DNA of 64,000 bases from an uncultured Verrucomicrobiota bacterium (GTDB lineage: Bacteria; Verrucomicrobiota; Verrucomicrobiia; Opitutales; UBA9783), in NCBI GenBank assembly GCA_946186275.1, contig CAMHMO010000003.1, forward strand, positions 1 to 64,000, read 5' to 3'. Position 1 is the first letter of the stretch, and each line of letters opens with the position of its first letter. Positions 1 to 64,000 of this stretch are shown in pieces. The notes below the pieces were generated by a model. It was not told where the DNA came from and ran no database searches. It saw only the letters and a list, made by a program, of their open reading frames with translations. A program made the position numbers and the translations under genes.

Positions 1-60
1 TGTTCTGTTCTGTTCTGTTCTGTTCTGTTCTGTTCTGTTCTGTTCTGTTCTGTTCTGTTC
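1..60. repeat. Pentanucleotide tandem repeat (TGTTC) x12
   Basis: Twelve perfect head-to-tail copies of TGTTC fill the first 60 bases, so the tract may continue to the left. It ends 83 bases before the ATG of a glycosyltransferase gene. Long perfect repeats of a short unit vary in copy number by slipped-strand mispairing. Next to a surface-modification gene this is the usual arrangement of a phase-variable locus. Whether a promoter lies outside the repeat cannot be judged because the left flank is missing. Confidence 0.97.
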
Positions 61-143
61 AAGGAACCCCCTTTGAAGCTTTTTTTCGATCGGGCATGCA
101 ATTTTCGATTGGGGTTTGAAAATTGCGTGTCGGAGCCGGTTTC

Positions 144-1775
144 ATGAAAGTTGTTGCGACATTTCTCGGTTTGGCGTTGCTGTACCTGATGCACATCGGA
201 ACGCGACCGCTTGCCAATCCCGACGAAGGGCGTTATGCGAGTATCGGTGCGGAAATGCTTCGTACCGATGAGTGGATTGTTCCGCATTTGAACGGCTTGA
301 TTTACTTTGAAAAACCGCCGCTCGGTTACTGGCTGACGGCACTCGGGGAAAAAATCTTCGGCGTTACGCTGTTCGGGGCACGCTTCTTTAATGCCCTCGC
401 GACGTTGTTGACGTGTTCGGTTTTGTACGGTTTTTGCCGACGTTTTTTGTCGAAAAAAGTCGGTTTATGCGCGGCGATTTTGTACGGAACGTCGGGTCTG
501 CCGTTCGGGTTGTCGCAGGTATTGACGCTGGATAATTTTCTGACGTTTTTTCTTACGACCACGCTGCTGCTGTTCGCATCGGGATTTTTGGAGGAAAACG
601 AAACGCACGCAAAGTACTGCTTTTACGGTGCATACCTCTTTATGGCGTTGACGGTGCTGACTAAGGGGTTGATTGGGCTGGTGTTCCCTGCGTTAATCGG
701 TTTTCCGTGGTTACTGTTCACCGAAAATATCAAAAAACTCAACCGCGCGCGCCTGTTTCGCGGAACGCTCTTATTTCTGCTGATTGCGGTTCCGTGGCAC
801 GTCGCGGTGCAACGGAAGTATGAATGTTTCTTCAATTTTTACTTTTGGCACGAACATTTTGAGCGTTATTTGACGAACACTCACCTGCGCGGCAAACCGT
901 GGTATTTTCTGCCGACCGCGTTTCTGTGCGGGTTGATGCCGTGGACGTTTTTTCTGCCGCGTTTAACGAAAAACGCACTTTTCGGAACACGCGATCGCGA
1001 GCGACAAATTGCGCTTTTTGCATTGCTGTGGATGTTCGGGGTGATCGGCTTCTTTTCCTGCTCCCATTCGCAACTTATTCCCTACATTTTGCCCGCCGTT
1101 CCCGCCGCCTGCCTGCTGATGGCGGTCGGTTGGGACAGGACGCATGTCAAAAATGTGCGTTTAGAATGCCTTTTGTGGGCACTTATTTTCCTCGCAACCG
1201 CCGTTGCCGGTCCGTCGATTGTCAAAAAACGCGCTTTGGTGCCGATTCCAACGGATTTGGCATGGGTTTTTGAAGGCATTTTAATCATCGGTTCCGTGGG
1301 CGCGCTGTTTTGGCTGATGAAAAGCTTTCGAACATCGGACGAGCGTTACGTACAAAGGGCATTCGGCGGATTATTAACGACGACCGTTTTGTTGTATTTG
1401 ATGTTTCCGAAGCTGATGCCGTCGTTTCAGCGATGGAATGCGCAATCGCTGTGTCGCGTGATACGGCAACGGGAAGCGGGGGAAGCGGATGTTTTCGGTT
1501 TGTACGGCTATTTCCACGATGTTCCGTTTTATCTGAACCAAAACATCGGTACATTGGAATTTATCGAAAAAGAACACACGCTCGGCATTAAAATTCAGGG
1601 TTGCGACCGTTATTTGCGATGGGAGGCGTTTCAGGCGCGCTGGAAGGAGAAAAAAAGCTGTTATGCGATTGTGAAGAACATTTGCATTCCCGAATTCGAA
1701 GGGCGGATGCGGGAGTACGGATTTTATCCGTTGACGAAGAACGAATGTTTTACGTTATATTGTAATTGTCCGTGA
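144..1775 (+). CDS. ArnT-like lipid A/PMT-family glycosyltransferase
   Basis: An integral inner-membrane glycosyltransferase of about 543 residues, the normal length for ArnT (about 550). The family moves a sugar from undecaprenyl phosphate to lipid A on the periplasmic face. The N-terminus carries the family signature: a first membrane helix, then NPDEGRYASIGAEML with the acidic DE pair in the first periplasmic loop, followed by EWIVPHLNG and YFEKPPLGYW. About ten further hydrophobic segments follow, then a soluble C-terminal part. I chose the ATG at 144 over the upstream TTG at 123 because the first membrane helix starts there. It overlaps the next gene, whose product could make its lipid-linked donor. 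The sugar and acceptor cannot be read from sequence. The TGTTC repeat upstream may control it. Confidence 0.87.
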   Translation: MKVVATFLGLALLYLMHIGTRPLANPDEGRYASIGAEMLRTDEWIVPHLNGLIYFEKPPLGYWLTALGEKIFGVTLFGARFFNALATLLTCSVLYGFCRRFLSKKVGLCAAILYGTSGLPFGLSQVLTLDNFLTFFLTTTLLLFASGFLEENETHAKYCFYGAYLFMALTVLTKGLIGLVFPALIGFPWLLFTENIKKLNRARLFRGTLLFLLIAVPWHVAVQRKYECFFNFYFWHEHFERYLTNTHLRGKPWYFLPTAFLCGLMPWTFFLPRLTKNALFGTRDRERQIALFALLWMFGVIGFFSCSHSQLIPYILPAVPAACLLMAVGWDRTHVKNVRLECLLWALIFLATAVAGPSIVKKRALVPIPTDLAWVFEGILIIGSVGALFWLMKSFRTSDERYVQRAFGGLLTTTVLLYLMFPKLMPSFQRWNAQSLCRVIRQREAGEADVFGLYGYFHDVPFYLNQNIGTLEFIEKEHTLGIKIQGCDRYLRWEAFQARWKEKKSCYAIVKNICIPEFEGRMREYGFYPLTKNECFTLYCNCP

Positions 1776-2806
1776 CAACAGAACCGAACGATGTTTTGAA
1801 GTCTTCCGTTCCGTCCGATGGAGCTTTTTCGTCGGCGCAGGCGGAGGTTCCACAGTTGTCGATCGTTATCCCGATGTACAACGAGGAACCGAACGTGGAC
1901 GAGTTGTGTACGCGTTTGATGAAAGTTTTGGAAGCATCGAAGCGTACGTTTGAGATTGTTGCCGTCAACGACGGGAGCCGTGACGGGACGTTGGAAAAGC
2001 TGTTGCGGTGGCAGAAAAAATACCCGCATATCTTCCGAATTTTGGATTTCAACGGCAATTTCGGACACCACAATGCGCTTTGGGCGGGCTTCGAGCACGT
2101 ACGCGGCGCGTGGGTGATTTCCATGGATGCCGATTTGCAAAATCCGCCCGAGGAAATCCCGAAGCTGTTGGAGAAAATCGACGAAGGGTACGATTACGTC
2201 GGCAGTTGGCGGCTCGGGAAGCGTCGCGATGCCAAGTGGCGCGATTGGGCATCGAAGTTGGACAATAAGTTTCGCGGAAAAATTACCGACATTCGCATGA
2301 CCGACCAGGGGTGCATGTTGCGCGCGTATAAGCGGTCGATTGTCGATGCGATTGTGCACTGCGGCGATTACACGGCGTTCATTCCGGCATTGGCGTATAA
2401 ATTTGCCGCGCGCTACACGGAAATCGGTATGCGACATGCGCCGCGCTTTCAGGGCAAAACCAAATACGGATTGTATTATTTACTGCGCACGCATTTCGAT
2501 TTGATGACGGGATTTTCGCTGGTGCCGCTGCAGGTTTTTACGCTGTTCGGGTTCGCGCTGGCTGGCGGCAGTTTTCTGTTGGTGCTCTACATGATCGGTC
2601 GGCGTTTGTTCATCGGACCCGAAGCGGAGGGTGTTTTTACGCTGTTTGCGATTTTATTTTTCATGGTCAGCGTCGCCATCGTCGGCATCGGTCTCATCGG
2701 CGAATATGTCGGGCGCACCTACCAAATCGCCCAGGGGCGTCCGCGGTATATTTTGAAAAAATTGTACGATACGCAGGGGACTTCGGCAGAGGCAAGAGGG
2801 GCTTAG
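1766..2806 (+). CDS. GT2 family polyprenyl-phosphate glycosyltransferase (ArnC/GtrB/DPM1-like)
   Basis: A family 2 glycosyltransferase of about 345 residues. The catalytic domain begins at about residue 28 with LSIVIPMYNEEPNVDEL, followed by VAVNDGSRDGT and the DADLQNPPEEI block, whose acidic residues bind the nucleotide sugar and metal. Two C-terminal membrane helices (about 250-320) are typical of enzymes that load a sugar onto undecaprenyl phosphate at the cytoplasmic face. The start is uncertain: TTG at 1766 or GTG at 1772, both overlapping or abutting the end of the ArnT-like gene, so translation is probably coupled. The two products fit a donor-synthesis and transfer pair for LPS decoration. 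ArnC, GtrB and dolichol-phosphate mannosyltransferase homologues cannot be told apart here. Confidence 0.9.
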   Translation: MSVTTEPNDVLKSSVPSDGAFSSAQAEVPQLSIVIPMYNEEPNVDELCTRLMKVLEASKRTFEIVAVNDGSRDGTLEKLLRWQKKYPHIFRILDFNGNFGHHNALWAGFEHVRGAWVISMDADLQNPPEEIPKLLEKIDEGYDYVGSWRLGKRRDAKWRDWASKLDNKFRGKITDIRMTDQGCMLRAYKRSIVDAIVHCGDYTAFIPALAYKFAARYTEIGMRHAPRFQGKTKYGLYYLLRTHFDLMTGFSLVPLQVFTLFGFALAGGSFLLVLYMIGRRLFIGPEAEGVFTLFAILFFMVSVAIVGIGLIGEYVGRTYQIAQGRPRYILKKLYDTQGTSAEARGA

Positions 2807-3258
2807 GGCGGTTTGTCATCGGCACGTAGGGCTTTTGGTCAAGCGTGAAGGTGTAAAAGAGATTGATTGTTTTTAACCGCGTTCGTTTGGGAGGCGATCG
2901 TCGAAAAATTCTCTTTTGCTCCTGTTTCCGACGGTCGGACGGTATCCGTTTCGGTGTTTCGATGTTTTTAAAACAATATCGATCCGGATAACACACCAGC
3001 GAACCGAAAATGCCGCTTATGCTTTGGTATAATGCAGAGTTGCTTTAACCATACAAACCGCTTTCGTTTCTATTGTCATTACTCCACCGACTGTTTTGCG
3101 TCCCTTCTTTCGGAGTACGTTAGACTATAAAAGAGCAGTCCCGTTATTTTTACGAATTTTCGGAAATTATTTTCGGATGTTTGATTTCCGCCCGAGGCAG
3201 TCGGGGAAAATGTGTTTTGCGGCTTGCAACAGGCGACGTTTTTTTACAGTTTAAAGAC
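2807..3258. other. Intergenic region without a recognisable gene
   Basis: About 450 bases between the glycosyltransferase pair and the bacterioferritin-like gene. Only short ORFs without protein character occur on either strand. The region becomes AT-rich from about 3120 and should hold the promoter of the downstream gene, but no convincing -35/-10 pair was found. Confidence 0.6.
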
Positions 3259-3714
3259 ATGGACAGAGAAGCTTCAATTAAGGTCTTAACGTATTATGCA
3301 AACGGTCTGAATGTGCAGGCGTTTGCGCACAAAGTGCAGGGAAAGGTGTTTGCGGCACAGGGTTTTGAAAAGCTGGGCGAAAAGTACGCGGAACATGCCG
3401 TTGAAGAAACCGGTTGGGTCGATAAAATGATCGATCGGATTTTGGATTTGGGCGGATCTTTGACCGTTGAAGCGACAGAATCCGTTCCTGTTCGCGATGA
3501 TGTCGAAGCATATCTGCGGTCGGAGATGAAGGTTTCCGAAGAGGGCATTGAGATGTTGCGTCGGGACATTCAAAAACTGTCGGATGATCCGACAACGGTG
3601 GATCTGTTGAAAGCCTATTTGAAGGACGAAGAGGAAGATTTGAATTGGACGGCATTGCAGTCGGAATTGATTGCGAAGATCGGTCTGCAAAACTGGTTGG
3701 TGAAGCAGATGTAG
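3259..3714 (+). CDS. Bacterioferritin-like protein with degraded ferroxidase site
   Basis: A 151-residue protein that aligns by eye along its whole length with bacterioferritin, ending in IGLQNWLVKQM, close to the E. coli Bfr end MGLQNYLQAQI. Bfr normally forms a 24-subunit iron store oxidising Fe(II) at a di-iron site. Here most di-iron ligands appear changed: E18 to Gly (NGLNVQ), H54 to Trp (EETGWVDK), E94 to Ser and H130 to Asp (EEEDLNW). Only the E51 and E127 equivalents remain, and the heme-ligand Met position is Thr. The fold may persist without ferroxidase activity. I chose the ATG at 3259 over an upstream start at 3181 because Bfr homology begins at MDREASIKVL. It is a single gene with no visible operon partner. 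Confidence 0.78.
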   Translation: MDREASIKVLTYYANGLNVQAFAHKVQGKVFAAQGFEKLGEKYAEHAVEETGWVDKMIDRILDLGGSLTVEATESVPVRDDVEAYLRSEMKVSEEGIEMLRRDIQKLSDDPTTVDLLKAYLKDEEEDLNWTALQSELIAKIGLQNWLVKQM

Positions 3715-4018
3715 GCTTTGCGGTAAGCCGGAGATTGCATTGGAAGGCGTGAGAAAATAGCGCCGTAGCGGTCGTTCGCAAGCGGAGTGCTTCGTTGCAC
3801 TGTTGCTTTGAGAAGTACGTTCGTGCTCTTATTCGTGTTCTCCGAGTGCTCTTCTTATCTATTTACCTTTCTCTCTTCCTTACTTTCTTACTCCATTCCT
3901 TGAGACTGCTTTTTGTTTTGCCGCAGGCGGTATGGTTGCAAATAAAAAAGGAGGTGGACGGTTAAAGGTCGAAATTGAGCTTGCGTGAACGCCGATTTTT
4001 TTTGACAGTGAAACTACT
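3715..4018. other. Intergenic region upstream of rpmH
   Basis: About 300 bases with no gene. A small inverted repeat, AGTGC-TTCGTT-GCACT (about 3786-3801), lies after the bacterioferritin-like gene but has no T run, so it is at best a weak terminator. A TTGACA hexamer at about 4010 is too close to the rpmH start to be its -35 element. No dnaA gene or clear DnaA-box cluster was seen, although rpmH often lies near the origin. Confidence 0.4.
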
Positions 4019-4156
4019 ATGCAACCAACGTATCATCCATCGAAGTTGAAACGCGTGCGCATGTGCGGATTTCGGGCGCGGATGGCGACAAAAGGCGGTC
4101 GTTCCGTGATCAATGCGCGTCGTCGCAAAGGTCGCCGCAAGTTGACGCAGGTATAA
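4019..4156 (+). CDS. rpmH: 50S ribosomal protein L34
   Basis: A 45-residue, very basic protein, the normal length for L34. It starts [22 protein letters not shown] and continues through [21 protein letters not shown], the standard L34 signature. It is a component of the large ribosomal subunit. It is followed after six bases by rnpA, the conserved rpmH-rnpA pair, and then by yidD and yidC. Confidence 0.97.
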
Positions 4157-4162
4157 GAATGT

Positions 4163-4555
4163 GTGAAACGGGAGCAACGACTGCGGAGAAGTAATGATTT
4201 TCGTGCGTTGTATCGCGACGGTGTGAAAGTTCGTTTGCAGGGGCTTGTGGTGTACGGTCGACCGTTTGTTTCCGAAACGCATCGCATGGGTGTTGTAGCT
4301 TCGCGCAAAATCGGTTCGGCAGTCGTTCGCAATCGCTTTAAGCGGCGCATGCGTACGTTCTTTGAGCTGTTTCGTGAAAAAGTACCTGTTCCGTGTGACG
4401 CGGTGTGGATCGCAACGCAACCGCAGGCGGCGCAGTGGTCTTTTGCGGAATTACAGGTGCACGTAAAGGAAGGATTTGAAAAACTTCGAAAGCTTCTCGG
4501 GGAAGATATTCGGAAACGTGTGCGTTTGGAGGCGGTATCAAAGCAGGCGGGCTGA
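4163..4555 (+). CDS. rnpA: Ribonuclease P protein component
   Basis: A 130-residue basic protein that assists the RNase P RNA in removing the 5' leader of pre-tRNA. It has the N-terminal KREQRLRRSNDFRALYRDG and the conserved RNR box in VVRNRFKRRMRTFF (about residues 53-66), which contacts the RNA. Translation starts at GTG (4163), six bases after the rpmH stop. Its RNA partner rnpB was not found in the window. The position between rpmH and yidD/yidC supports the assignment. Confidence 0.95.
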   Translation: MKREQRLRRSNDFRALYRDGVKVRLQGLVVYGRPFVSETHRMGVVASRKIGSAVVRNRFKRRMRTFFELFREKVPVPCDAVWIATQPQAAQWSFAELQVHVKEGFEKLRKLLGEDIRKRVRLEAVSKQAG

Positions 4556-4752
4556 AACGGACGCGGTTGTTGGATGTTCGGATGTGAAAGAAAGTGCCGT
4601 TGTATGCGAAAAGTCCCGGGATTTGTTGCTTCGGAGGCGGTGTGTATACGGCGCAAACTCGTCGATGACATGTATGTTGTGCACGAAGGGATGGTGGTCG
4701 GTTTGGCTTTCGTAATGGGGTTGAAAACGCGAGATATACACTGAAAAATCGG

Positions 4753-5088
4753 ATGTACATGAAAAACGGGGCGGTTGCATATCGGTCGTCGGATGTTCGG
4801 CGTTGGTTTCGGGTATTTCCGATGTTCGCATTGCGTTCCGCGGAGCGGTTTTTGACGTTTTGGTTGTGTATTGCGGTACGAGTATATAAGAAATTTCTGT
4901 CGCCGTTGCAGTATGCATTGAGAATTACTTTTGGTTTGCAATGTGAATGCCGTTTTCGCCCGACCTGTTCCGAGTATGCGCTTGGATGTTTAGGGAAATA
5001 CCATCTACCGACGGCATGCTTTTTGATTGCAAAGCGTTTGCTACGTTGCCAGCCGTGGGGACGCGGCGGTTTGGATCCCGTGCCGTAA
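4753..5088 (+). CDS. yidD: Membrane protein insertion efficiency factor YidD
   Basis: The C-terminal 75 residues carry the YidD signature: YKKFLSPLQ, then CRFRPTCSEYALGCL, then RCQPWGRGGLDPVP, with the conserved cysteines. The family is a small membrane-associated protein that helps Sec/YidC insertion. The reading frame is 111 residues, longer than the usual 70-80, and its first 30-35 residues look non-conserved. The true start may lie downstream of 4753. It ends three bases before yidC, so the two are co-translated. A 197-base gap separates it from rnpA. Confidence 0.93.
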   Translation: MYMKNGAVAYRSSDVRRWFRVFPMFALRSAERFLTFWLCIAVRVYKKFLSPLQYALRITFGLQCECRFRPTCSEYALGCLGKYHLPTACFLIAKRLLRCQPWGRGGLDPVP

Positions 5089-5091
5089 CGT

Positions 5092-6789
5092 ATGGATAAA
5101 AAAAATCTCGTTTTCGGTCTGCTGTGTCTTTTCGGCGCGTTCTCGCTGTTTATTTACCAGGGGAAACAGTTGCAACAGCAGGCGATTTTGAGACAATCGC
5201 AGGCGGCGGATGAAGAGGTGGCGAATGCGGAAGGGTTACAGCCGAAATCCGATGTTGCGCCGACGTTGTCGGAACCGTCAAACGGTTCCGAATTTCAATT
5301 GCCGATTTTCAAACCGACCGACGAACGGTTGATTGTCTTGGAAAACGATGCCGTTAAAGTGACCTTCACGACGGTCGGCGGCGGTATCCGTACGGTTGAA
5401 TTGAAAAATTTCCCCGCGACCCGCGGGGGAACGGAGCCGTATTGTTTCAACGATACGGTCGGATTGCCGGCGTTGACGTTGGGTTGGGATAAGGAGAAAA
5501 CGCTGGCTCAAAACTTCGATGTGACGCGCCAAACGGAGGATGTGGTTCAGTTCCGTGCGGTTTTGGAGGATGGCACGAACATTGTTCGCGGTTATCAGTT
5601 GCCGTCGTCGAAAAATAAAAATCCTTACGCGATCCAAACGGAAATTTCGGTGACGCAACCGCAGACCGTCGAAAATAAAACGGTTGCCGAAAAGCGTTCT
5701 CTGTGGGTCTTTTTGGGGTCTATGCCGGAGATGCCGGGTGACAAGTATCGCGAGCATTTGAACTTTTGCGCTTACGACGGCAGGAGTATGGACTGTAAGC
5801 GTTTGGCGGATTTTGAGGCGAGTAACGGCTTTCTGGGGCTGGGCGGGCACGAGGCGCATCCGTACCTTGAGGCGAACATGTCCTGTGCGTGGTGTGCGTT
5901 GAAAGATCAGTTTTTTACGGCAATTCTGACGCCGAAAACGCCGGCGATCGGTTGTTTTTCGTTCCCAGTAAAGCAGAGCGAACGTTCATCGATGCAGGGA
6001 TTTTTGAAGTTCGAGTTGACACAACCGTCGGCGGTTTTGGGCGCAGCATACTATGTCGGTCCGAAGGATTATTTGCTGTTGGAGCATATGGGACAGCGGC
6101 AGGACGAACTGATGCAGTTCGGTTTTTTCGGTGCCGTCAGCAAGGTTCTGCTCATGACCATGCACGGTATTTACTCGGCGGTTCATAATTGGGGTTGGAC
6201 GATTATTATTTTGACGGTTATCATTAAATTGTTGATGTGGCCGGTCACTCAAATGCAGTTGCGTTCTTCGAAAAAAATGGCGACTATTCAGGAACCATTG
6301 AAGCTTTTGCGCGAGAAATACAAAGATAACCCGCAGAAATTACAGGCGGAAACCATGAAACTTTTTAAGGAAAATCGCATCAATCCTGCGTCCGGTTGCC
6401 TGCCGGCGGTTATTCAAATTCCGATTTTCATCGGTCTCTATTATATGTTGCGTTCGGCGTCCGAAATCCGCTTTCAGCCGTTTTTGTGGGTCAAAGATTT
6501 GTCGATGCCGGATACCGTCGGCTATTTGGGTTCGTTTCCGATTAACATCATGCCGTTGTTGATGGGGGTAACGATGGTGGTGCAGATGAAGGTTACGCCC
6601 ATGCCGTCGACGGACAGTGCACAGCAGAAGATTTTCATGCTGATGCCGTTTATCTTTTTGTTCTTTTGTTACAATTTCCCGGCGGCGTTGGTGCTCTACT
6701 GGACGGTGCAGAATTTGTTCACGATTGTTCAAAATAAGCTTACGTATCGGCGGTCGACGTCAGATGCGTTGCAACAGCGGAAAGTTTAA
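5092..6789 (+). CDS. yidC: Membrane protein insertase YidC
   Basis: A 565-residue insertase of the Gram-negative type that folds inner-membrane proteins alone or with SecYEG. It shows the N-terminal membrane anchor (NLVFGLLCLFGAFSLFIY), a large periplasmic beta domain (about 75-340), then the conserved core: GWTIIILTVIIKLLMWPVT, QEPLKLLREKYKDNPQKLQ (cytoplasmic hairpin), NPASGCLPAVIQIPIFIGLYYMLR and further membrane helices to about 550. The large periplasmic domain supports a double-membrane cell. It follows yidD by three bases and precedes yebC by three, forming one operon. Confidence 0.97.
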   Translation: MDKKNLVFGLLCLFGAFSLFIYQGKQLQQQAILRQSQAADEEVANAEGLQPKSDVAPTLSEPSNGSEFQLPIFKPTDERLIVLENDAVKVTFTTVGGGIRTVELKNFPATRGGTEPYCFNDTVGLPALTLGWDKEKTLAQNFDVTRQTEDVVQFRAVLEDGTNIVRGYQLPSSKNKNPYAIQTEISVTQPQTVENKTVAEKRSLWVFLGSMPEMPGDKYREHLNFCAYDGRSMDCKRLADFEASNGFLGLGGHEAHPYLEANMSCAWCALKDQFFTAILTPKTPAIGCFSFPVKQSERSSMQGFLKFELTQPSAVLGAAYYVGPKDYLLLEHMGQRQDELMQFGFFGAVSKVLLMTMHGIYSAVHNWGWTIIILTVIIKLLMWPVTQMQLRSSKKMATIQEPLKLLREKYKDNPQKLQAETMKLFKENRINPASGCLPAVIQIPIFIGLYYMLRSASEIRFQPFLWVKDLSMPDTVGYLGSFPINIMPLLMGVTMVVQMKVTPMPSTDSAQQKIFMLMPFIFLFFCYNFPAALVLYWTVQNLFTIVQNKLTYRRSTSDALQQRKV

Positions 6790-6792
6790 GTT

Positions 6793-7545
6793 ATGTCCGG
6801 ACACAGCAAATGGAAGACCATTAAACACGCCAAAGCCGCCACGGATGCGAAGCGCGGCAAGACGTTCAGTCTGATCGGCAAGGAAATTACGCTCGCCGTC
6901 AAAGCGGGCGGCGGTAATCCGGATTTCAATCCGCAGTTGCGTACCGTTTTGGCAAAGGCAAAAGCCGCCAATATGCCGAACGAGAACATTCAGCGTGCGA
7001 TTAAAAAGGGAACGGGCGAAATCGAAGGCGCGCAGATCGAAGAATTGACCTATGAGGGTTACGGACCGAACGGTGTCGGTTTTATGGTCGAAGTCACGAC
7101 CGACAACAAAAATCGTGCGGTTTCGGACGTGCGCAACGCTTTTACCAAGTGCGGCGGCAATTTGGCGGCTTCCGGCGCATTGGCGTTCACGTTTCAGCGC
7201 AAAGGGCAATTTCTCATCGCAAAAGACAAAATCGAAGAAGAAAAACTGATGGAATTGGCTTTGGAAGCAGGCGCAGAGGATATTGCCACCGAAGAAGACC
7301 ATTACGAAGTGACCTGCGCCGTAACGGATTTCTATACCCTGTCAAAAACCTTCGAAGAAGCGAAACTGGAACCGGATGCCGCCGAACTGGTGTATTTGCC
7401 GCTTACGACGGTTCCCGTGAACGACAAAGAAACGGCGGAGAAGCTCGATAAATTGACCGAACGTCTGGAAGACATCGAGGATGTGAAAGCGGTGTATTCG
7501 AATTACGAGTTGAGTCCCGCACTTAGTGCAGATAGAGAAGGATGA
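6793..7545 (+). CDS. yebC: YebC/PmpR family regulatory protein (TACO1-like)
   Basis: A 250-residue member of the YebC family, beginning with the diagnostic MSGHSKWKTIKHAKAATDAK and carrying NMPNENIQRAIKKGTGE and the EGYGPNGVGFMVEVTTDNKNR block. Family members act as transcriptional regulators or as ribosome-associated factors relieving stalling. Sequence does not decide between these. It starts three bases after yidC and closes the rpmH-yebC cluster. Its end is next to the oppositely oriented Panacea island. Confidence 0.95.
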   Translation: MSGHSKWKTIKHAKAATDAKRGKTFSLIGKEITLAVKAGGGNPDFNPQLRTVLAKAKAANMPNENIQRAIKKGTGEIEGAQIEELTYEGYGPNGVGFMVEVTTDNKNRAVSDVRNAFTKCGGNLAASGALAFTFQRKGQFLIAKDKIEEEKLMELALEAGAEDIATEEDHYEVTCAVTDFYTLSKTFEEAKLEPDAAELVYLPLTTVPVNDKETAEKLDKLTERLEDIEDVKAVYSNYELSPALSADREG

Positions 7546-7640
7546 AAAATATCTTTTTTTTAGAAAGGATGCCTTACCGCCAATTACTTTTTGATGAAGT
7601 AAATCATCGGAACATCACAAAGGGTTGGCTTTGTTATCTT

Positions 7641-7901
7641 TTATTTCAGCAGTTTATGGATGTAACAGAGGAATGCCGTCAATATACCCGTGAGGACAAG
7701 TCCGCTTATTATCGAAAGTATGATAAGAGTCCGTGGCGACACGACGGAGATGTTTTCAAACATGTTTTTATTGAATGAGAAAAAACCGCTGAAAGCCAAT
7801 ACGATTGAAACGAATATACCCAGAATTCCCACGTATTCTCTTTGTGTATTCTGAATTTTCCGCTTTAGGTCTTCACATTCATCCCGAAATTTTTCGAGCA
7901 A
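7641..7901 (-). CDS. Small coiled-coil/two-helix membrane protein, probable C-terminal half of a split toxin
   Basis: An 86-residue reading frame starting at TTG. The first 25 residues are heptad-like and charged (LEKFRDECEDLKRKIQNTQ), followed by REYVGILGIFVSIVLAFSG and a second hydrophobic segment, LIILSIISGLVLTGILTAFL. It overlaps the preceding frame by 23 bases. A one-base deletion in the run of eight A (7911-7918) would join the two into one protein of about 212 residues with a continuous coiled coil leading into the membrane pair. I therefore read it as the C-terminal part of one toxin-like gene that is frameshifted or expressed by slippage. A small separate membrane toxin is the alternative. 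Confidence 0.6.
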   Translation of the reverse strand: MLEKFRDECEDLKRKIQNTQREYVGILGIFVSIVLAFSGFFSFNKNMFENISVVSPRTLIILSIISGLVLTGILTAFLCYIHKLLK

Positions 7902-8280
7902 GGATATCGATTTTTTTTAGGTCCTTTTTTACTTCATCCAGATACCTTATCCTTGCAACTTCCAACGATATATGATCGTACAACTTGTTTATCTGCTTTT
8001 TCGTCCCCAGTGAGAAGTGAGGTGAAAATCTAATCGCCTCAAGATTTGCCAATGCTTTGATTGCATGCTCCGGGTATTGTGCCACAAACAGAGCGATGTC
8101 CGAATAAAAATGTCTGAACAATTCGCGATCATCGGCTGTTCCATAAAGATCCTTCAGTCCGTTGATGATTTTTTTATCATTCTCTCTGTCGACCTTGGCT
8201 AACTCAAAGAGAATGTAACGGAATTTTTCCCTTTGTCCGTATTCGATATTACGCTCTTCAGAAGCCTCGTTCGCGTCCAT
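7879..8280 (-). CDS. Putative Panacea-linked toxin, N-terminal part
   Basis: A 133-residue soluble, mostly helical and charged protein with no motif I recognise; the central part reads RHFYSDIALFVAQYPEHAIKALANLEAI. It overlaps the Panacea-domain gene upstream by 23 bases and the small membrane frame downstream by 23 bases, so all three are one operon. Its end DEVKKDLKKIDIL meets the A8 run where a one-base slip continues into the membrane half. Panacea antitoxins are paired with many unrelated toxins, so position alone suggests the toxin role. The island is visibly more AT-rich than its neighbours, which suggests horizontal acquisition. Confidence 0.6.
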   Translation of the reverse strand: MDANEASEERNIEYGQREKFRYILFELAKVDRENDKKIINGLKDLYGTADDRELFRHFYSDIALFVAQYPEHAIKALANLEAIRFSPHFSLGTKKQINKLYDHISLEVARIRYLDEVKKDLKKIDILARKISG

Positions 8281-8731
8281 CTTTGAAAGACTTTTTTATC
8301 CGATCGAGAGAGATTTCTTTGTGATTTCCCTTTCCGTCTGCATAAGTTGTATCCCACGGTCCATCTTTTTCGTGCGTTGCCCGAACCATATCCCACGGGG
8401 ATAATGCCCTTTTTGCTTCCGCAACTTTATCAACAATTTTTTTTACCTCTTCACTTATTTCGGAAATTTTGTCCTCTTCGGTTTTCATCCAGTCGGGAAC
8501 GCTAAGAATGGGCATGGCACCGTTCATGCAATAGCGTTCGTAGACACTTGGAACAACCGGTCCGAACATCCAGGCTTCGATGGGATCGTCGAAAGCCTTT
8601 CGATCTTCTTTTAAAAATTCCCCTTGGACATAGTACAAGATTTTTTGCAGTTGCAAATTGCTGATCGGACGACTGTCGTCAATGCACTTTTGCAGAATGT
8701 ATTTTGCTAGATCCAACGCCGAGTATTTCAT
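8258..8731 (-). CDS. Panacea (SocA/GepA, DUF4065) domain antitoxin
   Basis: A 157-residue protein with the Panacea/SocA-like fold. The N-terminus MKYSALDLAKYILQKC is followed by the family signature ISNLQLQKILYYVQGEFLKE (about residues 22-41), then the DDPIEAWMFGPVVPSVYERY block (about 47-66) and a C-terminal SPWDMVRATH motif. Panacea domains are versatile antitoxins that neutralise diverse toxins encoded next to them. It is the first gene of a minus-strand operon with two overlapping downstream frames that would form the toxin. Imperfect TGTTAG/CTAACA inverted elements lie upstream (about 8735-8795) and might serve autoregulation, but this is weak. Confidence 0.88.
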   Translation of the reverse strand: MKYSALDLAKYILQKCIDDSRPISNLQLQKILYYVQGEFLKEDRKAFDDPIEAWMFGPVVPSVYERYCMNGAMPILSVPDWMKTEEDKISEISEEVKKIVDKVAEAKRALSPWDMVRATHEKDGPWDTTYADGKGNHKEISLDRIKKSFKDGRERGF

Positions 8732-9009
8732 ACGACTTCCTGTTTGTTAGTATGCGTGATGACTCACATCCTTACGTTAATTTTACACTAACAGCATCGT
8801 TTTTCTATAAAAAAATTAATGTCAGTATGTTTTTTTGTAAAAAAAGGCGATAAATTTTTTTTGCGGGAGGACGAAAAATTGTCTGCGTTTCCGCACGCTA
8901 AAACTCAACTTTTGCCCTCCATTTCCCGGATATTGTTTTTTATCGTATTTTCAAAAATCAATTCCGTAATCATTAAAAATATGGCATACTGCGGGTGTAA
9001 TTCACGGTT

Positions 9010-10125
9010 ATGTCCCTGTCGCGCGAAGACGCTTTTTTGGTTTTGAATGCGCTTCCGCGGGTCGGGTGGGTGACGTTGCAATGCTTGTTGAGGCACTTTG
9101 ACAACGATCCGCAGGCAATTCTCAACGGGAAGGAGGCGGATTTTAAGCGCGTTGGGATTACGGCTGCCGCTTGTAAAAATTTGTGTCACTGGCGGTCGTT
9201 GTTTGAACCGACGGCGGAAAAACAACGCTTGACTGCGATGGGGGCTGTTTTTATTTCCTTCGAACATTCGGATTATCCGCCGTTGTTGAAAAATATCTAC
9301 GATCCGCCGATCGGTTTGTACATGCTGGGGGCGCTGCGACCGTCGGATCGAACGATTGCCGTTGTCGGCAGTCGGTATGCGACGGCGTACGGGTTGCAGT
9401 CGGCGGAACGGTTCGGAGCCGAGTGCGCCGAGCGCGGCTGGTGCGTAGCGAGCGGTTTTGCGCGCGGCATCGATACTGCCGCCCATCGCGGGGCGTTGCG
9501 TGTCAAAGGCGCGACCGTGGCGGTGTTGGGATGCGGGTTGGATCGCATTTATCCTCCCGAGAATGCCGACTTGTACGCGCAACTGAAACAACACGGGTGT
9601 CTGTTGTCGGAATTTCCGCTCGGGATGCGTGCCGATCGCATGACGTTCCCGCGGAGAAATCGAATTTTGTCGGGCATGTCGCGGGCAACATGGGTCATTG
9701 AATCCGACGTGAAGGGCGGCAGCATGCTGACGGCGGCGTTTGCCAACGACCAAAATCGACCCGTGTTTGCGACGCCTGGGCGTGTGGATTCGCCATTGAG
9801 CCGCGGGTGCCATGCACTTATTCGCGACGGCGCGACGTTGGCGACGTGCGTCGATGACGTACTGGAGGATTTGAAGGCGGCGCCGCCGTTACCGTTACAA
9901 CTGGATTTCGAAGCAAAAATGCAGGATATTCGGCGCGAAAAAGAACCTTCTTTGGAAGGCGCGGAGTTGCGTGTGTATGAAACACTAAAGATGAAGGGAG
10001 CGCTCGGAAGTTCGGAGTTGTGTGCGTACTGCGAATTGGAGCCCGAAGTACTGCAACGGGTTTTGTTTTCGCTGGAACTGAACCGTTGGATTGTGCGCCG
10101 AAACGACGGATTGTTTGAATTATGA
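9010..10125 (+). CDS. dprA: DNA-processing protein DprA
   Basis: A 371-residue DprA/Smf protein, which loads RecA on incoming single-stranded DNA during natural transformation. It has an N-terminal helical SAM-like region, the Rossmann core starting with IAVVGSRYAT (about residue 117), the signature SGFARGIDTAAHRGAL, then FPRRNRILSGMS and GSMLTAAFANDQNRPVFATPG. A C-terminal winged-helix-like segment covers about 310-371. A CATACT hexamer sits ten bases before the ATG, suggesting a very short leader, although the matching -35 is poor. Its last four bases overlap the start of the MBL-fold hydrolase gene. Confidence 0.96.
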   Translation: MSLSREDAFLVLNALPRVGWVTLQCLLRHFDNDPQAILNGKEADFKRVGITAAACKNLCHWRSLFEPTAEKQRLTAMGAVFISFEHSDYPPLLKNIYDPPIGLYMLGALRPSDRTIAVVGSRYATAYGLQSAERFGAECAERGWCVASGFARGIDTAAHRGALRVKGATVAVLGCGLDRIYPPENADLYAQLKQHGCLLSEFPLGMRADRMTFPRRNRILSGMSRATWVIESDVKGGSMLTAAFANDQNRPVFATPGRVDSPLSRGCHALIRDGATLATCVDDVLEDLKAAPPLPLQLDFEAKMQDIRREKEPSLEGAELRVYETLKMKGALGSSELCAYCELEPEVLQRVLFSLELNRWIVRRNDGLFEL

Positions 10126-10745
10126 TCGGATTTGAAGGATTGATTTGTGATCCGCCGTACCGAACGAATGTTTATTACTGCATCGATTGGGAACGGAAGA
10201 TTGCCTGCGTCATCGATGCGGCTCCGGGAAGCTTTAAGGCACTTCGCTCGAAATTAAACGGTTTGGAAGTTCATGTTTTTCTGACGCACGGGCATTGGGA
10301 TCATGTTGCGGATGCGAAAGCATTTAAAGAAAATCTGAAAGCAAAGCTTTACCTGCATCTGGAAGATGTGCCGTTGGTTAAAAATATCGGTTTTCAAAAA
10401 ATGATTGCAGGAGATCAGCCGTATGAACCGTTTGCGTCCGATGTTCTTTTAAACGATGGCGAGATACTGACATGTGGCGGTTACGAGTTTGAGGTTTTGC
10501 ATTTACCGGGGCATACGCTCGGGAGTGTCGGTTTTTATGATAAAGCCAATGGTCAGCTTTTCGTCGGCGACACCCTGTTTTATCAAACGATCGGGCGAAC
10601 GGATTTGGGCGGTTCGGAAGAAAAAATGAAAACTTCCCTTGCGCGCTTGTCGCAGTTGCCGCCGAAAACCGTTGTTTATCCCGGACACGGGCTTTCGACG
10701 ACGATCGAAAATGAAAGAGCCACCTTTGAGCGGTTCGGGAAGTAA
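10122..10745 (+). CDS. MBL-fold metallohydrolase (glyoxalase II/YcbL-like)
   Basis: A 207-residue metallo-beta-lactamase-fold hydrolase. The metal-binding motif is THGHWDH (about residues 55-61), with later ligands in LPGHTLGSVG, FVGDTLF and VYPGHG. The FYQTIGRTDLGGS segment is typical of the glyoxalase II-like YcbL group, which act on thioesters or have unknown substrates. It lacks the C-terminal glutathione-binding domain of true GloB. It starts in an ATGA overlap with dprA, so translation is coupled. Confidence 0.88.
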   Translation: MIGFEGLICDPPYRTNVYYCIDWERKIACVIDAAPGSFKALRSKLNGLEVHVFLTHGHWDHVADAKAFKENLKAKLYLHLEDVPLVKNIGFQKMIAGDQPYEPFASDVLLNDGEILTCGGYEFEVLHLPGHTLGSVGFYDKANGQLFVGDTLFYQTIGRTDLGGSEEKMKTSLARLSQLPPKTVVYPGHGLSTTIENERATFERFGK

Positions 10746-11025
10746 GAAACGCCCATAATCTGCCGTGGGTTTGGAAAACGACGGCGGCGGCAGAACGGGA
10801 AAAAGTGTTAATCTGCGTCGCGATCGCCTGCGATAAATTAAGCAGTAACGAAGAAAGTTATGAGGATGACGACGAAAGTTTTTTAAACGGTACTAAAATA
10901 CCACCGACATCAACACCGCCCAAAAAGAGATGGGGAATTATTTTTTTACGGACAGTCAACCGATCGCGAACCGCTGATGTTATACCTTGTACGGTCGAAA
11001 AACAACGGACTTTGCTTCTCCGCGT
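10746..11025. other. Intergenic region between convergent genes
   Basis: About 280 bases between the MBL hydrolase and the convergent MTA/SAH nucleosidase. A GTG-initiated frame (10805-11101) runs through it but overlaps the end of the nucleosidase gene and has no protein-like features. No terminator hairpin followed by T residues was found. Confidence 0.5.
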
Positions 11026-11709
11026 TCAAATCATCCCCCCCGCAAGCACTTTGTCGACGATGGTCATGCACGTTTCGGCGGTGGTTTTAAGGCGCTTTTG
11101 AAATTCGTCGGCGCCGCCCGTGATGCTGTCGGAAACCGTTTTAATCAGCAAATTCGGGATGCGGTTTAAGTCGCAAACAAGAATAACCGCGGCACTTTCC
11201 ATATCGCAAATATCCGCGCCGAATTGCCGATGGAGAGCTGCCTTTTGTTCAGGTGCATCCACGAATTTGTCGGCGCAGGCGCAAACAACCGTTGGGATGT
11301 TCGGATAAAGCGCGCGAACGGTCTTTAAAACGTCGGCGGAAGCGGGTAAGTAAATATCCGAATATTCCAAGTACCGACCGACTTCGCAGTGATCCAATGC
11401 CGATGTGTCCATGTCGTAATGGACGACCTTCGATACGAAGCAGGTATCGGCGGCTTTCAGCTGTTCCGTCAATGCTCCGACAACGCCGAAATTCAGAAGA
11501 AAGTTAATTTTAAAGCAGTCGCAGAGCATCTGAACCGCTGCCGCCGCCTTAATCAACCCGACGCCCGAATGTACAAAGTGTAATTTGCAGTCTTTGCGTT
11601 CAAGAATATAAACGTCAAAACCGTTTTGCCGAACGCGTTGAAGTTCCGATTTGTACTGCGTGAGAACGGCTTCGATTTCGCACGCCACCAATAATCCGAT
11701 GTTTTTCAT
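11026..11709 (-). CDS. mtnN: 5'-methylthioadenosine/S-adenosylhomocysteine nucleosidase family
   Basis: A 227-residue PNP/UDP-phosphorylase-superfamily nucleosidase of the usual MtnN length. The family cleaves adenine from SAH and MTA. Visible motifs are the N-terminal IGLLVACEIEAVL with the family's acidic residue, VHSGVGLIKAAAAVQ, the ribose-binding DICDMESAAVILVC (Glu in MES), and IKTVSDSITGGA with the catalytic Asp. It is divergent from metK about 270 bases away, so SAM synthesis and by-product disposal lie side by side. The family also includes futalosine hydrolase, which cannot be excluded. Confidence 0.87.
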   Translation of the reverse strand: MKNIGLLVACEIEAVLTQYKSELQRVRQNGFDVYILERKDCKLHFVHSGVGLIKAAAAVQMLCDCFKINFLLNFGVVGALTEQLKAADTCFVSKVVHYDMDTSALDHCEVGRYLEYSDIYLPASADVLKTVRALYPNIPTVVCACADKFVDAPEQKAALHRQFGADICDMESAAVILVCDLNRIPNLLIKTVSDSITGGADEFQKRLKTTAETCMTIVDKVLAGGMI

Positions 11710-11977
11710 AGGTCTGCTCTCTATGTGTAATGCAGGAAAAATCCCTTGCCTTACCTCGAAAGATGACCGAAAAATGAAGATTTTTCAATGATTTTCGCGT
11801 ACAGGGTATCATTTCTTCAAAAAATGCTTCGGAAACGACAAGATAAGTCCCGCTGTCCCTTTTGAAACGATATTTTTATGCTTTTTTGGTGTAAAAAACG
11901 GGTAGCCGTCATCACTTTCCTCTTTTAGAGTTTGCTTTCCCGAAAATTATGCTTTCAATAGAGCCAATAAGCAAAAA

Positions 11978-13138
11978 ATGACAAAACAAACAATGCATAT
12001 TTCGTCGGAGGGTATCGGCGAAGGTCATCCCGACAAGGTCGCGGATTATATTTCGGATTCGATTTTGGACGCCTGTTTGGCGCAGGATCGGCAGGCGCAC
12101 GTGGCGTGCGAGACGCTCGTGAAGTCCAATCACGTCGTTGTGGCGGGGGAAATTACGACGAGCGCGGTTTTTGATACCAACGCGGTTATTCGGCAGGCAA
12201 TCCGCGAGATCGGTTATACCTATCCCGGGATGCTCTTTAATGCCGATACGGTGTTTATTACGAATTTACTGACGAAGCAGTCGGGCGAAATTAACGGCGC
12301 GGTGGTGAAAGAAAAAGAAGAATCGGCGGAAGTCGGAGCCGGCGACCAGGGATTTTTCTTCGGTTACGCCTGTAACGAAACCGATCAGCTGATGCCGGCG
12401 TCGTATTTGTTGGCGCAGAAAATTGCGCAAAAGCTGGCAGCGGAGCGTAAGGAAGGAAATGTCGATTGGTTGCGTCCCGATTCTAAGATGCTGGTAACGA
12501 TGCGTTACGAAGGTTTGGAGCCGATTGAAATCGAAAATATCGTCATCGCAACGCAACATGCCGAGACGGTTTCGCAAAAGGAGATTGAGACGTTTTGCAG
12601 GGAACGCGTTATTCCGGCGGTCATTCCTGCCAAATGGTTGACGGCGAATACCAAATACTTTATCAATTCGAGCGGTCAATTTACCTACGGCGGTCCGGAA
12701 GCCGACACGGGCTTGACGGGGCGCAAAATCATCGCCGACACCTACGGCGGATGGGCGCATCACGGCGGTGGGGCGTTCTCGGGCAAAGATCCGTCGAAGG
12801 TGGATCGTTCGGGCGCGTATTTTTGCCGTTGGGTCGCCAAGAACATTGTTGCGGCGCAGTTGGCGGATCGCGTGGAAGTGCGTTTGGCATACACCATCGG
12901 CGGAACGCATCCCATCCATTACGATTTAACGACGTACGGCACGGAACATTGCGATTCGGAGCGTTTAAACAAAGCCGTTACGGAGGTATTTGACGGTCGC
13001 GTGGCGGCGATTATCGAACAAATAAATTTGCGGCGACCGATTTATCGCCAATCGACGCAGTTCGGGCATTTTACAAAGCCGAACCTCCCCTGGGAACAGA
13101 CCAATCGCGTTGAGGAATTAAGGAAGCGTTGCGGTTAA
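11978..13138 (+). CDS. metK: S-adenosylmethionine synthase
   Basis: A 386-residue enzyme, standard length, making SAM from methionine and ATP. It carries the N-terminal EGIGEGHPDKVADYISD, the ATP-binding GAGDQGFFFGYACNE, GPEADTGLTGRKIIADTYGG, and the P-loop-like GGGAFSGKDPSKVDRS, all near their expected places. No SAM riboswitch of a class I know could be recognised in the 268-base divergent region. The presence of metK means the cell makes SAM itself rather than depending on imported SAM as some rickettsiae do. Confidence 0.97.
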   Translation: MTKQTMHISSEGIGEGHPDKVADYISDSILDACLAQDRQAHVACETLVKSNHVVVAGEITTSAVFDTNAVIRQAIREIGYTYPGMLFNADTVFITNLLTKQSGEINGAVVKEKEESAEVGAGDQGFFFGYACNETDQLMPASYLLAQKIAQKLAAERKEGNVDWLRPDSKMLVTMRYEGLEPIEIENIVIATQHAETVSQKEIETFCRERVIPAVIPAKWLTANTKYFINSSGQFTYGGPEADTGLTGRKIIADTYGGWAHHGGGAFSGKDPSKVDRSGAYFCRWVAKNIVAAQLADRVEVRLAYTIGGTHPIHYDLTTYGTEHCDSERLNKAVTEVFDGRVAAIIEQINLRRPIYRQSTQFGHFTKPNLPWEQTNRVEELRKRCG

Positions 13139-13365
13139 TCGGAATGTTGGCGACGACGGGCGGTTTTTAACGGAATTTCCGTGATTCGCGATCGGGAACC
13201 GCGGCGGTTCGTTCGTGGTGGCGGGCGATTTTAACAGTTGCCGTTTCCCGTGGAGTGCGTCGGCGTTTTTTTACCGCCGGATGTATCTTTGAACGCAGGG
13301 GTGTGCGGAATGTTTTAATGTGAGTGTTTTCGAAAAAAGCTTGCCTTCGTTTTTATGACTTTTTA

Positions 13366-13393
13366 TTGACGAAAAGTGCCTTTAAGATACGCT
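13366..13393 (+). promoter_or_regulatory. Putative promoter of the ECF sigma operon
   Basis: TTGACG (13366-13371) and TACGCT (13388-13393) are separated by 16 bases. The predicted transcript start is only a few bases before the ATG at 13408, giving a very short leader. The -10 match is moderate. Confidence 0.4.
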
Positions 13394-13407
13394 TAAAATG
13401 AGGGCGC

Positions 13408-14040
13408 ATGGTCGGGGAAGACGAAGCGGAAAAGGCGGCGGCTTCCGACGCGGAGGATTTGGAGTGGTTGGAGCGCTTCAAGTCCGGTAATCGGCGGGCG
13501 TTCGATTTTTTCGTCAAAAAGTACCAACGGCGGCTGTTTCGGGTCATCTACAACATGACGAGTTCAAAGGAGGATACCGCGGATCTGTTGCAGGACGTAT
13601 TTTTGAAGGCGTTCCGTTCGATGGAAACCTTCAAGGGACAATCGAAGTTTTATACGTGGTTGTGCCGCATCGCCATCAACAGGACGCTGGATTTTTTGGA
13701 TGCGCGCAAACGAAAGCCCGTGTACAGTCTGGAAACATGGGGCGAAGGCGGGAATGTGGCGGATTTTTTGATGCCCGGCGAAAGCGTTTCCGGTGCCGAT
13801 CGGGCGGTGTTGTTGAAAGAATTGCAGGAAAAATTGAACGAAGCGCTGCAAAAACTGTCTCATAATCATAGAACGGTGGTTGTTCTGTTCGAGATCGAGG
13901 GTATGAGTCACGCCGAAATTGCAAAAACGTTGCAATGTTCGGAGGGGACGGTGCGTTCGCGCCTCCATTACGCAAAGGAGCAGTTGAAACAATCATTGTC
14001 GCAGTATTTGAAGGATCATGGCGGAACAACCGAAGTTTGA
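13408..14040 (+). CDS. RNA polymerase ECF-type sigma factor
   Basis: A 210-residue group 4 sigma factor. Region 2 spans about 30-98 (RAFDFFVKKYQRRLFRVIYNM through DTADLLQDVFLKAFRSM and FYTWLCRIAINRTLDFLD). Region 4 spans about 150-205, with the helix-turn-helix in GMSHAEIAKTLQCSEGTVRSRLHYAKEQL. Such factors direct RNA polymerase to envelope- or stress-response promoters. The next gene overlaps it by 23 bases and encodes a small membrane protein, a typical anti-sigma arrangement, followed by an HtrA-like protein. The set resembles an RpoE-RseA-DegS envelope-stress module. Confidence 0.93.
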   Translation: MVGEDEAEKAAASDAEDLEWLERFKSGNRRAFDFFVKKYQRRLFRVIYNMTSSKEDTADLLQDVFLKAFRSMETFKGQSKFYTWLCRIAINRTLDFLDARKRKPVYSLETWGEGGNVADFLMPGESVSGADRAVLLKELQEKLNEALQKLSHNHRTVVVLFEIEGMSHAEIAKTLQCSEGTVRSRLHYAKEQLKQSLSQYLKDHGGTTEV

Positions 14041-14407
14041 ATTGGAGCGCTTATTGAAGGCAAAGCGTTTTGAAATGCCCGATGAGGCGTTTTGGGATGC
14101 GTTTGATGCGCGCTTGAAGGTGTCGCTTGCGGAAGAAGTGCAACCGCGGCGCGTTTCGTGGAAACGATATCTCGGTGCATGGTTGCGGCGCTGGTCGCCC
14201 GTTGCGGCAGTCGGATTGTTCGTATTCGGCGGTGTTTGCCATTTTTCGTCCCGCTTTAACGCGCCGCGTCTTGAGATGTGTTTTCAACCGTCCGATGTTC
14301 AGTCCTGCCGTTTGTTGGCATTTCATATTGCGCCTTCATCGGAAATTGCGAGGAGCGTTCTAAAGAAAAATGTTGCTTTGACGGACGGCGATCGTTTCAC
14401 TTTCTAA
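14018..14407 (+). CDS. Putative membrane-bound anti-sigma factor
   Basis: A 129-residue single-pass membrane protein. The cytoplasmic part (about 1-55) is charged and starts MAEQPKFELERLLKAKRFEMP. One hydrophobic helix, WSPVAAVGLFVFGGVCHF (about 59-76), is followed by a roughly 50-residue periplasmic tail. There is no zinc-binding HXXXCXXC motif, so it is not a ZAS-type anti-sigma. The assignment rests on the 23-base overlap with the sigma gene, topology and size. It ends directly at the start of the HtrA-like gene. Confidence 0.68.
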   Translation: MAEQPKFELERLLKAKRFEMPDEAFWDAFDARLKVSLAEEVQPRRVSWKRYLGAWLRRWSPVAAVGLFVFGGVCHFSSRFNAPRLEMCFQPSDVQSCRLLAFHIAPSSEIARSVLKKNVALTDGDRFTF

Positions 14408-15751
14408 GTGATGGCGGTTGTCGGCAGGCGAACAACGGTGGCGGCGGTTCGGTTGCGTTTGAGTTGTATCCGTGTACTTTTGTGTGCGGGCGCGCTTTGC
14501 GGATGTTGTTTTAAAGTTTCACCTGCTTTTGGGGCTTCGGAACATGATGGTTCGGGTGTAAAACAGCAACGGGACGGCAGTGCGATTTCTTCGAATTCCG
14601 CCTCTTCAAATGCTTTAAAATCTGCGATCGCGACAGAGGGAAGTGCTTCCGTTGCGTCCCAAAGTGCATCGGATGAAAGACCGTCTGCCAAAAGAGATGC
14701 ATCTGACATTACTTCCCGTCGAACGGTATCCGTCGAAGCGCAAAGCCCTGTCTCCGTTACGGGAACTTCCGTCGAAGGAGAGCCGTCCGTTTTATCTTCC
14801 CATCCCTCTCAAACGGCATCTTTCGATGCACAGGCTTCGTCGGGAAACGTTCTATTTTTGCTTTCCGACTTGTATGAACGTTGTTCCGGTGCGTGCGTGC
14901 GTGTTCGTTACAAACTGGATGGCAAAACGCAGGTGGCGAGCGGTTTTTTCGTCAGTGACAAAGGACATGTGTTGACGCCCGTAATCGGCGGGGAAGATTT
15001 TTATGTCGAGACACGTTCGCATCGGCAATTTTCGGCAAAAAAACGCGGCGAAGATCCCGTCAGTTCATTATGCCTGTTGCAGACGGACGAAGAGCCGTTG
15101 CGGGCGGTTAAAGATAAATCCGAGTCAGAGGTGCGAAGCGTATCGTATTTTTCGCTGTTGCGCAATGACGAGTGGCCGAAAATCGGTCAGCCGATCGTCG
15201 GTTTGTCCTGTAAACTCGGCGGATCGGTGTCGCCGCAAATCGGTTGTGTGACGGCGTTTCAGGAACGTTATTTTGCTACCGAATTTCCGTTTGTATTTGT
15301 ACGCAGTTCGTTGCGCATCGATGCGGGCGACTGCGGCGGTGCGGTGCTGGATGTGCACGGGAATTTACTCGGGATGCTGTTCCACGCGTTGCCCGACACG
15401 CAGGAAACCTTTTATATGCCTTCGCAGGCATTGGAACGGCTGTTTCAAGACTTATTGCTTTTCGGGAACGTTCGTTACGGTTATGCGGGCTTGTCGGTCG
15501 AGACCGTGTATAATCCGAAGACGCACGCGGTTTGCCTGCGGGTTCGTGAGGTTCAGCCGAATTCGCCGGCGGCGCAAAGCGGTTTCAAAGTCAACGATGT
15601 GTTGTTGCGGGTGAACGACAGTGAGATTTCTTCCATGGAGATGTTTAAAAATTTCATTTTCCTGTCCAAGCCGGGCGATGTGTTGCAGTGTACCGTGATG
15701 CGCGGCAAAAAAACGCTGAATCTGATGCTGACATTGGCGGAAAAACCATAG
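14408..15751 (+). CDS. HtrA/Deg-like PDZ protein with degenerate catalytic triad
   Basis: A 447-residue exported protein. An N-terminal hydrophobic segment with cysteines (about 15-43) is followed by a Ser-rich, low-complexity linker (about 45-145), a trypsin-like domain (about 150-345) and a PDZ domain (about 355-445; VREVQPNSPAAQSGFKVNDVLLRVN). The protease core seems dead. The region that holds catalytic His in HtrA reads VLTPVIGG, the DLALL Asp position reads SSLCLL, and the serine motif GNSGG is GDCGG with Cys309. It may be a sensor or scaffold like DegS rather than a protease, or conceivably use the Cys. The start is GTG 14408 or ATG 14411, directly after the putative anti-sigma stop. 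Confidence 0.83.
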   Translation: MMAVVGRRTTVAAVRLRLSCIRVLLCAGALCGCCFKVSPAFGASEHDGSGVKQQRDGSAISSNSASSNALKSAIATEGSASVASQSASDERPSAKRDASDITSRRTVSVEAQSPVSVTGTSVEGEPSVLSSHPSQTASFDAQASSGNVLFLLSDLYERCSGACVRVRYKLDGKTQVASGFFVSDKGHVLTPVIGGEDFYVETRSHRQFSAKKRGEDPVSSLCLLQTDEEPLRAVKDKSESEVRSVSYFSLLRNDEWPKIGQPIVGLSCKLGGSVSPQIGCVTAFQERYFATEFPFVFVRSSLRIDAGDCGGAVLDVHGNLLGMLFHALPDTQETFYMPSQALERLFQDLLLFGNVRYGYAGLSVETVYNPKTHAVCLRVREVQPNSPAAQSGFKVNDVLLRVNDSEISSMEMFKNFIFLSKPGDVLQCTVMRGKKTLNLMLTLAEKP

Positions 15752-15788
15752 ATTTTCGCATTGAAACAGGGTAAAATTAGAAAACGGC

Positions 15789-16244
15789 ATGAATGTTCAA
15801 GACCTTCAAAAGATCCTGCAGCTGATTGAAAAGTTCAATCTGACCGAATTCGGTTTGGAGGAAAAAGATTTCAAACTTTCCGTGAAGCGCGGGTCGTTGT
15901 CGGCGGCTCCCGCGTTGCCGACGGTGCCCGTTCCGACGCCGACGGTTGCGACTTCGGTGCCTCCGAGTGTGCCTTCGGGAGCAAAGACGGAGGAGAAGAA
16001 CGTTTTTATCATCAAGGCACCGATGGTGGGTGCGTTTTATGTCGCTCCGTCGCCCGAGAGCGAGCCCTACGTCAAGATCGGCAGTGCCGTGCGTCCCGAG
16101 ACAACGGTGTGTATTTTGGAGGCGATGAAGGTGATGAACGAAGTGCGCGCCGAATGTACGGGGGAAATTTTGGAGGTTTTGGTGAAAAACGGCGCGCCCG
16201 TCGAATACGGGCAGCCGCTGTTTAAAGTGCGCACGTCGGCATGA
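15789..16244 (+). CDS. accB: Biotin carboxyl carrier protein of acetyl-CoA carboxylase
   Basis: A 151-residue carrier protein. The N-terminal helix ([18 protein letters not shown]) and a Pro/Thr/Val-rich linker (about 40-70) precede the biotinyl domain with the biotin-attachment motif EAMKVMNE (Lys about residue 116). It carries the carboxyl group in the first step of fatty acid synthesis. It overlaps accC by four bases (ATGA). The genes for the carboxyltransferase subunits are not in the window. Confidence 0.96.
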
Positions 16245-17614
16245 TGCACAAAGTTCTTATTGCAAACCGCGGGGAAATTGCACTGCGCGTGGTTCGTGCC
16301 TGTCGGGAGCTGGGGCTGAAAACGCTGGCGGTTTATTCGGAAGCGGATGTGCATTCGTTGCCGGTGCAGTTGGCGGACGAGGCGATTTGTATCGGTCCCG
16401 CGCCGGCGTCGCAGAGTTACTTAAAAGCCGATCGCATTCTCGGAGCCGCGGAAATCGGCGGCGCGGATGCCGTTCATCCCGGCTACGGGTTTTTGGCGGA
16501 AAACGCGACGTTTGCCGAGCAGTGCCAAGCGTGCCGCGTGAAATTTATCGGTCCTTCGCCGCAAGCCATTCGCCTGATGGGGGATAAAATCGCGGCGCGA
16601 CAAATGGCGCACAAAGCCGGCGTTCCGACGGTTCCCGGGAGCGAAGGCGCGATTTCGGACGAAAAAGAAGGCTTAAAGCTCGCCACAAAAATCGGTTTTC
16701 CGGTGATTATTAAATCCGCGGCGGGCGGCGGCGGGAAAGGGATGCGCACCGTATGGAATGCGGCGACGTTTTTGAAAGCCTTCCTGCTGGCACGCGCGGA
16801 AGCGGAAAAGGCATTCGGTGACGGTTCGGTGTACATCGAAAAGTTCATTGAGGAACCGCATCACATTGAATTTCAGGTATTGGCGGATGCGCACGGGCAC
16901 GTCATTCACGTCGGCGAACGCGATTGTTCGTTGCAGCGCAATTACCAAAAGTTGGTTGAAGAAGCGCCTTCGACGTTTTTGAGTTCTTCCCTGCGTGAGA
17001 AAATGGGCAAGGCGGCGGTGAAACTGACGGAAAAGTGCGGTTACGAAGGTGTTGGAACAATTGAGTTTTTGGTCGATAAAAAAGGGAATTTTTACTTCAT
17101 CGAAATGAATACCCGCCTTCAGGTGGAGCACACCGTGACCGAAGAAGCCATGGGGATTGATTTGGTCAAATGGCAGCTGAAGGTGGCGAACGGCGAGCCG
17201 CTGACGTTGCGACAGAAGGACATTAAATGTCGTCAACACGCGATCGAATGTCGCATCAACGCCGAAGATCCCGACAATAATTTTATGCCGTGTCCCGGGC
17301 ATGTGGATTTTTACCACGAACCGGGCGGGTACGGCGTGCGCATGGATTCGCACGTATATGCGGATTATGTCATTCCGCCGTACTACGACAGCCTGATTGG
17401 GAAGGTGATTGCAACGGGACAAACGCGGGAGGAAGCCATCATCCGCATGTCGCGCGCGCTGAGCGAATATCTCGTCGGCGGTATTAAGACGACAATTCCG
17501 CTGTGTAAAAAGATTATGCTGGATCCGACGTATCGCGCCGGCGGCATCACGACGCATTTTATGAAAACCTTTTTGCAACGAACCACGGAAACGAAGAAAA
17601 GGAAGAAAAAATGA
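16241..17614 (+). CDS. accC: Biotin carboxylase subunit of acetyl-CoA carboxylase
   Basis: A 457-residue ATP-grasp enzyme that carboxylates the biotin on AccB. It shows the N-terminal [20 protein letters not shown], the glycine-rich ATP loop [12 protein letters not shown] (about 163-174), [15 protein letters not shown], and the catalytic [15 protein letters not shown]. Length matches the single-subunit bacterial enzyme (about 450) with no fused carrier. It is coupled to accB upstream and overlaps the Asp23-family gene downstream by four bases. Confidence 0.97.
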
Positions 17615-18045
17615 GCGACAACTCGCAACAACTGTCCGAAAAGATAAGCGTTCCGTTCCCGAAGGAACATTCGACATCGGTGAAGGGCGATATTAAAATT
17701 AACCTTGCCGTGGTGGCGGGAATTGTACGTCTGGCGGCGCAACGCGTCAAAGGCGTGCATTCGGTCGGCGGCGGTTTTGTGGAGGGAATTGCCGAAATGT
17801 TTTCCAAAAAAGATTCCGAGCGCGGCGTCAAGGTGACCGAGAACGAAAACGGCAATTATGACATTGAGGTCAAGGTCAACTTATTGTTCGGTGCGGAACT
17901 GGTGAAGGTCGGCGAAGATATTCAGCAAACCATCGCCGAAAGCGTGTTCCAAATGACCCGCAAACATGCCGATCGCATTGATGTGATTATCGACGGCGTT
18001 CGTACCGAAATGTCTGATGCCGGCACGAAAAGTGCTGCTTCTTAG
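17611..18045 (+). CDS. Asp23/Gls24 family protein
   Basis: A 144-residue Asp23-family protein. The core (about 28-130) contains [30 protein letters not shown] and [26 protein letters not shown], typical of the family. In Firmicutes Asp23 lies under the membrane and takes part in cell-envelope homeostasis, anchored by AmaP. It overlaps accC by four bases and is followed 14 bases later by a membrane-anchored Asp23-like protein. The pairing suggests an envelope role tied to fatty acid synthesis. Confidence 0.88.
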
Positions 18046-18059
18046 AAAAGGTCGAAAGG

Positions 18060-18608
18060 GTGGAAAACATGGAAACGTGGGATCGGCAACTGTTGGCGTT
18101 TATCGTCGCGTATAAGGAAATTATCGGCGGTGTTGTCGCTTTTTTGCTGTTATGGATTATTATTCATCGTTTTTTTGCCCGTTTCCGTCCGTTTCGCGCC
18201 GCATCGACCGACAACGGTTCGGTGTTCGTCAGCCGCGCAACGGTTTTGAATTTAATCCGTTCGGCGTGCGCGGAAATCGAAGGCGGTTCCGTCAAGCGCG
18301 TTCAATGCATCAATAAACGTCGGTTGTTGCTTTTGAAATTGTACATCTCTCTGGACGTCAATCAGTCGTTCGAAGTCTCCTCCATGCGTTTTCAGGAAGC
18401 GGCAAAAAACGCCGTTACGCATTGTCTCGGCGCGCTGAAAGCCGTTCGCGTGGACGTGGTGCTGGACGGAGTGAAGGGGGAGTATGGCGAGCCGAAAAAA
18501 TCGGTTGCGAAGTCTTTGTCTGCGTCTTTTTCGGAAAGCAATACCATATCTTCCGAAAATTTATCGACTGTGTCTTCGGAGGAGGAAGTAAAATCCGAGG
18601 ACGATTAA
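18060..18608 (+). CDS. AmaP-like membrane protein with Asp23-type domain
   Basis: A 182-residue protein with an N-terminal membrane helix (IIGGVVAFLLLWIIIHRFF, about 21-40), then an Asp23-like alpha/beta region (about 60-145: VFVSRATVLNLIRSACAEIEG, AAKNAVTHCLGALKAVRVDVVLDG) and a Ser/Glu-rich tail. AmaP anchors Asp23 to the membrane in Gram-positive bacteria. The tandem arrangement here supports the same partnership. The start is GTG at 18060 or ATG at 18069. Confidence 0.75.
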   Translation: MENMETWDRQLLAFIVAYKEIIGGVVAFLLLWIIIHRFFARFRPFRAASTDNGSVFVSRATVLNLIRSACAEIEGGSVKRVQCINKRRLLLLKLYISLDVNQSFEVSSMRFQEAAKNAVTHCLGALKAVRVDVVLDGVKGEYGEPKKSVAKSLSASFSESNTISSENLSTVSSEEEVKSEDD

Positions 18609-18786
18609 GGGTGAGTGTAGATTGGCGGTTTGGCATTAAAAGTACCGATTTTTTTTGATTTTTTTGAAAAACCGCCTGTTACAGGGTGTGAAAAAGAGGG
18701 CAGATTTTTGAGCCTCGTCGGCAGTGTTTCGTAAAGTAACATTTGCTTTTTTCGAAAAATTATTTAGGTGCGTGCGCATGATCCTG

Positions 18787-18847
18787 GCAGGTATGTATGG
18801 GGAATTTCAAACGTGTCAATTACCCCAAAAAATCCTTTGCTACCTGC
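18787..18847 (+). promoter_or_regulatory. Putative structured leader upstream of trpS
   Basis: A perfect seven-base outer stem pairs GCAGGTA (18787-18793) with TACCTGC (18841-18847). An inner stem pairs GGGGAATT (18799-18806) with AATTACCCC (18818-18826, one bulged A) around an 11-base loop. The element ends 24 bases before the chosen trpS start. It might be a control hairpin, but it is not a T-box and has no T-run terminator. A 24-codon frame inside it contains no Trp codon. Confidence 0.4.
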
Positions 18848-18871
18848 TTCAAAACAACTTTTCATAAAAGC

Positions 18872-19879
18872 ATGTCGGAAACCAAAAAAGTTCTTTTAAC
18901 GGGCGATCGTCCGACAGGTCCGTTGCACCTCGGACATTACGTCGGATCACTGCAAAATCGCGTTCAATTACAGCACACCTGCGAACAGTTTGTGATGATT
19001 GCCGACATGCAGGCGCTGACCGATTATTTTGAGCGTCCCGAGCATGTGGTCAAAAATGTCGCCGAAGTTGTTAAGGATTATTTGGCGGTCGGGATTGATC
19101 CGCAAAAAACGACGATTTTCATCCAGTCGCAAATTCCCGAATTGTGCGAATTGACGATGTTGCTGTTGAATTTGGTCACAACATCGCGTTTGCAGCGCAA
19201 TCCGACGATTAAAAACGAAATTCAACTGCGCGGGTTTGAGGAGTCGATTCCGGCGGGATTTTTGTGTTATCCCGTCAGTCAGGCGGCGGATATTACGCTG
19301 TTTCGTGCGACGCACGTCCCGGCGGGCGAGGATCAGGCGCCGATGATTGAGCAAACCAACGAATTGGTGCGACGTTTCAATTATACCTACAAAACGGATT
19401 GTTTGCGCGAAGTCGAATTGATGCTGAGCAAAACGCCGCGTTTGATCGGGATTGACGGCAATGCAAAAGCCTCAAAGTCGCTCGGAAACGCGATTTTTTT
19501 GTCGGATTCCGCCGAAACGGTGCACGAAAAGGTGTTTTCAATGTACACGGATCCGAATCACATTCGCGTTTCCGATCCCGGCAAAACCGAAGGCAATGTT
19601 GTGTTTGCTTATCTGGATGCGTTTGACCCCGATAAGGATGAGGTTGAATCCTTAAAAGCGCAGTATCGCAAGGGCGGGCTTGGGGATATGACGTTAAAAC
19701 GTCGGTTGGATGAGATTTTGCAAACTTTATTGAAACCCGTTCGGGAAAAGCGCGCCGCCGTTACGGATAAGGAAGCTTTGGAGATTGCGATTGAAGGTAC
19801 GAAAAAGATGAAAACGATCGCGCAAAACACTATGGAAGCCGTTCGCAATGCGGTTGGAATTGTGTACCGCGGGGGTTAG
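18872..19879 (+). CDS. trpS: Tryptophanyl-tRNA synthetase
   Basis: A 335-residue class Ic aminoacyl-tRNA synthetase, standard size, charging tRNA-Trp. It has the HIGH-type motif in TGDRPTGPLHLGHYVGSL and the KMSKS-type motif AKASKSLGNAI. Core segments VSQAADITLFRA and VPAGEDQAPMIEQTNELVRRFN fit the TrpRS fold. The frame is open to 18797, but I chose the ATG at 18872 because the conserved domain starts a few residues later and the extension overlaps an RNA hairpin. It is monocistronic as far as can be seen. Confidence 0.94.
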   Translation: MSETKKVLLTGDRPTGPLHLGHYVGSLQNRVQLQHTCEQFVMIADMQALTDYFERPEHVVKNVAEVVKDYLAVGIDPQKTTIFIQSQIPELCELTMLLLNLVTTSRLQRNPTIKNEIQLRGFEESIPAGFLCYPVSQAADITLFRATHVPAGEDQAPMIEQTNELVRRFNYTYKTDCLREVELMLSKTPRLIGIDGNAKASKSLGNAIFLSDSAETVHEKVFSMYTDPNHIRVSDPGKTEGNVVFAYLDAFDPDKDEVESLKAQYRKGGLGDMTLKRRLDEILQTLLKPVREKRAAVTDKEALEIAIEGTKKMKTIAQNTMEAVRNAVGIVYRGG

Positions 19880-19961
19880 AGGTTTGTTGCGGCATTTTAC
19901 GGTAAAGGAGTGTTCGGCGTGTGTTGTATGAAGTTAGAAGCAGGAAAGATTTAATAACGAT

Positions 19962-20468
19962 ATGAAGAAGAAGCAGAAAATTTCCGGTTTCACCTTAGTC
20001 GAACTGATGATTGTTTTGACCGTTGTATGTATTTTAAGCACCGTGTCGTTCAAAGTATGCGGCTTTATTCGAAATTACGTTACCCATCAGCAAAAGATTA
20101 CAAATGCGTGGCGTTACCGAATGTCATTTTTGAAGTACTATGATTATTACGGGCACCATCCAGGGTGTCGCTTTAAACCGAACCGATGGTTTTTGTTGTC
20201 GGATGCGAACATGTTTGTGTTGTTTAAGGAGTTTATGTCCGATCATGCGCGGCAGGGCGTTAACGACGATAAAGTGATTTTCTTTCAACCGACGCCGCAG
20301 GAACAGCAAAAAACGCCCGAAGGACCGTTGTGGTTTTATTTGGTTGAAGGATACGGTCCAAACCCGTTGACGGAGCTGAACGAGGAATTAAACAGAGAAC
20401 CCGGGGCGGAGGTGCCGCTTGAACGCGTTTTCGGTTGGGGAACGGAAGTTCTTTTCTATGTGCCGTGA
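19962..20468 (+). CDS. Type II secretion/type IV pilin-like pseudopilin
   Basis: A 168-residue protein with the prepilin signature: a short basic leader MKKKQKISG, cleavage before Phe, then FTLVELMIVLTVVCILSTV with Glu at position +5, processed and N-methylated by PilD-type peptidases. The remainder has no family match I recognise; it contains several Pro-rich stretches and ends ERVFGWGTEVLFYVP. It could belong to a type II secretion pseudopilus or a competence pilus. No other pilus genes are adjacent, though dprA and comEC are elsewhere in the window. Confidence 0.85.
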   Translation: MKKKQKISGFTLVELMIVLTVVCILSTVSFKVCGFIRNYVTHQQKITNAWRYRMSFLKYYDYYGHHPGCRFKPNRWFLLSDANMFVLFKEFMSDHARQGVNDDKVIFFQPTPQEQQKTPEGPLWFYLVEGYGPNPLTELNEELNREPGAEVPLERVFGWGTEVLFYVP

Positions 20469-20652
20469 GGTTCTTCGGTTGACGAATCGCGAGGCAATAA
20501 AGGCGGAATTGAAGATTGACGGGTTTGGATTTTGCATCCGTTTTTTGTGCTGAATCCGCTTTAAGTTGGTTGTGTTCCGACAAAATTCATCAAAATATAA
20601 AAAACCTTGTACACAAAGACGTCGGGCATCAATTTGAAATCGTAGGCGCGAC

Positions 20653-22257
20653 ATGAAGTTTGTTTTTATCACGGGAGGCGTTGTGTCATCGCTCGGAAAG
20701 GGGCTGACGGCGGCTTCGATCGGGGCGTTGCTGGAAGCGCAGGGATTGAAGGTCGGGATGTTGAAAATGGATCCCTACTTAAATGTCGATCCGGGCACCA
20801 TGAATCCGTGCCAGCACGGCGAAGTCTATGTGCTGGAGGACGGTGCGGAAACGGATTTGGACCTCGGGCATTACGAACGCTTTACGCACGCGAAACTGAC
20901 ACGCAACAACAGCGTGACATCGGGGAAGATTTACGAAGCGATTTTGCGGAAAGAGCGCGAAGGTTCCTATCTTGGAAAAACCGTGCAGGTCATTCCGCAT
21001 GTGACGGACGAAATCAAGCGTCGCATTGCGCTTTGTGCGTCGGAGGATATCGATGTGCTGATCGTCGAAATCGGCGGTGTGGTCGGTGATATCGAAGGAC
21101 TTCCGTACCTGGAGGCATTGCGTCAGTTGGCGCAGGAACAGGGGCGGAACAATGCGGTGTTTGTCCATTTGACGTTGCTGGTGTATTTGCGGGTGTCGTC
21201 GGAATTGAAAACAAAGCCCTCCCAGCAGAGCGTTGCCAAACTGCGCGAAATCGGATTGCAGCCCGATATTTTGGTTTGTCGCACGGAAGTCCCGATGGCG
21301 GAAAGCGTTCGCGAGAAGTTGAGTTTGTTTTGCAACGTTCCGACGGAAGCCGTCGTTGAAGAGCGCGATGTTGAAGTTTCAACCTATGAACTGCCGCTTC
21401 TTTTGCACCGACAGCATTTGGATAAATTATTATTATCCCGTCTGGTGTTGCCGTACATCGAAAAGTCGCTTTCGGTGTGGGAGGACGTCAATCGGCGCAT
21501 TCGTTTCCCGAAAACAACCGTTGCCATCGGTCTTGTCGGAAAATATACCGACATTCCCGACGCTTACAAATCCGTTCGTGAGGCGTTGGCGCACGCGGGC
21601 ATTGAAAATCAATGCAAAGTCGATATCCGAACCGTTGAAGCGGAAGCGTTGGAAGCGGAGGGTTGGGAAGCAAAATTGTCGGATCTGTGCGGAATTTTGG
21701 TGCCGGGCGGCTTTGGCTTGCGCGGTTTGGAAGGGAAAATGTGCGCGATCCGTTATGCGCGCGAACATAATTTGCCGTTTCTCGGTATTTGCCTGGGAAT
21801 GCAACTGGCGACAGTGGAATTTGCGCGCAACGTTTTGGGCTATGCGGATGCTTGCAGCACCGAAACCAACGTCCCGACGACGCACCCCGTGATTGATTTG
21901 ATGGAGACGCAAAAGAAGGTTTCGTGCAAAGGCGGAACCATGCGTTTGGGAGCGGAACCCTGCATTCTGGCACCGAACAGCCGCATTCGGGAACTTTACG
22001 GAACGGAACGCATTTCGGAACGCCACCGCCATCGGTATGAATTTAACGATACTTACGCGCGGGCGTTTGAAGAGAAGGGGCTACGTTTGGTCGGGCGACA
22101 TGAGCAACTTAATATCGTCGAGGCGGTGGAATTGCCGAGGCATCCGTGGTTCATCGGCGTTCAATTCCATCCGGAGTTTCAATCGAAGCCGCATCGTCCG
22201 CATCCGCTGTTCGTTGGTTTTATAAAAGCGAGTCTTGCGTATCAAAAACAGGGTTGA
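20653..22257 (+). CDS. pyrG: CTP synthase
   Basis: A 534-residue enzyme converting UTP to CTP with glutamine, full length. The N-terminal synthetase domain begins FITGGVVSSLGKGLTAASIG (P-loop) and includes MDPYLNVDPGTMNPCQHGEVYVLEDG. The C-terminal glutamine amidotransferase domain has GGFGLRG, the nucleophile elbow FLGICLGMQL and the His-Glu pair in GVQFHPEFQSKP. De novo CTP synthesis is therefore retained despite nucleotide transport by the ADP/ATP translocase. Confidence 0.97.
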   Translation: MKFVFITGGVVSSLGKGLTAASIGALLEAQGLKVGMLKMDPYLNVDPGTMNPCQHGEVYVLEDGAETDLDLGHYERFTHAKLTRNNSVTSGKIYEAILRKEREGSYLGKTVQVIPHVTDEIKRRIALCASEDIDVLIVEIGGVVGDIEGLPYLEALRQLAQEQGRNNAVFVHLTLLVYLRVSSELKTKPSQQSVAKLREIGLQPDILVCRTEVPMAESVREKLSLFCNVPTEAVVEERDVEVSTYELPLLLHRQHLDKLLLSRLVLPYIEKSLSVWEDVNRRIRFPKTTVAIGLVGKYTDIPDAYKSVREALAHAGIENQCKVDIRTVEAEALEAEGWEAKLSDLCGILVPGGFGLRGLEGKMCAIRYAREHNLPFLGICLGMQLATVEFARNVLGYADACSTETNVPTTHPVIDLMETQKKVSCKGGTMRLGAEPCILAPNSRIRELYGTERISERHRHRYEFNDTYARAFEEKGLRLVGRHEQLNIVEAVELPRHPWFIGVQFHPEFQSKPHRPHPLFVGFIKASLAYQKQG

Positions 22258-22288
22258 AAAGCGGACGTTTCTGGCTAAAATTAAGGTA

Positions 22289-22825
22289 ATGAAACGCCTT
22301 CTTTTTCCATTTTTGTTGCTCTTGGGCGGCTGTTCGTGGTTTAAAACCTCAACCGAACCGAATCCGCGGTTGTCGGATACTGTTGTTGAGCTTCCGAAGC
22401 CGAACGAAACGGAGCCTTCGATAACGGTTGGAATGCAGGAGGTTGGAACAACAGAGGAAACGACACCTTGGTACGGGTTATATGACGAAAAGGATGTGGT
22501 CGGTCGGATTTTTTTTGAGTTCGACAGCTCGGTTGTTTCGGAGCGCGATCGGGCGTTTTTGAAGAATAGAATTGTCCCCTTGCTTAAAAAGAACCCGCAA
22601 CAACGCTTATTGTTGGCGGGCTATGCCGATTGGTACGGTGAAGATACATACAATCAGAACATCGGAACCCGACGGGCGCGGTCGGTTGCGGACGTTTTGA
22701 CGTCGTTCGGGATTGCGCCCGAACGCCTGGATGCGATCACCCTCGGCAATCGGGAAGCGACGCGCGGTATCAATAAAGAGGATGCCGTAAAGGATCGTCG
22801 TTGCGACATTGTACTTTTGCATTAA
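22289..22825 (+). CDS. pal: Pal/OmpA-family peptidoglycan-associated lipoprotein
   Basis: A 178-residue outer-membrane lipoprotein. The signal peptide MKRLLFPFLLLLGGCSW has a lipobox (LGGC), so the mature protein starts at lipidated Cys15. The C-terminal OmpA-like domain (about 70-178) includes IFFEFDSSVVSERDRAFL, LLLAGYADWYGEDTYNQNIG and RRARSVADVL, with the peptidoglycan-binding Asp/Arg pattern. The upstream in-frame extension to 22235 is rejected because it hides the signal peptide. Pal normally works with Tol; no tol genes are in the window. Confidence 0.88.
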   Translation: MKRLLFPFLLLLGGCSWFKTSTEPNPRLSDTVVELPKPNETEPSITVGMQEVGTTEETTPWYGLYDEKDVVGRIFFEFDSSVVSERDRAFLKNRIVPLLKKNPQQRLLLAGYADWYGEDTYNQNIGTRRARSVADVLTSFGIAPERLDAITLGNREATRGINKEDAVKDRRCDIVLLH

Positions 22826-22834
22826 CCGTGCTCC

Positions 22835-24022
22835 GTGAAACCTTTCTCCGCGCTGCGACGTTGGAAGCAATCCGTCGAGGAGTACGTTAGGAAGTTGTTG
22901 TATCATCCGCCGAAGGATAAAAAGGCGGCGTGCGTGGCGTTTTTTTTTCGCGCGTTATCGCTTGTTTTCGGCGGAATTGTTTTTTTGCGGGAGAAATTGT
23001 ACAAAAACCGCTTATTGAAGGATCATCCGCTCGGTTGTCGTGTGATTGTGGTCGGGAATTTGACGGTCGGAGGGACGGGAAAAACGCCGGTGGTGGAAAA
23101 GTTGGCGCGTTTGTTGCAAAATCGGGGGCGCAAGGTCGCGATTTTAAGCCGCGGTTACAAAAGTAAAGCCGAACCTTGGTGGAAGAAGAGCTGGCATTGG
23201 TTGGTGCACGCCGATCCGTGCCCGCCGAAGGTGGTGAGCGACGGCGTGCGCTGTCTGTTGCCGTACGAAAAAGCGGGCGACGAACCGTTGCTGTTGGCGA
23301 AAAATTTGCCCGGCGTATGTGTGGTGGTCGATAAGGATCGCGTGAAAGCCGGTTGGTATGCCATTGAAAAATTCGGATGCGATTTACTGCTTCTGGATGA
23401 CGGCTTTCAGTATTTTCGCTTAAAAGGTGCTTCCTGCATTGTGTTGATCGATGCGACCAATCCGTTCGGGAACGGATATGTCCTGCCGCGCGGTATTTTG
23501 CGCGAACCGATGAATCGTTTAAGGCGCGCGCAGTTTATTGTTTTCACCAAGAGCGATCGGGTTGCGGCGGCGGATTTGAAAAATCTGGAACAACGGGTGC
23601 GGTGTCATAACGAATATGCACCGATTTTTTTCTGCAAACACGTACCGAAATATCTGCAAGCCGTCAACGGTACCGATCGGTTTGAATTATCTTCGTTAAA
23701 CGGTCGTCGGGTGGCAGCATTGAGCGGCATCGCATCGCCGCGGTCGTTCGAACAGTCGTTGGAAGATAACGGTGCAAGCGTAGCGTATGGGAAGCATTTT
23801 TTGGATCATCACGGTTATTCGGAAGAAGATTTGCGCGAATTCTTTGCGGAAGCGAAGTATGCCGGTGCGGAATGCGTGATCACGACGGAAAAGGATGCGG
23901 TTCGGATTTCGACAACTGCGTTTGAGTTACCGTTTTATTTTTTGCGCATGGAAATTGAGTGGATTGGAAATGATGATCCGTTTGAAAGGATTTTGGAACA
24001 ATTATCGGTGCGGGCGGCATGA
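22835..24022 (+). CDS. lpxK: Tetraacyldisaccharide 4'-kinase
   Basis: A 395-residue lipid A kinase that phosphorylates the 4' position of the disaccharide intermediate at the inner membrane. Motifs are an N-terminal hydrophobic stretch (about 28-50), [20 protein letters not shown] (Walker A), [24 protein letters not shown] (Walker B region) and [10 protein letters not shown]. It starts at GTG 22835, ten bases after the lipoprotein gene, and overlaps holA by four bases. It is slightly longer than the usual 330-350 residues because of an insertion around [16 protein letters not shown]. Confidence 0.94.
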
Positions 24023-25053
24023 AAGAAAGGATTTGGTTTGTTTTCGGGGCGGATGAGTTTTTCGTCGAACTCAGGGCAAAAAAGTGTATTGAAGAACAAA
24101 CGCAGGGCTTTTCGTTGGAGACGATCGACGGAACCGTTAACACGATTGCCGATTTGAAGCAGATTGTCGATCGGGTTGTTGAAGCGTTGCAGACGGCGGA
24201 TTTTTTTACGCCGAACAAATGCGTCTGGTTGCGTGCGACCAATCTGTTCGGCAGCGGTTCGCCGGCAACCACCGAGGGCGGGCAGGGGAGTGTCGAAAAA
24301 TTTTTATCCGTCCTGCAACGCTTACCTTCGGGAACGTGTCTGGTGATTTCCGCTTCGCCGGTTGATAAACGTATGCGTTTGTTCAAAACCGTGCAGTCGC
24401 TGGCGACGTGCGAGGAGATGGAGGAGAAGCAATCGGAAGCTTACCTGTGGTTTCTGGTGAAAAAATTATGTAAAGAACAGGGCGTTACGATCGAAGCCGA
24501 CGCCTGCGAGTTGTTGTTCCAAAAGATGAACCGACAGCCGCGCGCGATTGCCAATGAATTGGAGAAATTGGCGTGCGCGAAGCAGTGGAACGGGTGCATT
24601 ACGCTTGAGGATGTGGAAACGTACACGCCGACGTTGCCGAATAATGAATTTTTCGAACCGATTGAAGCCTTTTATGCCAAGGATGCGGCGCGCTATATTC
24701 GCAGTTTGTGCCAACATTTTATTCTCAACAAAGAAATGCGCAGCGTGTGGACGATGTTTCAAAACCGCAATCGGCTTCTCATTCAATCGGCTTCGTTAAA
24801 GTTGCCTTCCGTTTCGAAGGTAACGCTTGATAAAGCGTATGCGTCGTACGCGGATGATTTCGGTGCGGTGGAGGATAAGAATACGTTTTGCATTTTTTCG
24901 CAAAATCCCTGGTATGTGAGCCGTCTGAAGTCCTCTTTTTCGCTGTCGACGCTGTTGGATATACAGGAGGAATTGGTATCGATTTTTGACCGCACGTTGT
25001 CGTACCCGAAACAGGCATGCGCGTGGATGGAGGAACTGGTGCGGTTCTTTTGA
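24019..25053 (+). CDS. holA: DNA polymerase III delta subunit
   Basis: A 344-residue clamp-loader subunit that opens the beta sliding clamp. The order of elements fits HolA: VFGADEFFVELRAKKCIEE at the N-terminus, LQTADFFTPNKCVWLRATNLFG, then LVISASPVDKRMRLFKTV, FLVKKLCKEQGVTIEADACELLF and QPRAIANELEKLACA. The family diverges strongly, so the call rests on length and this pattern. It starts in an ATGA overlap with lpxK. Confidence 0.88.
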   Translation: MKERIWFVFGADEFFVELRAKKCIEEQTQGFSLETIDGTVNTIADLKQIVDRVVEALQTADFFTPNKCVWLRATNLFGSGSPATTEGGQGSVEKFLSVLQRLPSGTCLVISASPVDKRMRLFKTVQSLATCEEMEEKQSEAYLWFLVKKLCKEQGVTIEADACELLFQKMNRQPRAIANELEKLACAKQWNGCITLEDVETYTPTLPNNEFFEPIEAFYAKDAARYIRSLCQHFILNKEMRSVWTMFQNRNRLLIQSASLKLPSVSKVTLDKAYASYADDFGAVEDKNTFCIFSQNPWYVSRLKSSFSLSTLLDIQEELVSIFDRTLSYPKQACAWMEELVRFF

Positions 25054-25204
25054 GGTTTTTCGGATGTTGGGCGCGACATACCTGTTTTTATAAACTCTTA
25101 CCGCTGTTTTAAGGTTTGGAGGCAGGAAAAAAAACTTTCCGAAATCCCAATCTGACGGCGAAATTTTACTTTTTAAAAACAACGAAGGTTGTTATCATAA
25201 AATC

Positions 25205-26401
25205 ATGGACGGTATCAAGTCGGTTCAGGAATTGGCGGTCGAAAAAAAGCGTGTTTTCGTGCGTGCGGATTTCAATGTGCCGTTGGATCCGAGCGGTACG
25301 GTAACGGACGATACGCGCATTATGGCGGCATTACCGACGATACGATACCTGTTGGAGCAGGGCGCAAAAGTGATTTTGGCGAGCCACCTGGGGCGTCCGA
25401 AGGGGAAGCGCAATATGCAGTATTCGCTGCAGCCCGTTGCGCGGGTTTTGGCGACGCGTCTCAACCAGCCGGTTTTGTTCCTGGACGACTGCATCGGTAA
25501 AGATACGGAACAAGCGACGGCGGATATGGCGGAAAATTCCGTCGTTTTGTTGGAAAATCTGCGTTTCCATCCCGAGGAAGAGGCGAACGACGAAGCGTTT
25601 TCCAGGCAACTGGCGGCGTTGACGGATGTTTATGTTAACGATGCGTTCGGAACGATGCACCGCGCGCACGCTTCGACGGCGGGAATGGTTCCGTTTGTGG
25701 CGCAAAAGGCGGCGGGTTTTCTGGTCGAAAAAGAATTAAATTTTCTGAAGGAGAAAATTGACGTTCCGCAACATCCCTTTTGTGTGGTGTTGGGCGGTGC
25801 GAAGGTGAGCGATAAAATTGGCGTCATTGAAGCACTTTTGGAGAAAGCCGACCAAATTCTCATCGGCGGTGCCATGAGTTTTACGTTTGCATTGGCGCAG
25901 GGAAAAACGATCGGCAACAGTTTGGCGGAGTCCGACAAAGTTGACCTTGCGAAAGAACTTTTGGAAAAGGCAAAAACGCGCGGCGTTGATTTGTGCCTGC
26001 CGACGGATGTGGTTGCCTCCGATGCCGTTGATATGAAAGCGCGCAGTTTGGGAACAACGAAAATTTTCGAAGGCAACATCGATGACGGTTGGCAGGGTGT
26101 GGATATCGGACCGAAGACCGTCGAGGATTATGCATCGTGTATTCGATCCGCAAAGACGGTTTTTTGGAACGGACCCATGGGGATTTTTGAAATTCAGGCT
26201 TCCGCCGAAGGTTCATTCCGCATTGCGCAGGCGTTGGCGGCGTGCGAAGGAACAACGATTGTCGGCGGCGGCGACTGTGTAAAGGCGGTGCGGCAAAGCG
26301 GTTGCGCGGCGGACATTACATTCCTCAGTACTGGCGGCGGCGCGAGCCTGAAACTGTTGGAGGGGAAGCCGCTCCCGGGATTGGAAGCATTGAAGCGATA
26401 A
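25205..26401 (+). CDS. pgk: Phosphoglycerate kinase
   Basis: A 398-residue glycolytic kinase making ATP from 1,3-bisphosphoglycerate. Signatures are VRADFNVPLDP, ASHLGRPKGKR, VLLENLRFHPEEEAND, GGAKVSDKIGVIEAL, WNGPMGIFE and the C-terminal GGGDCVKAV and STGGGASLKLLEG. A TATCAT hexamer (25193-25198) ends seven bases before the ATG, implying a leaderless or nearly leaderless transcript, though the matching -35 is poor. It is followed by tpiA after 32 bases. Confidence 0.97.
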   Translation: MDGIKSVQELAVEKKRVFVRADFNVPLDPSGTVTDDTRIMAALPTIRYLLEQGAKVILASHLGRPKGKRNMQYSLQPVARVLATRLNQPVLFLDDCIGKDTEQATADMAENSVVLLENLRFHPEEEANDEAFSRQLAALTDVYVNDAFGTMHRAHASTAGMVPFVAQKAAGFLVEKELNFLKEKIDVPQHPFCVVLGGAKVSDKIGVIEALLEKADQILIGGAMSFTFALAQGKTIGNSLAESDKVDLAKELLEKAKTRGVDLCLPTDVVASDAVDMKARSLGTTKIFEGNIDDGWQGVDIGPKTVEDYASCIRSAKTVFWNGPMGIFEIQASAEGSFRIAQALAACEGTTIVGGGDCVKAVRQSGCAADITFLSTGGGASLKLLEGKPLPGLEALKR

Positions 26402-26433
26402 ATTTTCCAATTCGGCCGATATAAGAAGTACGT

Positions 26434-27207
26434 ATGAAAAAACGATTCTTAATTGCCGGAAATTGGAAGATGAACAAGACCGCCGCGGAGACACGTGCGT
26501 TTTTCGAAGCCCTAAAGCCTTTATTAACGCCGACGGTGCGCAGCGAATTGCTGATTTGCCCGTCATTGGTAAGTTTGGCGGCGGCGTTCGAAGCCAATGC
26601 ATCGGTCGGAATTTCGTTGGGGGCGCAAAACGTGTACCCGAAGGACAGCGGTGCGTTCACGGGCGAAGTGTCGCCGTTGATGCTGAAGGAGTTTGTTTCG
26701 TACGTGCTTGTCGGTCACAGCGAACGCCGTACGCTGTTGCACGAAAGTGATGGTTTTATTAACGAAAAACTGCATGCGTTGCTGGCGGCGGGCTTGAAAC
26801 CGATTTTGTGCGTCGGCGAAACCCCGTCGGAACGCAAGGAAGGGCGCGCGTTTGACGTGATTGCGCGCGAACTGGAAGCGGGTCTGAAAGATGTGACGAA
26901 CGAACAGCTTTCACGGGTAACGATTGCCTACGAACCGATTTGGGCGATCGGAACGGGCGAAACGGCGACACCCGAGATTGCGGAAGAAATGCACGTGTTT
27001 ATGCACGATTGGCTGACGAAACGTTTTGAAGCTCCTTCCGTCGAGAAAGTTCGCTTGTTGTACGGCGGTTCTTTAAAGGTCGATAATGCGAAACAACTTC
27101 TGTCGCAACCGCACATCGACGGCGGATTAATCGGCGGTGCTTCGCTGAAAGCCGATTCGTTCGTTGAAATTGCACGCATTGCAGACGGGATTGAGAAGGA
27201 TATTTAA
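26434..27207 (+). CDS. tpiA: Triosephosphate isomerase
   Basis: A 257-residue TIM barrel interconverting dihydroxyacetone phosphate and glyceraldehyde 3-phosphate. Catalytic residues are visible: Lys in AGNWKMNKT, His in YVLVGHSERR, and Glu in IAYEPIWAIGTGETATPE. The phosphate loop GGSLKVDNAKQL and GGLIGGASL are present near the C-terminus. It forms an operon with pgk. Confidence 0.97.
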   Translation: MKKRFLIAGNWKMNKTAAETRAFFEALKPLLTPTVRSELLICPSLVSLAAAFEANASVGISLGAQNVYPKDSGAFTGEVSPLMLKEFVSYVLVGHSERRTLLHESDGFINEKLHALLAAGLKPILCVGETPSERKEGRAFDVIARELEAGLKDVTNEQLSRVTIAYEPIWAIGTGETATPEIAEEMHVFMHDWLTKRFEAPSVEKVRLLYGGSLKVDNAKQLLSQPHIDGGLIGGASLKADSFVEIARIADGIEKDI

Positions 27208-27605
27208 GATTTTCCATACATCGCCGAAAACAGCGTTTTGGAAGAATGTTTATATCCGAAGGTCGGTTTTAACTTTTTCTGTTTTGCGGGTTGTGTGTTC
27301 GAATTAACAACGTACGATCAATGATGAGCGAGCACATGCGGTCGAAATACCTTTGCGCGGGCAAAATTTTACTTCGGAGCGGTTGTAATCCGAAAACTTT
27401 GTATTTCAACCCGTTCCTTGTGTGAAATACGAATGCATCGGATGAAGCGGGACGTACCATCGATCGTCTGTCGATGTTTTTGGGAAGTTTTATGATGCGC
27501 AGGCGATGCCTTGATAATCGTCAATAGTACATTGACTCCGTTGTAAATCCTGTTGTTTTAACTTGCCGAACGTCCGACAATCGCACCCAATGAAGCTGTC
27601 GGTGC
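27208..27605. other. Intergenic region upstream of tRNA-Ser
   Basis: About 400 bases with only short, unconvincing frames, including a minus-strand frame of 63 codons at 27269-27460 that matches nothing I recognise. No terminator was found after tpiA. Confidence 0.5.
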
Positions 27606-27693
27606 GGAGAGATGACAGAGTGGTCGATTGTGCCTGACTCGAAATCAGGTGTGGGGCAACCCACCGGGGGTTCGAATCCCTCTCTCTCCGCCA
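27606..27693 (+). tRNA. tRNA-Ser (anticodon CGA)
   Basis: A class II tRNA of 88 bases with encoded CCA. The acceptor stem pairs GGAGAGA (27606-27612) with TCTCTCC (27683-27689). The anticodon stem CCTGA/TCAGG encloses the loop CTCGAAA, giving anticodon CGA, which reads UCG. A long variable arm and the T-loop TTCGAAT are present. The discriminator G73 is normal for tRNA-Ser. Confidence 0.96.
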
Positions 27694-28046
27694 GATTTTT
27701 GAAGGCGGTTGTTGAAGATATAAAGTCATCGCGGAAGAGAAGACGGAGGTGTCCGACGGTGCGAGAGGTTTGCAGGGTGTTCCCCGAGTGTTTCCGTTTC
27801 GTGTGATTTTTGACACAAAAGTTTGAATTTTACCTGTTTCGGCACGGTTGTCAGGAAGCGCAGTTGCGTCTTGACGTTTGCGAAGAAGATTTTTTACCAT
27901 AGGCTGTGTTTGATTTAGAGAGTGCTTTCATGCTTGCAGCGTCGCATTATGCGATGACGTACTCTTTTGACACAACGACAACGACTACGACGTCGACTGC
28001 GGAGCGGTAATTCGTTTTCGCTTTTTTTCTTCCTCTTTTCATTCTT
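27694..28046. other. Intergenic region downstream of tRNA-Ser
   Basis: About 350 bases without a convincing gene. A long minus-strand frame here (27490-27900) is only the reverse of the tRNA gene and its flanks. A TTGACA hexamer occurs at about 27810 with no good -10 at proper spacing, and short imperfect ACGACAACGACTACG-type repeats lie at about 27975. Confidence 0.45.
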
Positions 28047-29225
28047 ATGTTTCGCAAATATAAAAACCAAGCCTCGTTTCTGATCTTTTTCGGCGCATTG
28101 TTGTTGCCGTTGCTGTGCGGACGTTTTGTCCCGACAACTGTAAAAACTTTTTTATACGCCGTCAGTTTGTGCATTAAGGAAGGGCTGGTTTTTTGCCTGC
28201 CGTTTGTGATTTTCTCGCTGCTGTTCAGCTCGATTTCGCGCCTCGGTAATCGGGCGTTTCGGGTGGTGTTGACGATTTTCCCGCTCATCTGCTGCTCCAA
28301 CTTTTTAAATACCATGCTGAGTTACGGTGTTTCCAAAATTCTGTCGGGGCAGGGCGGTCGATATTCGGAAATGCTCTCGGGTTCGACCTCCGTTTTGGAA
28401 GCTTCGTTTCATTGGTCGCTGACGCCGTTGTTTTCCAATGATGTTGCATTGGTGTGCGGTCTGATTTTGGGATTGTTTTTGCGCCCTGTTTCACAACACG
28501 CGGCGATGATATGCGAACGTGCGGCGTCGGTTGTGACGAACGTTTTTTTTAAAATTTTATTGCCGCTGATGCCGGTATTTATCATCGGCATGATGTTTAA
28601 GATGCAACACGACGGTGTTTTGTCGTCCGTTTGCGGTTCTTACCTGCCGGTGTTACTTGCGTTTGTGTTGTCGGCGTGCGGTTGGATTTTATTGCAATAC
28701 ATACTGTTTGCAAAGGGTTCCGTATCCAAAGCATCGATGTACGTGCGGAATGTGTTCCCTGCCGTTGTGACGGCTTTCAGCAGTGCTTCCAGTGCTGCCG
28801 CCATGCCGTTTTCGCTGAAAGCGGCGGAAAAGAATTGTTCCAATCCCGCCAATGCCGACATCATTATTCCGTCAACGGTCAATGTGCACCTGGTCGGGGA
28901 TTGTTTTTTTATTCCGATGTTTGCGTTGAGCGTTTTGCAGTCGTTCGGATTGCCGTTCCCGGATTTTAGCATTTATCTGCTATTTGCACTGCATTTTGTG
29001 CTTGCAAAATTCGCCGTTGCGGCGGTTCCGGGCGGCGGCGTGTTGGTGATGCTACCGATTTTACAGAATTATTTGGGTTTAACGCCCGATATGCTGGCAC
29101 TGGTAACCGCGATTTACATTTTATTTGACCCGATTATTACCGCCTGTAATGTCGCGGGCAATGGTGCGTTTGCGATTTTCTTTGATCGCATCGGAAGGCG
29201 GTTGCAGGGTGGGCGTTGGAAATGA
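28047..29225 (+). CDS. Dicarboxylate/amino acid:cation symporter (DAACS family)
   Basis: A 392-residue polytopic membrane protein of the glutamate/C4-dicarboxylate symporter family, about the usual length. The serine-rich re-entrant loop FSSASSAAAMPFSL (about residues 247-260) and the IIPSTVNVHLVGDCFF and CNVAGNGAFAIFFDRIGRR segments match the family pattern, although the classic NMDGT motif is altered to NVHLVGD. It would import dicarboxylates or acidic or neutral amino acids with Na+ or H+. A GTG-initiated frame starts immediately after its stop. Confidence 0.85.
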   Translation: MFRKYKNQASFLIFFGALLLPLLCGRFVPTTVKTFLYAVSLCIKEGLVFCLPFVIFSLLFSSISRLGNRAFRVVLTIFPLICCSNFLNTMLSYGVSKILSGQGGRYSEMLSGSTSVLEASFHWSLTPLFSNDVALVCGLILGLFLRPVSQHAAMICERAASVVTNVFFKILLPLMPVFIIGMMFKMQHDGVLSSVCGSYLPVLLAFVLSACGWILLQYILFAKGSVSKASMYVRNVFPAVVTAFSSASSAAAMPFSLKAAEKNCSNPANADIIIPSTVNVHLVGDCFFIPMFALSVLQSFGLPFPDFSIYLLFALHFVLAKFAVAAVPGGGVLVMLPILQNYLGLTPDMLALVTAIYILFDPIITACNVAGNGAFAIFFDRIGRRLQGGRWK

Positions 29226-29513
29226 GTGGAAATTATCGGTGATAAGAAGGAAAAATCTCTGGAAGAGTTTAGTGGAAGCGAAAGCATCGGGCAGAAGAGA
29301 ACTATTAAACAGACGAACAATTTCTGGCGGTATTTCCTGTTGTCCATTTGTAAAGTACGTTCTGCCATCCTTTCGGAGGCGGTGAAAAGAAGTTTTTCCG
29401 TTTTTTTAAACTTTCCTAAATTTTCCAACATACCCCCCCAAAAAAAAGAATCCTTGCCCCCTACCTACCTACCTACCTACCTACCTACCTACCATGGAAG
29501 CATAAAGCTATGA
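29226..29513 (+). CDS. Possible leader ORF spanning the CTAC repeat
   Basis: A 95-codon frame starting with GTG directly after the symporter stop and ending in an ATGA overlap with the outer-membrane protein start at 29510. The CTAC repeat lies inside it and is read as PTYLPTYLPTY. If translated, a change in repeat number would shift its frame and alter coupling to the next gene. It has no recognisable domain and may be untranslated. Confidence 0.25.
   Translation: MEIIGDKKEKSLEEFSGSESIGQKRTIKQTNNFWRYFLLSICKVRSAILSEAVKRSFSVFLNFPKFSNIPPQKKESLPPTYLPTYLPTYHGSIKL
29461..29492. repeat. Tetranucleotide tandem repeat (CTAC) x8
   Basis: Eight perfect CTAC copies lie 17 bases before the start codon of an outer-membrane beta-barrel gene, immediately upstream of its GGAAG ribosome-binding site. 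Seven C followed by eight A occur at about 29433-29447. Tetranucleotide repeats at surface genes are typical phase-variation elements. Confidence 0.95.
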
Positions 29514-30337
29514 AAAACAAATTCTTCTTTACGGCAGGCATCGTTGGGATGTTGTCGGGTGTGGCGTTCGGTGCGACGGACGGTGCGGATGTTGGCTACG
29601 GACGAGAATGGAGCCCGTACGTGACATTGAGAGGCGGATGGTTGTTTGGAGGGAAGACGAAGTATCATTATCATTGGAATGGTCGCGATCCGGGAATGCC
29701 TCCGACGCCCGACAGGGAAGTAAGTACAGGTACCGACAGGAATTTCGGAAGCGCGTGGTCGGGTTCGGGAGAAGTTGGCGTGTCACTCTGCGAAGATCGG
29801 GTTTCCGTCGGTCTTGAGTTGGGGTACTTCGCGGGAAAGAAAAGGGTTGCTTTTGTGGAAAACGGTGAGCCCGGAGTTCCGAACGATTACTGTTATGTTG
29901 GCGTCATCTATTTTTCCGAGCCCGATTGCTATTACAGAACGGACGGGAAGTGTAAAAATCTTTTTGCCGCCGTTAATGTGATATTGAAGAAAGACGTTGC
30001 CGAACGCGCATTTTTGTACGGTGGTGTCGGCGCGGGTATGGCACGGTCGGATTTTGGGAGTATCGATTACAGGTATCATCAGTACCAGCCTGCGGATGAG
30101 TATCATGACGGGAGGATTAATTTTAAGGCGAAGTGGCGATTTTTGGGGCAGGTATTTGGTGGTTTCGGTTGGTACTTAAATGAGAATTGGTCGTTGACGG
30201 TTGGTTACAAATTGCGGTATTTGGCGGGTTCCTGTCATGAGTCGGGAACGTTTGTAGGCGACAATATCAAGTGGGATTGAAAAGTAAAGCAGGATTCTAT
30301 TCACGCGGTTGAGGCGGGGCTGACGTATCGGTTTTAG
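29510..30337 (+). pseudogene. Outer-membrane beta-barrel protein interrupted near its end by TGA
   Basis: A signal peptide (MKNKFFFTAGIVGMLSGVAFG) is followed by amphipathic beta strands, for example YVTLRGGWLFGG and WSLTVGYKLRYLAG. The first frame stops at TGA 30278-30280 after 256 residues. The same frame then continues for 18 codons to TAG (30335-30337), ending [11 protein letters not shown], a classic last beta strand with terminal Phe needed for Bam assembly. The TGA thus removes the sorting signal, through a nonsense mutation or by being read through. The product may be a small OmpW/OmpA-like barrel of unknown function. The CTAC repeat and a GGAAG ribosome-binding site lie just upstream. 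Confidence 0.75.
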
Positions 30338-31068
30338 AGAACTTTGTTGTTTTCGAGATAGTGTATGTATCTTTCCTTTTCCCTCAAATACCCGCGTTTT
30401 ATCGGTTTCAAAGCCTCATCCAATTCGTACACCAGCGGAACCCCTGTCGGGATGTTGAGGTTTAAAATTTCTTCGTTTGAAAGTTGATCGAGATATTGTA
30501 CCAAAGCGCGCAGGGAATTGCCGTGGGCGACGATGAGAATTTTCTGTCCTGCATTCAAAGCTGGTGAGAGAGTTGAATTCCAATAAGGCAACAGGCGATG
30601 TAAAGTATCCTTGAGACTTTCGCCGCACGGAAGTTGATCGGTCGGAATGTTTGCATAACGCGGATCGTTCTTCGGATGACGTTCATCCGACGGTTCCAAC
30701 AAAGGCGGCGGTATATCGTAACTGCGACGCCACAAATGTACCTGCTCTTCGCCGTATTTGACGGCGGTTTCGGCTTTGTTGAGACCCTGCAACGCGCCGT
30801 AATGACGTTCGTTCAATCGCCACGTGTGTTCGGTCGGAAGCCACATTTCATTTAATTCGTCGAGTACGATCCACAGGGTGCGGATGGCGCGCTTCAACAC
30901 CGATGAATAGGCACGGTCGAAGGAAAAATTGTGTTCTTTCAGTAATTTGCCCGCTTTTTTGGCTTCCGCTTTGCCGTTGTCCGATAAATCCACATCCGTC
31001 CAGCCGGTAAAACGATTGGCAAGGTTCCAAACGCTTTCGCCGTGCCGCAACAACACCAACCGTTTCAT
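30334..31068 (-). CDS. gpmA: 2,3-bisphosphoglycerate-dependent phosphoglycerate mutase
   Basis: A 244-residue enzyme interconverting 3- and 2-phosphoglycerate, usual length. It has the phosphohistidine motif [18 protein letters not shown] (His about residue 9), [28 protein letters not shown] and the second histidine in [11 protein letters not shown] strong promoter lies directly upstream. Its stop overlaps the end of the convergent beta-barrel gene by a few bases. Confidence 0.96.
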
Positions 31069-31074
31069 AGAAAA

Positions 31075-31103
31075 ATTATATCAAAAATACGGCTGTTTTT
31101 CAA
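31075..31103 (-). promoter_or_regulatory. Sigma-70 type promoter of gpmA
   Basis: On the minus strand TTGAAA (31103-31098) and a perfect TATAAT (31080-31075) are separated by 17 bases. The -10 box ends six bases before the gpmA ATG, so the transcript should begin at or beside the start codon: a leaderless mRNA. Confidence 0.8.
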
Positions 31104-31238
31104 AAAAAGTATTGGGATAAAAAATTGAAAGTAACGGTTTTTTTCATCGAGAGGATCGTTGCCGTATCGACAGGCAGGTTGTTTTTTTGTTTGTAAAAAT
31201 TTTTCTTCCGAAACAAAACCATTCCGAATTCTGTTGAT

Positions 31239-32531
31239 ATGAGAAAGTTATTGGCACACTCTCTTTGCATCGGCATGGCGTTTGTCGGGGCGTATTCTTC
31301 CTACGCACAATATCCCGACGCGGAAAGTTTGTTGGGACGTTTGGGGATAAAAATCGTTAAAGACGGCAAGCCCGTTGCGGACGGAACGGGAGGATGTTTA
31401 CCGGAGGCTTATGACGCTTTGACGATGCAGGATAGCGGAAAATTGACGGCTCTTTGCGGCGATGAAACGGCTTTGAAAGAAAGGCGTTGGAGCAGTCACT
31501 GTTCGTCCGATGCTTCCGTGTCCTGTTATTACGATTTTATGCGGAAAATGGGTATGGCGGCGGATACCAAGGGTTCGTTTTTGATTGGCGATTTGGTTCG
31601 GAGCAGAGAGTTCTTGGCATGTGTTTTCGGGGAAGATTTTATCTTGCCGTTTCTTGAGACAGTTGCCGAGAGTAGCGGAATGGTCTATACGAACCTTACT
31701 TCCCGTATCAAGTTCCAAGAGTGCTGTTGCTTTTATAAGAAATTGCAAACTTTGGAAAACGAGCTGGGTGAATTGAAAGTACGAAGAAAAATGGATGAGG
31801 AAGATTCAATCGTAGTCAAGAACCACTCGCTTTGCGCCAAGGCACATTTTGGATGGCAAGAAAAGATAAAATCTCAAATAGCGGAATGCGAAAAGCTTTT
31901 AAAGAAACACGTCCCACGAAATGAGAGATACAAACTTTTATGGGAAAAATGGAGTGTTTTTCACAAAATTTCCTGTGATTCCGACCAAAAGGAGGTTTTG
32001 CTCGCAAAGGAGGATTTTTTGAAAGAACTCGGGTGTGTACTCGGTTTGCAAAATTATAAGCATCCTGTTCGGATTGCTCTTTCAAAGGTGCGAATTTTAT
32101 TGCCGGAATATCTGAAATCTTGTCCCCTTTTTGAGGAAGCGTACCAGGCTCGCAAGGAAGCTTTTATAAAGTGGGAAAAAGAAGAGGAAAAAGTGAGAAA
32201 CGAAATCAAGAAGCTGTTCGAGGAGTATCGAAAGCGTTTTGGAGGTATAATCGCACTTCACGGGCAATCGTTTCCGACGAGTACGGAGCCTGTAACGGTG
32301 AGTTTGGAAATCTATCAGGAACACTATGAGGGTGAGGATGGCACGAGAAAGCTTTACACCGAGAAATGGAAGAAACGCCTGGAGGATTTGGATATTAAGC
32401 TTCGTTTGACGATAGATACCCGCACAAGAAAGCTGTTGTCGGCTTTCTGTGAAAAGTTCGTTGTGAACGGTCAGGCTGCAACGGATTTCGGAACAGACGG
32501 GTTATGTATCTTTAAGAGCAAACAGCCGTAA
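31239..32531 (+). CDS. Secreted cysteine-rich protein of unknown function
   Basis: A 430-residue protein I do not recognise. A clear signal peptide MRKLLAHSLCIGMAFVGAYSSYA is followed by a mature part that is largely helical and charged, with many cysteines, including ECCCFYKK at about residue 165, and coiled-coil-like stretches (about 165-240 and 300-340). No catalytic motif is evident. It is more AT-rich than neighbouring housekeeping genes. In size and style it resembles the secreted protein at 62266-63552, but homology is unproven. A T7 run lies in its upstream region. It may act at the host interface, by context only. Confidence 0.75.
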   Translation: MRKLLAHSLCIGMAFVGAYSSYAQYPDAESLLGRLGIKIVKDGKPVADGTGGCLPEAYDALTMQDSGKLTALCGDETALKERRWSSHCSSDASVSCYYDFMRKMGMAADTKGSFLIGDLVRSREFLACVFGEDFILPFLETVAESSGMVYTNLTSRIKFQECCCFYKKLQTLENELGELKVRRKMDEEDSIVVKNHSLCAKAHFGWQEKIKSQIAECEKLLKKHVPRNERYKLLWEKWSVFHKISCDSDQKEVLLAKEDFLKELGCVLGLQNYKHPVRIALSKVRILLPEYLKSCPLFEEAYQARKEAFIKWEKEEEKVRNEIKKLFEEYRKRFGGIIALHGQSFPTSTEPVTVSLEIYQEHYEGEDGTRKLYTEKWKKRLEDLDIKLRLTIDTRTRKLLSAFCEKFVVNGQAATDFGTDGLCIFKSKQP

Positions 32532-32581
32532 AGATGTGAAGAAACATTTTTTGCCGAAGCGGGAAGATAATTTTGGAGCTT

Positions 32582-34618
32582 TTACTTTCCGTGGTTTGTT
32601 CTTTCGCTTACTTTATCACGTTCCGCAACATCTCTTTTGAGGGCTTCCTTTAAAGCATTCAGTCGTTCCGTAACGTCGCGCTTGATACGGCTTAAATCAT
32701 CGCCTTCACCGACCTTCCCTTTGCCGAACAGGTAGAATTTGATTTTCGGTTCGGTTCCGCTCGGACGAACGGCGACGGTGCAATCGTTACCAAGGCGAAA
32801 CTTCATGAAGTTGCTCGGCGGAACCGCGTCGCCGTCCGCATCCTGCATCTTTTCCGTATGCAGAAAATCGATAATTTCGACGACAGGCGCGTTGCCGAAG
32901 GTTTTCGGCGGACATTGTCGGTAGGAACACATCAATTTTTTTATCTTTTCCAATCCCGCCGCACCTTCGAAGGTAAAGCTCAGCAAATCTTCATGAAAAT
33001 AACCATACTTGCGGTAAATGCAATCCAGATAATCCGTAAAAGTGAGGTTTTCGGATTTTAAATACGCGACCAACTCACACGCCATTAAGGTTGCGGCATT
33101 GGCATCCTTATCGCGAACGGCGTCGTTTGCCAAAAATCCGCAACTTTCCTCCGCACCCAACAGCAAAACACTCGAATGTTGACCGAGCAAGCGCCGCCGC
33201 GCTTCGTACGTACAGCGTTTATAATCCAAACAAAGCCCTTCGGTACGAAAGAGCGCTTCCTTTGCCTGCTCTTCGTACTTTTTCAATTTCGCACCGATCC
33301 ACTTAAAGCCCGTGTGTGTTTCAACGCATTTTAAGCCGTTCTTTTCGGCAAAGGCATTCAATAAAGGTGTTGTGACGTAGGATTTTAAAATCGCCAAACG
33401 TTCCGTCGGTTGGGTTTGCGAGAGGTGCGTATAACGATACTCGGCGAGCAAAATCGCAATCGTATTGCCGTTCAATAACTGCCATTGTCCGTCGGCATCC
33501 TTCATCATCATCGACATGCGATCGCCGTCGGGATCCGTGGCAATCACTGCATCCGCATCGATGCGTTCGGCATCCCGCAATGCAAGGGCAAGCGTTTCGC
33601 GATTATCGGGATTGGGCGATGCAACCGTCGGGAATGCCCCGTCCATGGGAAGTTGTTCCGCAACCACGTGCGGTTCCCATCCGAATTCTTTCAACAGGGG
33701 CAGAATACAGACGGAACCCGTGCCGTGCAACGGCGTGTACACGATGCGCGTTTCCTTCCGATCCCGAAACTGCCGCGGATTGATGAGAACGTCGCGACAG
33801 GTTGACAGGTAAGCGTCATCCGCCTTTTGCGAAAGATAAAAGACGTTTTCCGTATAAAGTAAATCCAAGTAAGGCAATGTGTCGATCAACGCGACGGTTT
33901 GAAGTTCCCGCGTGACGGCGGCGGCCTGCGCTTCGTCGATTTGTGCTCCGTCGGGACCATAGACTTTGTAGCCGTTGTCGTAAAACGGATTGTGGCTGGC
34001 GGTAATCATCACTCCGGCGGTCGCTCCCAGCCAACGCACCGAAAAGCTCAGTTGCGGTGTGGAACGCGGGCTGCCAAAGCAATAAACGTCGCCGCCGCAG
34101 GCACTCCAAACGGATGCCGTCAATTCGCAGAAGTGTTCCGAGAAATGTCGCGAATCATACGCAATCACCAGCCGCGGGTTTGTCGGGAACCTGCCGTTCG
34201 CCCTCAACGTTTTCTCGCAGTATTTAAACAACGCCAACGTGACGGCAATCACATTGAAATCATTCATGCAGGCGGAACCGACGGCGGCACGGATGTAAGT
34301 TGAGCCTTGTTTTTCGACCTTTGTCGAAACAATCCCGACGGTGCGCCCGCGAATGCCCGCCGTTCCGAAGGTGAGGGATTTGTAAAAGCGATTGTTCAGC
34401 TCCTCCCACTGTTCGTTTTGCGCCAATTCCGATACGCTCGCAATTGCCCAAGTCGGTAAGTTGCGTGTGTACAGAAATTCGGTCGTATTTCCAACGGTTG
34501 CATCCGTCAAAAGCCGTTTTTCGGCGACTGTTTGCAATGTTTGAACGAGCGTTTCAACGGAAGTATTTACAGACAGCACCCGTGCAGGGTTTTCGGTTTT
34601 TCGGGAAGTCGCTTCCAT
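32582..34618 (-). CDS. Phosphoglucomutase/phosphomannomutase family (alpha-D-phosphohexomutase)
   Basis: A 678-residue phosphohexomutase, longer than the usual 450-580. The phosphoserine loop is MITASHNPFYDNGYKVY, the metal loop TDPDGDRMSMMM and the C-terminal phosphate-binding RPSGTEPKIKFYLFG. The N-terminal FGTAGIRGRTVG is the PgcA/PGM2-type pattern. It would convert glucose 6-phosphate and glucose 1-phosphate, feeding the pyrophosphorylase encoded just upstream. Its start at 34618 overlaps that gene by 52 bases; starts slightly downstream are possible, but some overlap remains. Confidence 0.93.
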   Translation of the reverse strand: MEATSRKTENPARVLSVNTSVETLVQTLQTVAEKRLLTDATVGNTTEFLYTRNLPTWAIASVSELAQNEQWEELNNRFYKSLTFGTAGIRGRTVGIVSTKVEKQGSTYIRAAVGSACMNDFNVIAVTLALFKYCEKTLRANGRFPTNPRLVIAYDSRHFSEHFCELTASVWSACGGDVYCFGSPRSTPQLSFSVRWLGATAGVMITASHNPFYDNGYKVYGPDGAQIDEAQAAAVTRELQTVALIDTLPYLDLLYTENVFYLSQKADDAYLSTCRDVLINPRQFRDRKETRIVYTPLHGTGSVCILPLLKEFGWEPHVVAEQLPMDGAFPTVASPNPDNRETLALALRDAERIDADAVIATDPDGDRMSMMMKDADGQWQLLNGNTIAILLAEYRYTHLSQTQPTERLAILKSYVTTPLLNAFAEKNGLKCVETHTGFKWIGAKLKKYEEQAKEALFRTEGLCLDYKRCTYEARRRLLGQHSSVLLLGAEESCGFLANDAVRDKDANAATLMACELVAYLKSENLTFTDYLDCIYRKYGYFHEDLLSFTFEGAAGLEKIKKLMCSYRQCPPKTFGNAPVVEIIDFLHTEKMQDADGDAVPPSNFMKFRLGNDCTVAVRPSGTEPKIKFYLFGKGKVGEGDDLSRIKRDVTERLNALKEALKRDVAERDKVSERTNHGK

Positions 34619-35904
34619 GCGTTTAAAAAGTCATCCTTATTATCGGCGAAAAGCGGCGAAATTTCAAGCAGCGGCTCGGGGTTTTCCTTTAATTGTTCCT
34701 CAAGCCACGTTGGATCCGTCGCCTTCAGCCAACGCAACCAACGGCGAATTTGATCGCGCTGGCACGTTTCGGGTGTGTCGCTGCCGGTCGCATTTTTGAC
34801 GGGACTGAATTCCTCTCCGCGCGCGACTTCCCACAGAAGCGGATTTTTTGCCTGCGGCAGGGCGTCGAAAATAAAATGTTCCAGTTTCAAGCCCTCCGTC
34901 ATCTGTACGGTCTTCGAAATCGGATCCCAGGCTTTTATTTTCTTGCGGCAGACGTGATACGGAAGCGTCTGTTCGGCGCAGGCTCGAACAAAGTCTGTCG
35001 ATAAAAGATGAATGGCGGTATTGCCCCACCGATACTTCAATAAACCGTCTTTGTCACGCGCTGCCTGCAACAACGGCGGAATTTCGCTGTATTCGACCAA
35101 ACGCAGCTGCCCTCCGACTTGAACGAACAGCCCGACGCGCTCCTCAGGGTGCGTTTTCGCCACGACTTTGGTAGAAAATTCCGACTTTTGATGCAGATGA
35201 GCACCCAGAAACAGCGCATCGTCCAAACGAACCAGCGGATTATCCACCTGAAAGTACGAAAGCGTTTGAATACCCTTGGTTTCAAGCAACGGCAACAGAT
35301 TTGCCTGCTTCAATGCCCGAAAAACGCCGCCGTGCCCGTCCGGCAGACAAACCATGCTCCCGTCTTCGTTCAACAGCGGTTGCTTGTTCGTCGAAAAAGC
35401 CGGTAACGTGCCCTGTTTGAAAATATGCAGATACGCTTCATCGTACCATCCATGTTCCCGAAACGCTTTTCGCGTTGCTTCGTCGGTCTCCTCCCCCGTC
35501 ATGATCAGCCAGTGAAACGTGTACCCGTAACGTTGTTGCAAAGCACGCAACTTTTCCGAAAACACCTGGAATAACGTCTTCCCCGTCACGGGCGTTACGG
35601 GGAACAGCCCCTTTGGACCGTCAAACCCGAGCCGTGTTCCCAGCCCGCCGGCAACCGTCAAAAACGCAACTTCGCCGTTTTGGAAGGAGCGTTCACCGAG
35701 CGTGTGAAGATAGTCAGGATTTAGACCGAGTTCTACAAAATCGGCTTCCGATAGGCAAGAGGGAGATCGCCAGGCGGAGGTGTTTGGAGGTGTTGGGGTA
35801 GTGGTGTGCAATAGAGACAAGAAGTAACCCCATTTTAATGAAGAGTATCGATGAAGAGAAGCGGAGAAAAAAGCGGTTGCGCTAAAGTTTTCAAAGGAAT
35901 GCAA
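34567..35904 (-). CDS. UDP-sugar pyrophosphorylase, UAP1/UDPGP (eukaryote-like) family
   Basis: A 445-residue nucleotidyltransferase of the UDPGP family rather than the bacterial GalU type. The UTP-binding loop is LTVAGGLGTRLGFDGPKGLFPV (about 80-100). Other family blocks are WLIMTGEETDEATRKAF, DGHGGVFRAL, YFQVDNPLV and LVEYSEIPP. It would make UDP-glucose or UDP-GlcNAc from UTP and the sugar 1-phosphate supplied by the mutase downstream. The first 50 residues are not conserved, so the start may be internal. Homologues occur in PVC bacteria and eukaryotes. Confidence 0.87.
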   Translation of the reverse strand: MHSFENFSATAFFSASLHRYSSLKWGYFLSLLHTTTPTPPNTSAWRSPSCLSEADFVELGLNPDYLHTLGERSFQNGEVAFLTVAGGLGTRLGFDGPKGLFPVTPVTGKTLFQVFSEKLRALQQRYGYTFHWLIMTGEETDEATRKAFREHGWYDEAYLHIFKQGTLPAFSTNKQPLLNEDGSMVCLPDGHGGVFRALKQANLLPLLETKGIQTLSYFQVDNPLVRLDDALFLGAHLHQKSEFSTKVVAKTHPEERVGLFVQVGGQLRLVEYSEIPPLLQAARDKDGLLKYRWGNTAIHLLSTDFVRACAEQTLPYHVCRKKIKAWDPISKTVQMTEGLKLEHFIFDALPQAKNPLLWEVARGEEFSPVKNATGSDTPETCQRDQIRRWLRWLKATDPTWLEEQLKENPEPLLEISPLFADNKDDFLNAWKRLPEKPKTLHGCCL

Positions 35905-35956
35905 TGAGACCCAGATCTTTCAACTACATTGGTAACCTTGCTCCTGAAAAAATGCG

Positions 35957-37489
35957 TTACCCTGCTTTTCGCTCTGTTTGCGCCACTTCTACCTTCTTCC
36001 CCAGCGACTTAACCGACAAAATCCACAGAACGCAGATGATGACGAACATCCCGAACAGGTACGGAACGATTTCGAAATAGGTCGGTTTAATGCCCGTAAT
36101 TGCCGTGCCGATGGAGAAACAGACCACCTGGATGAAAGCACCGCCGGATTTTCCGAGACGTCCGCCGACCACATCCACAACCGCCTTACCTTTCACTTTC
36201 ATGTCTTCATCCAGCGGGATATATGCCATTTCTTTGGTCAAATCGAAGAGCGCGTATTTAGTGGATTTTGCAATAACCACGATAACCGCTCCGAGCATGA
36301 CCGCCATGAAAGTCGGGTTGGTTCCGAGACTCGCCAACGCTTCCGTCAGGTTGTCTTTGAAAACGATGAAAGTGAAGAACAGAATGCCGCCGACCGTGAA
36401 TACCAGCGGTGTAATCAGCGCCGCCGAGACCCAACGGAACACTCGCAGGACGTTACTGCCGACGATAAGCATGACCATGGAGGCAATCCCCGTGTAGATG
36501 GTGTTCATGCTCATGAAGGTATTATAGTCGTTTTCGTTCGGATATTGTACCTTCAGCTGGCTTTTCCAAAGCCCCTCGATCAGATTGACGCTGATGCCGT
36601 AGCAAATCACCAACATTGCAATTAAACCGAGATAGGGAGAAGTGCAAATCGTCTTCAAACTTTCCATAAGTCCCGCTTTTTTCTTTTTCTTTTTCACGCC
36701 CGGCAGTTCGGGTTTGTCGTAAAGACGTTTGTCGGTGAGAACATGCGTGTAAATCCAGCGATAAATTAACATCGTGGCGATGCCGAAAATTACCACCGTA
36801 CTCAGCAGGTAATTAAGGGTCTTCTGCCACGGATCCTCGCCCGGCGCGACGCTGCTGCGAATATCCGACGCCCACTTGCCGACGACGCCGACGAACAGCA
36901 ATGAAAACTGCGCCATCAGACCGAAAAAGGCGTACATGCGCTTCGCTTCCGACATTTTACACACCTGATTGGCGAACTGCCAGAACGAGAGCGAAATCAG
37001 CGTACTGCCCCACAATTCTGCGAGAACGTAGAAAACTCCGTAACTCCAGATGCCGACGAGCGCAATCGGCCAGTGAAGCGTCGGGCACGCCGCCTGCCAC
37101 GCCGCAATCGTTTCGGGAGACGGATGGAAGAATGTGCGGTTTGGATAAATAACAAACGCAAACAGACCGAAAAAGATCAGAAACGGCGACAGGGTTGCGT
37201 AAAACAAATGCTCGTTCTTTAAAAGATCGCTGGCTTTGGTGTATACCAACATAAATAAAATCGCGGACGGGGTCACGCAGAACAGCTTCAAGTATGAGAG
37301 CGCTTCGGCGCCGCTGTTGGTCACCACAAGCGCATCCTTCAAATTACGCAGGCAGGTGTAGTTAAACAGAATGAAAAAGAAGATAAATCCCATCGGGATT
37401 GCCTTCTTCATTTCATACCCCTGGATGGGGAACAACATTCGCCTCAACTTTGAGAACTGCGGTTCATCCGCGTTTGTCGTACTGCTCAT
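35957..37489 (-). CDS. ADP/ATP translocase (Tlc/Npt nucleotide transporter)
   Basis: A 510-residue protein with about 12 membrane helices, of the non-mitochondrial ATP/ADP carrier family used by Chlamydiae, Rickettsiales and plastids to exchange host ATP for ADP. The N-terminus FPIQGYEMKKAIPMGFIFFFILFNYTCLRNLKDALVVTNSGAEALSYLK is characteristic, as are LAELWGSTLISLSFWQFANQV and the C-terminal KYALFDLTKEMAYIPLDEDMKVKGKAVVDVV. A TAAAAT hexamer ends six bases before the ATG (37501-37496), again suggesting a leaderless transcript. Whether it exchanges ATP/ADP or imports nucleotides with H+ cannot be decided from sequence alone. Confidence 0.96.
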   Translation of the reverse strand: MSSTTNADEPQFSKLRRMLFPIQGYEMKKAIPMGFIFFFILFNYTCLRNLKDALVVTNSGAEALSYLKLFCVTPSAILFMLVYTKASDLLKNEHLFYATLSPFLIFFGLFAFVIYPNRTFFHPSPETIAAWQAACPTLHWPIALVGIWSYGVFYVLAELWGSTLISLSFWQFANQVCKMSEAKRMYAFFGLMAQFSLLFVGVVGKWASDIRSSVAPGEDPWQKTLNYLLSTVVIFGIATMLIYRWIYTHVLTDKRLYDKPELPGVKKKKKKAGLMESLKTICTSPYLGLIAMLVICYGISVNLIEGLWKSQLKVQYPNENDYNTFMSMNTIYTGIASMVMLIVGSNVLRVFRWVSAALITPLVFTVGGILFFTFIVFKDNLTEALASLGTNPTFMAVMLGAVIVVIAKSTKYALFDLTKEMAYIPLDEDMKVKGKAVVDVVGGRLGKSGGAFIQVVCFSIGTAITGIKPTYFEIVPYLFGMFVIICVLWILSVKSLGKKVEVAQTERKAG

Positions 37490-37896
37490 GGTGATATTTT
37501 AACAAAAACAATTCTAACGTAGGTTCCAGCATTCGAAATAGCAAGCGATTTTTTTAACATTTTTCGCCGTCGGTTTCGATTGCGAGAAACAAAAACATCC
37601 TTATTCTAGCAAAAATGCATGCAAGACACAAGGACGGAACAAACAAGGTACGGTTAACAACCGTGATTTTGAGTCCAAAGTGCCGCGATTTTAAGAAAAA
37701 AAGGTTTATCGGCGTTTATGCAAAGGGAATAAACGGGAACATGGACATGTATTCCATGTATTTTTTTGGAAACGATGGTTGTTTTTGCATGTGCTTTTAT
37801 AAACAGCGGAAACATAAGCTACACTTTAAGCGGAGAAGAAACGGATGCGGATAAAAAAGCGGGCATGCTTTGACATCCCAAAAAATGCTTAAATAT
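37490..37896. other. Intergenic region between translocase and thioesterase genes
   Basis: About 400 bases. It carries the probable -10 box of the translocase at its left edge. A 79-codon plus-strand frame (37615-37854) is rich in Lys, Met and Cys and is probably noise. No terminator for the ATP synthase operon was found. Confidence 0.5.
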
Positions 37897-38292
37897 TTAC
37901 TTCCGCAACGCTTCGATAAAAAACAACGGCGGTTTGATCAATTTGCGATCTTTATTTAAAAATACATGCACCGTTTTGCCGTCGGCAATGCGCGTTGTGT
38001 CGCGAAACAGTTCGTAGGTCAGCGTAAAACGGACGCGCTGAATATCCTGCGGCGGCATGAGTTTAATGCGGACTTCGTCGTCGAAAAAAGTCGGCGCGTG
38101 ATACTTCAAATTTGCTTCGACAACGGGCAGGAAAAATCCGTTTCGTTCCAATTCTTTATAATCTAAACCGCAGGCTTTCAGCCATTCGACGCGCGTTAAC
38201 TCCAGCCAAACAAAGTAAGAAGCATGATGCACCACGCCCATGGCGTCGGTTTCGGCGTAACGCACGCGGACGGTTGTTTCGAACGGCGTCAT
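37897..38292 (-). CDS. ybgC: YbgC/4-hydroxybenzoyl-CoA-type acyl-CoA thioesterase
   Basis: A 131-residue hotdog-fold thioesterase. The active-site signature is VRYAETDAMGVVHHASYFVWLE with the catalytic Asp near residue 15, followed by ERNGFFLPVVEANLKYHAPTFFDDEV. In proteobacteria YbgC belongs to the Tol-Pal cluster; here it overlaps atpC by four bases and is the last gene of the ATP synthase operon. It hydrolyses acyl-CoA or acyl-carrier thioesters; the substrate is unknown. Confidence 0.92.
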   Translation of the reverse strand: MTPFETTVRVRYAETDAMGVVHHASYFVWLELTRVEWLKACGLDYKELERNGFFLPVVEANLKYHAPTFFDDEVRIKLMPPQDIQRVRFTLTYELFRDTTRIADGKTVHVFLNKDRKLIKPPLFFIEALRK

Positions 38293-38708
38293 GACCGCTT
38301 TGCCTGCTTGGTAAGCTTCTGGGCGATGCTGAAACGCAACATCTTATCCAGGCGTTCCAATTCTTCTTCGTCGACCTGCTTTTCGTGTTTCGCCTTCTCC
38401 AATGCTTCCTGCGCGCGTTGCACCGCCGCATCGATGGAAGCATCATCCACGCTTTGAACATCGATCGCCGCTTCGGTTAAAAGGAGCAATACGTTGTCGG
38501 CGAGCTTGAAAAATCCCGTATCGACGGCGACGGGGACGGTAACGCCGTTTTCGGTATAAAAAACCGTTCCCGCTTCCAAAATTCCGATGATCGGCAGGTG
38601 ATGATCCAAAATTTCGATTTCGCCCGTTGCCGTCGGCAATACAACGGAAGTCACCGAGCTTTCATACACCACGCGCTCGGGAATGATGATTTTCAGTTTA
38701 AACGCCAT
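38289..38708 (-). CDS. atpC: ATP synthase epsilon subunit
   Basis: A 139-residue F1 epsilon subunit. The beta-sandwich domain (about 1-85: FKLKIIIPERVVYESSVTSVVLPTATGEIEILDHHLPIIGILEAG) is followed by a helical hairpin (about 90-139: AAVQRAQEALEKAKHEKQVDEEELERLDKML). It couples the rotor and can inhibit ATP hydrolysis. It is the last ATP synthase subunit gene, 120 bases after atpD, overlapping the thioesterase gene. Confidence 0.94.
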   Translation of the reverse strand: MAFKLKIIIPERVVYESSVTSVVLPTATGEIEILDHHLPIIGILEAGTVFYTENGVTVPVAVDTGFFKLADNVLLLLTEAAIDVQSVDDASIDAAVQRAQEALEKAKHEKQVDEEELERLDKMLRFSIAQKLTKQAKRS

Positions 38709-38828
38709 AACGTCGAACGGTTATCGATTACGCTTAGGGGTGTTGTCTCCTGCACCGCACTCGCTTTTCCTGTTTTTTCCCAAGCGCATCGCAAGCTTCC
38801 GCTTTATCCTTTCAACCGTATTTCCATG

Positions 38829-41140
<2,312 letters not shown>

Positions 41141-41214
41141 ATGTTACTCCCGTATTGCCGTCACCTTTTGTGTAAAGGCGAAAAAGCTTACAGAAACCTC
41201 CGATTGTCTTCCCT

Positions 41215-42759
41215 TCATGCGCTTTGAGGAAAGTTTGCTTTCTCCCACGTATCAAAAGCCTCTTTTAATTCGCCGACAATCGCTTTCGAAAGCACCTTTT
41301 CTTTCCGCAGACGCGTCAGCAGATCCTTCTTTAAAGTTAAGAAGTGTTCCGAAAGCCGTTGAAGCATTGCCGGCATATCCGCAAGCGGAATTTTATCAAA
41401 ACGCCCCTGTTGCGCCCCCCACAGTAAAACGACCTGCAACTCGGCGGGACGCGACGCATGCACGCCCTGCTTTAAAAGTTCCAGAATATGCTGTCCGCGC
41501 TCCAGCTGCTGGCGGGTTTTGGCATCCAAATCGGAACCGAACTGCATAAACGCCTGCAATTCCTGATACTGTGCCATTTCCAGTTTCAGCTGTCCCGCGA
41601 CCGATTTGAGTGCCTTCATCTGCGCCGCCGAACCGACGCGCGAAACGGAAATGCCGACCGAAATCGCCGGCCGCAGTCCCTGATTGAATAAATCGGTTTC
41701 AAGGAACAGCTGTCCGTCGGTGATGGAGATGACGTTCGTCGGAATGTACGCCGAAACATCGCCCGCCTGGGTTTCGATAATCGGCAGTGCCGTCAACGAG
41801 CCGCCGCCGTAATCTTTATTAAGGCGCGCGGAACGTTCCAGCAAACGCGAATGCAGATAAAATACGTCGCCGGGATAGGCCTCGCGACCCGACGGGCGTT
41901 TTAACACCAGCGAAATCTGTCGGTACGCCACCGCGTGCTTGGATAAATCGTCATAAATGATGAGCGCGTCCATGCCGTTTTGCATGAAGTACTCACCCAT
42001 CGCCGTTCCGGCGTAAGGCGCGATGTACTGATTGGCGGCGTTGTCGGAAGCGGGTGCCGAAACGACGATTGTGTATTCCAATGCACCGTGATCTTCGAGA
42101 ACTTTTAAAGTGCGCGCGAGAGTGGCATTTTTTTGCCCGATACAGACATAGATCGAATAAACGGGTCTGAAATTCGGATCGTTTTCAGCCAACCCTTGGC
42201 GATTGAGCTCGGCCTGGTGTAAAATCGCATCCAATGCGAGAGTCGTTTTGCCCGTAGAACGGTCGCCGATGATCAGCTCGCGCTGACCGCGCCCGATCGG
42301 GAACATGGCATCCACCGACAAAATGCCCGTTTGGAGCGGCTGATCGACTGATTGGCGGGTAATAATCCCGGGCGCAATCTTTTCCACCGGATAATGATCC
42401 TCCGCAACAATATCACCTTTCCCGTCGATCGGTTGCCCGAGCGCATCGACCACGCGTCCCAATAAACCTTTCCCGACGGGCACCGAAAGCAACTTCCCCG
42501 TCGTTTTGCATTCGTCGCCGACCTTCAGTTGAGAGGTGTCACCCAACAGCACGACGCCGACTTCGTCCTCTTCCAGGTTGAGCGCAATTCCGAAGACCCC
42601 GTGCGTGAAGGAGACCGTTTCGTTATACATGACGTCCGAAAGCCCCTCGACCTTCGCAACGGAATCGGCAAGCGAAATAATCTTCCCGACGTTCGCCGTT
42701 AAAGGTTTTTTCTCGAACGTACGAATGGCATCTTTAATATCCGATAAAACGGTACTCAT
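41215..42759 (-). CDS. atpA: ATP synthase alpha subunit
   Basis: A 514-residue F1 subunit with the regulatory nucleotide site. Walker A is [55 protein letters not shown] and [17 protein letters not shown] are the other family blocks. It overlaps atpH by four bases. Confidence 0.98.
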
Positions 42760-43148
42760 GGCGTGAATGTTTCTTTAAGCGCGTTCAGCTGCCCTTCCAG
42801 CGAACAATCCCAAACGGTGTCGCCGACGCGAATTTTAAATCCTCCCAACAACTCGGGACGTTCCTCTTTCTCAAGACGGCGTTCCGTAAGATGCTCGGCT
42901 CCCGAAAAATCCCGCAACCATTGTTCCCGAAAGATGCCCGCATACATTACGGTCGCATAACGTTCGGAAAAAACTTCCTTCAGGGAACGTCCATACTGCG
43001 CCAGAAACGCTTTCGCATTGCGCGGATACCGTTGTACCAAAAACTCCGCAATCGCATGAATGCGTTCCTTTAAATCTTCTTCGGTACCTTCGAACGTCAA
43101 CCGCGCCAGATATTTCAGCAAAACCTTATGCTTGCGTTCCATGTTCAT
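42756..43148 (-). CDS. atpH: ATP synthase delta subunit
   Basis: A roughly 130-residue peripheral stalk subunit, shorter than the usual 175-180 and strongly diverged. Only the C-terminal half is clear ([27 protein letters not shown], matching the family's GG-hydrophobic-D-SI pattern). The call depends mainly on this motif and on position between atpF and atpA. I chose ATG 43148 (or 43142) over the open frame to 43202, which would run far into atpF; even so it overlaps atpF by 23 bases. Confidence 0.85.
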
Positions 43149-43698
43149 CCTTTGTTGCCAATAATGCCGCCGCCTGCTCGTTGAGTTTGGCGCGCATTTC
43201 ATCCGTCAGAATGCCGCTCAAAAGGCGTTCCGTCGTTTCAACCGTCAGTGTTGCAATCTCGGTTTTGGCTTCCTTCATTATCGCCGAACGTTCGCCTTCC
43301 ATCGCGTAACGCGCCTGTTCCGTCAGCTGCGAAACCTTCTCTTCCGCCGCTTTCTTTTGCTCTGCCAGGTAACGCTCACCCTCTGCTTTGGTGCTTGCCA
43401 GCAATGCCTGCGCATCCGCCTGTGCCTTCTTAAGAACTTCCAGACGTTCCCGTTCCGCCGAAGCCTGCTTGGCTTTCATCTCTTCGGCAAAACGCAAGCC
43501 TTCCTCGATTTTCTTTTGACGCTCTTCGACCGTTTTCAGCGTCGGCTTAACGGCGAAACGATACAGCAGGTACGTCACCAGGCAAAAATTGACGATTTGC
43601 GCAATCAGCAACTCCGTTTGTACGCCGAACCCCTCCGCCAGGCGTGCTACGGCACTACCGCTGTTGTTGCCGGAAATCTCAAGCAGGCATCCGATCAT
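43126..43698 (-). CDS. atpF: ATP synthase b subunit
   Basis: A 190-residue stator subunit with one N-terminal membrane helix (ELLIAQIVNFCLVTYLLYRFAV, about 29-50) and a long charged coiled coil (KPTLKTVEERQKKIEEGLRFAEEMKAKQ onward). It links the membrane a subunit to F1 through delta. It is 21 bases downstream of atpE. Confidence 0.94.
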   Translation of the reverse strand: MIGCLLEISGNNSGSAVARLAEGFGVQTELLIAQIVNFCLVTYLLYRFAVKPTLKTVEERQKKIEEGLRFAEEMKAKQASAERERLEVLKKAQADAQALLASTKAEGERYLAEQKKAAEEKVSQLTEQARYAMEGERSAIMKEAKTEIATLTVETTERLLSGILTDEMRAKLNEQAAALLATKDEHGTQA

Positions 43699-43719
43699 AA
43701 CGCTTATCGGACGTTGCGA

Positions 43720-43944
43720 CTAGCCTTGGTACAGGAAGAGCGAATAAAAGGCGATTGCTTCCGCCAACGCCATACCGAGGATGGATTGAACCAGCACTTT
43801 ACCCGAAGCGCCGGGGTTGCGACCCACCATTTCCACCGCCTTCATCCCGATGATGCCCACACCGACCGCCGCGCCCAGACAACCGAGGGCAGCGGTTAAA
43901 CCGCGCCCGATGTCTCCTGCCATACCCGTGATTTCCATGATCAT
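43720..43944 (-). CDS. atpE: ATP synthase c subunit
   Basis: A 74-residue proteolipid forming the rotor ring, two membrane helices joined by the polar loop VGRNPGASGK. The ion-binding carboxylate is Glu in MALAEAIAFYSLF. The residues that add Na+ ligands in Na+-type rings (Gln in helix 1, Ser/Thr after the Glu) are absent: the first reads GVGIIGM and the second AEAIA. This suggests proton coupling. The C-terminus is short, ending FYSLFLYQG. Start at 43944 (MIMEI) or 43938. Confidence 0.94.
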   Translation of the reverse strand: MIMEITGMAGDIGRGLTAALGCLGAAVGVGIIGMKAVEMVGRNPGASGKVLVQSILGMALAEAIAFYSLFLYQG

Positions 43945-43948
43945 AATT

Positions 43949-44815
43949 TTAAACCTTCAAGGTTCCTTCCGTTGTTTCCTCTTCGCCGTGATTGCAAATA
44001 CTGCCGATGTAGACGGCGACCAACAGCGTAAATACCAGCGCCTGGACGACGCCGATGAGGATTTCGAGAAAGTAGAAAGGAACCGGCAACAAATATTTCG
44101 TCCACGGTGCCAACGCCATGATGTTGTTGATGAGATTTTCGCCGCCGAACACGTTACCGTAGAGACGAAACGACAGCGAAACCAGGCGGAACAAAATCGA
44201 AATACATTCGATAAAACCGACGCTCAAAAAGACGAAGAACAATAATGTGTAAATGCCGAATGAGAGTTCGCTCCGATCCGCTTTGTTGCCGAAGATGTGT
44301 TTTATCGCGCCGACAAAACCCTCGTTTTTGAGCACCAGCCACGCCCACGTTGCCATGGAAACGATCGCCAACGCCAGCGTGGCGTTCAAATCGGCATTGG
44401 ACGGACGAAAGAAGTAGGTAAAATGTCCTTCCTTAAACGTACCGATCGTGCCGACACCCGGCAACAGACCGCTCCAGTTCTGCATTAAAATATACACGAA
44501 AAAGCCGATTAAAATCGGAAACGCCTGCTTTGCGACACGTTTGCCGACAATGGGTGTCAGTAAGTTATAAATGACCTCGATGACGGTTTCCGCCACCGCC
44601 TGCCCTTTGGTCGGAATAAGCCGAGGCTTTTGAACCAATGCCCGAACAATGAGAATAATCGCCAACGAAATTACCCATGTATAGACCATGCCGTTGGTAA
44701 TCGGGAAACCGCCGACGGAACCCAGGACATAGGGTTTCGGGCTGACGGCGACGCCGGCGTGCGCGTTTGACGCGCATAAACAGAACGCAAGCACCGATAA
44801 AAAGCCTCTCACCAC
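43949..44815 (-). CDS. atpB: ATP synthase a subunit
   Basis: The membrane channel subunit, about 288 residues from a GTG start. I reject the 51-residue extension to 44968 because the GTG start gives a signal-peptide-like N-terminus (VVRGFLSVLAFCLCASNAHA). The key stator region is LSFRLYGNVFGGENLINNI with the essential Arg. The C-terminal helices LEILIGVVQALVFTLLVAVYIG are typical. It begins the operon order atpB-E-F-H-A-G-D-C. No atpI gene was seen upstream. Confidence 0.92.
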   Translation of the reverse strand: MVRGFLSVLAFCLCASNAHAGVAVSPKPYVLGSVGGFPITNGMVYTWVISLAIILIVRALVQKPRLIPTKGQAVAETVIEVIYNLLTPIVGKRVAKQAFPILIGFFVYILMQNWSGLLPGVGTIGTFKEGHFTYFFRPSNADLNATLALAIVSMATWAWLVLKNEGFVGAIKHIFGNKADRSELSFGIYTLLFFVFLSVGFIECISILFRLVSLSFRLYGNVFGGENLINNIMALAPWTKYLLPVPFYFLEILIGVVQALVFTLLVAVYIGSICNHGEEETTEGTLKV

Positions 44816-45025
44816 ACTGCCATTATACGTTGTGCGTCGATACCTGCAACCTTTTTTCGTTTGAGGTCGGCTTCGAAAGACAGATTTGACGGGTGCGGTG
44901 AAGAAACGAAAGAGGTTTCGTATGCAACCTTCATGTATTATGATTAAACTTTGTTTTGCCTTTTGCATGGTCTGCCCGAGTAAAGAAAACCGATCTTCTT
45001 TCCCATGGCACCTGCCGGGCGAAAG

Positions 45026-45919
45026 TTACTTTGTTTTTGGAGACATGAGTGCCTGCTTTTTCGTTCGCCAAAACATCCAAACGCACAGACAACAAAGAAT
45101 GATAACCACGAACCAAGAATCCGTTAATCGTCCAGTTCCCCAAAAGCGCGAAGTCGGAATTTCCGGATAACGGACGCATTTTCGAAGCACGAACAGCGTC
45201 GTAATCAGCCCCTGATGAAAACCGATGGAACCCCAAAGCGTTTGCATTCGAAGGCGCACCCTGCAAAGAAGCAGGCTCAACAGAAAAACGCACAAGAAAA
45301 ATTCTAAAACAAAGCGTTGCGGAATATCGGTAATCGAATGCCATGCGCACTGAAAACTTTGAATAAATAAATTCGCATCGCTTCCGACATTACAATGCGA
45401 GAAATGCAAAAGCGCAAAAATAAGTGCCAACGGGAAAATGCCCTCGAACGTTTGCCGACCGTTGCGCACGAAATCCCATAAAAAGCCGCGGAAAATTACC
45501 TCTTCCGCTGTTGCGAGCAACAATCCCGCGATAAATGCCTGCAACAAAACGCCCGCATTCGGCATTGCGTTAATTTCAATGTCCGAAACGAAGCTTTTTA
45601 TGACAAAAAACAACGTCATCCAGACGAAAATTCCAAAAAGAAACGTCTTGGCGTAACTCCAAAATCCGCAATGCAAATTCCAACGATATTTTTTCGGAGA
45701 CCTGCGTACGGCAACGAGAACGACGATACATCCGACAATTACCCGCAGGCGGTCGACGTAACATTCGAGCGGTTTTTCGGTAAGATAACGAAGCCAATCG
45801 ACCGAAAAAAACTTATCGCAAGCGGCGACCGAAAGATAAACAACGGGTGCCAAAACCGCCGCAACCGCCAAAATTACGACATAAGCCGACAGCAGGATTA
45901 CCCAACGATAAAGGGTCAT
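45026..45919 (-). CDS. CPBP (CAAX/Abi) family intramembrane metalloprotease
   Basis: A 297-residue membrane protein with about eight hydrophobic segments. The three CPBP motifs are present: EEVIFRGFLWDF (about 140-151), FALLHFSH (about 168-175) and GFHQGLITTLF (about 233-243), supplying the Glu/His metal ligands. The family includes CAAX prenyl proteases and bacteriocin-immunity proteins; the substrate here is unknown. It is a single gene next to the ATP synthase operon. Confidence 0.88.
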   Translation of the reverse strand: MTLYRWVILLSAYVVILAVAAVLAPVVYLSVAACDKFFSVDWLRYLTEKPLECYVDRLRVIVGCIVVLVAVRRSPKKYRWNLHCGFWSYAKTFLFGIFVWMTLFFVIKSFVSDIEINAMPNAGVLLQAFIAGLLLATAEEVIFRGFLWDFVRNGRQTFEGIFPLALIFALLHFSHCNVGSDANLFIQSFQCAWHSITDIPQRFVLEFFLCVFLLSLLLCRVRLRMQTLWGSIGFHQGLITTLFVLRKCVRYPEIPTSRFWGTGRLTDSWFVVIILCCLCVWMFWRTKKQALMSPKTK

Positions 45920-46009
45920 AAAAACCGAAACTCACGACGAAGCGTATACCGCAAACACACCGTCACAACAATCGCAATCTATTATACAAAATGCCGCCCC
46001 GTCGCAAAG

Positions 46010-46086
46010 TGGTGGGAAGTACCGGACTCGAACCGATGACCCCCAGCATGTCAAGCTGATGCTCTAACCAACTGAGCTAACTCCCC
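46010..46086 (-). tRNA. tRNA-Val (anticodon GAC)
   Basis: 77 bases with encoded CCA. The acceptor stem is GGGGAGT paired with ACTTCCC (one G-U), followed by discriminator A and CCA. The anticodon loop TTGACAT gives GAC, reading GUC and GUU. D-arm TAGCTCAGTTGGTTAGAGC and T-loop TTCGAGT are normal. Confidence 0.96.
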
Positions 46087-46251
46087 ACGATCGGTTTTAG
46101 GGTGAAGGATGGAAGGGAGGGTTGGCAAGAGAAAAAAGGGGGATACGTTGGCTTTTCTGAGGCATGGAGACAGCTCGAAGATATTCCAAGTCTTCTCTTC
46201 TGATAGATACATTTTGTGACACTCCCGCGTTTTCATTAAAATTTCCCCCTC

Positions 46252-46818
46252 TCAAAACCTATTCTCCTCACCTTTCCACAACCTCACGAGGTTCTTGCGA
46301 TGATGTACGAGTACCCAAATACACAGTACAAACAGCGGCAGTGCATGCGGTCGGGTTGCCGGGGTGCCATTCCAGAGGCAACAGAAAGGCAACAGGGAAA
46401 ACACAAAGCAAATTGAGGCGCAGGAAACGTAGCGCGTGTATTTGAACACCGTCAGCCAAACAAGTAACCCCGATAAGAGGGGCAACGGCATGAGGAGAAA
46501 CAACCCGCCGATGAGGGTAGCGACGCCTTTCCCGCCTTGGAAGCGGATAAAAAACGAAAAGCCGTGACCGACCAAGGCGCCAACAAGACCGACATAAGGA
46601 TATTGCAGTTTTAATCCGATAAATGTTGCGAGCATGCCTTTAAAGGCATCCAGGAAGAAGACCGTGTATCCGGCTTTTTTGCCGACCGTACGCAGGACGT
46701 TGGTGGCGCCGGGATTACCGCTTCCGACGTCGAAAATACAAACACCGTGCGTTTTGGCGATCCAAAAACCGAACGGTAAAGCTCCCAGGAAATACCCGAT
46801 GCACAACGCCGCGAACAT
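46252..46818 (-). CDS. plsY: Acyl-phosphate:glycerol-3-phosphate acyltransferase
   Basis: A 188-residue membrane enzyme that makes lysophosphatidate from acyl phosphate and glycerol 3-phosphate. The three PlsY motifs are visible: GSGNPGATNVLRTVGKKAG, ALVGHGFSFFIRFQGGKGVAT, and the C-terminal HHRKNLVRL with the expected basic residues. It has five or so membrane helices and the usual length. Confidence 0.95.
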   Translation of the reverse strand: MFAALCIGYFLGALPFGFWIAKTHGVCIFDVGSGNPGATNVLRTVGKKAGYTVFFLDAFKGMLATFIGLKLQYPYVGLVGALVGHGFSFFIRFQGGKGVATLIGGLFLLMPLPLLSGLLVWLTVFKYTRYVSCASICFVFSLLPFCCLWNGTPATRPHALPLFVLCIWVLVHHRKNLVRLWKGEENRF

Positions 46819-47067
46819 ATGTTTTCTTGTATGAAAAAATATTCTCTTTTGTCGATGTTAATCGCGACGGGTTCCGTGAAATTTCCTTAGGATGTTAATG
46901 CAGAACAGGACATCCTCCGTGAGTGTTTGAAGCGCTTCGGCGGTGCAGACAGGTACTGCGGTGAAAAAAATCGACTACCTTCGCGGTTTGCAATTTTCTT
47001 CCGTCGTACATGGAATTGAAAACTTTTGTGTTAAAAGCCCAGTGTTCCGTATGCACGAAGGCTTGTT

Positions 47068-48072
47068 TTATGCTTCTAAAAACGATCGATTCCCGCGCAA
47101 AAATTCTGCCGCGTTCATCGATTTCCCGCCGGCTTTTTGAATGCGATCGATGACAAGTAAGTCCTTCCCCGTCGTTACCGCCAAAACGGTGCGGTTTGAA
47201 TCCGTGAGAAATTGTCCGTATGTTAGGTTCGTACCATCGTCATTTGCGGAAAGTTTGTCTTTTATTGAAGTCGATGCGGTCGGGAACAACAGATCTTTTT
47301 CTGCCGTACTGCCTGTCATGACGTACGCCCAATGCACCAAATAACGTTCGTTGTTTTTGAGAAAATATGCGCCCGGCCACGGTTGATACGCGCGGATACA
47401 ACGTTCAAGAAAGATGGCGGGTTTCGAGAAATCCAGATAACCGTCGGCTTTGGAAAGCTTTTTGCAATACGTCGCATCGGCTTCGTTTTGCGGCGTGAGT
47501 ACGTACTTTTCGGATAATAACATTGGCAATGACGTACGCAACAGTGTCGCACTCGCCTGCGCCAGCTTCTCCCGCAACGTAACCGCGGTATCCTCGGGAG
47601 CAATCGCCGTTTTTTGTTGCGCCAAATAAGCGCCTGCATCCATGGCTTCGACCATCGACATCAACGTTACGCCCGTTTCGGCGTCGCCGTTGAGCAACGC
47701 GGTCTGGACGGGCGAAGCGCCGCGGTATTTCGGCAACAGCGAAACGTGTAAATTCCACATACCGAGTTTCGGGAGTTCCAGAAAACATTTCTTTAAAATA
47801 TGTCCGAACGCCATCACAAGCACAAGGTGCGGCTGCATTTGTTTCAACCAATCGAACGCCGCGTCATTCATGGTTTCGGCTTGGTAAAAAGGCAAATTAT
47901 TTACCTGCGCCCACTCGGCAATGGGATTGAGGCTCAACGTTTGACCGCGCCCTTTGGCGCGTTGCGGTTGAGTAATAACGCCGCAGAAGTTAATCGATGG
48001 CTCTGCGCGCAGAAATTCCAGGCAGGGCTTTGAAATTTCATCCGCCGAAAAGAAAACAAGGCGCGGTTTCAT
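47068..48072 (-). CDS. fmt: Methionyl-tRNA formyltransferase
   Basis: A 334-residue enzyme that formylates initiator Met-tRNA. Catalytic motif WNLHVSLLPKYRGASPVQTALLNGDAETGVTLM (Asn-His-Asp triad) lies at about 106-140. The folate-domain start RLVFFSADEISKPCLEFLRA and the C-terminal domain (YQPWPGAYFLKNNERYLVHWAYV) complete it. An upstream TTGAAA with a TAATAC-like box may be the promoter. Length is slightly above E. coli Fmt (315). Confidence 0.95.
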   Translation of the reverse strand: MKPRLVFFSADEISKPCLEFLRAEPSINFCGVITQPQRAKGRGQTLSLNPIAEWAQVNNLPFYQAETMNDAAFDWLKQMQPHLVLVMAFGHILKKCFLELPKLGMWNLHVSLLPKYRGASPVQTALLNGDAETGVTLMSMVEAMDAGAYLAQQKTAIAPEDTAVTLREKLAQASATLLRTSLPMLLSEKYVLTPQNEADATYCKKLSKADGYLDFSKPAIFLERCIRAYQPWPGAYFLKNNERYLVHWAYVMTGSTAEKDLLFPTASTSIKDKLSANDDGTNLTYGQFLTDSNRTVLAVTTGKDLLVIDRIQKAGGKSMNAAEFLRGNRSFLEA

Positions 48073-48189
48073 GAAAAACTACACCCTGTATTATTGCTTA
48101 CAACGGCATATTTTCAACACTGTAAGCGAAATGTTAACATTTAAGAAACGCGGAAGAGAACAACATCTACCGCTTCCATATATATATTT

Positions 48190-49002
48190 TCAGTCTTCCA
48201 TCGCTCGTGCGCATTCCCAAATTTTCAGGCACTTTTCGATCGCCGTCGGCAGTTGTTCCAAAGGCAGTTGCGTGGCTTGATCCGACCATGCCGACTCGGG
48301 ATGCGGATGCGTTTCGATAAACAGACCTTGCGCGCCACTTGCAAGCGCGGCTTGCGCGAGCGGTTGAAAAAAGCGCCGATCGCCGCCGGTTACCTTCGTG
48401 CCGTTGCCGATCATCTGCAGACTGTGTGTGGCGTCGAACAGCGTCGGGCAGTCTGTTTGGCGCATTATCGGGAACGAACGCATGTCGACGACCAAATTGC
48501 CGTAGCCGAAGGTCGTTCCGCGTTCGATGAGCCAGATCTCTTTTGCGCCGAAGTATTGCAGTTTTTCGACCACGAATTGCATGTCGAACGGCGAAAGAAA
48601 TTGCCCTTTCTTAACGCTGACCGCGCGGTCGGTTTCGGCGGCGGCTTTCAGTAAATCCGTTTGCCGACACAAAAAGGCGGGAATTTGAATGACATCGCAG
48701 ACGTCTGAAACCGCTTTTGCCTGTTGAGGTAAATGAATGTCGGTGGTGACGGGTAAGTTAAATTCTCGTCGAACGGCTGCCAAAACCTCCAATCCGCGTT
48801 CCAAACCGAGCCCGCGCGGGCTTTTTACGTCGGTACGGTTTGCCTTGTCGAACGAGCCTTTGAAAACAACGGTCAATTTATCGGCATGCTTCCGTTGCAG
48901 GTTCGCCAAAACATCCGCGACCGTTCGGCAGAGCTCGAGGCTTTCGATGCAACAGGGACCGGCAATAAGGAGAAGTTTATTCGGCGTAAAAAGGGCACCC
49001 AT
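48190..49002 (-). CDS. kdsA: 3-deoxy-8-phosphooctulonate (KDO-8-P) synthase
   Basis: A 270-residue enzyme condensing phosphoenolpyruvate and arabinose 5-phosphate to make KDO-8-P for the LPS core. Motifs: AGPCCIESLELC, FKGSFDKANRTDVKSPRGLGLERGL, VTTDIHLPQQ, IPAFLCRQTDLLKAA and IWLIERGTTFGYGNLVVDMRSFPIM. Cys in AGPCCIE matches the metal-dependent KdsA class. With lpxK this supports LPS synthesis. Confidence 0.96.
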   Translation of the reverse strand: MGALFTPNKLLLIAGPCCIESLELCRTVADVLANLQRKHADKLTVVFKGSFDKANRTDVKSPRGLGLERGLEVLAAVRREFNLPVTTDIHLPQQAKAVSDVCDVIQIPAFLCRQTDLLKAAAETDRAVSVKKGQFLSPFDMQFVVEKLQYFGAKEIWLIERGTTFGYGNLVVDMRSFPIMRQTDCPTLFDATHSLQMIGNGTKVTGGDRRFFQPLAQAALASGAQGLFIETHPHPESAWSDQATQLPLEQLPTAIEKCLKIWECARAMED

Positions 49003-49011
49003 TCCGCCGCT

Positions 49012-49039
49012 ATCGTAAAAAATATACCATCCGCTTCAA
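49012..49039 (-). promoter_or_regulatory. Putative promoter of kdsA
   Basis: Minus-strand TTGAAG (49039-49034) and TACGAT (49017-49012) are separated by 16 bases. The -10 box ends nine bases before the kdsA start, predicting a very short or absent leader, as seen for gpmA. Confidence 0.5.
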
Positions 49040-49289
49040 GTCGAAAGCGAATGTCCGCCATACACGAACTCCGAGGCGAATGTTTTTGCGATCCTATCCG
49101 CGAACGCCTGCGAGGCGATTGACGGTCGAGATAAGGATAAACGACGATTTTCAAACAACATGGGGCGTTCTGCGTAAAATCATACCGTCCGCCGAGTGCT
49201 TTGTTCGGAAGGCGGAAAAACAAAGACCTTCGTTTGTGTGTAAAATGCAACGCGAAGGTCTCGGTTTTTCGACAATTTGCCGTTAAATA

Positions 49290-49580
49290 TCAATAACTGA
49301 AAGCGGCTTTGGTGCGCGCGGCATCTTCGTTCCACGGATTGTAAGCCTCCGGGAAACGATCGGCGCGATTATCCGCCGGCCTGCTTTCGAAAGCGCGGCT
49401 TCGAAAGTCGGAAAAAATAAATGAATCATCCCGAAACGCGTTGAACGGCGCTTTTGCGGGCGTCTTCGCCTTTTGAACCGCTTTCGGCTGTTCCAGCTTC
49501 GGGGTTGTGTTTTTCGCCGCATGCAACGTCGGCAGGATAGTTGATAGTACGGATACGGGAATAAGTGCGATTGCTTTCAT
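49290..49580 (-). CDS. Small secreted protein of unknown function
   Basis: A 96-residue frame from the ATG at 49580, preferred to TTG 49592 because it begins the signal peptide MKAIALIPVSVLSTILPTLHAA. The mature part is first Lys/Pro/Ala-rich (KAVQKAKTPAKAP), then polar and aromatic (SFIFSDFRSRAFESRPADNR). No family is recognised. The signal peptide and absence of an opposing gene make it plausible, but it is small. Confidence 0.5.
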   Translation of the reverse strand: MKAIALIPVSVLSTILPTLHAAKNTTPKLEQPKAVQKAKTPAKAPFNAFRDDSFIFSDFRSRAFESRPADNRADRFPEAYNPWNEDAARTKAAFSY

Positions 49581-49704
49581 AGGTACTTTCAAATGAAAGC
49601 ATCAATCATGCCAACGGTATAAAACGGATGGAATACAGTTAAAATGAGAACCAAGCCGCGTTATACGCATGCTTTATTTTTAAGGAATAAGAAAAATTTT
49701 CGTT

Positions 49705-50523
49705 CTAGATGGGATTTGTTTCTGAATTTTCTTCAATTCTCTGAATGCGTTCGATGGATAATGCGTGGTGCTGTTCGAAGTCAAGGCGGATAAAGACGGC
49801 ATTCAAAATCGCTGCGCCATTGGCGACTTCGAGGCGGTTCGGTTTGCCTTCGACAAAACGTTCGATGACGGGATCGATTTCGCAACCGATGACGCTGTCG
49901 TACGGACCGCACATGCCGATGTCGCTCACAAACGCCGTTCGATTGCGTAAGAGGCGTGTGTCGGCGGTCGGGACATGCGTATGGGTGCCCAAAACCGCGC
50001 AAACGCCCTCTTTTTTTGCCAAAAACCAACCGAGCGCGTACTTTTCGGCGGTAGTTTCGGCATGAAAATCCACTACAACGTTACGAACGCCGTCGCTTTG
50101 GAGATCTTCGATCAATTTTGCCGCCGTTTGGAACGGACAGTTCAACGCCGTGCGAATACCCGTGCGCCCCAATAAATTTATAACTGCCAATTTTTCGCCC
50201 TGATGTTCAAAGACAAGAAAATTTCTCCCCGGCGCTTTCGGGTAATTGGCGGGACGGCAAACGTACGGCAGGGTATCGATTTCGTTCCAAAACTCTTTTT
50301 GGTCCCAGGTGTGATTGCCGAGCGTCAGACCATCGATGCCGGCGTCGTGCAACTTTTGCGCCGTCGCAACATTTAAACCGAAGCCGTGCGTGGCGTTTTC
50401 GGCATTGGCAAAAACAAAATCCGGTTTGTACCGTTCACGCAACAACGGCAGTTGCGACAGCACAAAACGACGCCCCGGGCGCCCGACGACGTCCCCGAAA
50501 AATAAGATACGGCATTCGTGCAT
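49705..50523 (-). CDS. YmdB-like metallophosphoesterase (TIGR00282 family)
   Basis: A 272-residue calcineurin-like phosphoesterase. Metal ligands are in ILFFGDVVGRPGRR, NAENATHGFG, TLGNHTWDQKE, DFHAETTAEK and GTHTHVPTAD, the pattern of the YmdB family. In Bacillus YmdB hydrolyses cyclic nucleotides and affects biofilm and sporulation decisions. Here its role is unknown. It stands alone, with a tRNA gene about 200 bases upstream on the same strand. Confidence 0.93.
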   Translation of the reverse strand: MHECRILFFGDVVGRPGRRFVLSQLPLLRERYKPDFVFANAENATHGFGLNVATAQKLHDAGIDGLTLGNHTWDQKEFWNEIDTLPYVCRPANYPKAPGRNFLVFEHQGEKLAVINLLGRTGIRTALNCPFQTAAKLIEDLQSDGVRNVVVDFHAETTAEKYALGWFLAKKEGVCAVLGTHTHVPTADTRLLRNRTAFVSDIGMCGPYDSVIGCEIDPVIERFVEGKPNRLEVANGAAILNAVFIRLDFEQHHALSIERIQRIEENSETNPI

Positions 50524-50728
50524 GCTTCAATTTCTACGGTACGAACAATCCTCAAAATGTGCAACGCTTATAAAGGAACAGCTTTACATAAAGAGAGCCA
50601 TTGTCGGGAAATGCCACATACGCTGAGTTCCCGTCCAAAGCTCACCTTCATCCGCGTTCCATTGTGCAAAGGTCGAACTCAACGATACTCCGATGTAAGT
50701 TCCCGCGAATTTCCCATCCGAAGCCACC

Positions 50729-50804
<76 letters not shown>

Positions 50805-51069
50805 CGAAGTTGCCTTTTTATTGTTGTGTAACGATGCGTCGAATTCAAGTTTTTTGTGCGCGATGCAAGGAGGGGGGTAAACGGTTGTTATGCAAAGGAA
50901 GAAACGGTAAAACGCGGTTTGAAACGGAAGTCTTGAGAAGAGCATGTTTCCGAGATTTAAACGGATTGTTGCGGCTGTTTCGGCGACCTTCGGAGCAGTC
51001 GAACGCATCCTTCACAAAAACACTTGCATTCACTTATCAAACCTTCTCTACACTGAGGTATAAGACGGT

Positions 51070-53568
51070 ATGGTTCCCAAAGCAACCGCTTCGCCGAAAA
51101 CGCTTGTCATTGCGGAAAAGCCGAGCGTGGCGCGCGATTTGGCGAAAGCACTCGGCGGGTTTAAGGCGAATAAGTCGGGCTTTCTCGAACGCGAAGACAT
51201 GCTGATTTCGTCGGCGGTCGGGCATCTGGCGGAATTGTTCATGCCGGGCGATTGGGATGCGAAGTATCGCTATTGGTCGCTGAAAAATCTGCCGATTTTG
51301 CCGGATAAATTTAAACTCAAACCCATCGAGAAGACCGCCGATCGCTTTGAATTTTTAAAAAAACTGATGGCACGCAACGACGTGGTCGGTTTGGTCAACG
51401 CCTGCGATGCCGGGCGCGAAGGGGAATTGATTTTCGCCTATTTGTGCGAATTGGCGGATTGCGATAAGCCGAAACAGCGCCTTTGGCTGTCGTCCATGAC
51501 GGCGGATGCCATTCGCGAAGCTTTTCAGCAGTTGCGTCCTTCCGAAGAAATGCAGTCGCTGGAAGCCGCCGCACGATGCCGTTCCGAAGCCGATTGGTTG
51601 GTGGGAATTAACGGGACGCGCGCCGTAACGGGACGCATGATGGGAGCACGGCGCAAGGAAGTTGCCAGCGTCGGTCGTGTCCAAACACCCACGTTGGCAC
51701 TCATTTGCGAGCGCGAACAAGCCATTCGAGACTTTAAACCGTTGCCGTTTTGGCGTTTAAAAGGCACGTTTCACATCCAAAACGGCGATTATGTCGGTTG
51801 GTTACAGCGGGAAGGTTTTAAAAAAGCGCACGACGAAGACCGCAGTGACCGTTTTTGGGATGAGGATGAGGTTGTCCATTTTTTGGAAACGTTGCAAACG
51901 TTGAAAAACCGCGACTGGGTCGTTGAGGAAACGACGAAAATCACCAAAACCGCGGCACCGCGATTGTTTGATTTGACGAGTTTGCAGCGGGAATGCAACC
52001 AACGGTTCGGTTTTTCGGCGAAAATGACGCTCGATATTGCCCAAAGACTGTACGAAACCCACAAAGCCCTGACCTACCCGCGAACCGATGCGCGCGCGTT
52101 GCCGGAAGATTACGGTGCGACCTGTATCGCGACTTTGGGAAAACTCGACGAAACCTATGCGCCGTTTGCGCAGAAAATCATCGAAAATCATTGGGTGAAT
52201 CCGAAAAATAAGACGATCTTCAACAACAAAGCGATTTCGGATCACTTCGCCATCATTCCCACGGGTACTTTGCCGAAGGGCATGAAGGAAGCGGATGCGA
52301 AGGTCTATGATTGCGTGGTGCGGCGGTTTATGGCGGTTTTCTTCCCGTCGGCGGAATTTGCCGTGACAACGCGTCGGACGAAACAAGCGGCTTTTACGTT
52401 CAAAACCGAGGGTAAAGTGCTTGTCAAAGCGGGCTGGATGGAAGTGACGCGCAAATCCGCAGCCGCCAAAGAAGAACTGCCGGCGTTGGTTGCGGAGGAC
52501 GAAAACCGCGCGACGGGACTTGAATTCCAATCGGAAGCGGACGAAACACGACCGCCGGCGCGCTTTACGGAAGCGACTTTGTTGGCGAGCATGGAGCACG
52601 CCGGGCAACGGGTGGAAGACGAAGCGTTGGCGGAAGCGATGAAGGAACGCGGTCTCGGAACGCCGGCGACGCGTGCGCAGATTATCGAGAATTTAATCGC
52701 AACCAAGTATTTGGATCGGCACGAAAAGGAATTGGTGCCGACGGCAAAAGCGGAACAGTTGCTGTCGTTTTTGAAGGCGGTGCATGCGGAGGAATTGGCA
52801 AGCCCCGCATTGACGGGCGAGTGGGAATATCGCCTCAACCGCATTCAGAATGGTGCGCTGAGCCGCACACAATTCATGGAAGATATTAAGACGATGACGT
52901 CGAAACTGGTGGATAAAATCGTAAATTTTCAAGAGGAGGCGGGCGGCGAACGAACAACGGTCGATTTGATTTCGCCGACCGACGGACAACCGATGACGGA
53001 AACATTTCGTGCATTTCAATCGCAGGACGGGAAACTCACTGTTTATAAAGTCATCGGCGGTCGAACCATGACGTTTGAAGAAGTATGCGAGTTGCTGGCG
53101 AATAAAAGAATCGGTCCGTTAAGCGGCTTCGTTTCAAAATTCGGCAAGCCTTATTCGGCGTCGTTGATTTTGGATGAAAATTGGAAAGTGAAATTCGATT
53201 TTAATGCCGTTGATGCGGCATCCGTCGAACCGATCGACGTCTCGAATGCGGTTGTTGTCGGCGTTTGCCCTCTCTGTAAAGGAAACGTGTATGCCGCCGA
53301 AAATCACTTTGTCTGCGAACATTCATCCTACGTAACCAAGAATACCGAACATCCCTGCGCATTCCACGTAGCGCGCCTGTTGTTGGGCTTTTTACTGTCG
53401 GATGACCACATGAAACAGCTGTTAAATAACGGTAAAACGGAGCTGATTGACGGTTTTACGTCCAAACGCACAGGGAAACGTTTTTCGGCATACCTGCTTT
53501 TGAAATCAAACGGCGGGATCGGTTTTGAATTTCCGCCGAGAGAAAAGGCGGAGAAGAAGGGGAAGTAA
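51070..53568 (+). CDS. topB: DNA topoisomerase III (type IA)
   Basis: An 832-residue type IA topoisomerase. The TOPRIM domain starts TLVIAEKPSVARDLAKALGG and holds VNACDAGREGELIF. The active-site Tyr is in KALTYPRTDARALPED (about residue 336). The ERGLGTPATRAQIIENLI block is conserved. The C-terminal part has a cysteine pattern (CPLCKGNVYAAENHFVCEHS) and repeat-like SKRTGKRF modules. It decatenates replication intermediates. No operon partner was found. Confidence 0.93.
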   Translation: MVPKATASPKTLVIAEKPSVARDLAKALGGFKANKSGFLEREDMLISSAVGHLAELFMPGDWDAKYRYWSLKNLPILPDKFKLKPIEKTADRFEFLKKLMARNDVVGLVNACDAGREGELIFAYLCELADCDKPKQRLWLSSMTADAIREAFQQLRPSEEMQSLEAAARCRSEADWLVGINGTRAVTGRMMGARRKEVASVGRVQTPTLALICEREQAIRDFKPLPFWRLKGTFHIQNGDYVGWLQREGFKKAHDEDRSDRFWDEDEVVHFLETLQTLKNRDWVVEETTKITKTAAPRLFDLTSLQRECNQRFGFSAKMTLDIAQRLYETHKALTYPRTDARALPEDYGATCIATLGKLDETYAPFAQKIIENHWVNPKNKTIFNNKAISDHFAIIPTGTLPKGMKEADAKVYDCVVRRFMAVFFPSAEFAVTTRRTKQAAFTFKTEGKVLVKAGWMEVTRKSAAAKEELPALVAEDENRATGLEFQSEADETRPPARFTEATLLASMEHAGQRVEDEALAEAMKERGLGTPATRAQIIENLIATKYLDRHEKELVPTAKAEQLLSFLKAVHAEELASPALTGEWEYRLNRIQNGALSRTQFMEDIKTMTSKLVDKIVNFQEEAGGERTTVDLISPTDGQPMTETFRAFQSQDGKLTVYKVIGGRTMTFEEVCELLANKRIGPLSGFVSKFGKPYSASLILDENWKVKFDFNAVDAASVEPIDVSNAVVVGVCPLCKGNVYAAENHFVCEHSSYVTKNTEHPCAFHVARLLLGFLLSDDHMKQLLNNGKTELIDGFTSKRTGKRFSAYLLLKSNGGIGFEFPPREKAEKKGK

Positions 53569-53870
53569 AAGGGTTACGATTATTTGCCCATGAGTAAAAA
53601 ATGCAGGTATTTTTGGATAGATTTCATCTCGATTTTGTATTTGGGCGGTTTCTGGGTTCCGTCAATTTGCCGATCCTTCGGTCGACGGGTGACCAGTGTT
53701 ATGAATTCGAAGTTGGATATTGCGAAGATTTTGGAAACAACAGGCACTCTGAGCATTCCGCTCGGACCTTCGGTTGCTGATTGGTTGCGGTAGCTAGGAT
53801 GTTACCTTATTTTGTCCGTTTTGTGTGCGTGTATTTTTAAAAACAAACAGCTGGTACTTTTTTTCTCTCG

Positions 53871-54197
53871 GTGACAACGCTTTCCTATGGAGTTTTGTAT
53901 GTTGCCGTTTGGACATTATCATTTCTAATTTTCCATGAGTGTTGCGGATTTGCTCCGGGCAACCTTGTCCGTTGGTTGTCTTCGTATGCTTCCGTTGCGT
54001 GTTTTCTTTCAGCCCTGTCGTTATCTGCCGTTTTCGCATACCGTTTGAGAAATAAAGCGGTTAAATTGTACACAATTAACAGCGTCTGCCCGTTGTTGGG
54101 TTGGTTGTTTTTAGGTTTCAAGTTTTGTTCCTGCATAAGTGTTTTTATGAAAAATGAGGTTTCCATCGGTGCCATACGGAGGTTTTTTTTACCATGA
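53871..54197 (+). CDS. Small hypothetical membrane protein
   Basis: A 108-residue frame from a GTG with three hydrophobic stretches (VLYVAVWTLSFLIF, YASVACFLSALSLSAVFAY, INSVCPLLGWLFLGF). It ends in an ATGA overlap with the next frame at 54194, which suggests real translational coupling. No family is recognised. The surrounding frames are broken, so it may belong to a decaying locus. Confidence 0.4.
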   Translation: MTTLSYGVLYVAVWTLSFLIFHECCGFAPGNLVRWLSSYASVACFLSALSLSAVFAYRLRNKAVKLYTINSVCPLLGWLFLGFKFCSCISVFMKNEVSIGAIRRFFLP

Positions 54198-54743
54198 CAA
54201 GGGAAACGGCGTTAAGATTTCTTAAAATCAGGAAATTAAAGGCTTTTTTGTTTGATTATACGGGAACTTGCTTATTCGCGGTCGGGTGCGTCTTCGGCAT
54301 ATTTTTTTCAGACTTTTGCATTCGTTTGGGAACAGAGGTTTGAGAGACCTGAGTATGTTTTTTACGGGGCAAATGGATGATGTTACGTTGCCGGTTCCTT
54401 TTGCCAAATCTGTCCGTTGGATTCTGATTATTTATATCGGTTTATCCCTTATGCGGTGTGTCTTGTAAAAAATAAGCAACGGATATTTTTTGTTCTCTAT
54501 ACGGGTTGGTTTCTTTTCGGATGTACGCATATAGCGGATTTCGGGGTGGTTTTTGGTCCTTTTGCGGCTTTTCTGCCGGCTTTCGTTGTTTCGATTTTTT
54601 TAAGAAAAAAGAAAAGATTTCTGTTGAAAATGAATACATTAACAGGGGCGGCGGTGCACTTATGCGGCTTGCTTGTGCTTATTTTTTTGTTTGCCGTGTT
54701 TTTCTTCTGTTGCGAAAACGATGTTGTTGTGTTTCCCGGGTGA
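54194..54743 (+). pseudogene. Frame-broken multi-pass membrane protein remnant
   Basis: Three consecutive frames look like pieces of one membrane protein: 54194-54343 (MTRETALRFLKIRKLKAFLFD and a hydrophobic helix), then about 54290-54468 (MFFTGQMDDVTLPVPFAKSVRWILIIYIGLSL), then 54417-54743 (two or three hydrophobic helices, KNKQRIFFVLYTGWFLFG). The first break lies near a T7 run at about 54302-54308. A joined product would be about 170 residues. An alternative is several tiny unrelated frames. Confidence 0.35.
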
Positions 54744-54868
54744 ATAACTTAATGCGAAACAAGTGGAGTCCCTTTTGATGGAAATTCCACGTCTGCTTCC
54801 TAATCACTCAAGTTGTTTTCCACCTTCCGAATTGCCAATTTTTCCGCCTTTCCTATAATAAAATCAAC

Positions 54869-56221
54869 ATGGGCGTGTCGAACGCGGAAGTCGGTTTGCT
54901 GTCGTTGTTGACGGAAAAAGTTGCAGACGATCCGTTTCGGTTGGTTACGTTGCTCATTTTTCTCGGAGCTCTCATTCACACATTTTTGGCGGGAAAATTT
55001 GCCCGCAAAGCCAAAACTTTGGAACAACATACGGGCGTTACCGTTCGTTCGCAGTGTTTGCATTGGCTCGGAGAGGTTGAGGTGATTTTCGGGCTGTGGT
55101 TGGTACCGCTGACGGTGTGTTTTATTTTGTTCAAAGGTTGGACGGAGACGGTGAACTACTTCACGACGCGACATTATTCGGAACCGATTTTTGTGTTTGT
55201 GATCATGATGACGGCGGCAACGCGTCCCGTGCTGTATTTGGCGGAAAGTGTAATTCGGTTTCTTGTCCGTCTGTGCGGCGGCGAAAAACCGTCGACCTGG
55301 TGGGTGTGTATTCTCATTATCGCGCCGCTGTTCGGTTCGCTCATTACGGAACCGGCGGCCATGACCATTGCGGCGTTATTGCTTTCGCAAAAGGTTTTCG
55401 CCCATAAACCGAACACGCTGTTTTCCTATGCAACGCTGGGGTTGTTGTTTGTGAATGTTTCCGTCGGGGGTTCACTAACACATTTTGCGGCACCGCCGAT
55501 TTTAATGGTCGCGCGTCCGTGGCATTGGGATACGCCCTATGTTTTTTCCCACTTCGGCAAGGAAGCCGTTTGCGGGATTGTACTGTCGACGCTGTTGTAC
55601 GGTCTGCTGTTCGCGAAACAACTTCACACCTTGAACGTTCGCGCTTCCGATGACGGCGGTCGGTCGGAAAAGAATGAAAAAATCCCGCTTTCGGTCATTG
55701 GGGTACATGTTTTCTTTCTGCTCTGGACGGTTCTCAATGCTCACCATACGGAACTGGTGGTGTTCGGCGGGTTGTTGTTTTTAATGGCGGTTAAAATTTT
55801 GAAACGCTGGCAGTCGCCGATTGCACTGAAAGAATCACTGTTGGTCGGCTGTTTCCTTGCGGGTTTGGTGACGCACGGCGGACTGCAGGAATGGTGGATT
55901 GAAGCCGTTCTTTCGCGCCTGAACAATACAATGTTGTTCTACGGTTCCGTCGTTTTGACATCCTTTAACGATAATGCCGCTTTGACGTACCTGGCGTCAT
56001 TGGTACCGGAGTTTGCACAGAATTTTCAACTTCAGTCAGCGGTGGTTGGCGGTGCCATTGTCGGCGGCGGGTTAACGGTCATCGCCAATGCCCCGAACCC
56101 AGCCGGACAGTCGTTGCTTTCAAAGCATTTCGATCACGGAACCGTTAAACCGTTGCCGTTGCTTCTGGGAGCACTGCCGCCGACGCTTGTACTGATTGGG
56201 GTGTTTCGGGGGTTGTTTTGA
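54869..56221 (+). CDS. Putative Na+/H+ antiporter (DUF1504/PF07399-like)
   Basis: A 450-residue polytopic membrane protein with about 11 helices. It resembles the putative Na+/H+ antiporter group: EPIFVFVIMMTAATRPVLYLAE, APLFGSLITEPAAMTIAALLLS, GSLTHFAAPPILMVARPWHWDTPYVFSHFG, and FNDNAALTYLASLVP near the C-terminus with acidic/Asn residues in membrane helices. The family assignment is from recognition of these blocks; transport is unproven. It is a single gene. Confidence 0.8.
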   Translation: MGVSNAEVGLLSLLTEKVADDPFRLVTLLIFLGALIHTFLAGKFARKAKTLEQHTGVTVRSQCLHWLGEVEVIFGLWLVPLTVCFILFKGWTETVNYFTTRHYSEPIFVFVIMMTAATRPVLYLAESVIRFLVRLCGGEKPSTWWVCILIIAPLFGSLITEPAAMTIAALLLSQKVFAHKPNTLFSYATLGLLFVNVSVGGSLTHFAAPPILMVARPWHWDTPYVFSHFGKEAVCGIVLSTLLYGLLFAKQLHTLNVRASDDGGRSEKNEKIPLSVIGVHVFFLLWTVLNAHHTELVVFGGLLFLMAVKILKRWQSPIALKESLLVGCFLAGLVTHGGLQEWWIEAVLSRLNNTMLFYGSVVLTSFNDNAALTYLASLVPEFAQNFQLQSAVVGGAIVGGGLTVIANAPNPAGQSLLSKHFDHGTVKPLPLLLGALPPTLVLIGVFRGLF

Positions 56222-56362
56222 AGAAGAAAGTACGGTTGGAAAATCTGTTTTTCATTGCAGTTCCTTGCCGCAAATCTAAAGGAAGAAGTTGATGATTTTT
56301 AAAAAGTACGAATGGGAAACAGGGACGGGCGTGTAAGTAATTTGATTTTTCCTTGCACGTTT

Positions 56363-57814
56363 TTAATTATTATTTTCCGTCGCGATTGCTTTCGTTTTTT
56401 CCTTTAATTTCCCAATCATCACCGCAAATATCCACAAACACAGCGCGAACACACCCGAAGATACGGGGATTTTAAAAATCGCCCCGGGAAGATTTTCAAG
56501 AACTTCGACGCTTTTCAATAATAACCAAAGACACAGACGCGAAAGCGGTTCCGTCAAAATTAACAGCGGAGGGCAAAAGAGAAGAATTCCCCAGGAAAGC
56601 ATACCGAGAATGACGATAAAACTTGCGAACGGAATAAGAAGTAAATTCGCCACAAATGCCCACGGACTGAATAGATCCCAGTAACGCATTGAAAACAGAC
56701 TGCTTATGACACTCGCGCAGAAGGAAACAATGACGGTGGCTTTCAGGGAAGAAAAACGTTGTCGCGGATCGACGTATCGCAACGACAGCGGTACGCCGAC
56801 ACACAAAATGCTCGCGACGGTTCCGTAGGACAGCTGGAAACCGACATCCCAAAGCCCGAACGGATTGAACAACAGCGTCAGACCGACGGTGTTAAAAAAG
56901 ACGTTTTGACCGCTTACGGGGCGCGAAAACAGTTGTGCCAGCAACACGAATGTAATCATCAGGGTTGCGCGCAACGTCGACGGTCCGAAACCGACAACGG
57001 CGGCGTAGAGCCAAACCCCGCCGCCCGTCACCCCCAGGCGCAACAGCTTCGGCAGACATAAAAGTCGACCGAGGAAAAAGAAAAACGTCCCGATGACGCC
57101 GACGTGCAGACCGCTGACGGCGAACAGGTGCATGGTGCCCGTGTAAAAGAAGTGCTGAATTTGATCTTTCGAAAGCGCTTCCTTTTTGCCCATTAAAATC
57201 GCCTTCCAGACGCGCGACAGATGTTCGTCCTTCACGGTCAGCGCCGCAAAAAGGCTTTTTCGACAACGTTGCAAAAACGTCGGCGGTTGTTGCGCCAACG
57301 GCGTCAGACGCGCGTGCGTGCTGTGTTGACGCACCGAACGCGACCACAGGTAGAAGGAGAAATTTTGAGAACCGCGAAACGGATTCCGCAGCGGTTTTAC
57401 ATAGCCCGCGAAACGGTAACGTTCCGTGTCGTTGAGGGGAATGTCCTTTTTTGTCGATGCATGCAGGTACAGCGGGAAGGTTTCGCCGTTCGACAGCGTC
57501 AGTTGCCCGATGCCGCCGATGCGTTTCGGTTGCGTTCGGAACAACTTATCGAATTGGAATACCCCGCGTACGTAGCGACCGCGCGTCGGTTGACGGGTAC
57601 AGGTGAACATCATATGCGCGGCAACGGCGATGCTGACGAGGAAGTTTAAAAGGAATTTCTTTGAAAAAATTCGCACGCGCGTGAAACGCAAAAACAAAAA
57701 CCAGGCACCGAAATATATTAACCACTCGGTTATCGGCATCTTTGCTAAAATTCCGCGTGCACCGATCAGCGTAAAACCGCAAACGAAAGCGAAAAAACCG
57801 AGCGGATAACGCAT
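56363..57814 (-). CDS. comEC: ComEC/Rec2-family DNA uptake channel protein lacking the MBL domain
   Basis: A 483-residue membrane protein. N-terminal helices, then an OB-like soluble domain (about 78-170), then the competence domain with the signature HLFAVSGLHVGVIGTFFFFLG (about 233-253), GFGPSTLRATLMITFVLLAQL and FNPFGLWDVGFQLSYGTVASI. It ends after the channel helices. The C-terminal metallo-beta-lactamase domain present in many ComECs (about 750 residues) is absent. It would move single-stranded DNA across the inner membrane. Its ATG abuts the ribF stop, so it is co-transcribed with ribF. Confidence 0.9.
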   Translation of the reverse strand: MRYPLGFFAFVCGFTLIGARGILAKMPITEWLIYFGAWFLFLRFTRVRIFSKKFLLNFLVSIAVAAHMMFTCTRQPTRGRYVRGVFQFDKLFRTQPKRIGGIGQLTLSNGETFPLYLHASTKKDIPLNDTERYRFAGYVKPLRNPFRGSQNFSFYLWSRSVRQHSTHARLTPLAQQPPTFLQRCRKSLFAALTVKDEHLSRVWKAILMGKKEALSKDQIQHFFYTGTMHLFAVSGLHVGVIGTFFFFLGRLLCLPKLLRLGVTGGGVWLYAAVVGFGPSTLRATLMITFVLLAQLFSRPVSGQNVFFNTVGLTLLFNPFGLWDVGFQLSYGTVASILCVGVPLSLRYVDPRQRFSSLKATVIVSFCASVISSLFSMRYWDLFSPWAFVANLLLIPFASFIVILGMLSWGILLFCPPLLILTEPLSRLCLWLLLKSVEVLENLPGAIFKIPVSSGVFALCLWIFAVMIGKLKEKTKAIATENNN

Positions 57815-58612
57815 TTAAAGGCTTTTTTCGAAAGAAAGTACGCCGCCGCGCCGCAAAACCAGCTGTATCGGCGACAAAAATCGTATCCATCCGCCTTCTA
57901 AACGTACATCAACTGTTTGTTGTCCGTATCGGTTGCGCAACGTACAGAAATAAGATCCTTCTTTGGGTTTCAGTTCGTTATGTGTGTGAAAGAAAAGCGT
58001 TTCCGAATTATTTTCTGCATTTTCGGTTGTTTCGTTTAAAGAAGAACAGGCTTCGTGCGGATGATTTTGCACCCAACCGATGCAATGGTAAGGCGCACCC
58101 AAAAGTTTGTTTGCTACGTCGATCGAACCTTCGCGCAGGGCTTTTCGGATGCGCGTACTGGAAATTTTCTCACCGTTATCCTTCAGGTTCGGACAAATAT
58201 GAAATTCAATGCCGTGCCTTCGACACAACGCCTCCAATGTATGCGTATCCCCGGCGCAACAACTTCCGAAGCGATAATCTTCCCCCACATGTACGGCAAC
58301 AAGCGTTGTGAATCGTCGCAACAAATGCTCGAAAAATGCTTCGGGTGTCAGAGCGGCGAATGCTTCGTCAAACGGTTGAACGCAAACCGCATCGCAACCC
58401 GATTCCCGTAGCAGATAACAACGATGGTGAATCGGATAAATCAGCTGCGGTGCGTTCGAAAATTTTAAAACGCGCTTCGGATGCGGATGAAATGTCAGCG
58501 CGACGGACATTTGCCGGCAAGTACGGGCGTTTTTGACCGTCTGTTTTAACAATGCCCGATGCCCGAGATGAACACCGTCAAAAATCCCGATGACCAAACG
58601 AACCGCCTGCAT
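57815..58612 (-). CDS. ribF: RibF-like FAD synthetase with degenerate riboflavin kinase domain
   Basis: A 265-residue protein, short for bifunctional RibF (about 310). The FMN adenylyltransferase half is clear: LVIGIFDGVHLGHRALLKQTV, LTFHPHPKRVL, GEDYRFG and the ISSTRIRKALREGSIDVANKLLGAPY segment. The C-terminal kinase half lacks the GRXXGXPTANL motif and is shortened, although RNRYGQQTVDVRLEGGW shows a remnant. It may therefore make FAD from FMN only, with kinase activity lost or supplied elsewhere. It lies directly upstream of comEC. The usual partner truB survives only as a fragment about 1.4 kb away. Confidence 0.85.
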   Translation of the reverse strand: MQAVRLVIGIFDGVHLGHRALLKQTVKNARTCRQMSVALTFHPHPKRVLKFSNAPQLIYPIHHRCYLLRESGCDAVCVQPFDEAFAALTPEAFFEHLLRRFTTLVAVHVGEDYRFGSCCAGDTHTLEALCRRHGIEFHICPNLKDNGEKISSTRIRKALREGSIDVANKLLGAPYHCIGWVQNHPHEACSSLNETTENAENNSETLFFHTHNELKPKEGSYFCTLRNRYGQQTVDVRLEGGWIRFLSPIQLVLRRGGVLSFEKSL

Positions 58613-59176
58613 GCCTTGAAGCCGATGCTTCTATTCAGAGTGAGGAAAGGCACTGATTTCGGCAAGGCGGAAGGCGGTCGTGTATTTAACGGAAATAAAA
58701 TGCCAATCGAAAATTTTTCCGCAACGGCAATGAAACGTATGTAAAAAGCGAAAACTTTTATAACTCTATCGCCGAATTTTCCCGATCGGGAAAATAAATA
58801 CTTTGATAAACGCTTGAAACGCATCCGTTGGACATCAAAACCGGCTGTTTTGCTTTTATCGTCATTCGTGCCGTTTGAAACAAATGTTTCTCCGGGCTTA
58901 ACATCGGAAATCCCGCCTTTTCCAATATCGAAAAAGATTAAAAAACTTTGAGTAATATACGACGGTACATCCGGCTTGGAGTACTCGTGTTTAATTGTTT
59001 TCGTACAAAAAAATCATTCGGAAGAGCATCGTTGCTTTACACCGCCGACAAGCACTCTTCCGAACGAATTTTGCCGTCCGTAATCTTCTGCCGGAAAACA
59101 GGTTGCATTCAACGGTGTCACGCGAGTATCGAAATTCCTCTTTTCCCGTGCGCCGTCCGAGGAAAGTTCGGATAAT
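58613..59176. other. Intergenic region without a recognisable gene
   Basis: About 560 bases between ribF and the secreted-protein gene. Overlapping small frames on both strands (for example 58546-58824 and 58948-59175) have no protein character. This stretch, with the secreted gene, separates ribF from the truB remnant, so it may be debris of an insertion or deletion. Confidence 0.45.
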
Positions 59177-59908
59177 TTACCATTCTACCTTGGAAAAAAA
59201 ATGTCCCACACGATTACAATATTTCACATGGCAACTGCTTAGGGATATATCGCCATTTTTTTCTTCTTTAAAATGGAATTCACCTTTCAAAAGCCTAGTG
59301 TTACCTTGAGCAATATTCATTACTATCACCCCGTTCCCTTCCGGACTGAAAAAATTCCCGAAGAAAGAACAGACACGAAATAAAATTTCAGTCTTGTAAC
59401 GACCATATACGGCACGATCGCATACGGCGTCAACGGTTTGTTTATCCAAAATCATTTCAAGAAACTCCCGACTTCCCAATGTTTGCAATATCCTGCGCAC
59501 CTTCGGCATCATATTTGCTTCGACTCTCCTTAATTCGGCAAAGGAAAGCACGACTCCTTGTACGTCAGAACCAGCCCAGGGATTCGGATACGGCGACATA
59601 TACACTCGCAATTTCTTTAACTCGACCATGGTATTAAAATTGGCATCGTGACCCCACGGCGTACGAAGTTTATAGAGCGGTCTGTTCGCTATTCGAAATA
59701 CCTCCGGTATACTCTCGCCCAGAAGGTGCAAATCGTCCGCTTTCGGTAAAAGTTCGTCAAACATTACCGGAATTAACCGATAATTTGCCCCCCAATAGGA
59801 CTGTATAATCTGCGGTTCCGTATATCCCGCTTTCGCGTTTTGTGTCCATGCACCGGCAATCAACGCCACAATGCATCCCATGACATTGTATATTGTATTT
59901 TTACGCAT
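59177..59908 (-). CDS. Secreted protein of unknown function behind a poly-G tract
   Basis: A 243-residue protein with a signal peptide (MRKNTIYNVMGCIVALIAGAWTQNAKA). The mature part is mixed, with segments such as SYWGANYRLIPVMFDELLPKAD and SPYPNPWAGSDVQGVVLSFAELRRVEANMMPKVRRILQTLG. No family is recognised. Upstream on the minus strand TTGAC is directly followed by G9, so transcription may depend on tract length. It lies between ribF and the truB remnant and may have been inserted there. Confidence 0.72.
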   Translation of the reverse strand: MRKNTIYNVMGCIVALIAGAWTQNAKAGYTEPQIIQSYWGANYRLIPVMFDELLPKADDLHLLGESIPEVFRIANRPLYKLRTPWGHDANFNTMVELKKLRVYMSPYPNPWAGSDVQGVVLSFAELRRVEANMMPKVRRILQTLGSREFLEMILDKQTVDAVCDRAVYGRYKTEILFRVCSFFGNFFSPEGNGVIVMNIAQGNTRLLKGEFHFKEEKNGDISLSSCHVKYCNRVGHFFSKVEW

Positions 59909-59938
59909 AAAATATCCTTAACTTATCCTTAACCATAT

Positions 59939-59947
59939 CCCCCCCCC
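59939..59947. repeat. Homopolymer tract of nine C (G9 on the minus strand)
   Basis: A G9 run on the minus strand directly follows TTGAC (59952-59948), 30 bases upstream of the secreted-protein gene. It would lie in the promoter spacer, where length changes alter -35/-10 spacing as in known phase-variable promoters. A clear -10 was not found (GATAAG at a 19-base spacing is the best candidate). Confidence 0.8.
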
Positions 59948-60058
59948 GTCAAGTGTTTTTTTACAAAAAATTCAAGAAACGATAAAAAACAAGTGTAAAC
60001 CGAGGGAAGGGCTATCCTCCGCTCAGAATATTAGAGAAATCTGTATGAACAAAACGAA

Positions 60059-60382
60059 TTATTCTTCGCCCTTCGCCGTCACAAGGTACTGTTTTAATAA
60101 CGCAGGCTTTTGAAGTAATGTATCGAGCGGTACCGCCTGTTCGACGGAGAAATTGCCACTGTGTGTGCGACGCAATAAAGACAAATGCCCGCCGCAGTTG
60201 AGCTTGAAACCAATGTCGTGCGCCAGAGAGCGGATATAGGTGCCCTTGGAACAACAGACGCGAAGGTGAAGATTCGGCGCGTCGTAGCTTAAAAGATCAC
60301 ATTCAAAAATCGTGATGAAATTGGGAGTTGGCTTCGGTTCCTGTCCCTTCCGCGCCAGTTTGTATAAAGGGATACCCAACAA
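60059..60382 (-). pseudogene. truB: C-terminal remnant of tRNA pseudouridine synthase B
   Basis: A 107-residue frame matching only the C-terminal part of TruB: PLYKLARKGQEPKP, then the hallmark CSKGTYIRSLAHDIG and CGGHLSLLRRTHSGNFSVEQAV. The N-terminal catalytic domain with the active-site Asp is missing. The homology starts abruptly 22 bases after the stop of the sugar-phosphate antiporter gene; just before it, another frame reads MYTKVVG, resembling the preceding TruB block. I infer a deletion or rearrangement that destroyed truB. A functional copy elsewhere cannot be excluded. Confidence 0.82.
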
Positions 60383-60404
60383 CTTTCGTGTACATCCCGA
60401 TGCG

Positions 60405-61742
60405 CTAGCATCTTTCCCGCTTGGCCTTTTTCAGCGTCAGCATAAAAAACAAACCACCGAGGAAGGAAGCAACGAGAAATGTTAAATAAACCGACTGCCA
60501 ACCGTAAGCATCGGAAAGTTTGACAAGACCGATGCCGCTGGCGGATGCCGCCAAGTATCCGAAGGTACCCGTCATCGCCGCACCCGTCGCCGCGGCTTTT
60601 TTGGAGCCGAATTCCGCACCCGATAACCCACCGAGTACCTGCGATCCGTAGACAAAGAAGCCGACGCAGAACCAAAAGAGGTAATCGACCCAACGGCATG
60701 TGATAAAAACTTGCCCGAGCGTTTCCCGCCAAACGGTGTTGCATGCCCAATAAAATCCCATCAAAATCCCCATCAGCATCATCATGAGGCAACCGCACAA
60801 ACCGCGTCTCGTGTGCATAAATTTATCCGTGAACCAACCGATAAACAGACCGCCGAACAGACCGCCGATTTCGGTTCCGGCAAACTTGAAACCGGCTTCC
60901 ATGACGGTACATTTTTGCGTCTGAACGATCAGTACCGGTCCCCAGCAAAGCAGTCCCGATCGCACAAAATAAACAAAAAAATTCGCGATACAGACGAGCC
61001 ACAGGCGACCGTTGTATAAAATATGGTTTCGAAACATTTGCCCGAACGACTCGTCGGCATCGCCTGCATCGGTTGTTGTTTTGACGATCGGCAGATGTTC
61101 GAATTCCTCGACGGACGGCAGACCGATGGATTCCGGCGTATCGCGCAACAGTTCCCATACCCAGAAACTGAGGAAGAGGCTGAGAATTGCCGGCACAATG
61201 AGAAGCCATCGCCAGCTGCCGTATTCCAACAGCCACGCACCGCCAACAAGCACCATAATCGAACCGATTTGATGCGAACAGTTGATGATGCCCCAGCGCG
61301 TACCGATTTGTTGCGGTCCGAACCATTGCGTGAGGGTGCGCGAAACGGACGGCCATCCCATGGATTGGAAAACGGCATTCACGGCGTACAGGGTACCGAA
61401 AACGACGGACGATTCCCAACAGCCCGCCAACAGACTGCAACACGCCGCCAGAGCCAACCCGACGGGCATAAATAAGCGTGCATCGGAGCGGTCGCAAATC
61501 GACCCCGCCACCATTTTAAAAACGCCGTAGACGATAGAGAACGCCGAAAACGCCCAACCGATCGCCTCCATCGAGAAAGGGCACTTGTCGGACGTGCGCA
61601 ACATTGTGAAATTCTGTCGCACCAGGTAGTACGCGGCATACCCGACAATCAGCGCGTACGTCAGTCTGAATCGCCAGTAACGGTATTGACGACGGATTTC
61701 GGCGGGATCGGAGACGTGGGGACGAGAGGGTGAGGTGTTCAA
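60405..61742 (-). CDS. uhpC: MFS organophosphate:phosphate antiporter (UhpC/UhpT/GlpT-like)
   Basis: A 445-residue major facilitator with 12 membrane helices of the organophosphate:phosphate antiporter family. Supporting blocks are YRYWRFRLTYALIVGYAAYYLVRQNFTM at the N-terminus, GWAFSAFSIVYGVFKMVAGSICDRSD, QSMGWPSVSRTLTQWFGPQQIGTRWGIIN and the C-terminal GLSGAEFGSKKAAATGAAMTGTFGY. In Chlamydiae a similar protein imports glucose 6-phosphate in exchange for phosphate. Hexose phosphate import would suit the energy-parasite profile given by the ADP/ATP translocase. Glycerol 3-phosphate is an alternative substrate. Confidence 0.88.
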   Translation of the reverse strand: MNTSPSRPHVSDPAEIRRQYRYWRFRLTYALIVGYAAYYLVRQNFTMLRTSDKCPFSMEAIGWAFSAFSIVYGVFKMVAGSICDRSDARLFMPVGLALAACCSLLAGCWESSVVFGTLYAVNAVFQSMGWPSVSRTLTQWFGPQQIGTRWGIINCSHQIGSIMVLVGGAWLLEYGSWRWLLIVPAILSLFLSFWVWELLRDTPESIGLPSVEEFEHLPIVKTTTDAGDADESFGQMFRNHILYNGRLWLVCIANFFVYFVRSGLLCWGPVLIVQTQKCTVMEAGFKFAGTEIGGLFGGLFIGWFTDKFMHTRRGLCGCLMMMLMGILMGFYWACNTVWRETLGQVFITCRWVDYLFWFCVGFFVYGSQVLGGLSGAEFGSKKAAATGAAMTGTFGYLAASASGIGLVKLSDAYGWQSVYLTFLVASFLGGLFFMLTLKKAKRERC

Positions 61743-61990
61743 GATATTTCCTTTTGGGTTGTTTGGATTTTAAACGAACGACTGTCTGTTTCTATTAAAG
61801 CAAATTTTGTAATTTCGACAATAAGGAACAAAGGTTGCATTCTTTTGAAAGAGTATGTGTGTTTGATGGAAAAAATGGACGACAACATTGCGTTTGTACC
61901 GGATGCTTTTTCCGTTTCCTCCAAAATCAACGACACAAAAACACTTGCCAACCCCTCTCTCCTCCTTCATCCTAAGGCCAGTTTTTCTTT

Positions 61991-62077
61991 GGTAGGATAT
62001 CCAAGCGGCTAAAGGGCGCAGACTGTAAATCTGTCAGGATTTTCCTTTCGGGGGTTCGAATCCCTCTCCTACCACCA
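61991..62077 (+). tRNA. tRNA-Tyr (anticodon GTA)
   Basis: 87 bases with encoded CCA. The acceptor pairs GGTAGGA (61991-61997) with TCCTACC (62067-62073), discriminator A. The anticodon loop CTGTAAA gives GTA. A long class II variable arm and T-loop TTCGAAT are present. Confidence 0.96.
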
Positions 62078-62220
62078 GATTGGCGGGTGCACCGTTGGTG
62101 CGTCGTTTCGGAGCGGTTTGGTTGTTTTGCAGTTCCTTCGCGTTTTTTGTTTTTTCCGTTCTCGCGATGTTTTTTGGTTTTGTCTTGCACAGACGTCCTT
62201 TGGGGATTTGTTCATAAAAA

Positions 62221-62247
62221 AACACCCGCGATAAGCGGGTGTTTTTC
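62221..62247. terminator. Rho-independent terminator, bidirectional
   Basis: A perfect ten-base stem, AAACACCCGC (62221-62230) with GCGGGTGTTT (62236-62245), five-base loop, followed by T and preceded by A residues. It lies 19 bases after the stop of the minus-strand secreted gene (62266) and could also stop readthrough from tRNA-Tyr. Confidence 0.9.
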
Positions 62248-62265
62248 GGATGAAAGTGCTCCGAA

Positions 62266-63552
62266 TTATTGTGTAATCAAGTTTCGTATCTTTTTGCGCA
62301 ATTCCTGCAAACAATCTTTTATCTTTCCCAAGGCATTTGCAACCGTTTCAAAATCGTTACGACTATCCGCCACTGCTATGGTTGGCATATAATGCCGCAC
62401 TTCCCAATATTTGAAAAGCGTCTCACACCTTTTTAAAACCTTCCCGTACCAGGCTTGAGATTTTTTCAATTTTCCAGCTTTTATTGCCGAGAGTTCCGCA
62501 AGCGTATCCCTGTATATTCTGTACAGACGGCATGCGTCATTGACGCATTCCTGCAGAAGTACCGCGATCCTGCAATACGCTTTTACCAAATCATCATCTT
62601 TGAATAAATCATCAACGAGTCCTTCCCTACCATAATATTCACTCAAACAATACTCGGGGTACTGATAAGTGACACAAGAACCGTAACTGTGGAATGATGC
62701 CCAATAACCCTCTGGATTCCATTTGGACCATGTAACGTAACCTCGCTGAAACATCCAAAAGATTTCTTCTTGTGCCGTCTTCTCATCCGCCCAATTAAAA
62801 ACGTACGGACTGTTCTCGAGCACGCCGTAAAAAAAACCACTCATTCTCTCAATCGAATAACGGGTTCTCCCATTGTACAGAGCAGGTCCTTTATTGCCAA
62901 AGTTATCTTTAAAATAATTGGTACCCGTAAGGTCATCGAAAAACTCATTTCTTGTTTTAACGGTAGCCTCCAGCTGCTCTCTTAATCCCGAAGGTTCTTG
63001 TGAAGCCGGATTCCAAGCAGCACAAGCTTCTTTGTACTTTGTTAATATCGGAGCCGCGGCAAGGATTTGCCATACTTCATCCGGAATATCATCCATGGAT
63101 GTCCAATGTGGGTTATGAAACTTTTCACACAGCTTATTAAAAACAATTTTTTTCGCCGTAAATTTGTCGATCATATCACCCAGCTCCCTCAACGCGTGTA
63201 TGCGGATTTGTTCGCCGTCAAATCGTTTTTTCAGAGATGCCGTATCACCTTCACGCAGATGCATTCTGCAATAATCAAAAAAGCGGATTTGGTGTTGCAT
63301 GGACAGTTTCATCCAATCGATCGTTTTCTCGTACGAACGCATCACGACATCCTTCAATTCCTGTTCGGTGATGCGATATTCCGGTTTATGCAGGTTATAA
63401 GCATCCCACTCTCGGATACTCTTTTGAATTTCTTGCGAATGTTCCGCAAAATACGCATCCAGCTTCTCCCGAAACGTTTCTCCGTGCCCCGATAACGATC
63501 CGATGCAGGCAAACGCCCCGCCAATGAACAATGTTTTGATTGTATTTCTCAT
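62266..63552 (-). CDS. Secreted protein of unknown function
   Basis: A 428-residue protein with a signal peptide (MRNTIKTLFIGGAFACIGSLSGHG). The mature part is rich in Tyr, Trp and charged residues and is largely helical (AYFAEHSQEIQKSIREWDAY, QRGYVTWSKWNPEGYWASFHSYG, DACRLYRIYRDTLAELSAIKAGKLKKSQAW). No domain is recognised. A TTGACA (63583-63578) followed by an A-rich tract lies upstream, but a well-spaced -10 was not found. A strong terminator follows. Size, helicity and scattered matches suggest a possible distant relation to the protein at 31239-32531. Confidence 0.78.
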   Translation of the reverse strand: MRNTIKTLFIGGAFACIGSLSGHGETFREKLDAYFAEHSQEIQKSIREWDAYNLHKPEYRITEQELKDVVMRSYEKTIDWMKLSMQHQIRFFDYCRMHLREGDTASLKKRFDGEQIRIHALRELGDMIDKFTAKKIVFNKLCEKFHNPHWTSMDDIPDEVWQILAAAPILTKYKEACAAWNPASQEPSGLREQLEATVKTRNEFFDDLTGTNYFKDNFGNKGPALYNGRTRYSIERMSGFFYGVLENSPYVFNWADEKTAQEEIFWMFQRGYVTWSKWNPEGYWASFHSYGSCVTYQYPEYCLSEYYGREGLVDDLFKDDDLVKAYCRIAVLLQECVNDACRLYRIYRDTLAELSAIKAGKLKKSQAWYGKVLKRCETLFKYWEVRHYMPTIAVADSRNDFETVANALGKIKDCLQELRKKIRNLITQ

Positions 63553-63785
63553 AATACCATCCTGATGACTGTTTTTTTGTCAAGTATTTTTTTAAAAAAA
63601 ATTTAACGCAAATCGGATCGGGGTTGCGGCAAAAAAAGACAAAAACAAATACTGTCGAACGGGGCAACGGGTAACTTCCTAAAAACCTTCTTTTTAACGG
63701 CTTTACAGCAAATACAAAGGAAATGTATTATTTCTTTTCAACAACGCTACATCTGTTCGAAGTATTCTTTTCGAACGCAAACTCT
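63553..63785. other. Intergenic region before tatD
   Basis: About 230 AT-rich bases holding the upstream region of the secreted-protein gene (TTGACA plus homopolymer runs). No gene was found. Confidence 0.45.
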
Positions 63786-64000
63786 TCAAAATCCGAAAAA
63801 CCGTTTTACGTTTTCGGTGGTTGCGCGCACGCATTCGTCGAAGGAAATTCCTTTCAACTCCGCCAGTTTCTCGGCAACGTAATGTACGTAGGTTGGGAAG
63901 TTTTGCTGACCGCGAAACGGTGCCGGTGTCAGATACGGGCTGTCGGTTTCGACGACGATCTGCGATAAATCCGTTGCGATTGCCGTTTCGTGCGTGTAAC
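63786..64000 (-). CDS. tatD: TatD-family DNase, C-terminal part (cut by window edge)
   Basis: The last 71 codons of a TatD-type metal-dependent hydrolase; the rest lies beyond position 64000. The C-terminal signature VVETDSPYLTPAPFRGQQNFPTYVHYVAEKLAELKG is clear (Asp in ETDSPYLTP is a metal ligand), followed by ATTENVKRFFGF and TGA at 63788-63786. Members act as DNases or D-aminoacyl-tRNA deacylase-like hydrolases. Confidence 0.93.
   Translation of the reverse strand, partial: YTHETAIATDLSQIVVETDSPYLTPAPFRGQQNFPTYVHYVAEKLAELKGISFDECVRATTENVKRFFGF

Follow-up and report, generated by a model that had tools for sequence, protein, structure and literature searches.

A TGTTC repeat in a short leader reading frame before an ArnT-like/ArnC-like gene pair: a candidate phase-variation locus in an uncultured rumen Opitutales genus

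In intragenic SSR contingency loci such as opa of Neisseria the repeat lies inside the gene and the wrong frames truncate the product. A different arrangement is found at pil1 of S. gallolyticus, where GCAGA repeats lie in a leader peptide and longer leaders open a terminator hairpin (PMC3894217). Phase variation has been demonstrated in the Verrucomicrobiota, in the literature that we searched, by invertible elements, and the open-access literature searched gave no example of an SSR switch acting by translational coupling. Here we describe a TGTTC array at the start of the window (the whole 64,000-nt stretch of DNA analysed, from contig C3 of a 1.02-Mb, 16-contig genome), base 1 of which is the contig end and lies inside the array. 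The sequence features suggest, with a probability that we put at about 0.52, an SSR contingency (phase-variation) locus that would act through leader termination and translational coupling. The features concerned are as follows.

1..60, plus strand: (TGTTC)12, cut by the contig end and continuing in contig C15 (sequence, shuffles and contig termini)
1..147, plus strand: 3′ part of the leader ORF in its longest phase, (CSVLF)nKEPPLKLFFDRACNFRLGFENCVSEPVS and stop (translation and frame analysis)
61..143, plus strand: conserved stretch from array to arnT, 81/83 identical to UBA3222
74..76, plus strand: TGA at which the leader ends in phase n = 1 mod 3, 70 nt upstream of the arnT ATG (frame analysis)
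93..131, plus strand: predicted 16-bp hairpin, −21 kcal/mol, z −3.3, without a U-tract after it (folding prediction)
117..119, plus strand: stop in the arnT frame, TGA (TAA in UBA3222), the leader end in phase n = 2 mod 3 (alignment and frame analysis)
132..135, plus strand: GGAG, the likely arnT SD, adjoining the hairpin (sequence)
144..1775, plus strand: ArnT-like PMT-family (GT83-type) glycosyltransferase, 543 aa (domain and structure matches)
1772..2806, plus strand: ArnC-like polyprenyl-phosphate GT2 glycosyltransferase with a GTG start (structure matches)

The preliminary description of this DNA had claimed twelve perfect TGTTC copies immediately before an ArnT-like/ArnC-like pair. The copies are present at bases 1–60 (plus strand) and form a perfect short tandem array well above chance, as in SSR contingency loci (0 of 100 shuffles gave even four copies with two mismatches), and the pair follows them at 144–1775 and 1772–2806, with a gap of 83 nt between the array and the arnT ATG. 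Elsewhere in the genome, four or more TGTTC copies are found only at the end of contig C15 (3,826 b), the last 55 nt of which consist of this array in another phase (L010:3772-3826). The assembly k-mer is 55, as the termini of contigs C2 and C5 share an identical 55 nt. C15 and C3 are most simply read as the two sides of one array longer than the k-mer. Extending the left flank, as had been proposed, thus recovered the continuation of the array and the leader start, but because C3 begins and C15 ends in the array and k is 55, the twelve copies are an assembly minimum and not a count, so that the copy number in this genome is at least 12.

Two closely related genomes came out of a protein search: Verrucomicrobia bacterium UBA3222, which is a rumen Opitutales MAG, and Opitutales MAG RGIG5041 (from roe-deer rumen). 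The array of UBA3222 is intact, with eight copies between the same genes as here; its contig DEWA01000006, which matches C15 plus C3 at ~89–93%, has the order ffh, pgpA, a pseudopilin-like gene, an MBL-fold hydrolase gene, TGTTC x8, arnT and the GT2 gene, and runs on to rnpA and yidC. The array here is accordingly placed 3′ of the MBL-fold gene and 5′ of arnT. The RGIG5041 contig breaks off as soon as the array begins. Comparison of repeat number in relatives, another suggestion of the preliminary description, gives a difference between species at the orthologous site (8 in UBA3222 vs at least 12 here). Family members outside the genus have an arnT gene at 48–54% identity, mostly with a GT2 gene directly after it, and no repeat at this pair; among 103 genomes sampled from the order (a sample without UBA3222) only the present one has the array.

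The arnT start at ATG 144 is supported by the alignment of homologues from that point and by the GGAG at 132–135, and the GTG start of the ArnC-like gene overlaps the arnT stop (GTGA, 1772–1775). The ArnT-like protein has matches to PMT/Arnt_C and to the solved structure of ArnT (5ezm, E 2e-47), and the alignment shows its PDEGRY and YFEKPP motifs, so that both the ArnT fold and the motifs are present, the Arnt_C score lying just under its cut-off. The second protein matches ArnC structures (9hwj, E 8e-80). Neither protein reaches the NCBIfam equivalog cut-off (223 vs 567 bits for the ArnT-like protein). We infer that the GT2 enzyme loads a sugar on polyprenyl phosphate and that the ArnT-like protein transfers it to an envelope acceptor, which is possibly lipid A. 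Lipid A is probably made, as LpxC is found in the genome, and the sugar transfer to lipid A proposed earlier is to that extent plausible; on the other side, none of the three DegT-family aminotransferases of this 92% complete genome exceeds the curated ArnB cut-off (the best fits are PseC-like) and L-Ara4N synthesis genes were not identified in it.

The array lies inside a short predicted leader ORF which, as at pil1, has its own good SD and a start codon (ATG or GTG), and which occurs in all three genomes of the genus. GGAGAGGGGA is kept upstream of the array in 3/3 of them, followed by ATG (GTG in UBA3222), seven codons and then the array; the ATG in C15 is at L010:3754-3756, after the SD GGAGAGGGG. 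The array reads CSVLF and is stop-free in every frame, and downstream of it the leader ends, according to frame, at 74–76 (before the hairpin), at 117–119 (within it, 27 nt short of arnT) or at TGA 145–147, which overlaps the arnT ATG (ATGA). The three stops and the ATGA overlap are present in both complete alleles (here and UBA3222), and UBA3222 with its eight copies is in a phase predicted to be uncoupled at arnT. As the 117–119 stop (TGA or TAA) is in the arnT frame in both species the leader can never fuse to ArnT, and the repeat is not joined in frame to the gene as it is in frameshift loci of the Opa/lic type. Frame switching in a coding leader, one of two mechanisms offered by the preliminary description, is thus retained in modified form: the leader ORF exists, but only the site of ribosome termination relative to the arnT start can change. 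An ORF that runs through the array on the opposite strand (3..287, minus strand, with EQNRT repeats; 213 aa in UBA3222) was considered spurious because it is antisense to two conserved genes.

Between the array and arnT the sequence is more conserved than arnT itself: 1453/1632 coding positions are identical to UBA3222 and no 83-nt window of arnT reaches 81, a comparison that rests on two alleles only (here and UBA3222). The hairpin lies between the stop of the shortest phase and the gene and is entered by the longer phases, as in loci of the pil1 type. It has lost one pair in UBA3222, where the z-score of the region is weak (−0.9 to −1.5). When folds were constrained by ribosome footprints there was a clear difference for the longest phase only, accessibility of the arnT SD being alike for the two shorter stops (0.63 vs 0.56). 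A long-range pairing between the end of the array and the start of arnT is present here but is broken by T142G in UBA3222 with no compensation, and was not relied on.

According to the reading that we prefer, slippage by one unit would shift the leader frame after the array and bring another stop into use. In the longest phase ribosomes would cross the hairpin and stop at TGA 145–147 on the arnT ATG, so that arnT would be translated by coupling and the ArnC-like gene along with it through the GTGA overlap. In the third phase they would stop at 74–76, leaving the hairpin beside the arnT SD intact, and arnT would be poorly translated. In the second they would stop at 117–119, inside the hairpin. 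Changes in repeat length would in this way probably switch surface decoration up and down. The earlier idea of envelope decoration switched by copy number is itself well supported by context, namely the difference of 8 vs at least 12 copies and the presence of other SSRs at OMP and glycan genes.

Similar leaders recur in the genus. ATG(AG)8 precedes a sugar-nucleotide dehydrogenase gene here, ATGAGAGGG(AG)15 precedes its UBA3222 counterpart, and ATG(AG)14 precedes an MBOAT-type acyltransferase gene in UBA3222. As at arnT, one phase of these AG leaders ends on the gene start (ATGA or GTGA), two end upstream and none gives a fusion; at the MBOAT gene UBA3222 is in the coupled phase. Since ATGA starts are common (13.5% of 229 ORFs have an RTGA start whose open frame is 84 nt or longer), chance could explain the overlap at arnT if it is taken by itself (about 0.14). 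Taken together, the three loci (product ~0.003 if independent) are suggestive, but the two AG leaders may derive from a single copied cassette and hence not be independent. We raise only tentatively the idea of a reusable switch class in this uncultured rumen Opitutales genus, in which penta- and dinucleotide SSRs in short leader ORFs would put one phase in three on the start of a surface-glycan gene and produce phase variation by translational coupling, and not by shifting the frame of the gene, altering promoter spacing or terminating transcription.

(CCTA)n arrays lie in front of beta-barrel OMP paralogues at five sites in this genome and at four in the two relatives, with none in other genera of the family. 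A partial census (~332 kb of unmasked stretches) also shows (CT)10 and poly-C/A tracts upstream of OMP genes, a G10 tract within one such gene, and ATG(AG)n leaders. No comparable di- to pentanucleotide array occurs in ~80 kb from two outgroup genomes. MutS is present in the genome, so the repeats are not simply a product of loss of mismatch repair. Several individual loci may be recorded. (CCTA)8.5 at 29460–29513 of the window stands immediately in front of a gene for a beta-barrel OMP-like protein (29510). A further four CCTA arrays of differing copy number lie before or beside OMP paralogues (C1:5357, C2:151780, C5:99184 and C6:75890), and both congeners have arrays of similar kind. At 30278–30337 the CCTA-associated OMP gene of the window has an in-frame TGA before the C-terminal strand that is conserved in its paralogues, and another such paralogue (G000:C6:75950-76662, L062) has a frameshift soon after its start. 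A G10 tract lies in the coding sequence of an OMP paralogue (L095:5633-5642), and ATG(AG)14 leads into a short and possibly degenerate frame ahead of a gene for a membrane protein (L103:1870-2272; G000:C1:159870). A second SSR mode in the genus is represented by candidate −35/−10 spacer repeats: TTGAC + A15 + TATAT in UBA3222 (L098:5799-5813) and TTGA + (CT)10 + AAT before an OMP gene here (L094:8011-8030). TTGAC followed by G9 (59939–59947, minus strand), upstream of a minus-strand ORF starting at 59908 of the window, resembles a promoter-spacer homopolymer.

In favour of coupling we count the leader SD and start kept in three genomes, an array flanked by the same genes in 8 vs at least 12 copies, the conservation of 61–143 above any equal stretch of arnT, the three-phase layout at (AG)n leaders, the genus-specific SSRs at OMP genes and the S. 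gallolyticus pil1 precedent; against it we count the predicted uncoupled phase of UBA3222, its weaker hairpin and the fact that there are two alleles only. The main mechanistic rival is transcription attenuation as in pil1, in which leader length would decide the state of a terminator hairpin before arnT and the coupling would be incidental. The layout is the same, a pentanucleotide SSR in an SD-bearing leader ORF and then a hairpin (−21 vs −18.7 kcal/mol), and a weaker hairpin at the array end (58–77) is followed by GC and T7. The strong hairpin, however, has no U-tract, which is required in pil1 (PMC3894217); the weak one, with z −0.84, is no better than shuffles; and no terminator-like site came out of a scan of 1–400, nor was there one in UBA3222. 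We consider attenuation unlikely and favour translational coupling, as the locus shares the pil1 layout but fails the U-tract test. That the array is a hypermutable, functionally neutral intergenic microsatellite would fit the predicted uncoupled phase of UBA3222, but it is rather improbable given that the same site is kept between species at ~89% coding identity, that its flanks are more conserved than coding sequence and that SSRs are concentrated at surface genes and absent from the outgroup samples. The next mechanistic rival, also from the preliminary description, is that the array alters the spacing or upstream sequence of an arnT promoter, the leader ORF being incidental. Other SSRs of the genus do resemble promoter-spacer repeats (TTGAC + poly-A15 or (CT)10 + a −10-like box), but the scan found no promoter-like site around the array in either species and the array is without the CACTTGAC-type box of those loci, the leader SD and start being conserved instead, so that promoter spacing finds no support and is quite improbable. 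An assembly artefact creating the twelve copies is largely refuted already and can practically be discounted, for although the contig ends in the array with a terminus reflecting k = 55, UBA3222 spans the locus with eight copies and continuous genes on both sides, and RGIG5041 also breaks at the array start.

If translational coupling is correct, slippage-based phase variation would be extended to a ~1-Mb uncultured rumen lineage of Verrucomicrobiota, in a design where repeat number tunes coupling instead of breaking a gene and which, unlike classic on/off loci, would give three-state control (on, intermediate and off) with the enzyme frame intact. Set against known systems, the pair resembles the ArnC/ArnT lipid A pair (PDB 9hwj, 5ezm) in that each enzyme matches over most of its length and the two are encoded side by side, but it differs in its sub-threshold equivalog scores and in the L-Ara4N synthesis genes not identified. 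Akkermansia cps1 (PMC13343947) provides phase-variable envelope glycans in the same phylum, by an invertible element and not by repeat slippage. With the Haemophilus LPS genes (PMC2651432) the locus shares a non-triplet repeat near the 5′ end, envelope genes as targets and a three-phase logic, but those genes contain the repeat themselves and give a truncated product in the wrong frames, whereas here a conserved stop separates repeat and arnT. The closest likeness in layout is to pil1/pil3 (PMC3894217): a pentanucleotide SSR sits in a short leader ORF that has an SD of its own, the frame downstream of the repeat determines whether the leader ends ahead of, within or past a hairpin upstream of the controlled operon, and copy number differs between strains. 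In pil1 the hairpin acts transcriptionally, as a U-tract terminator that lies ~130 nt upstream of the start of the gene. The hairpin of the present locus has no U-tract and borders on the arnT SD, and the leader in its longest phase stops at the arnT start codon, which would give translational coupling; the phylum and the target (glycosyltransferases) are also different. The arnT locus is best read as a variant of the pil1 leader switch that lacks the terminator U-tract.
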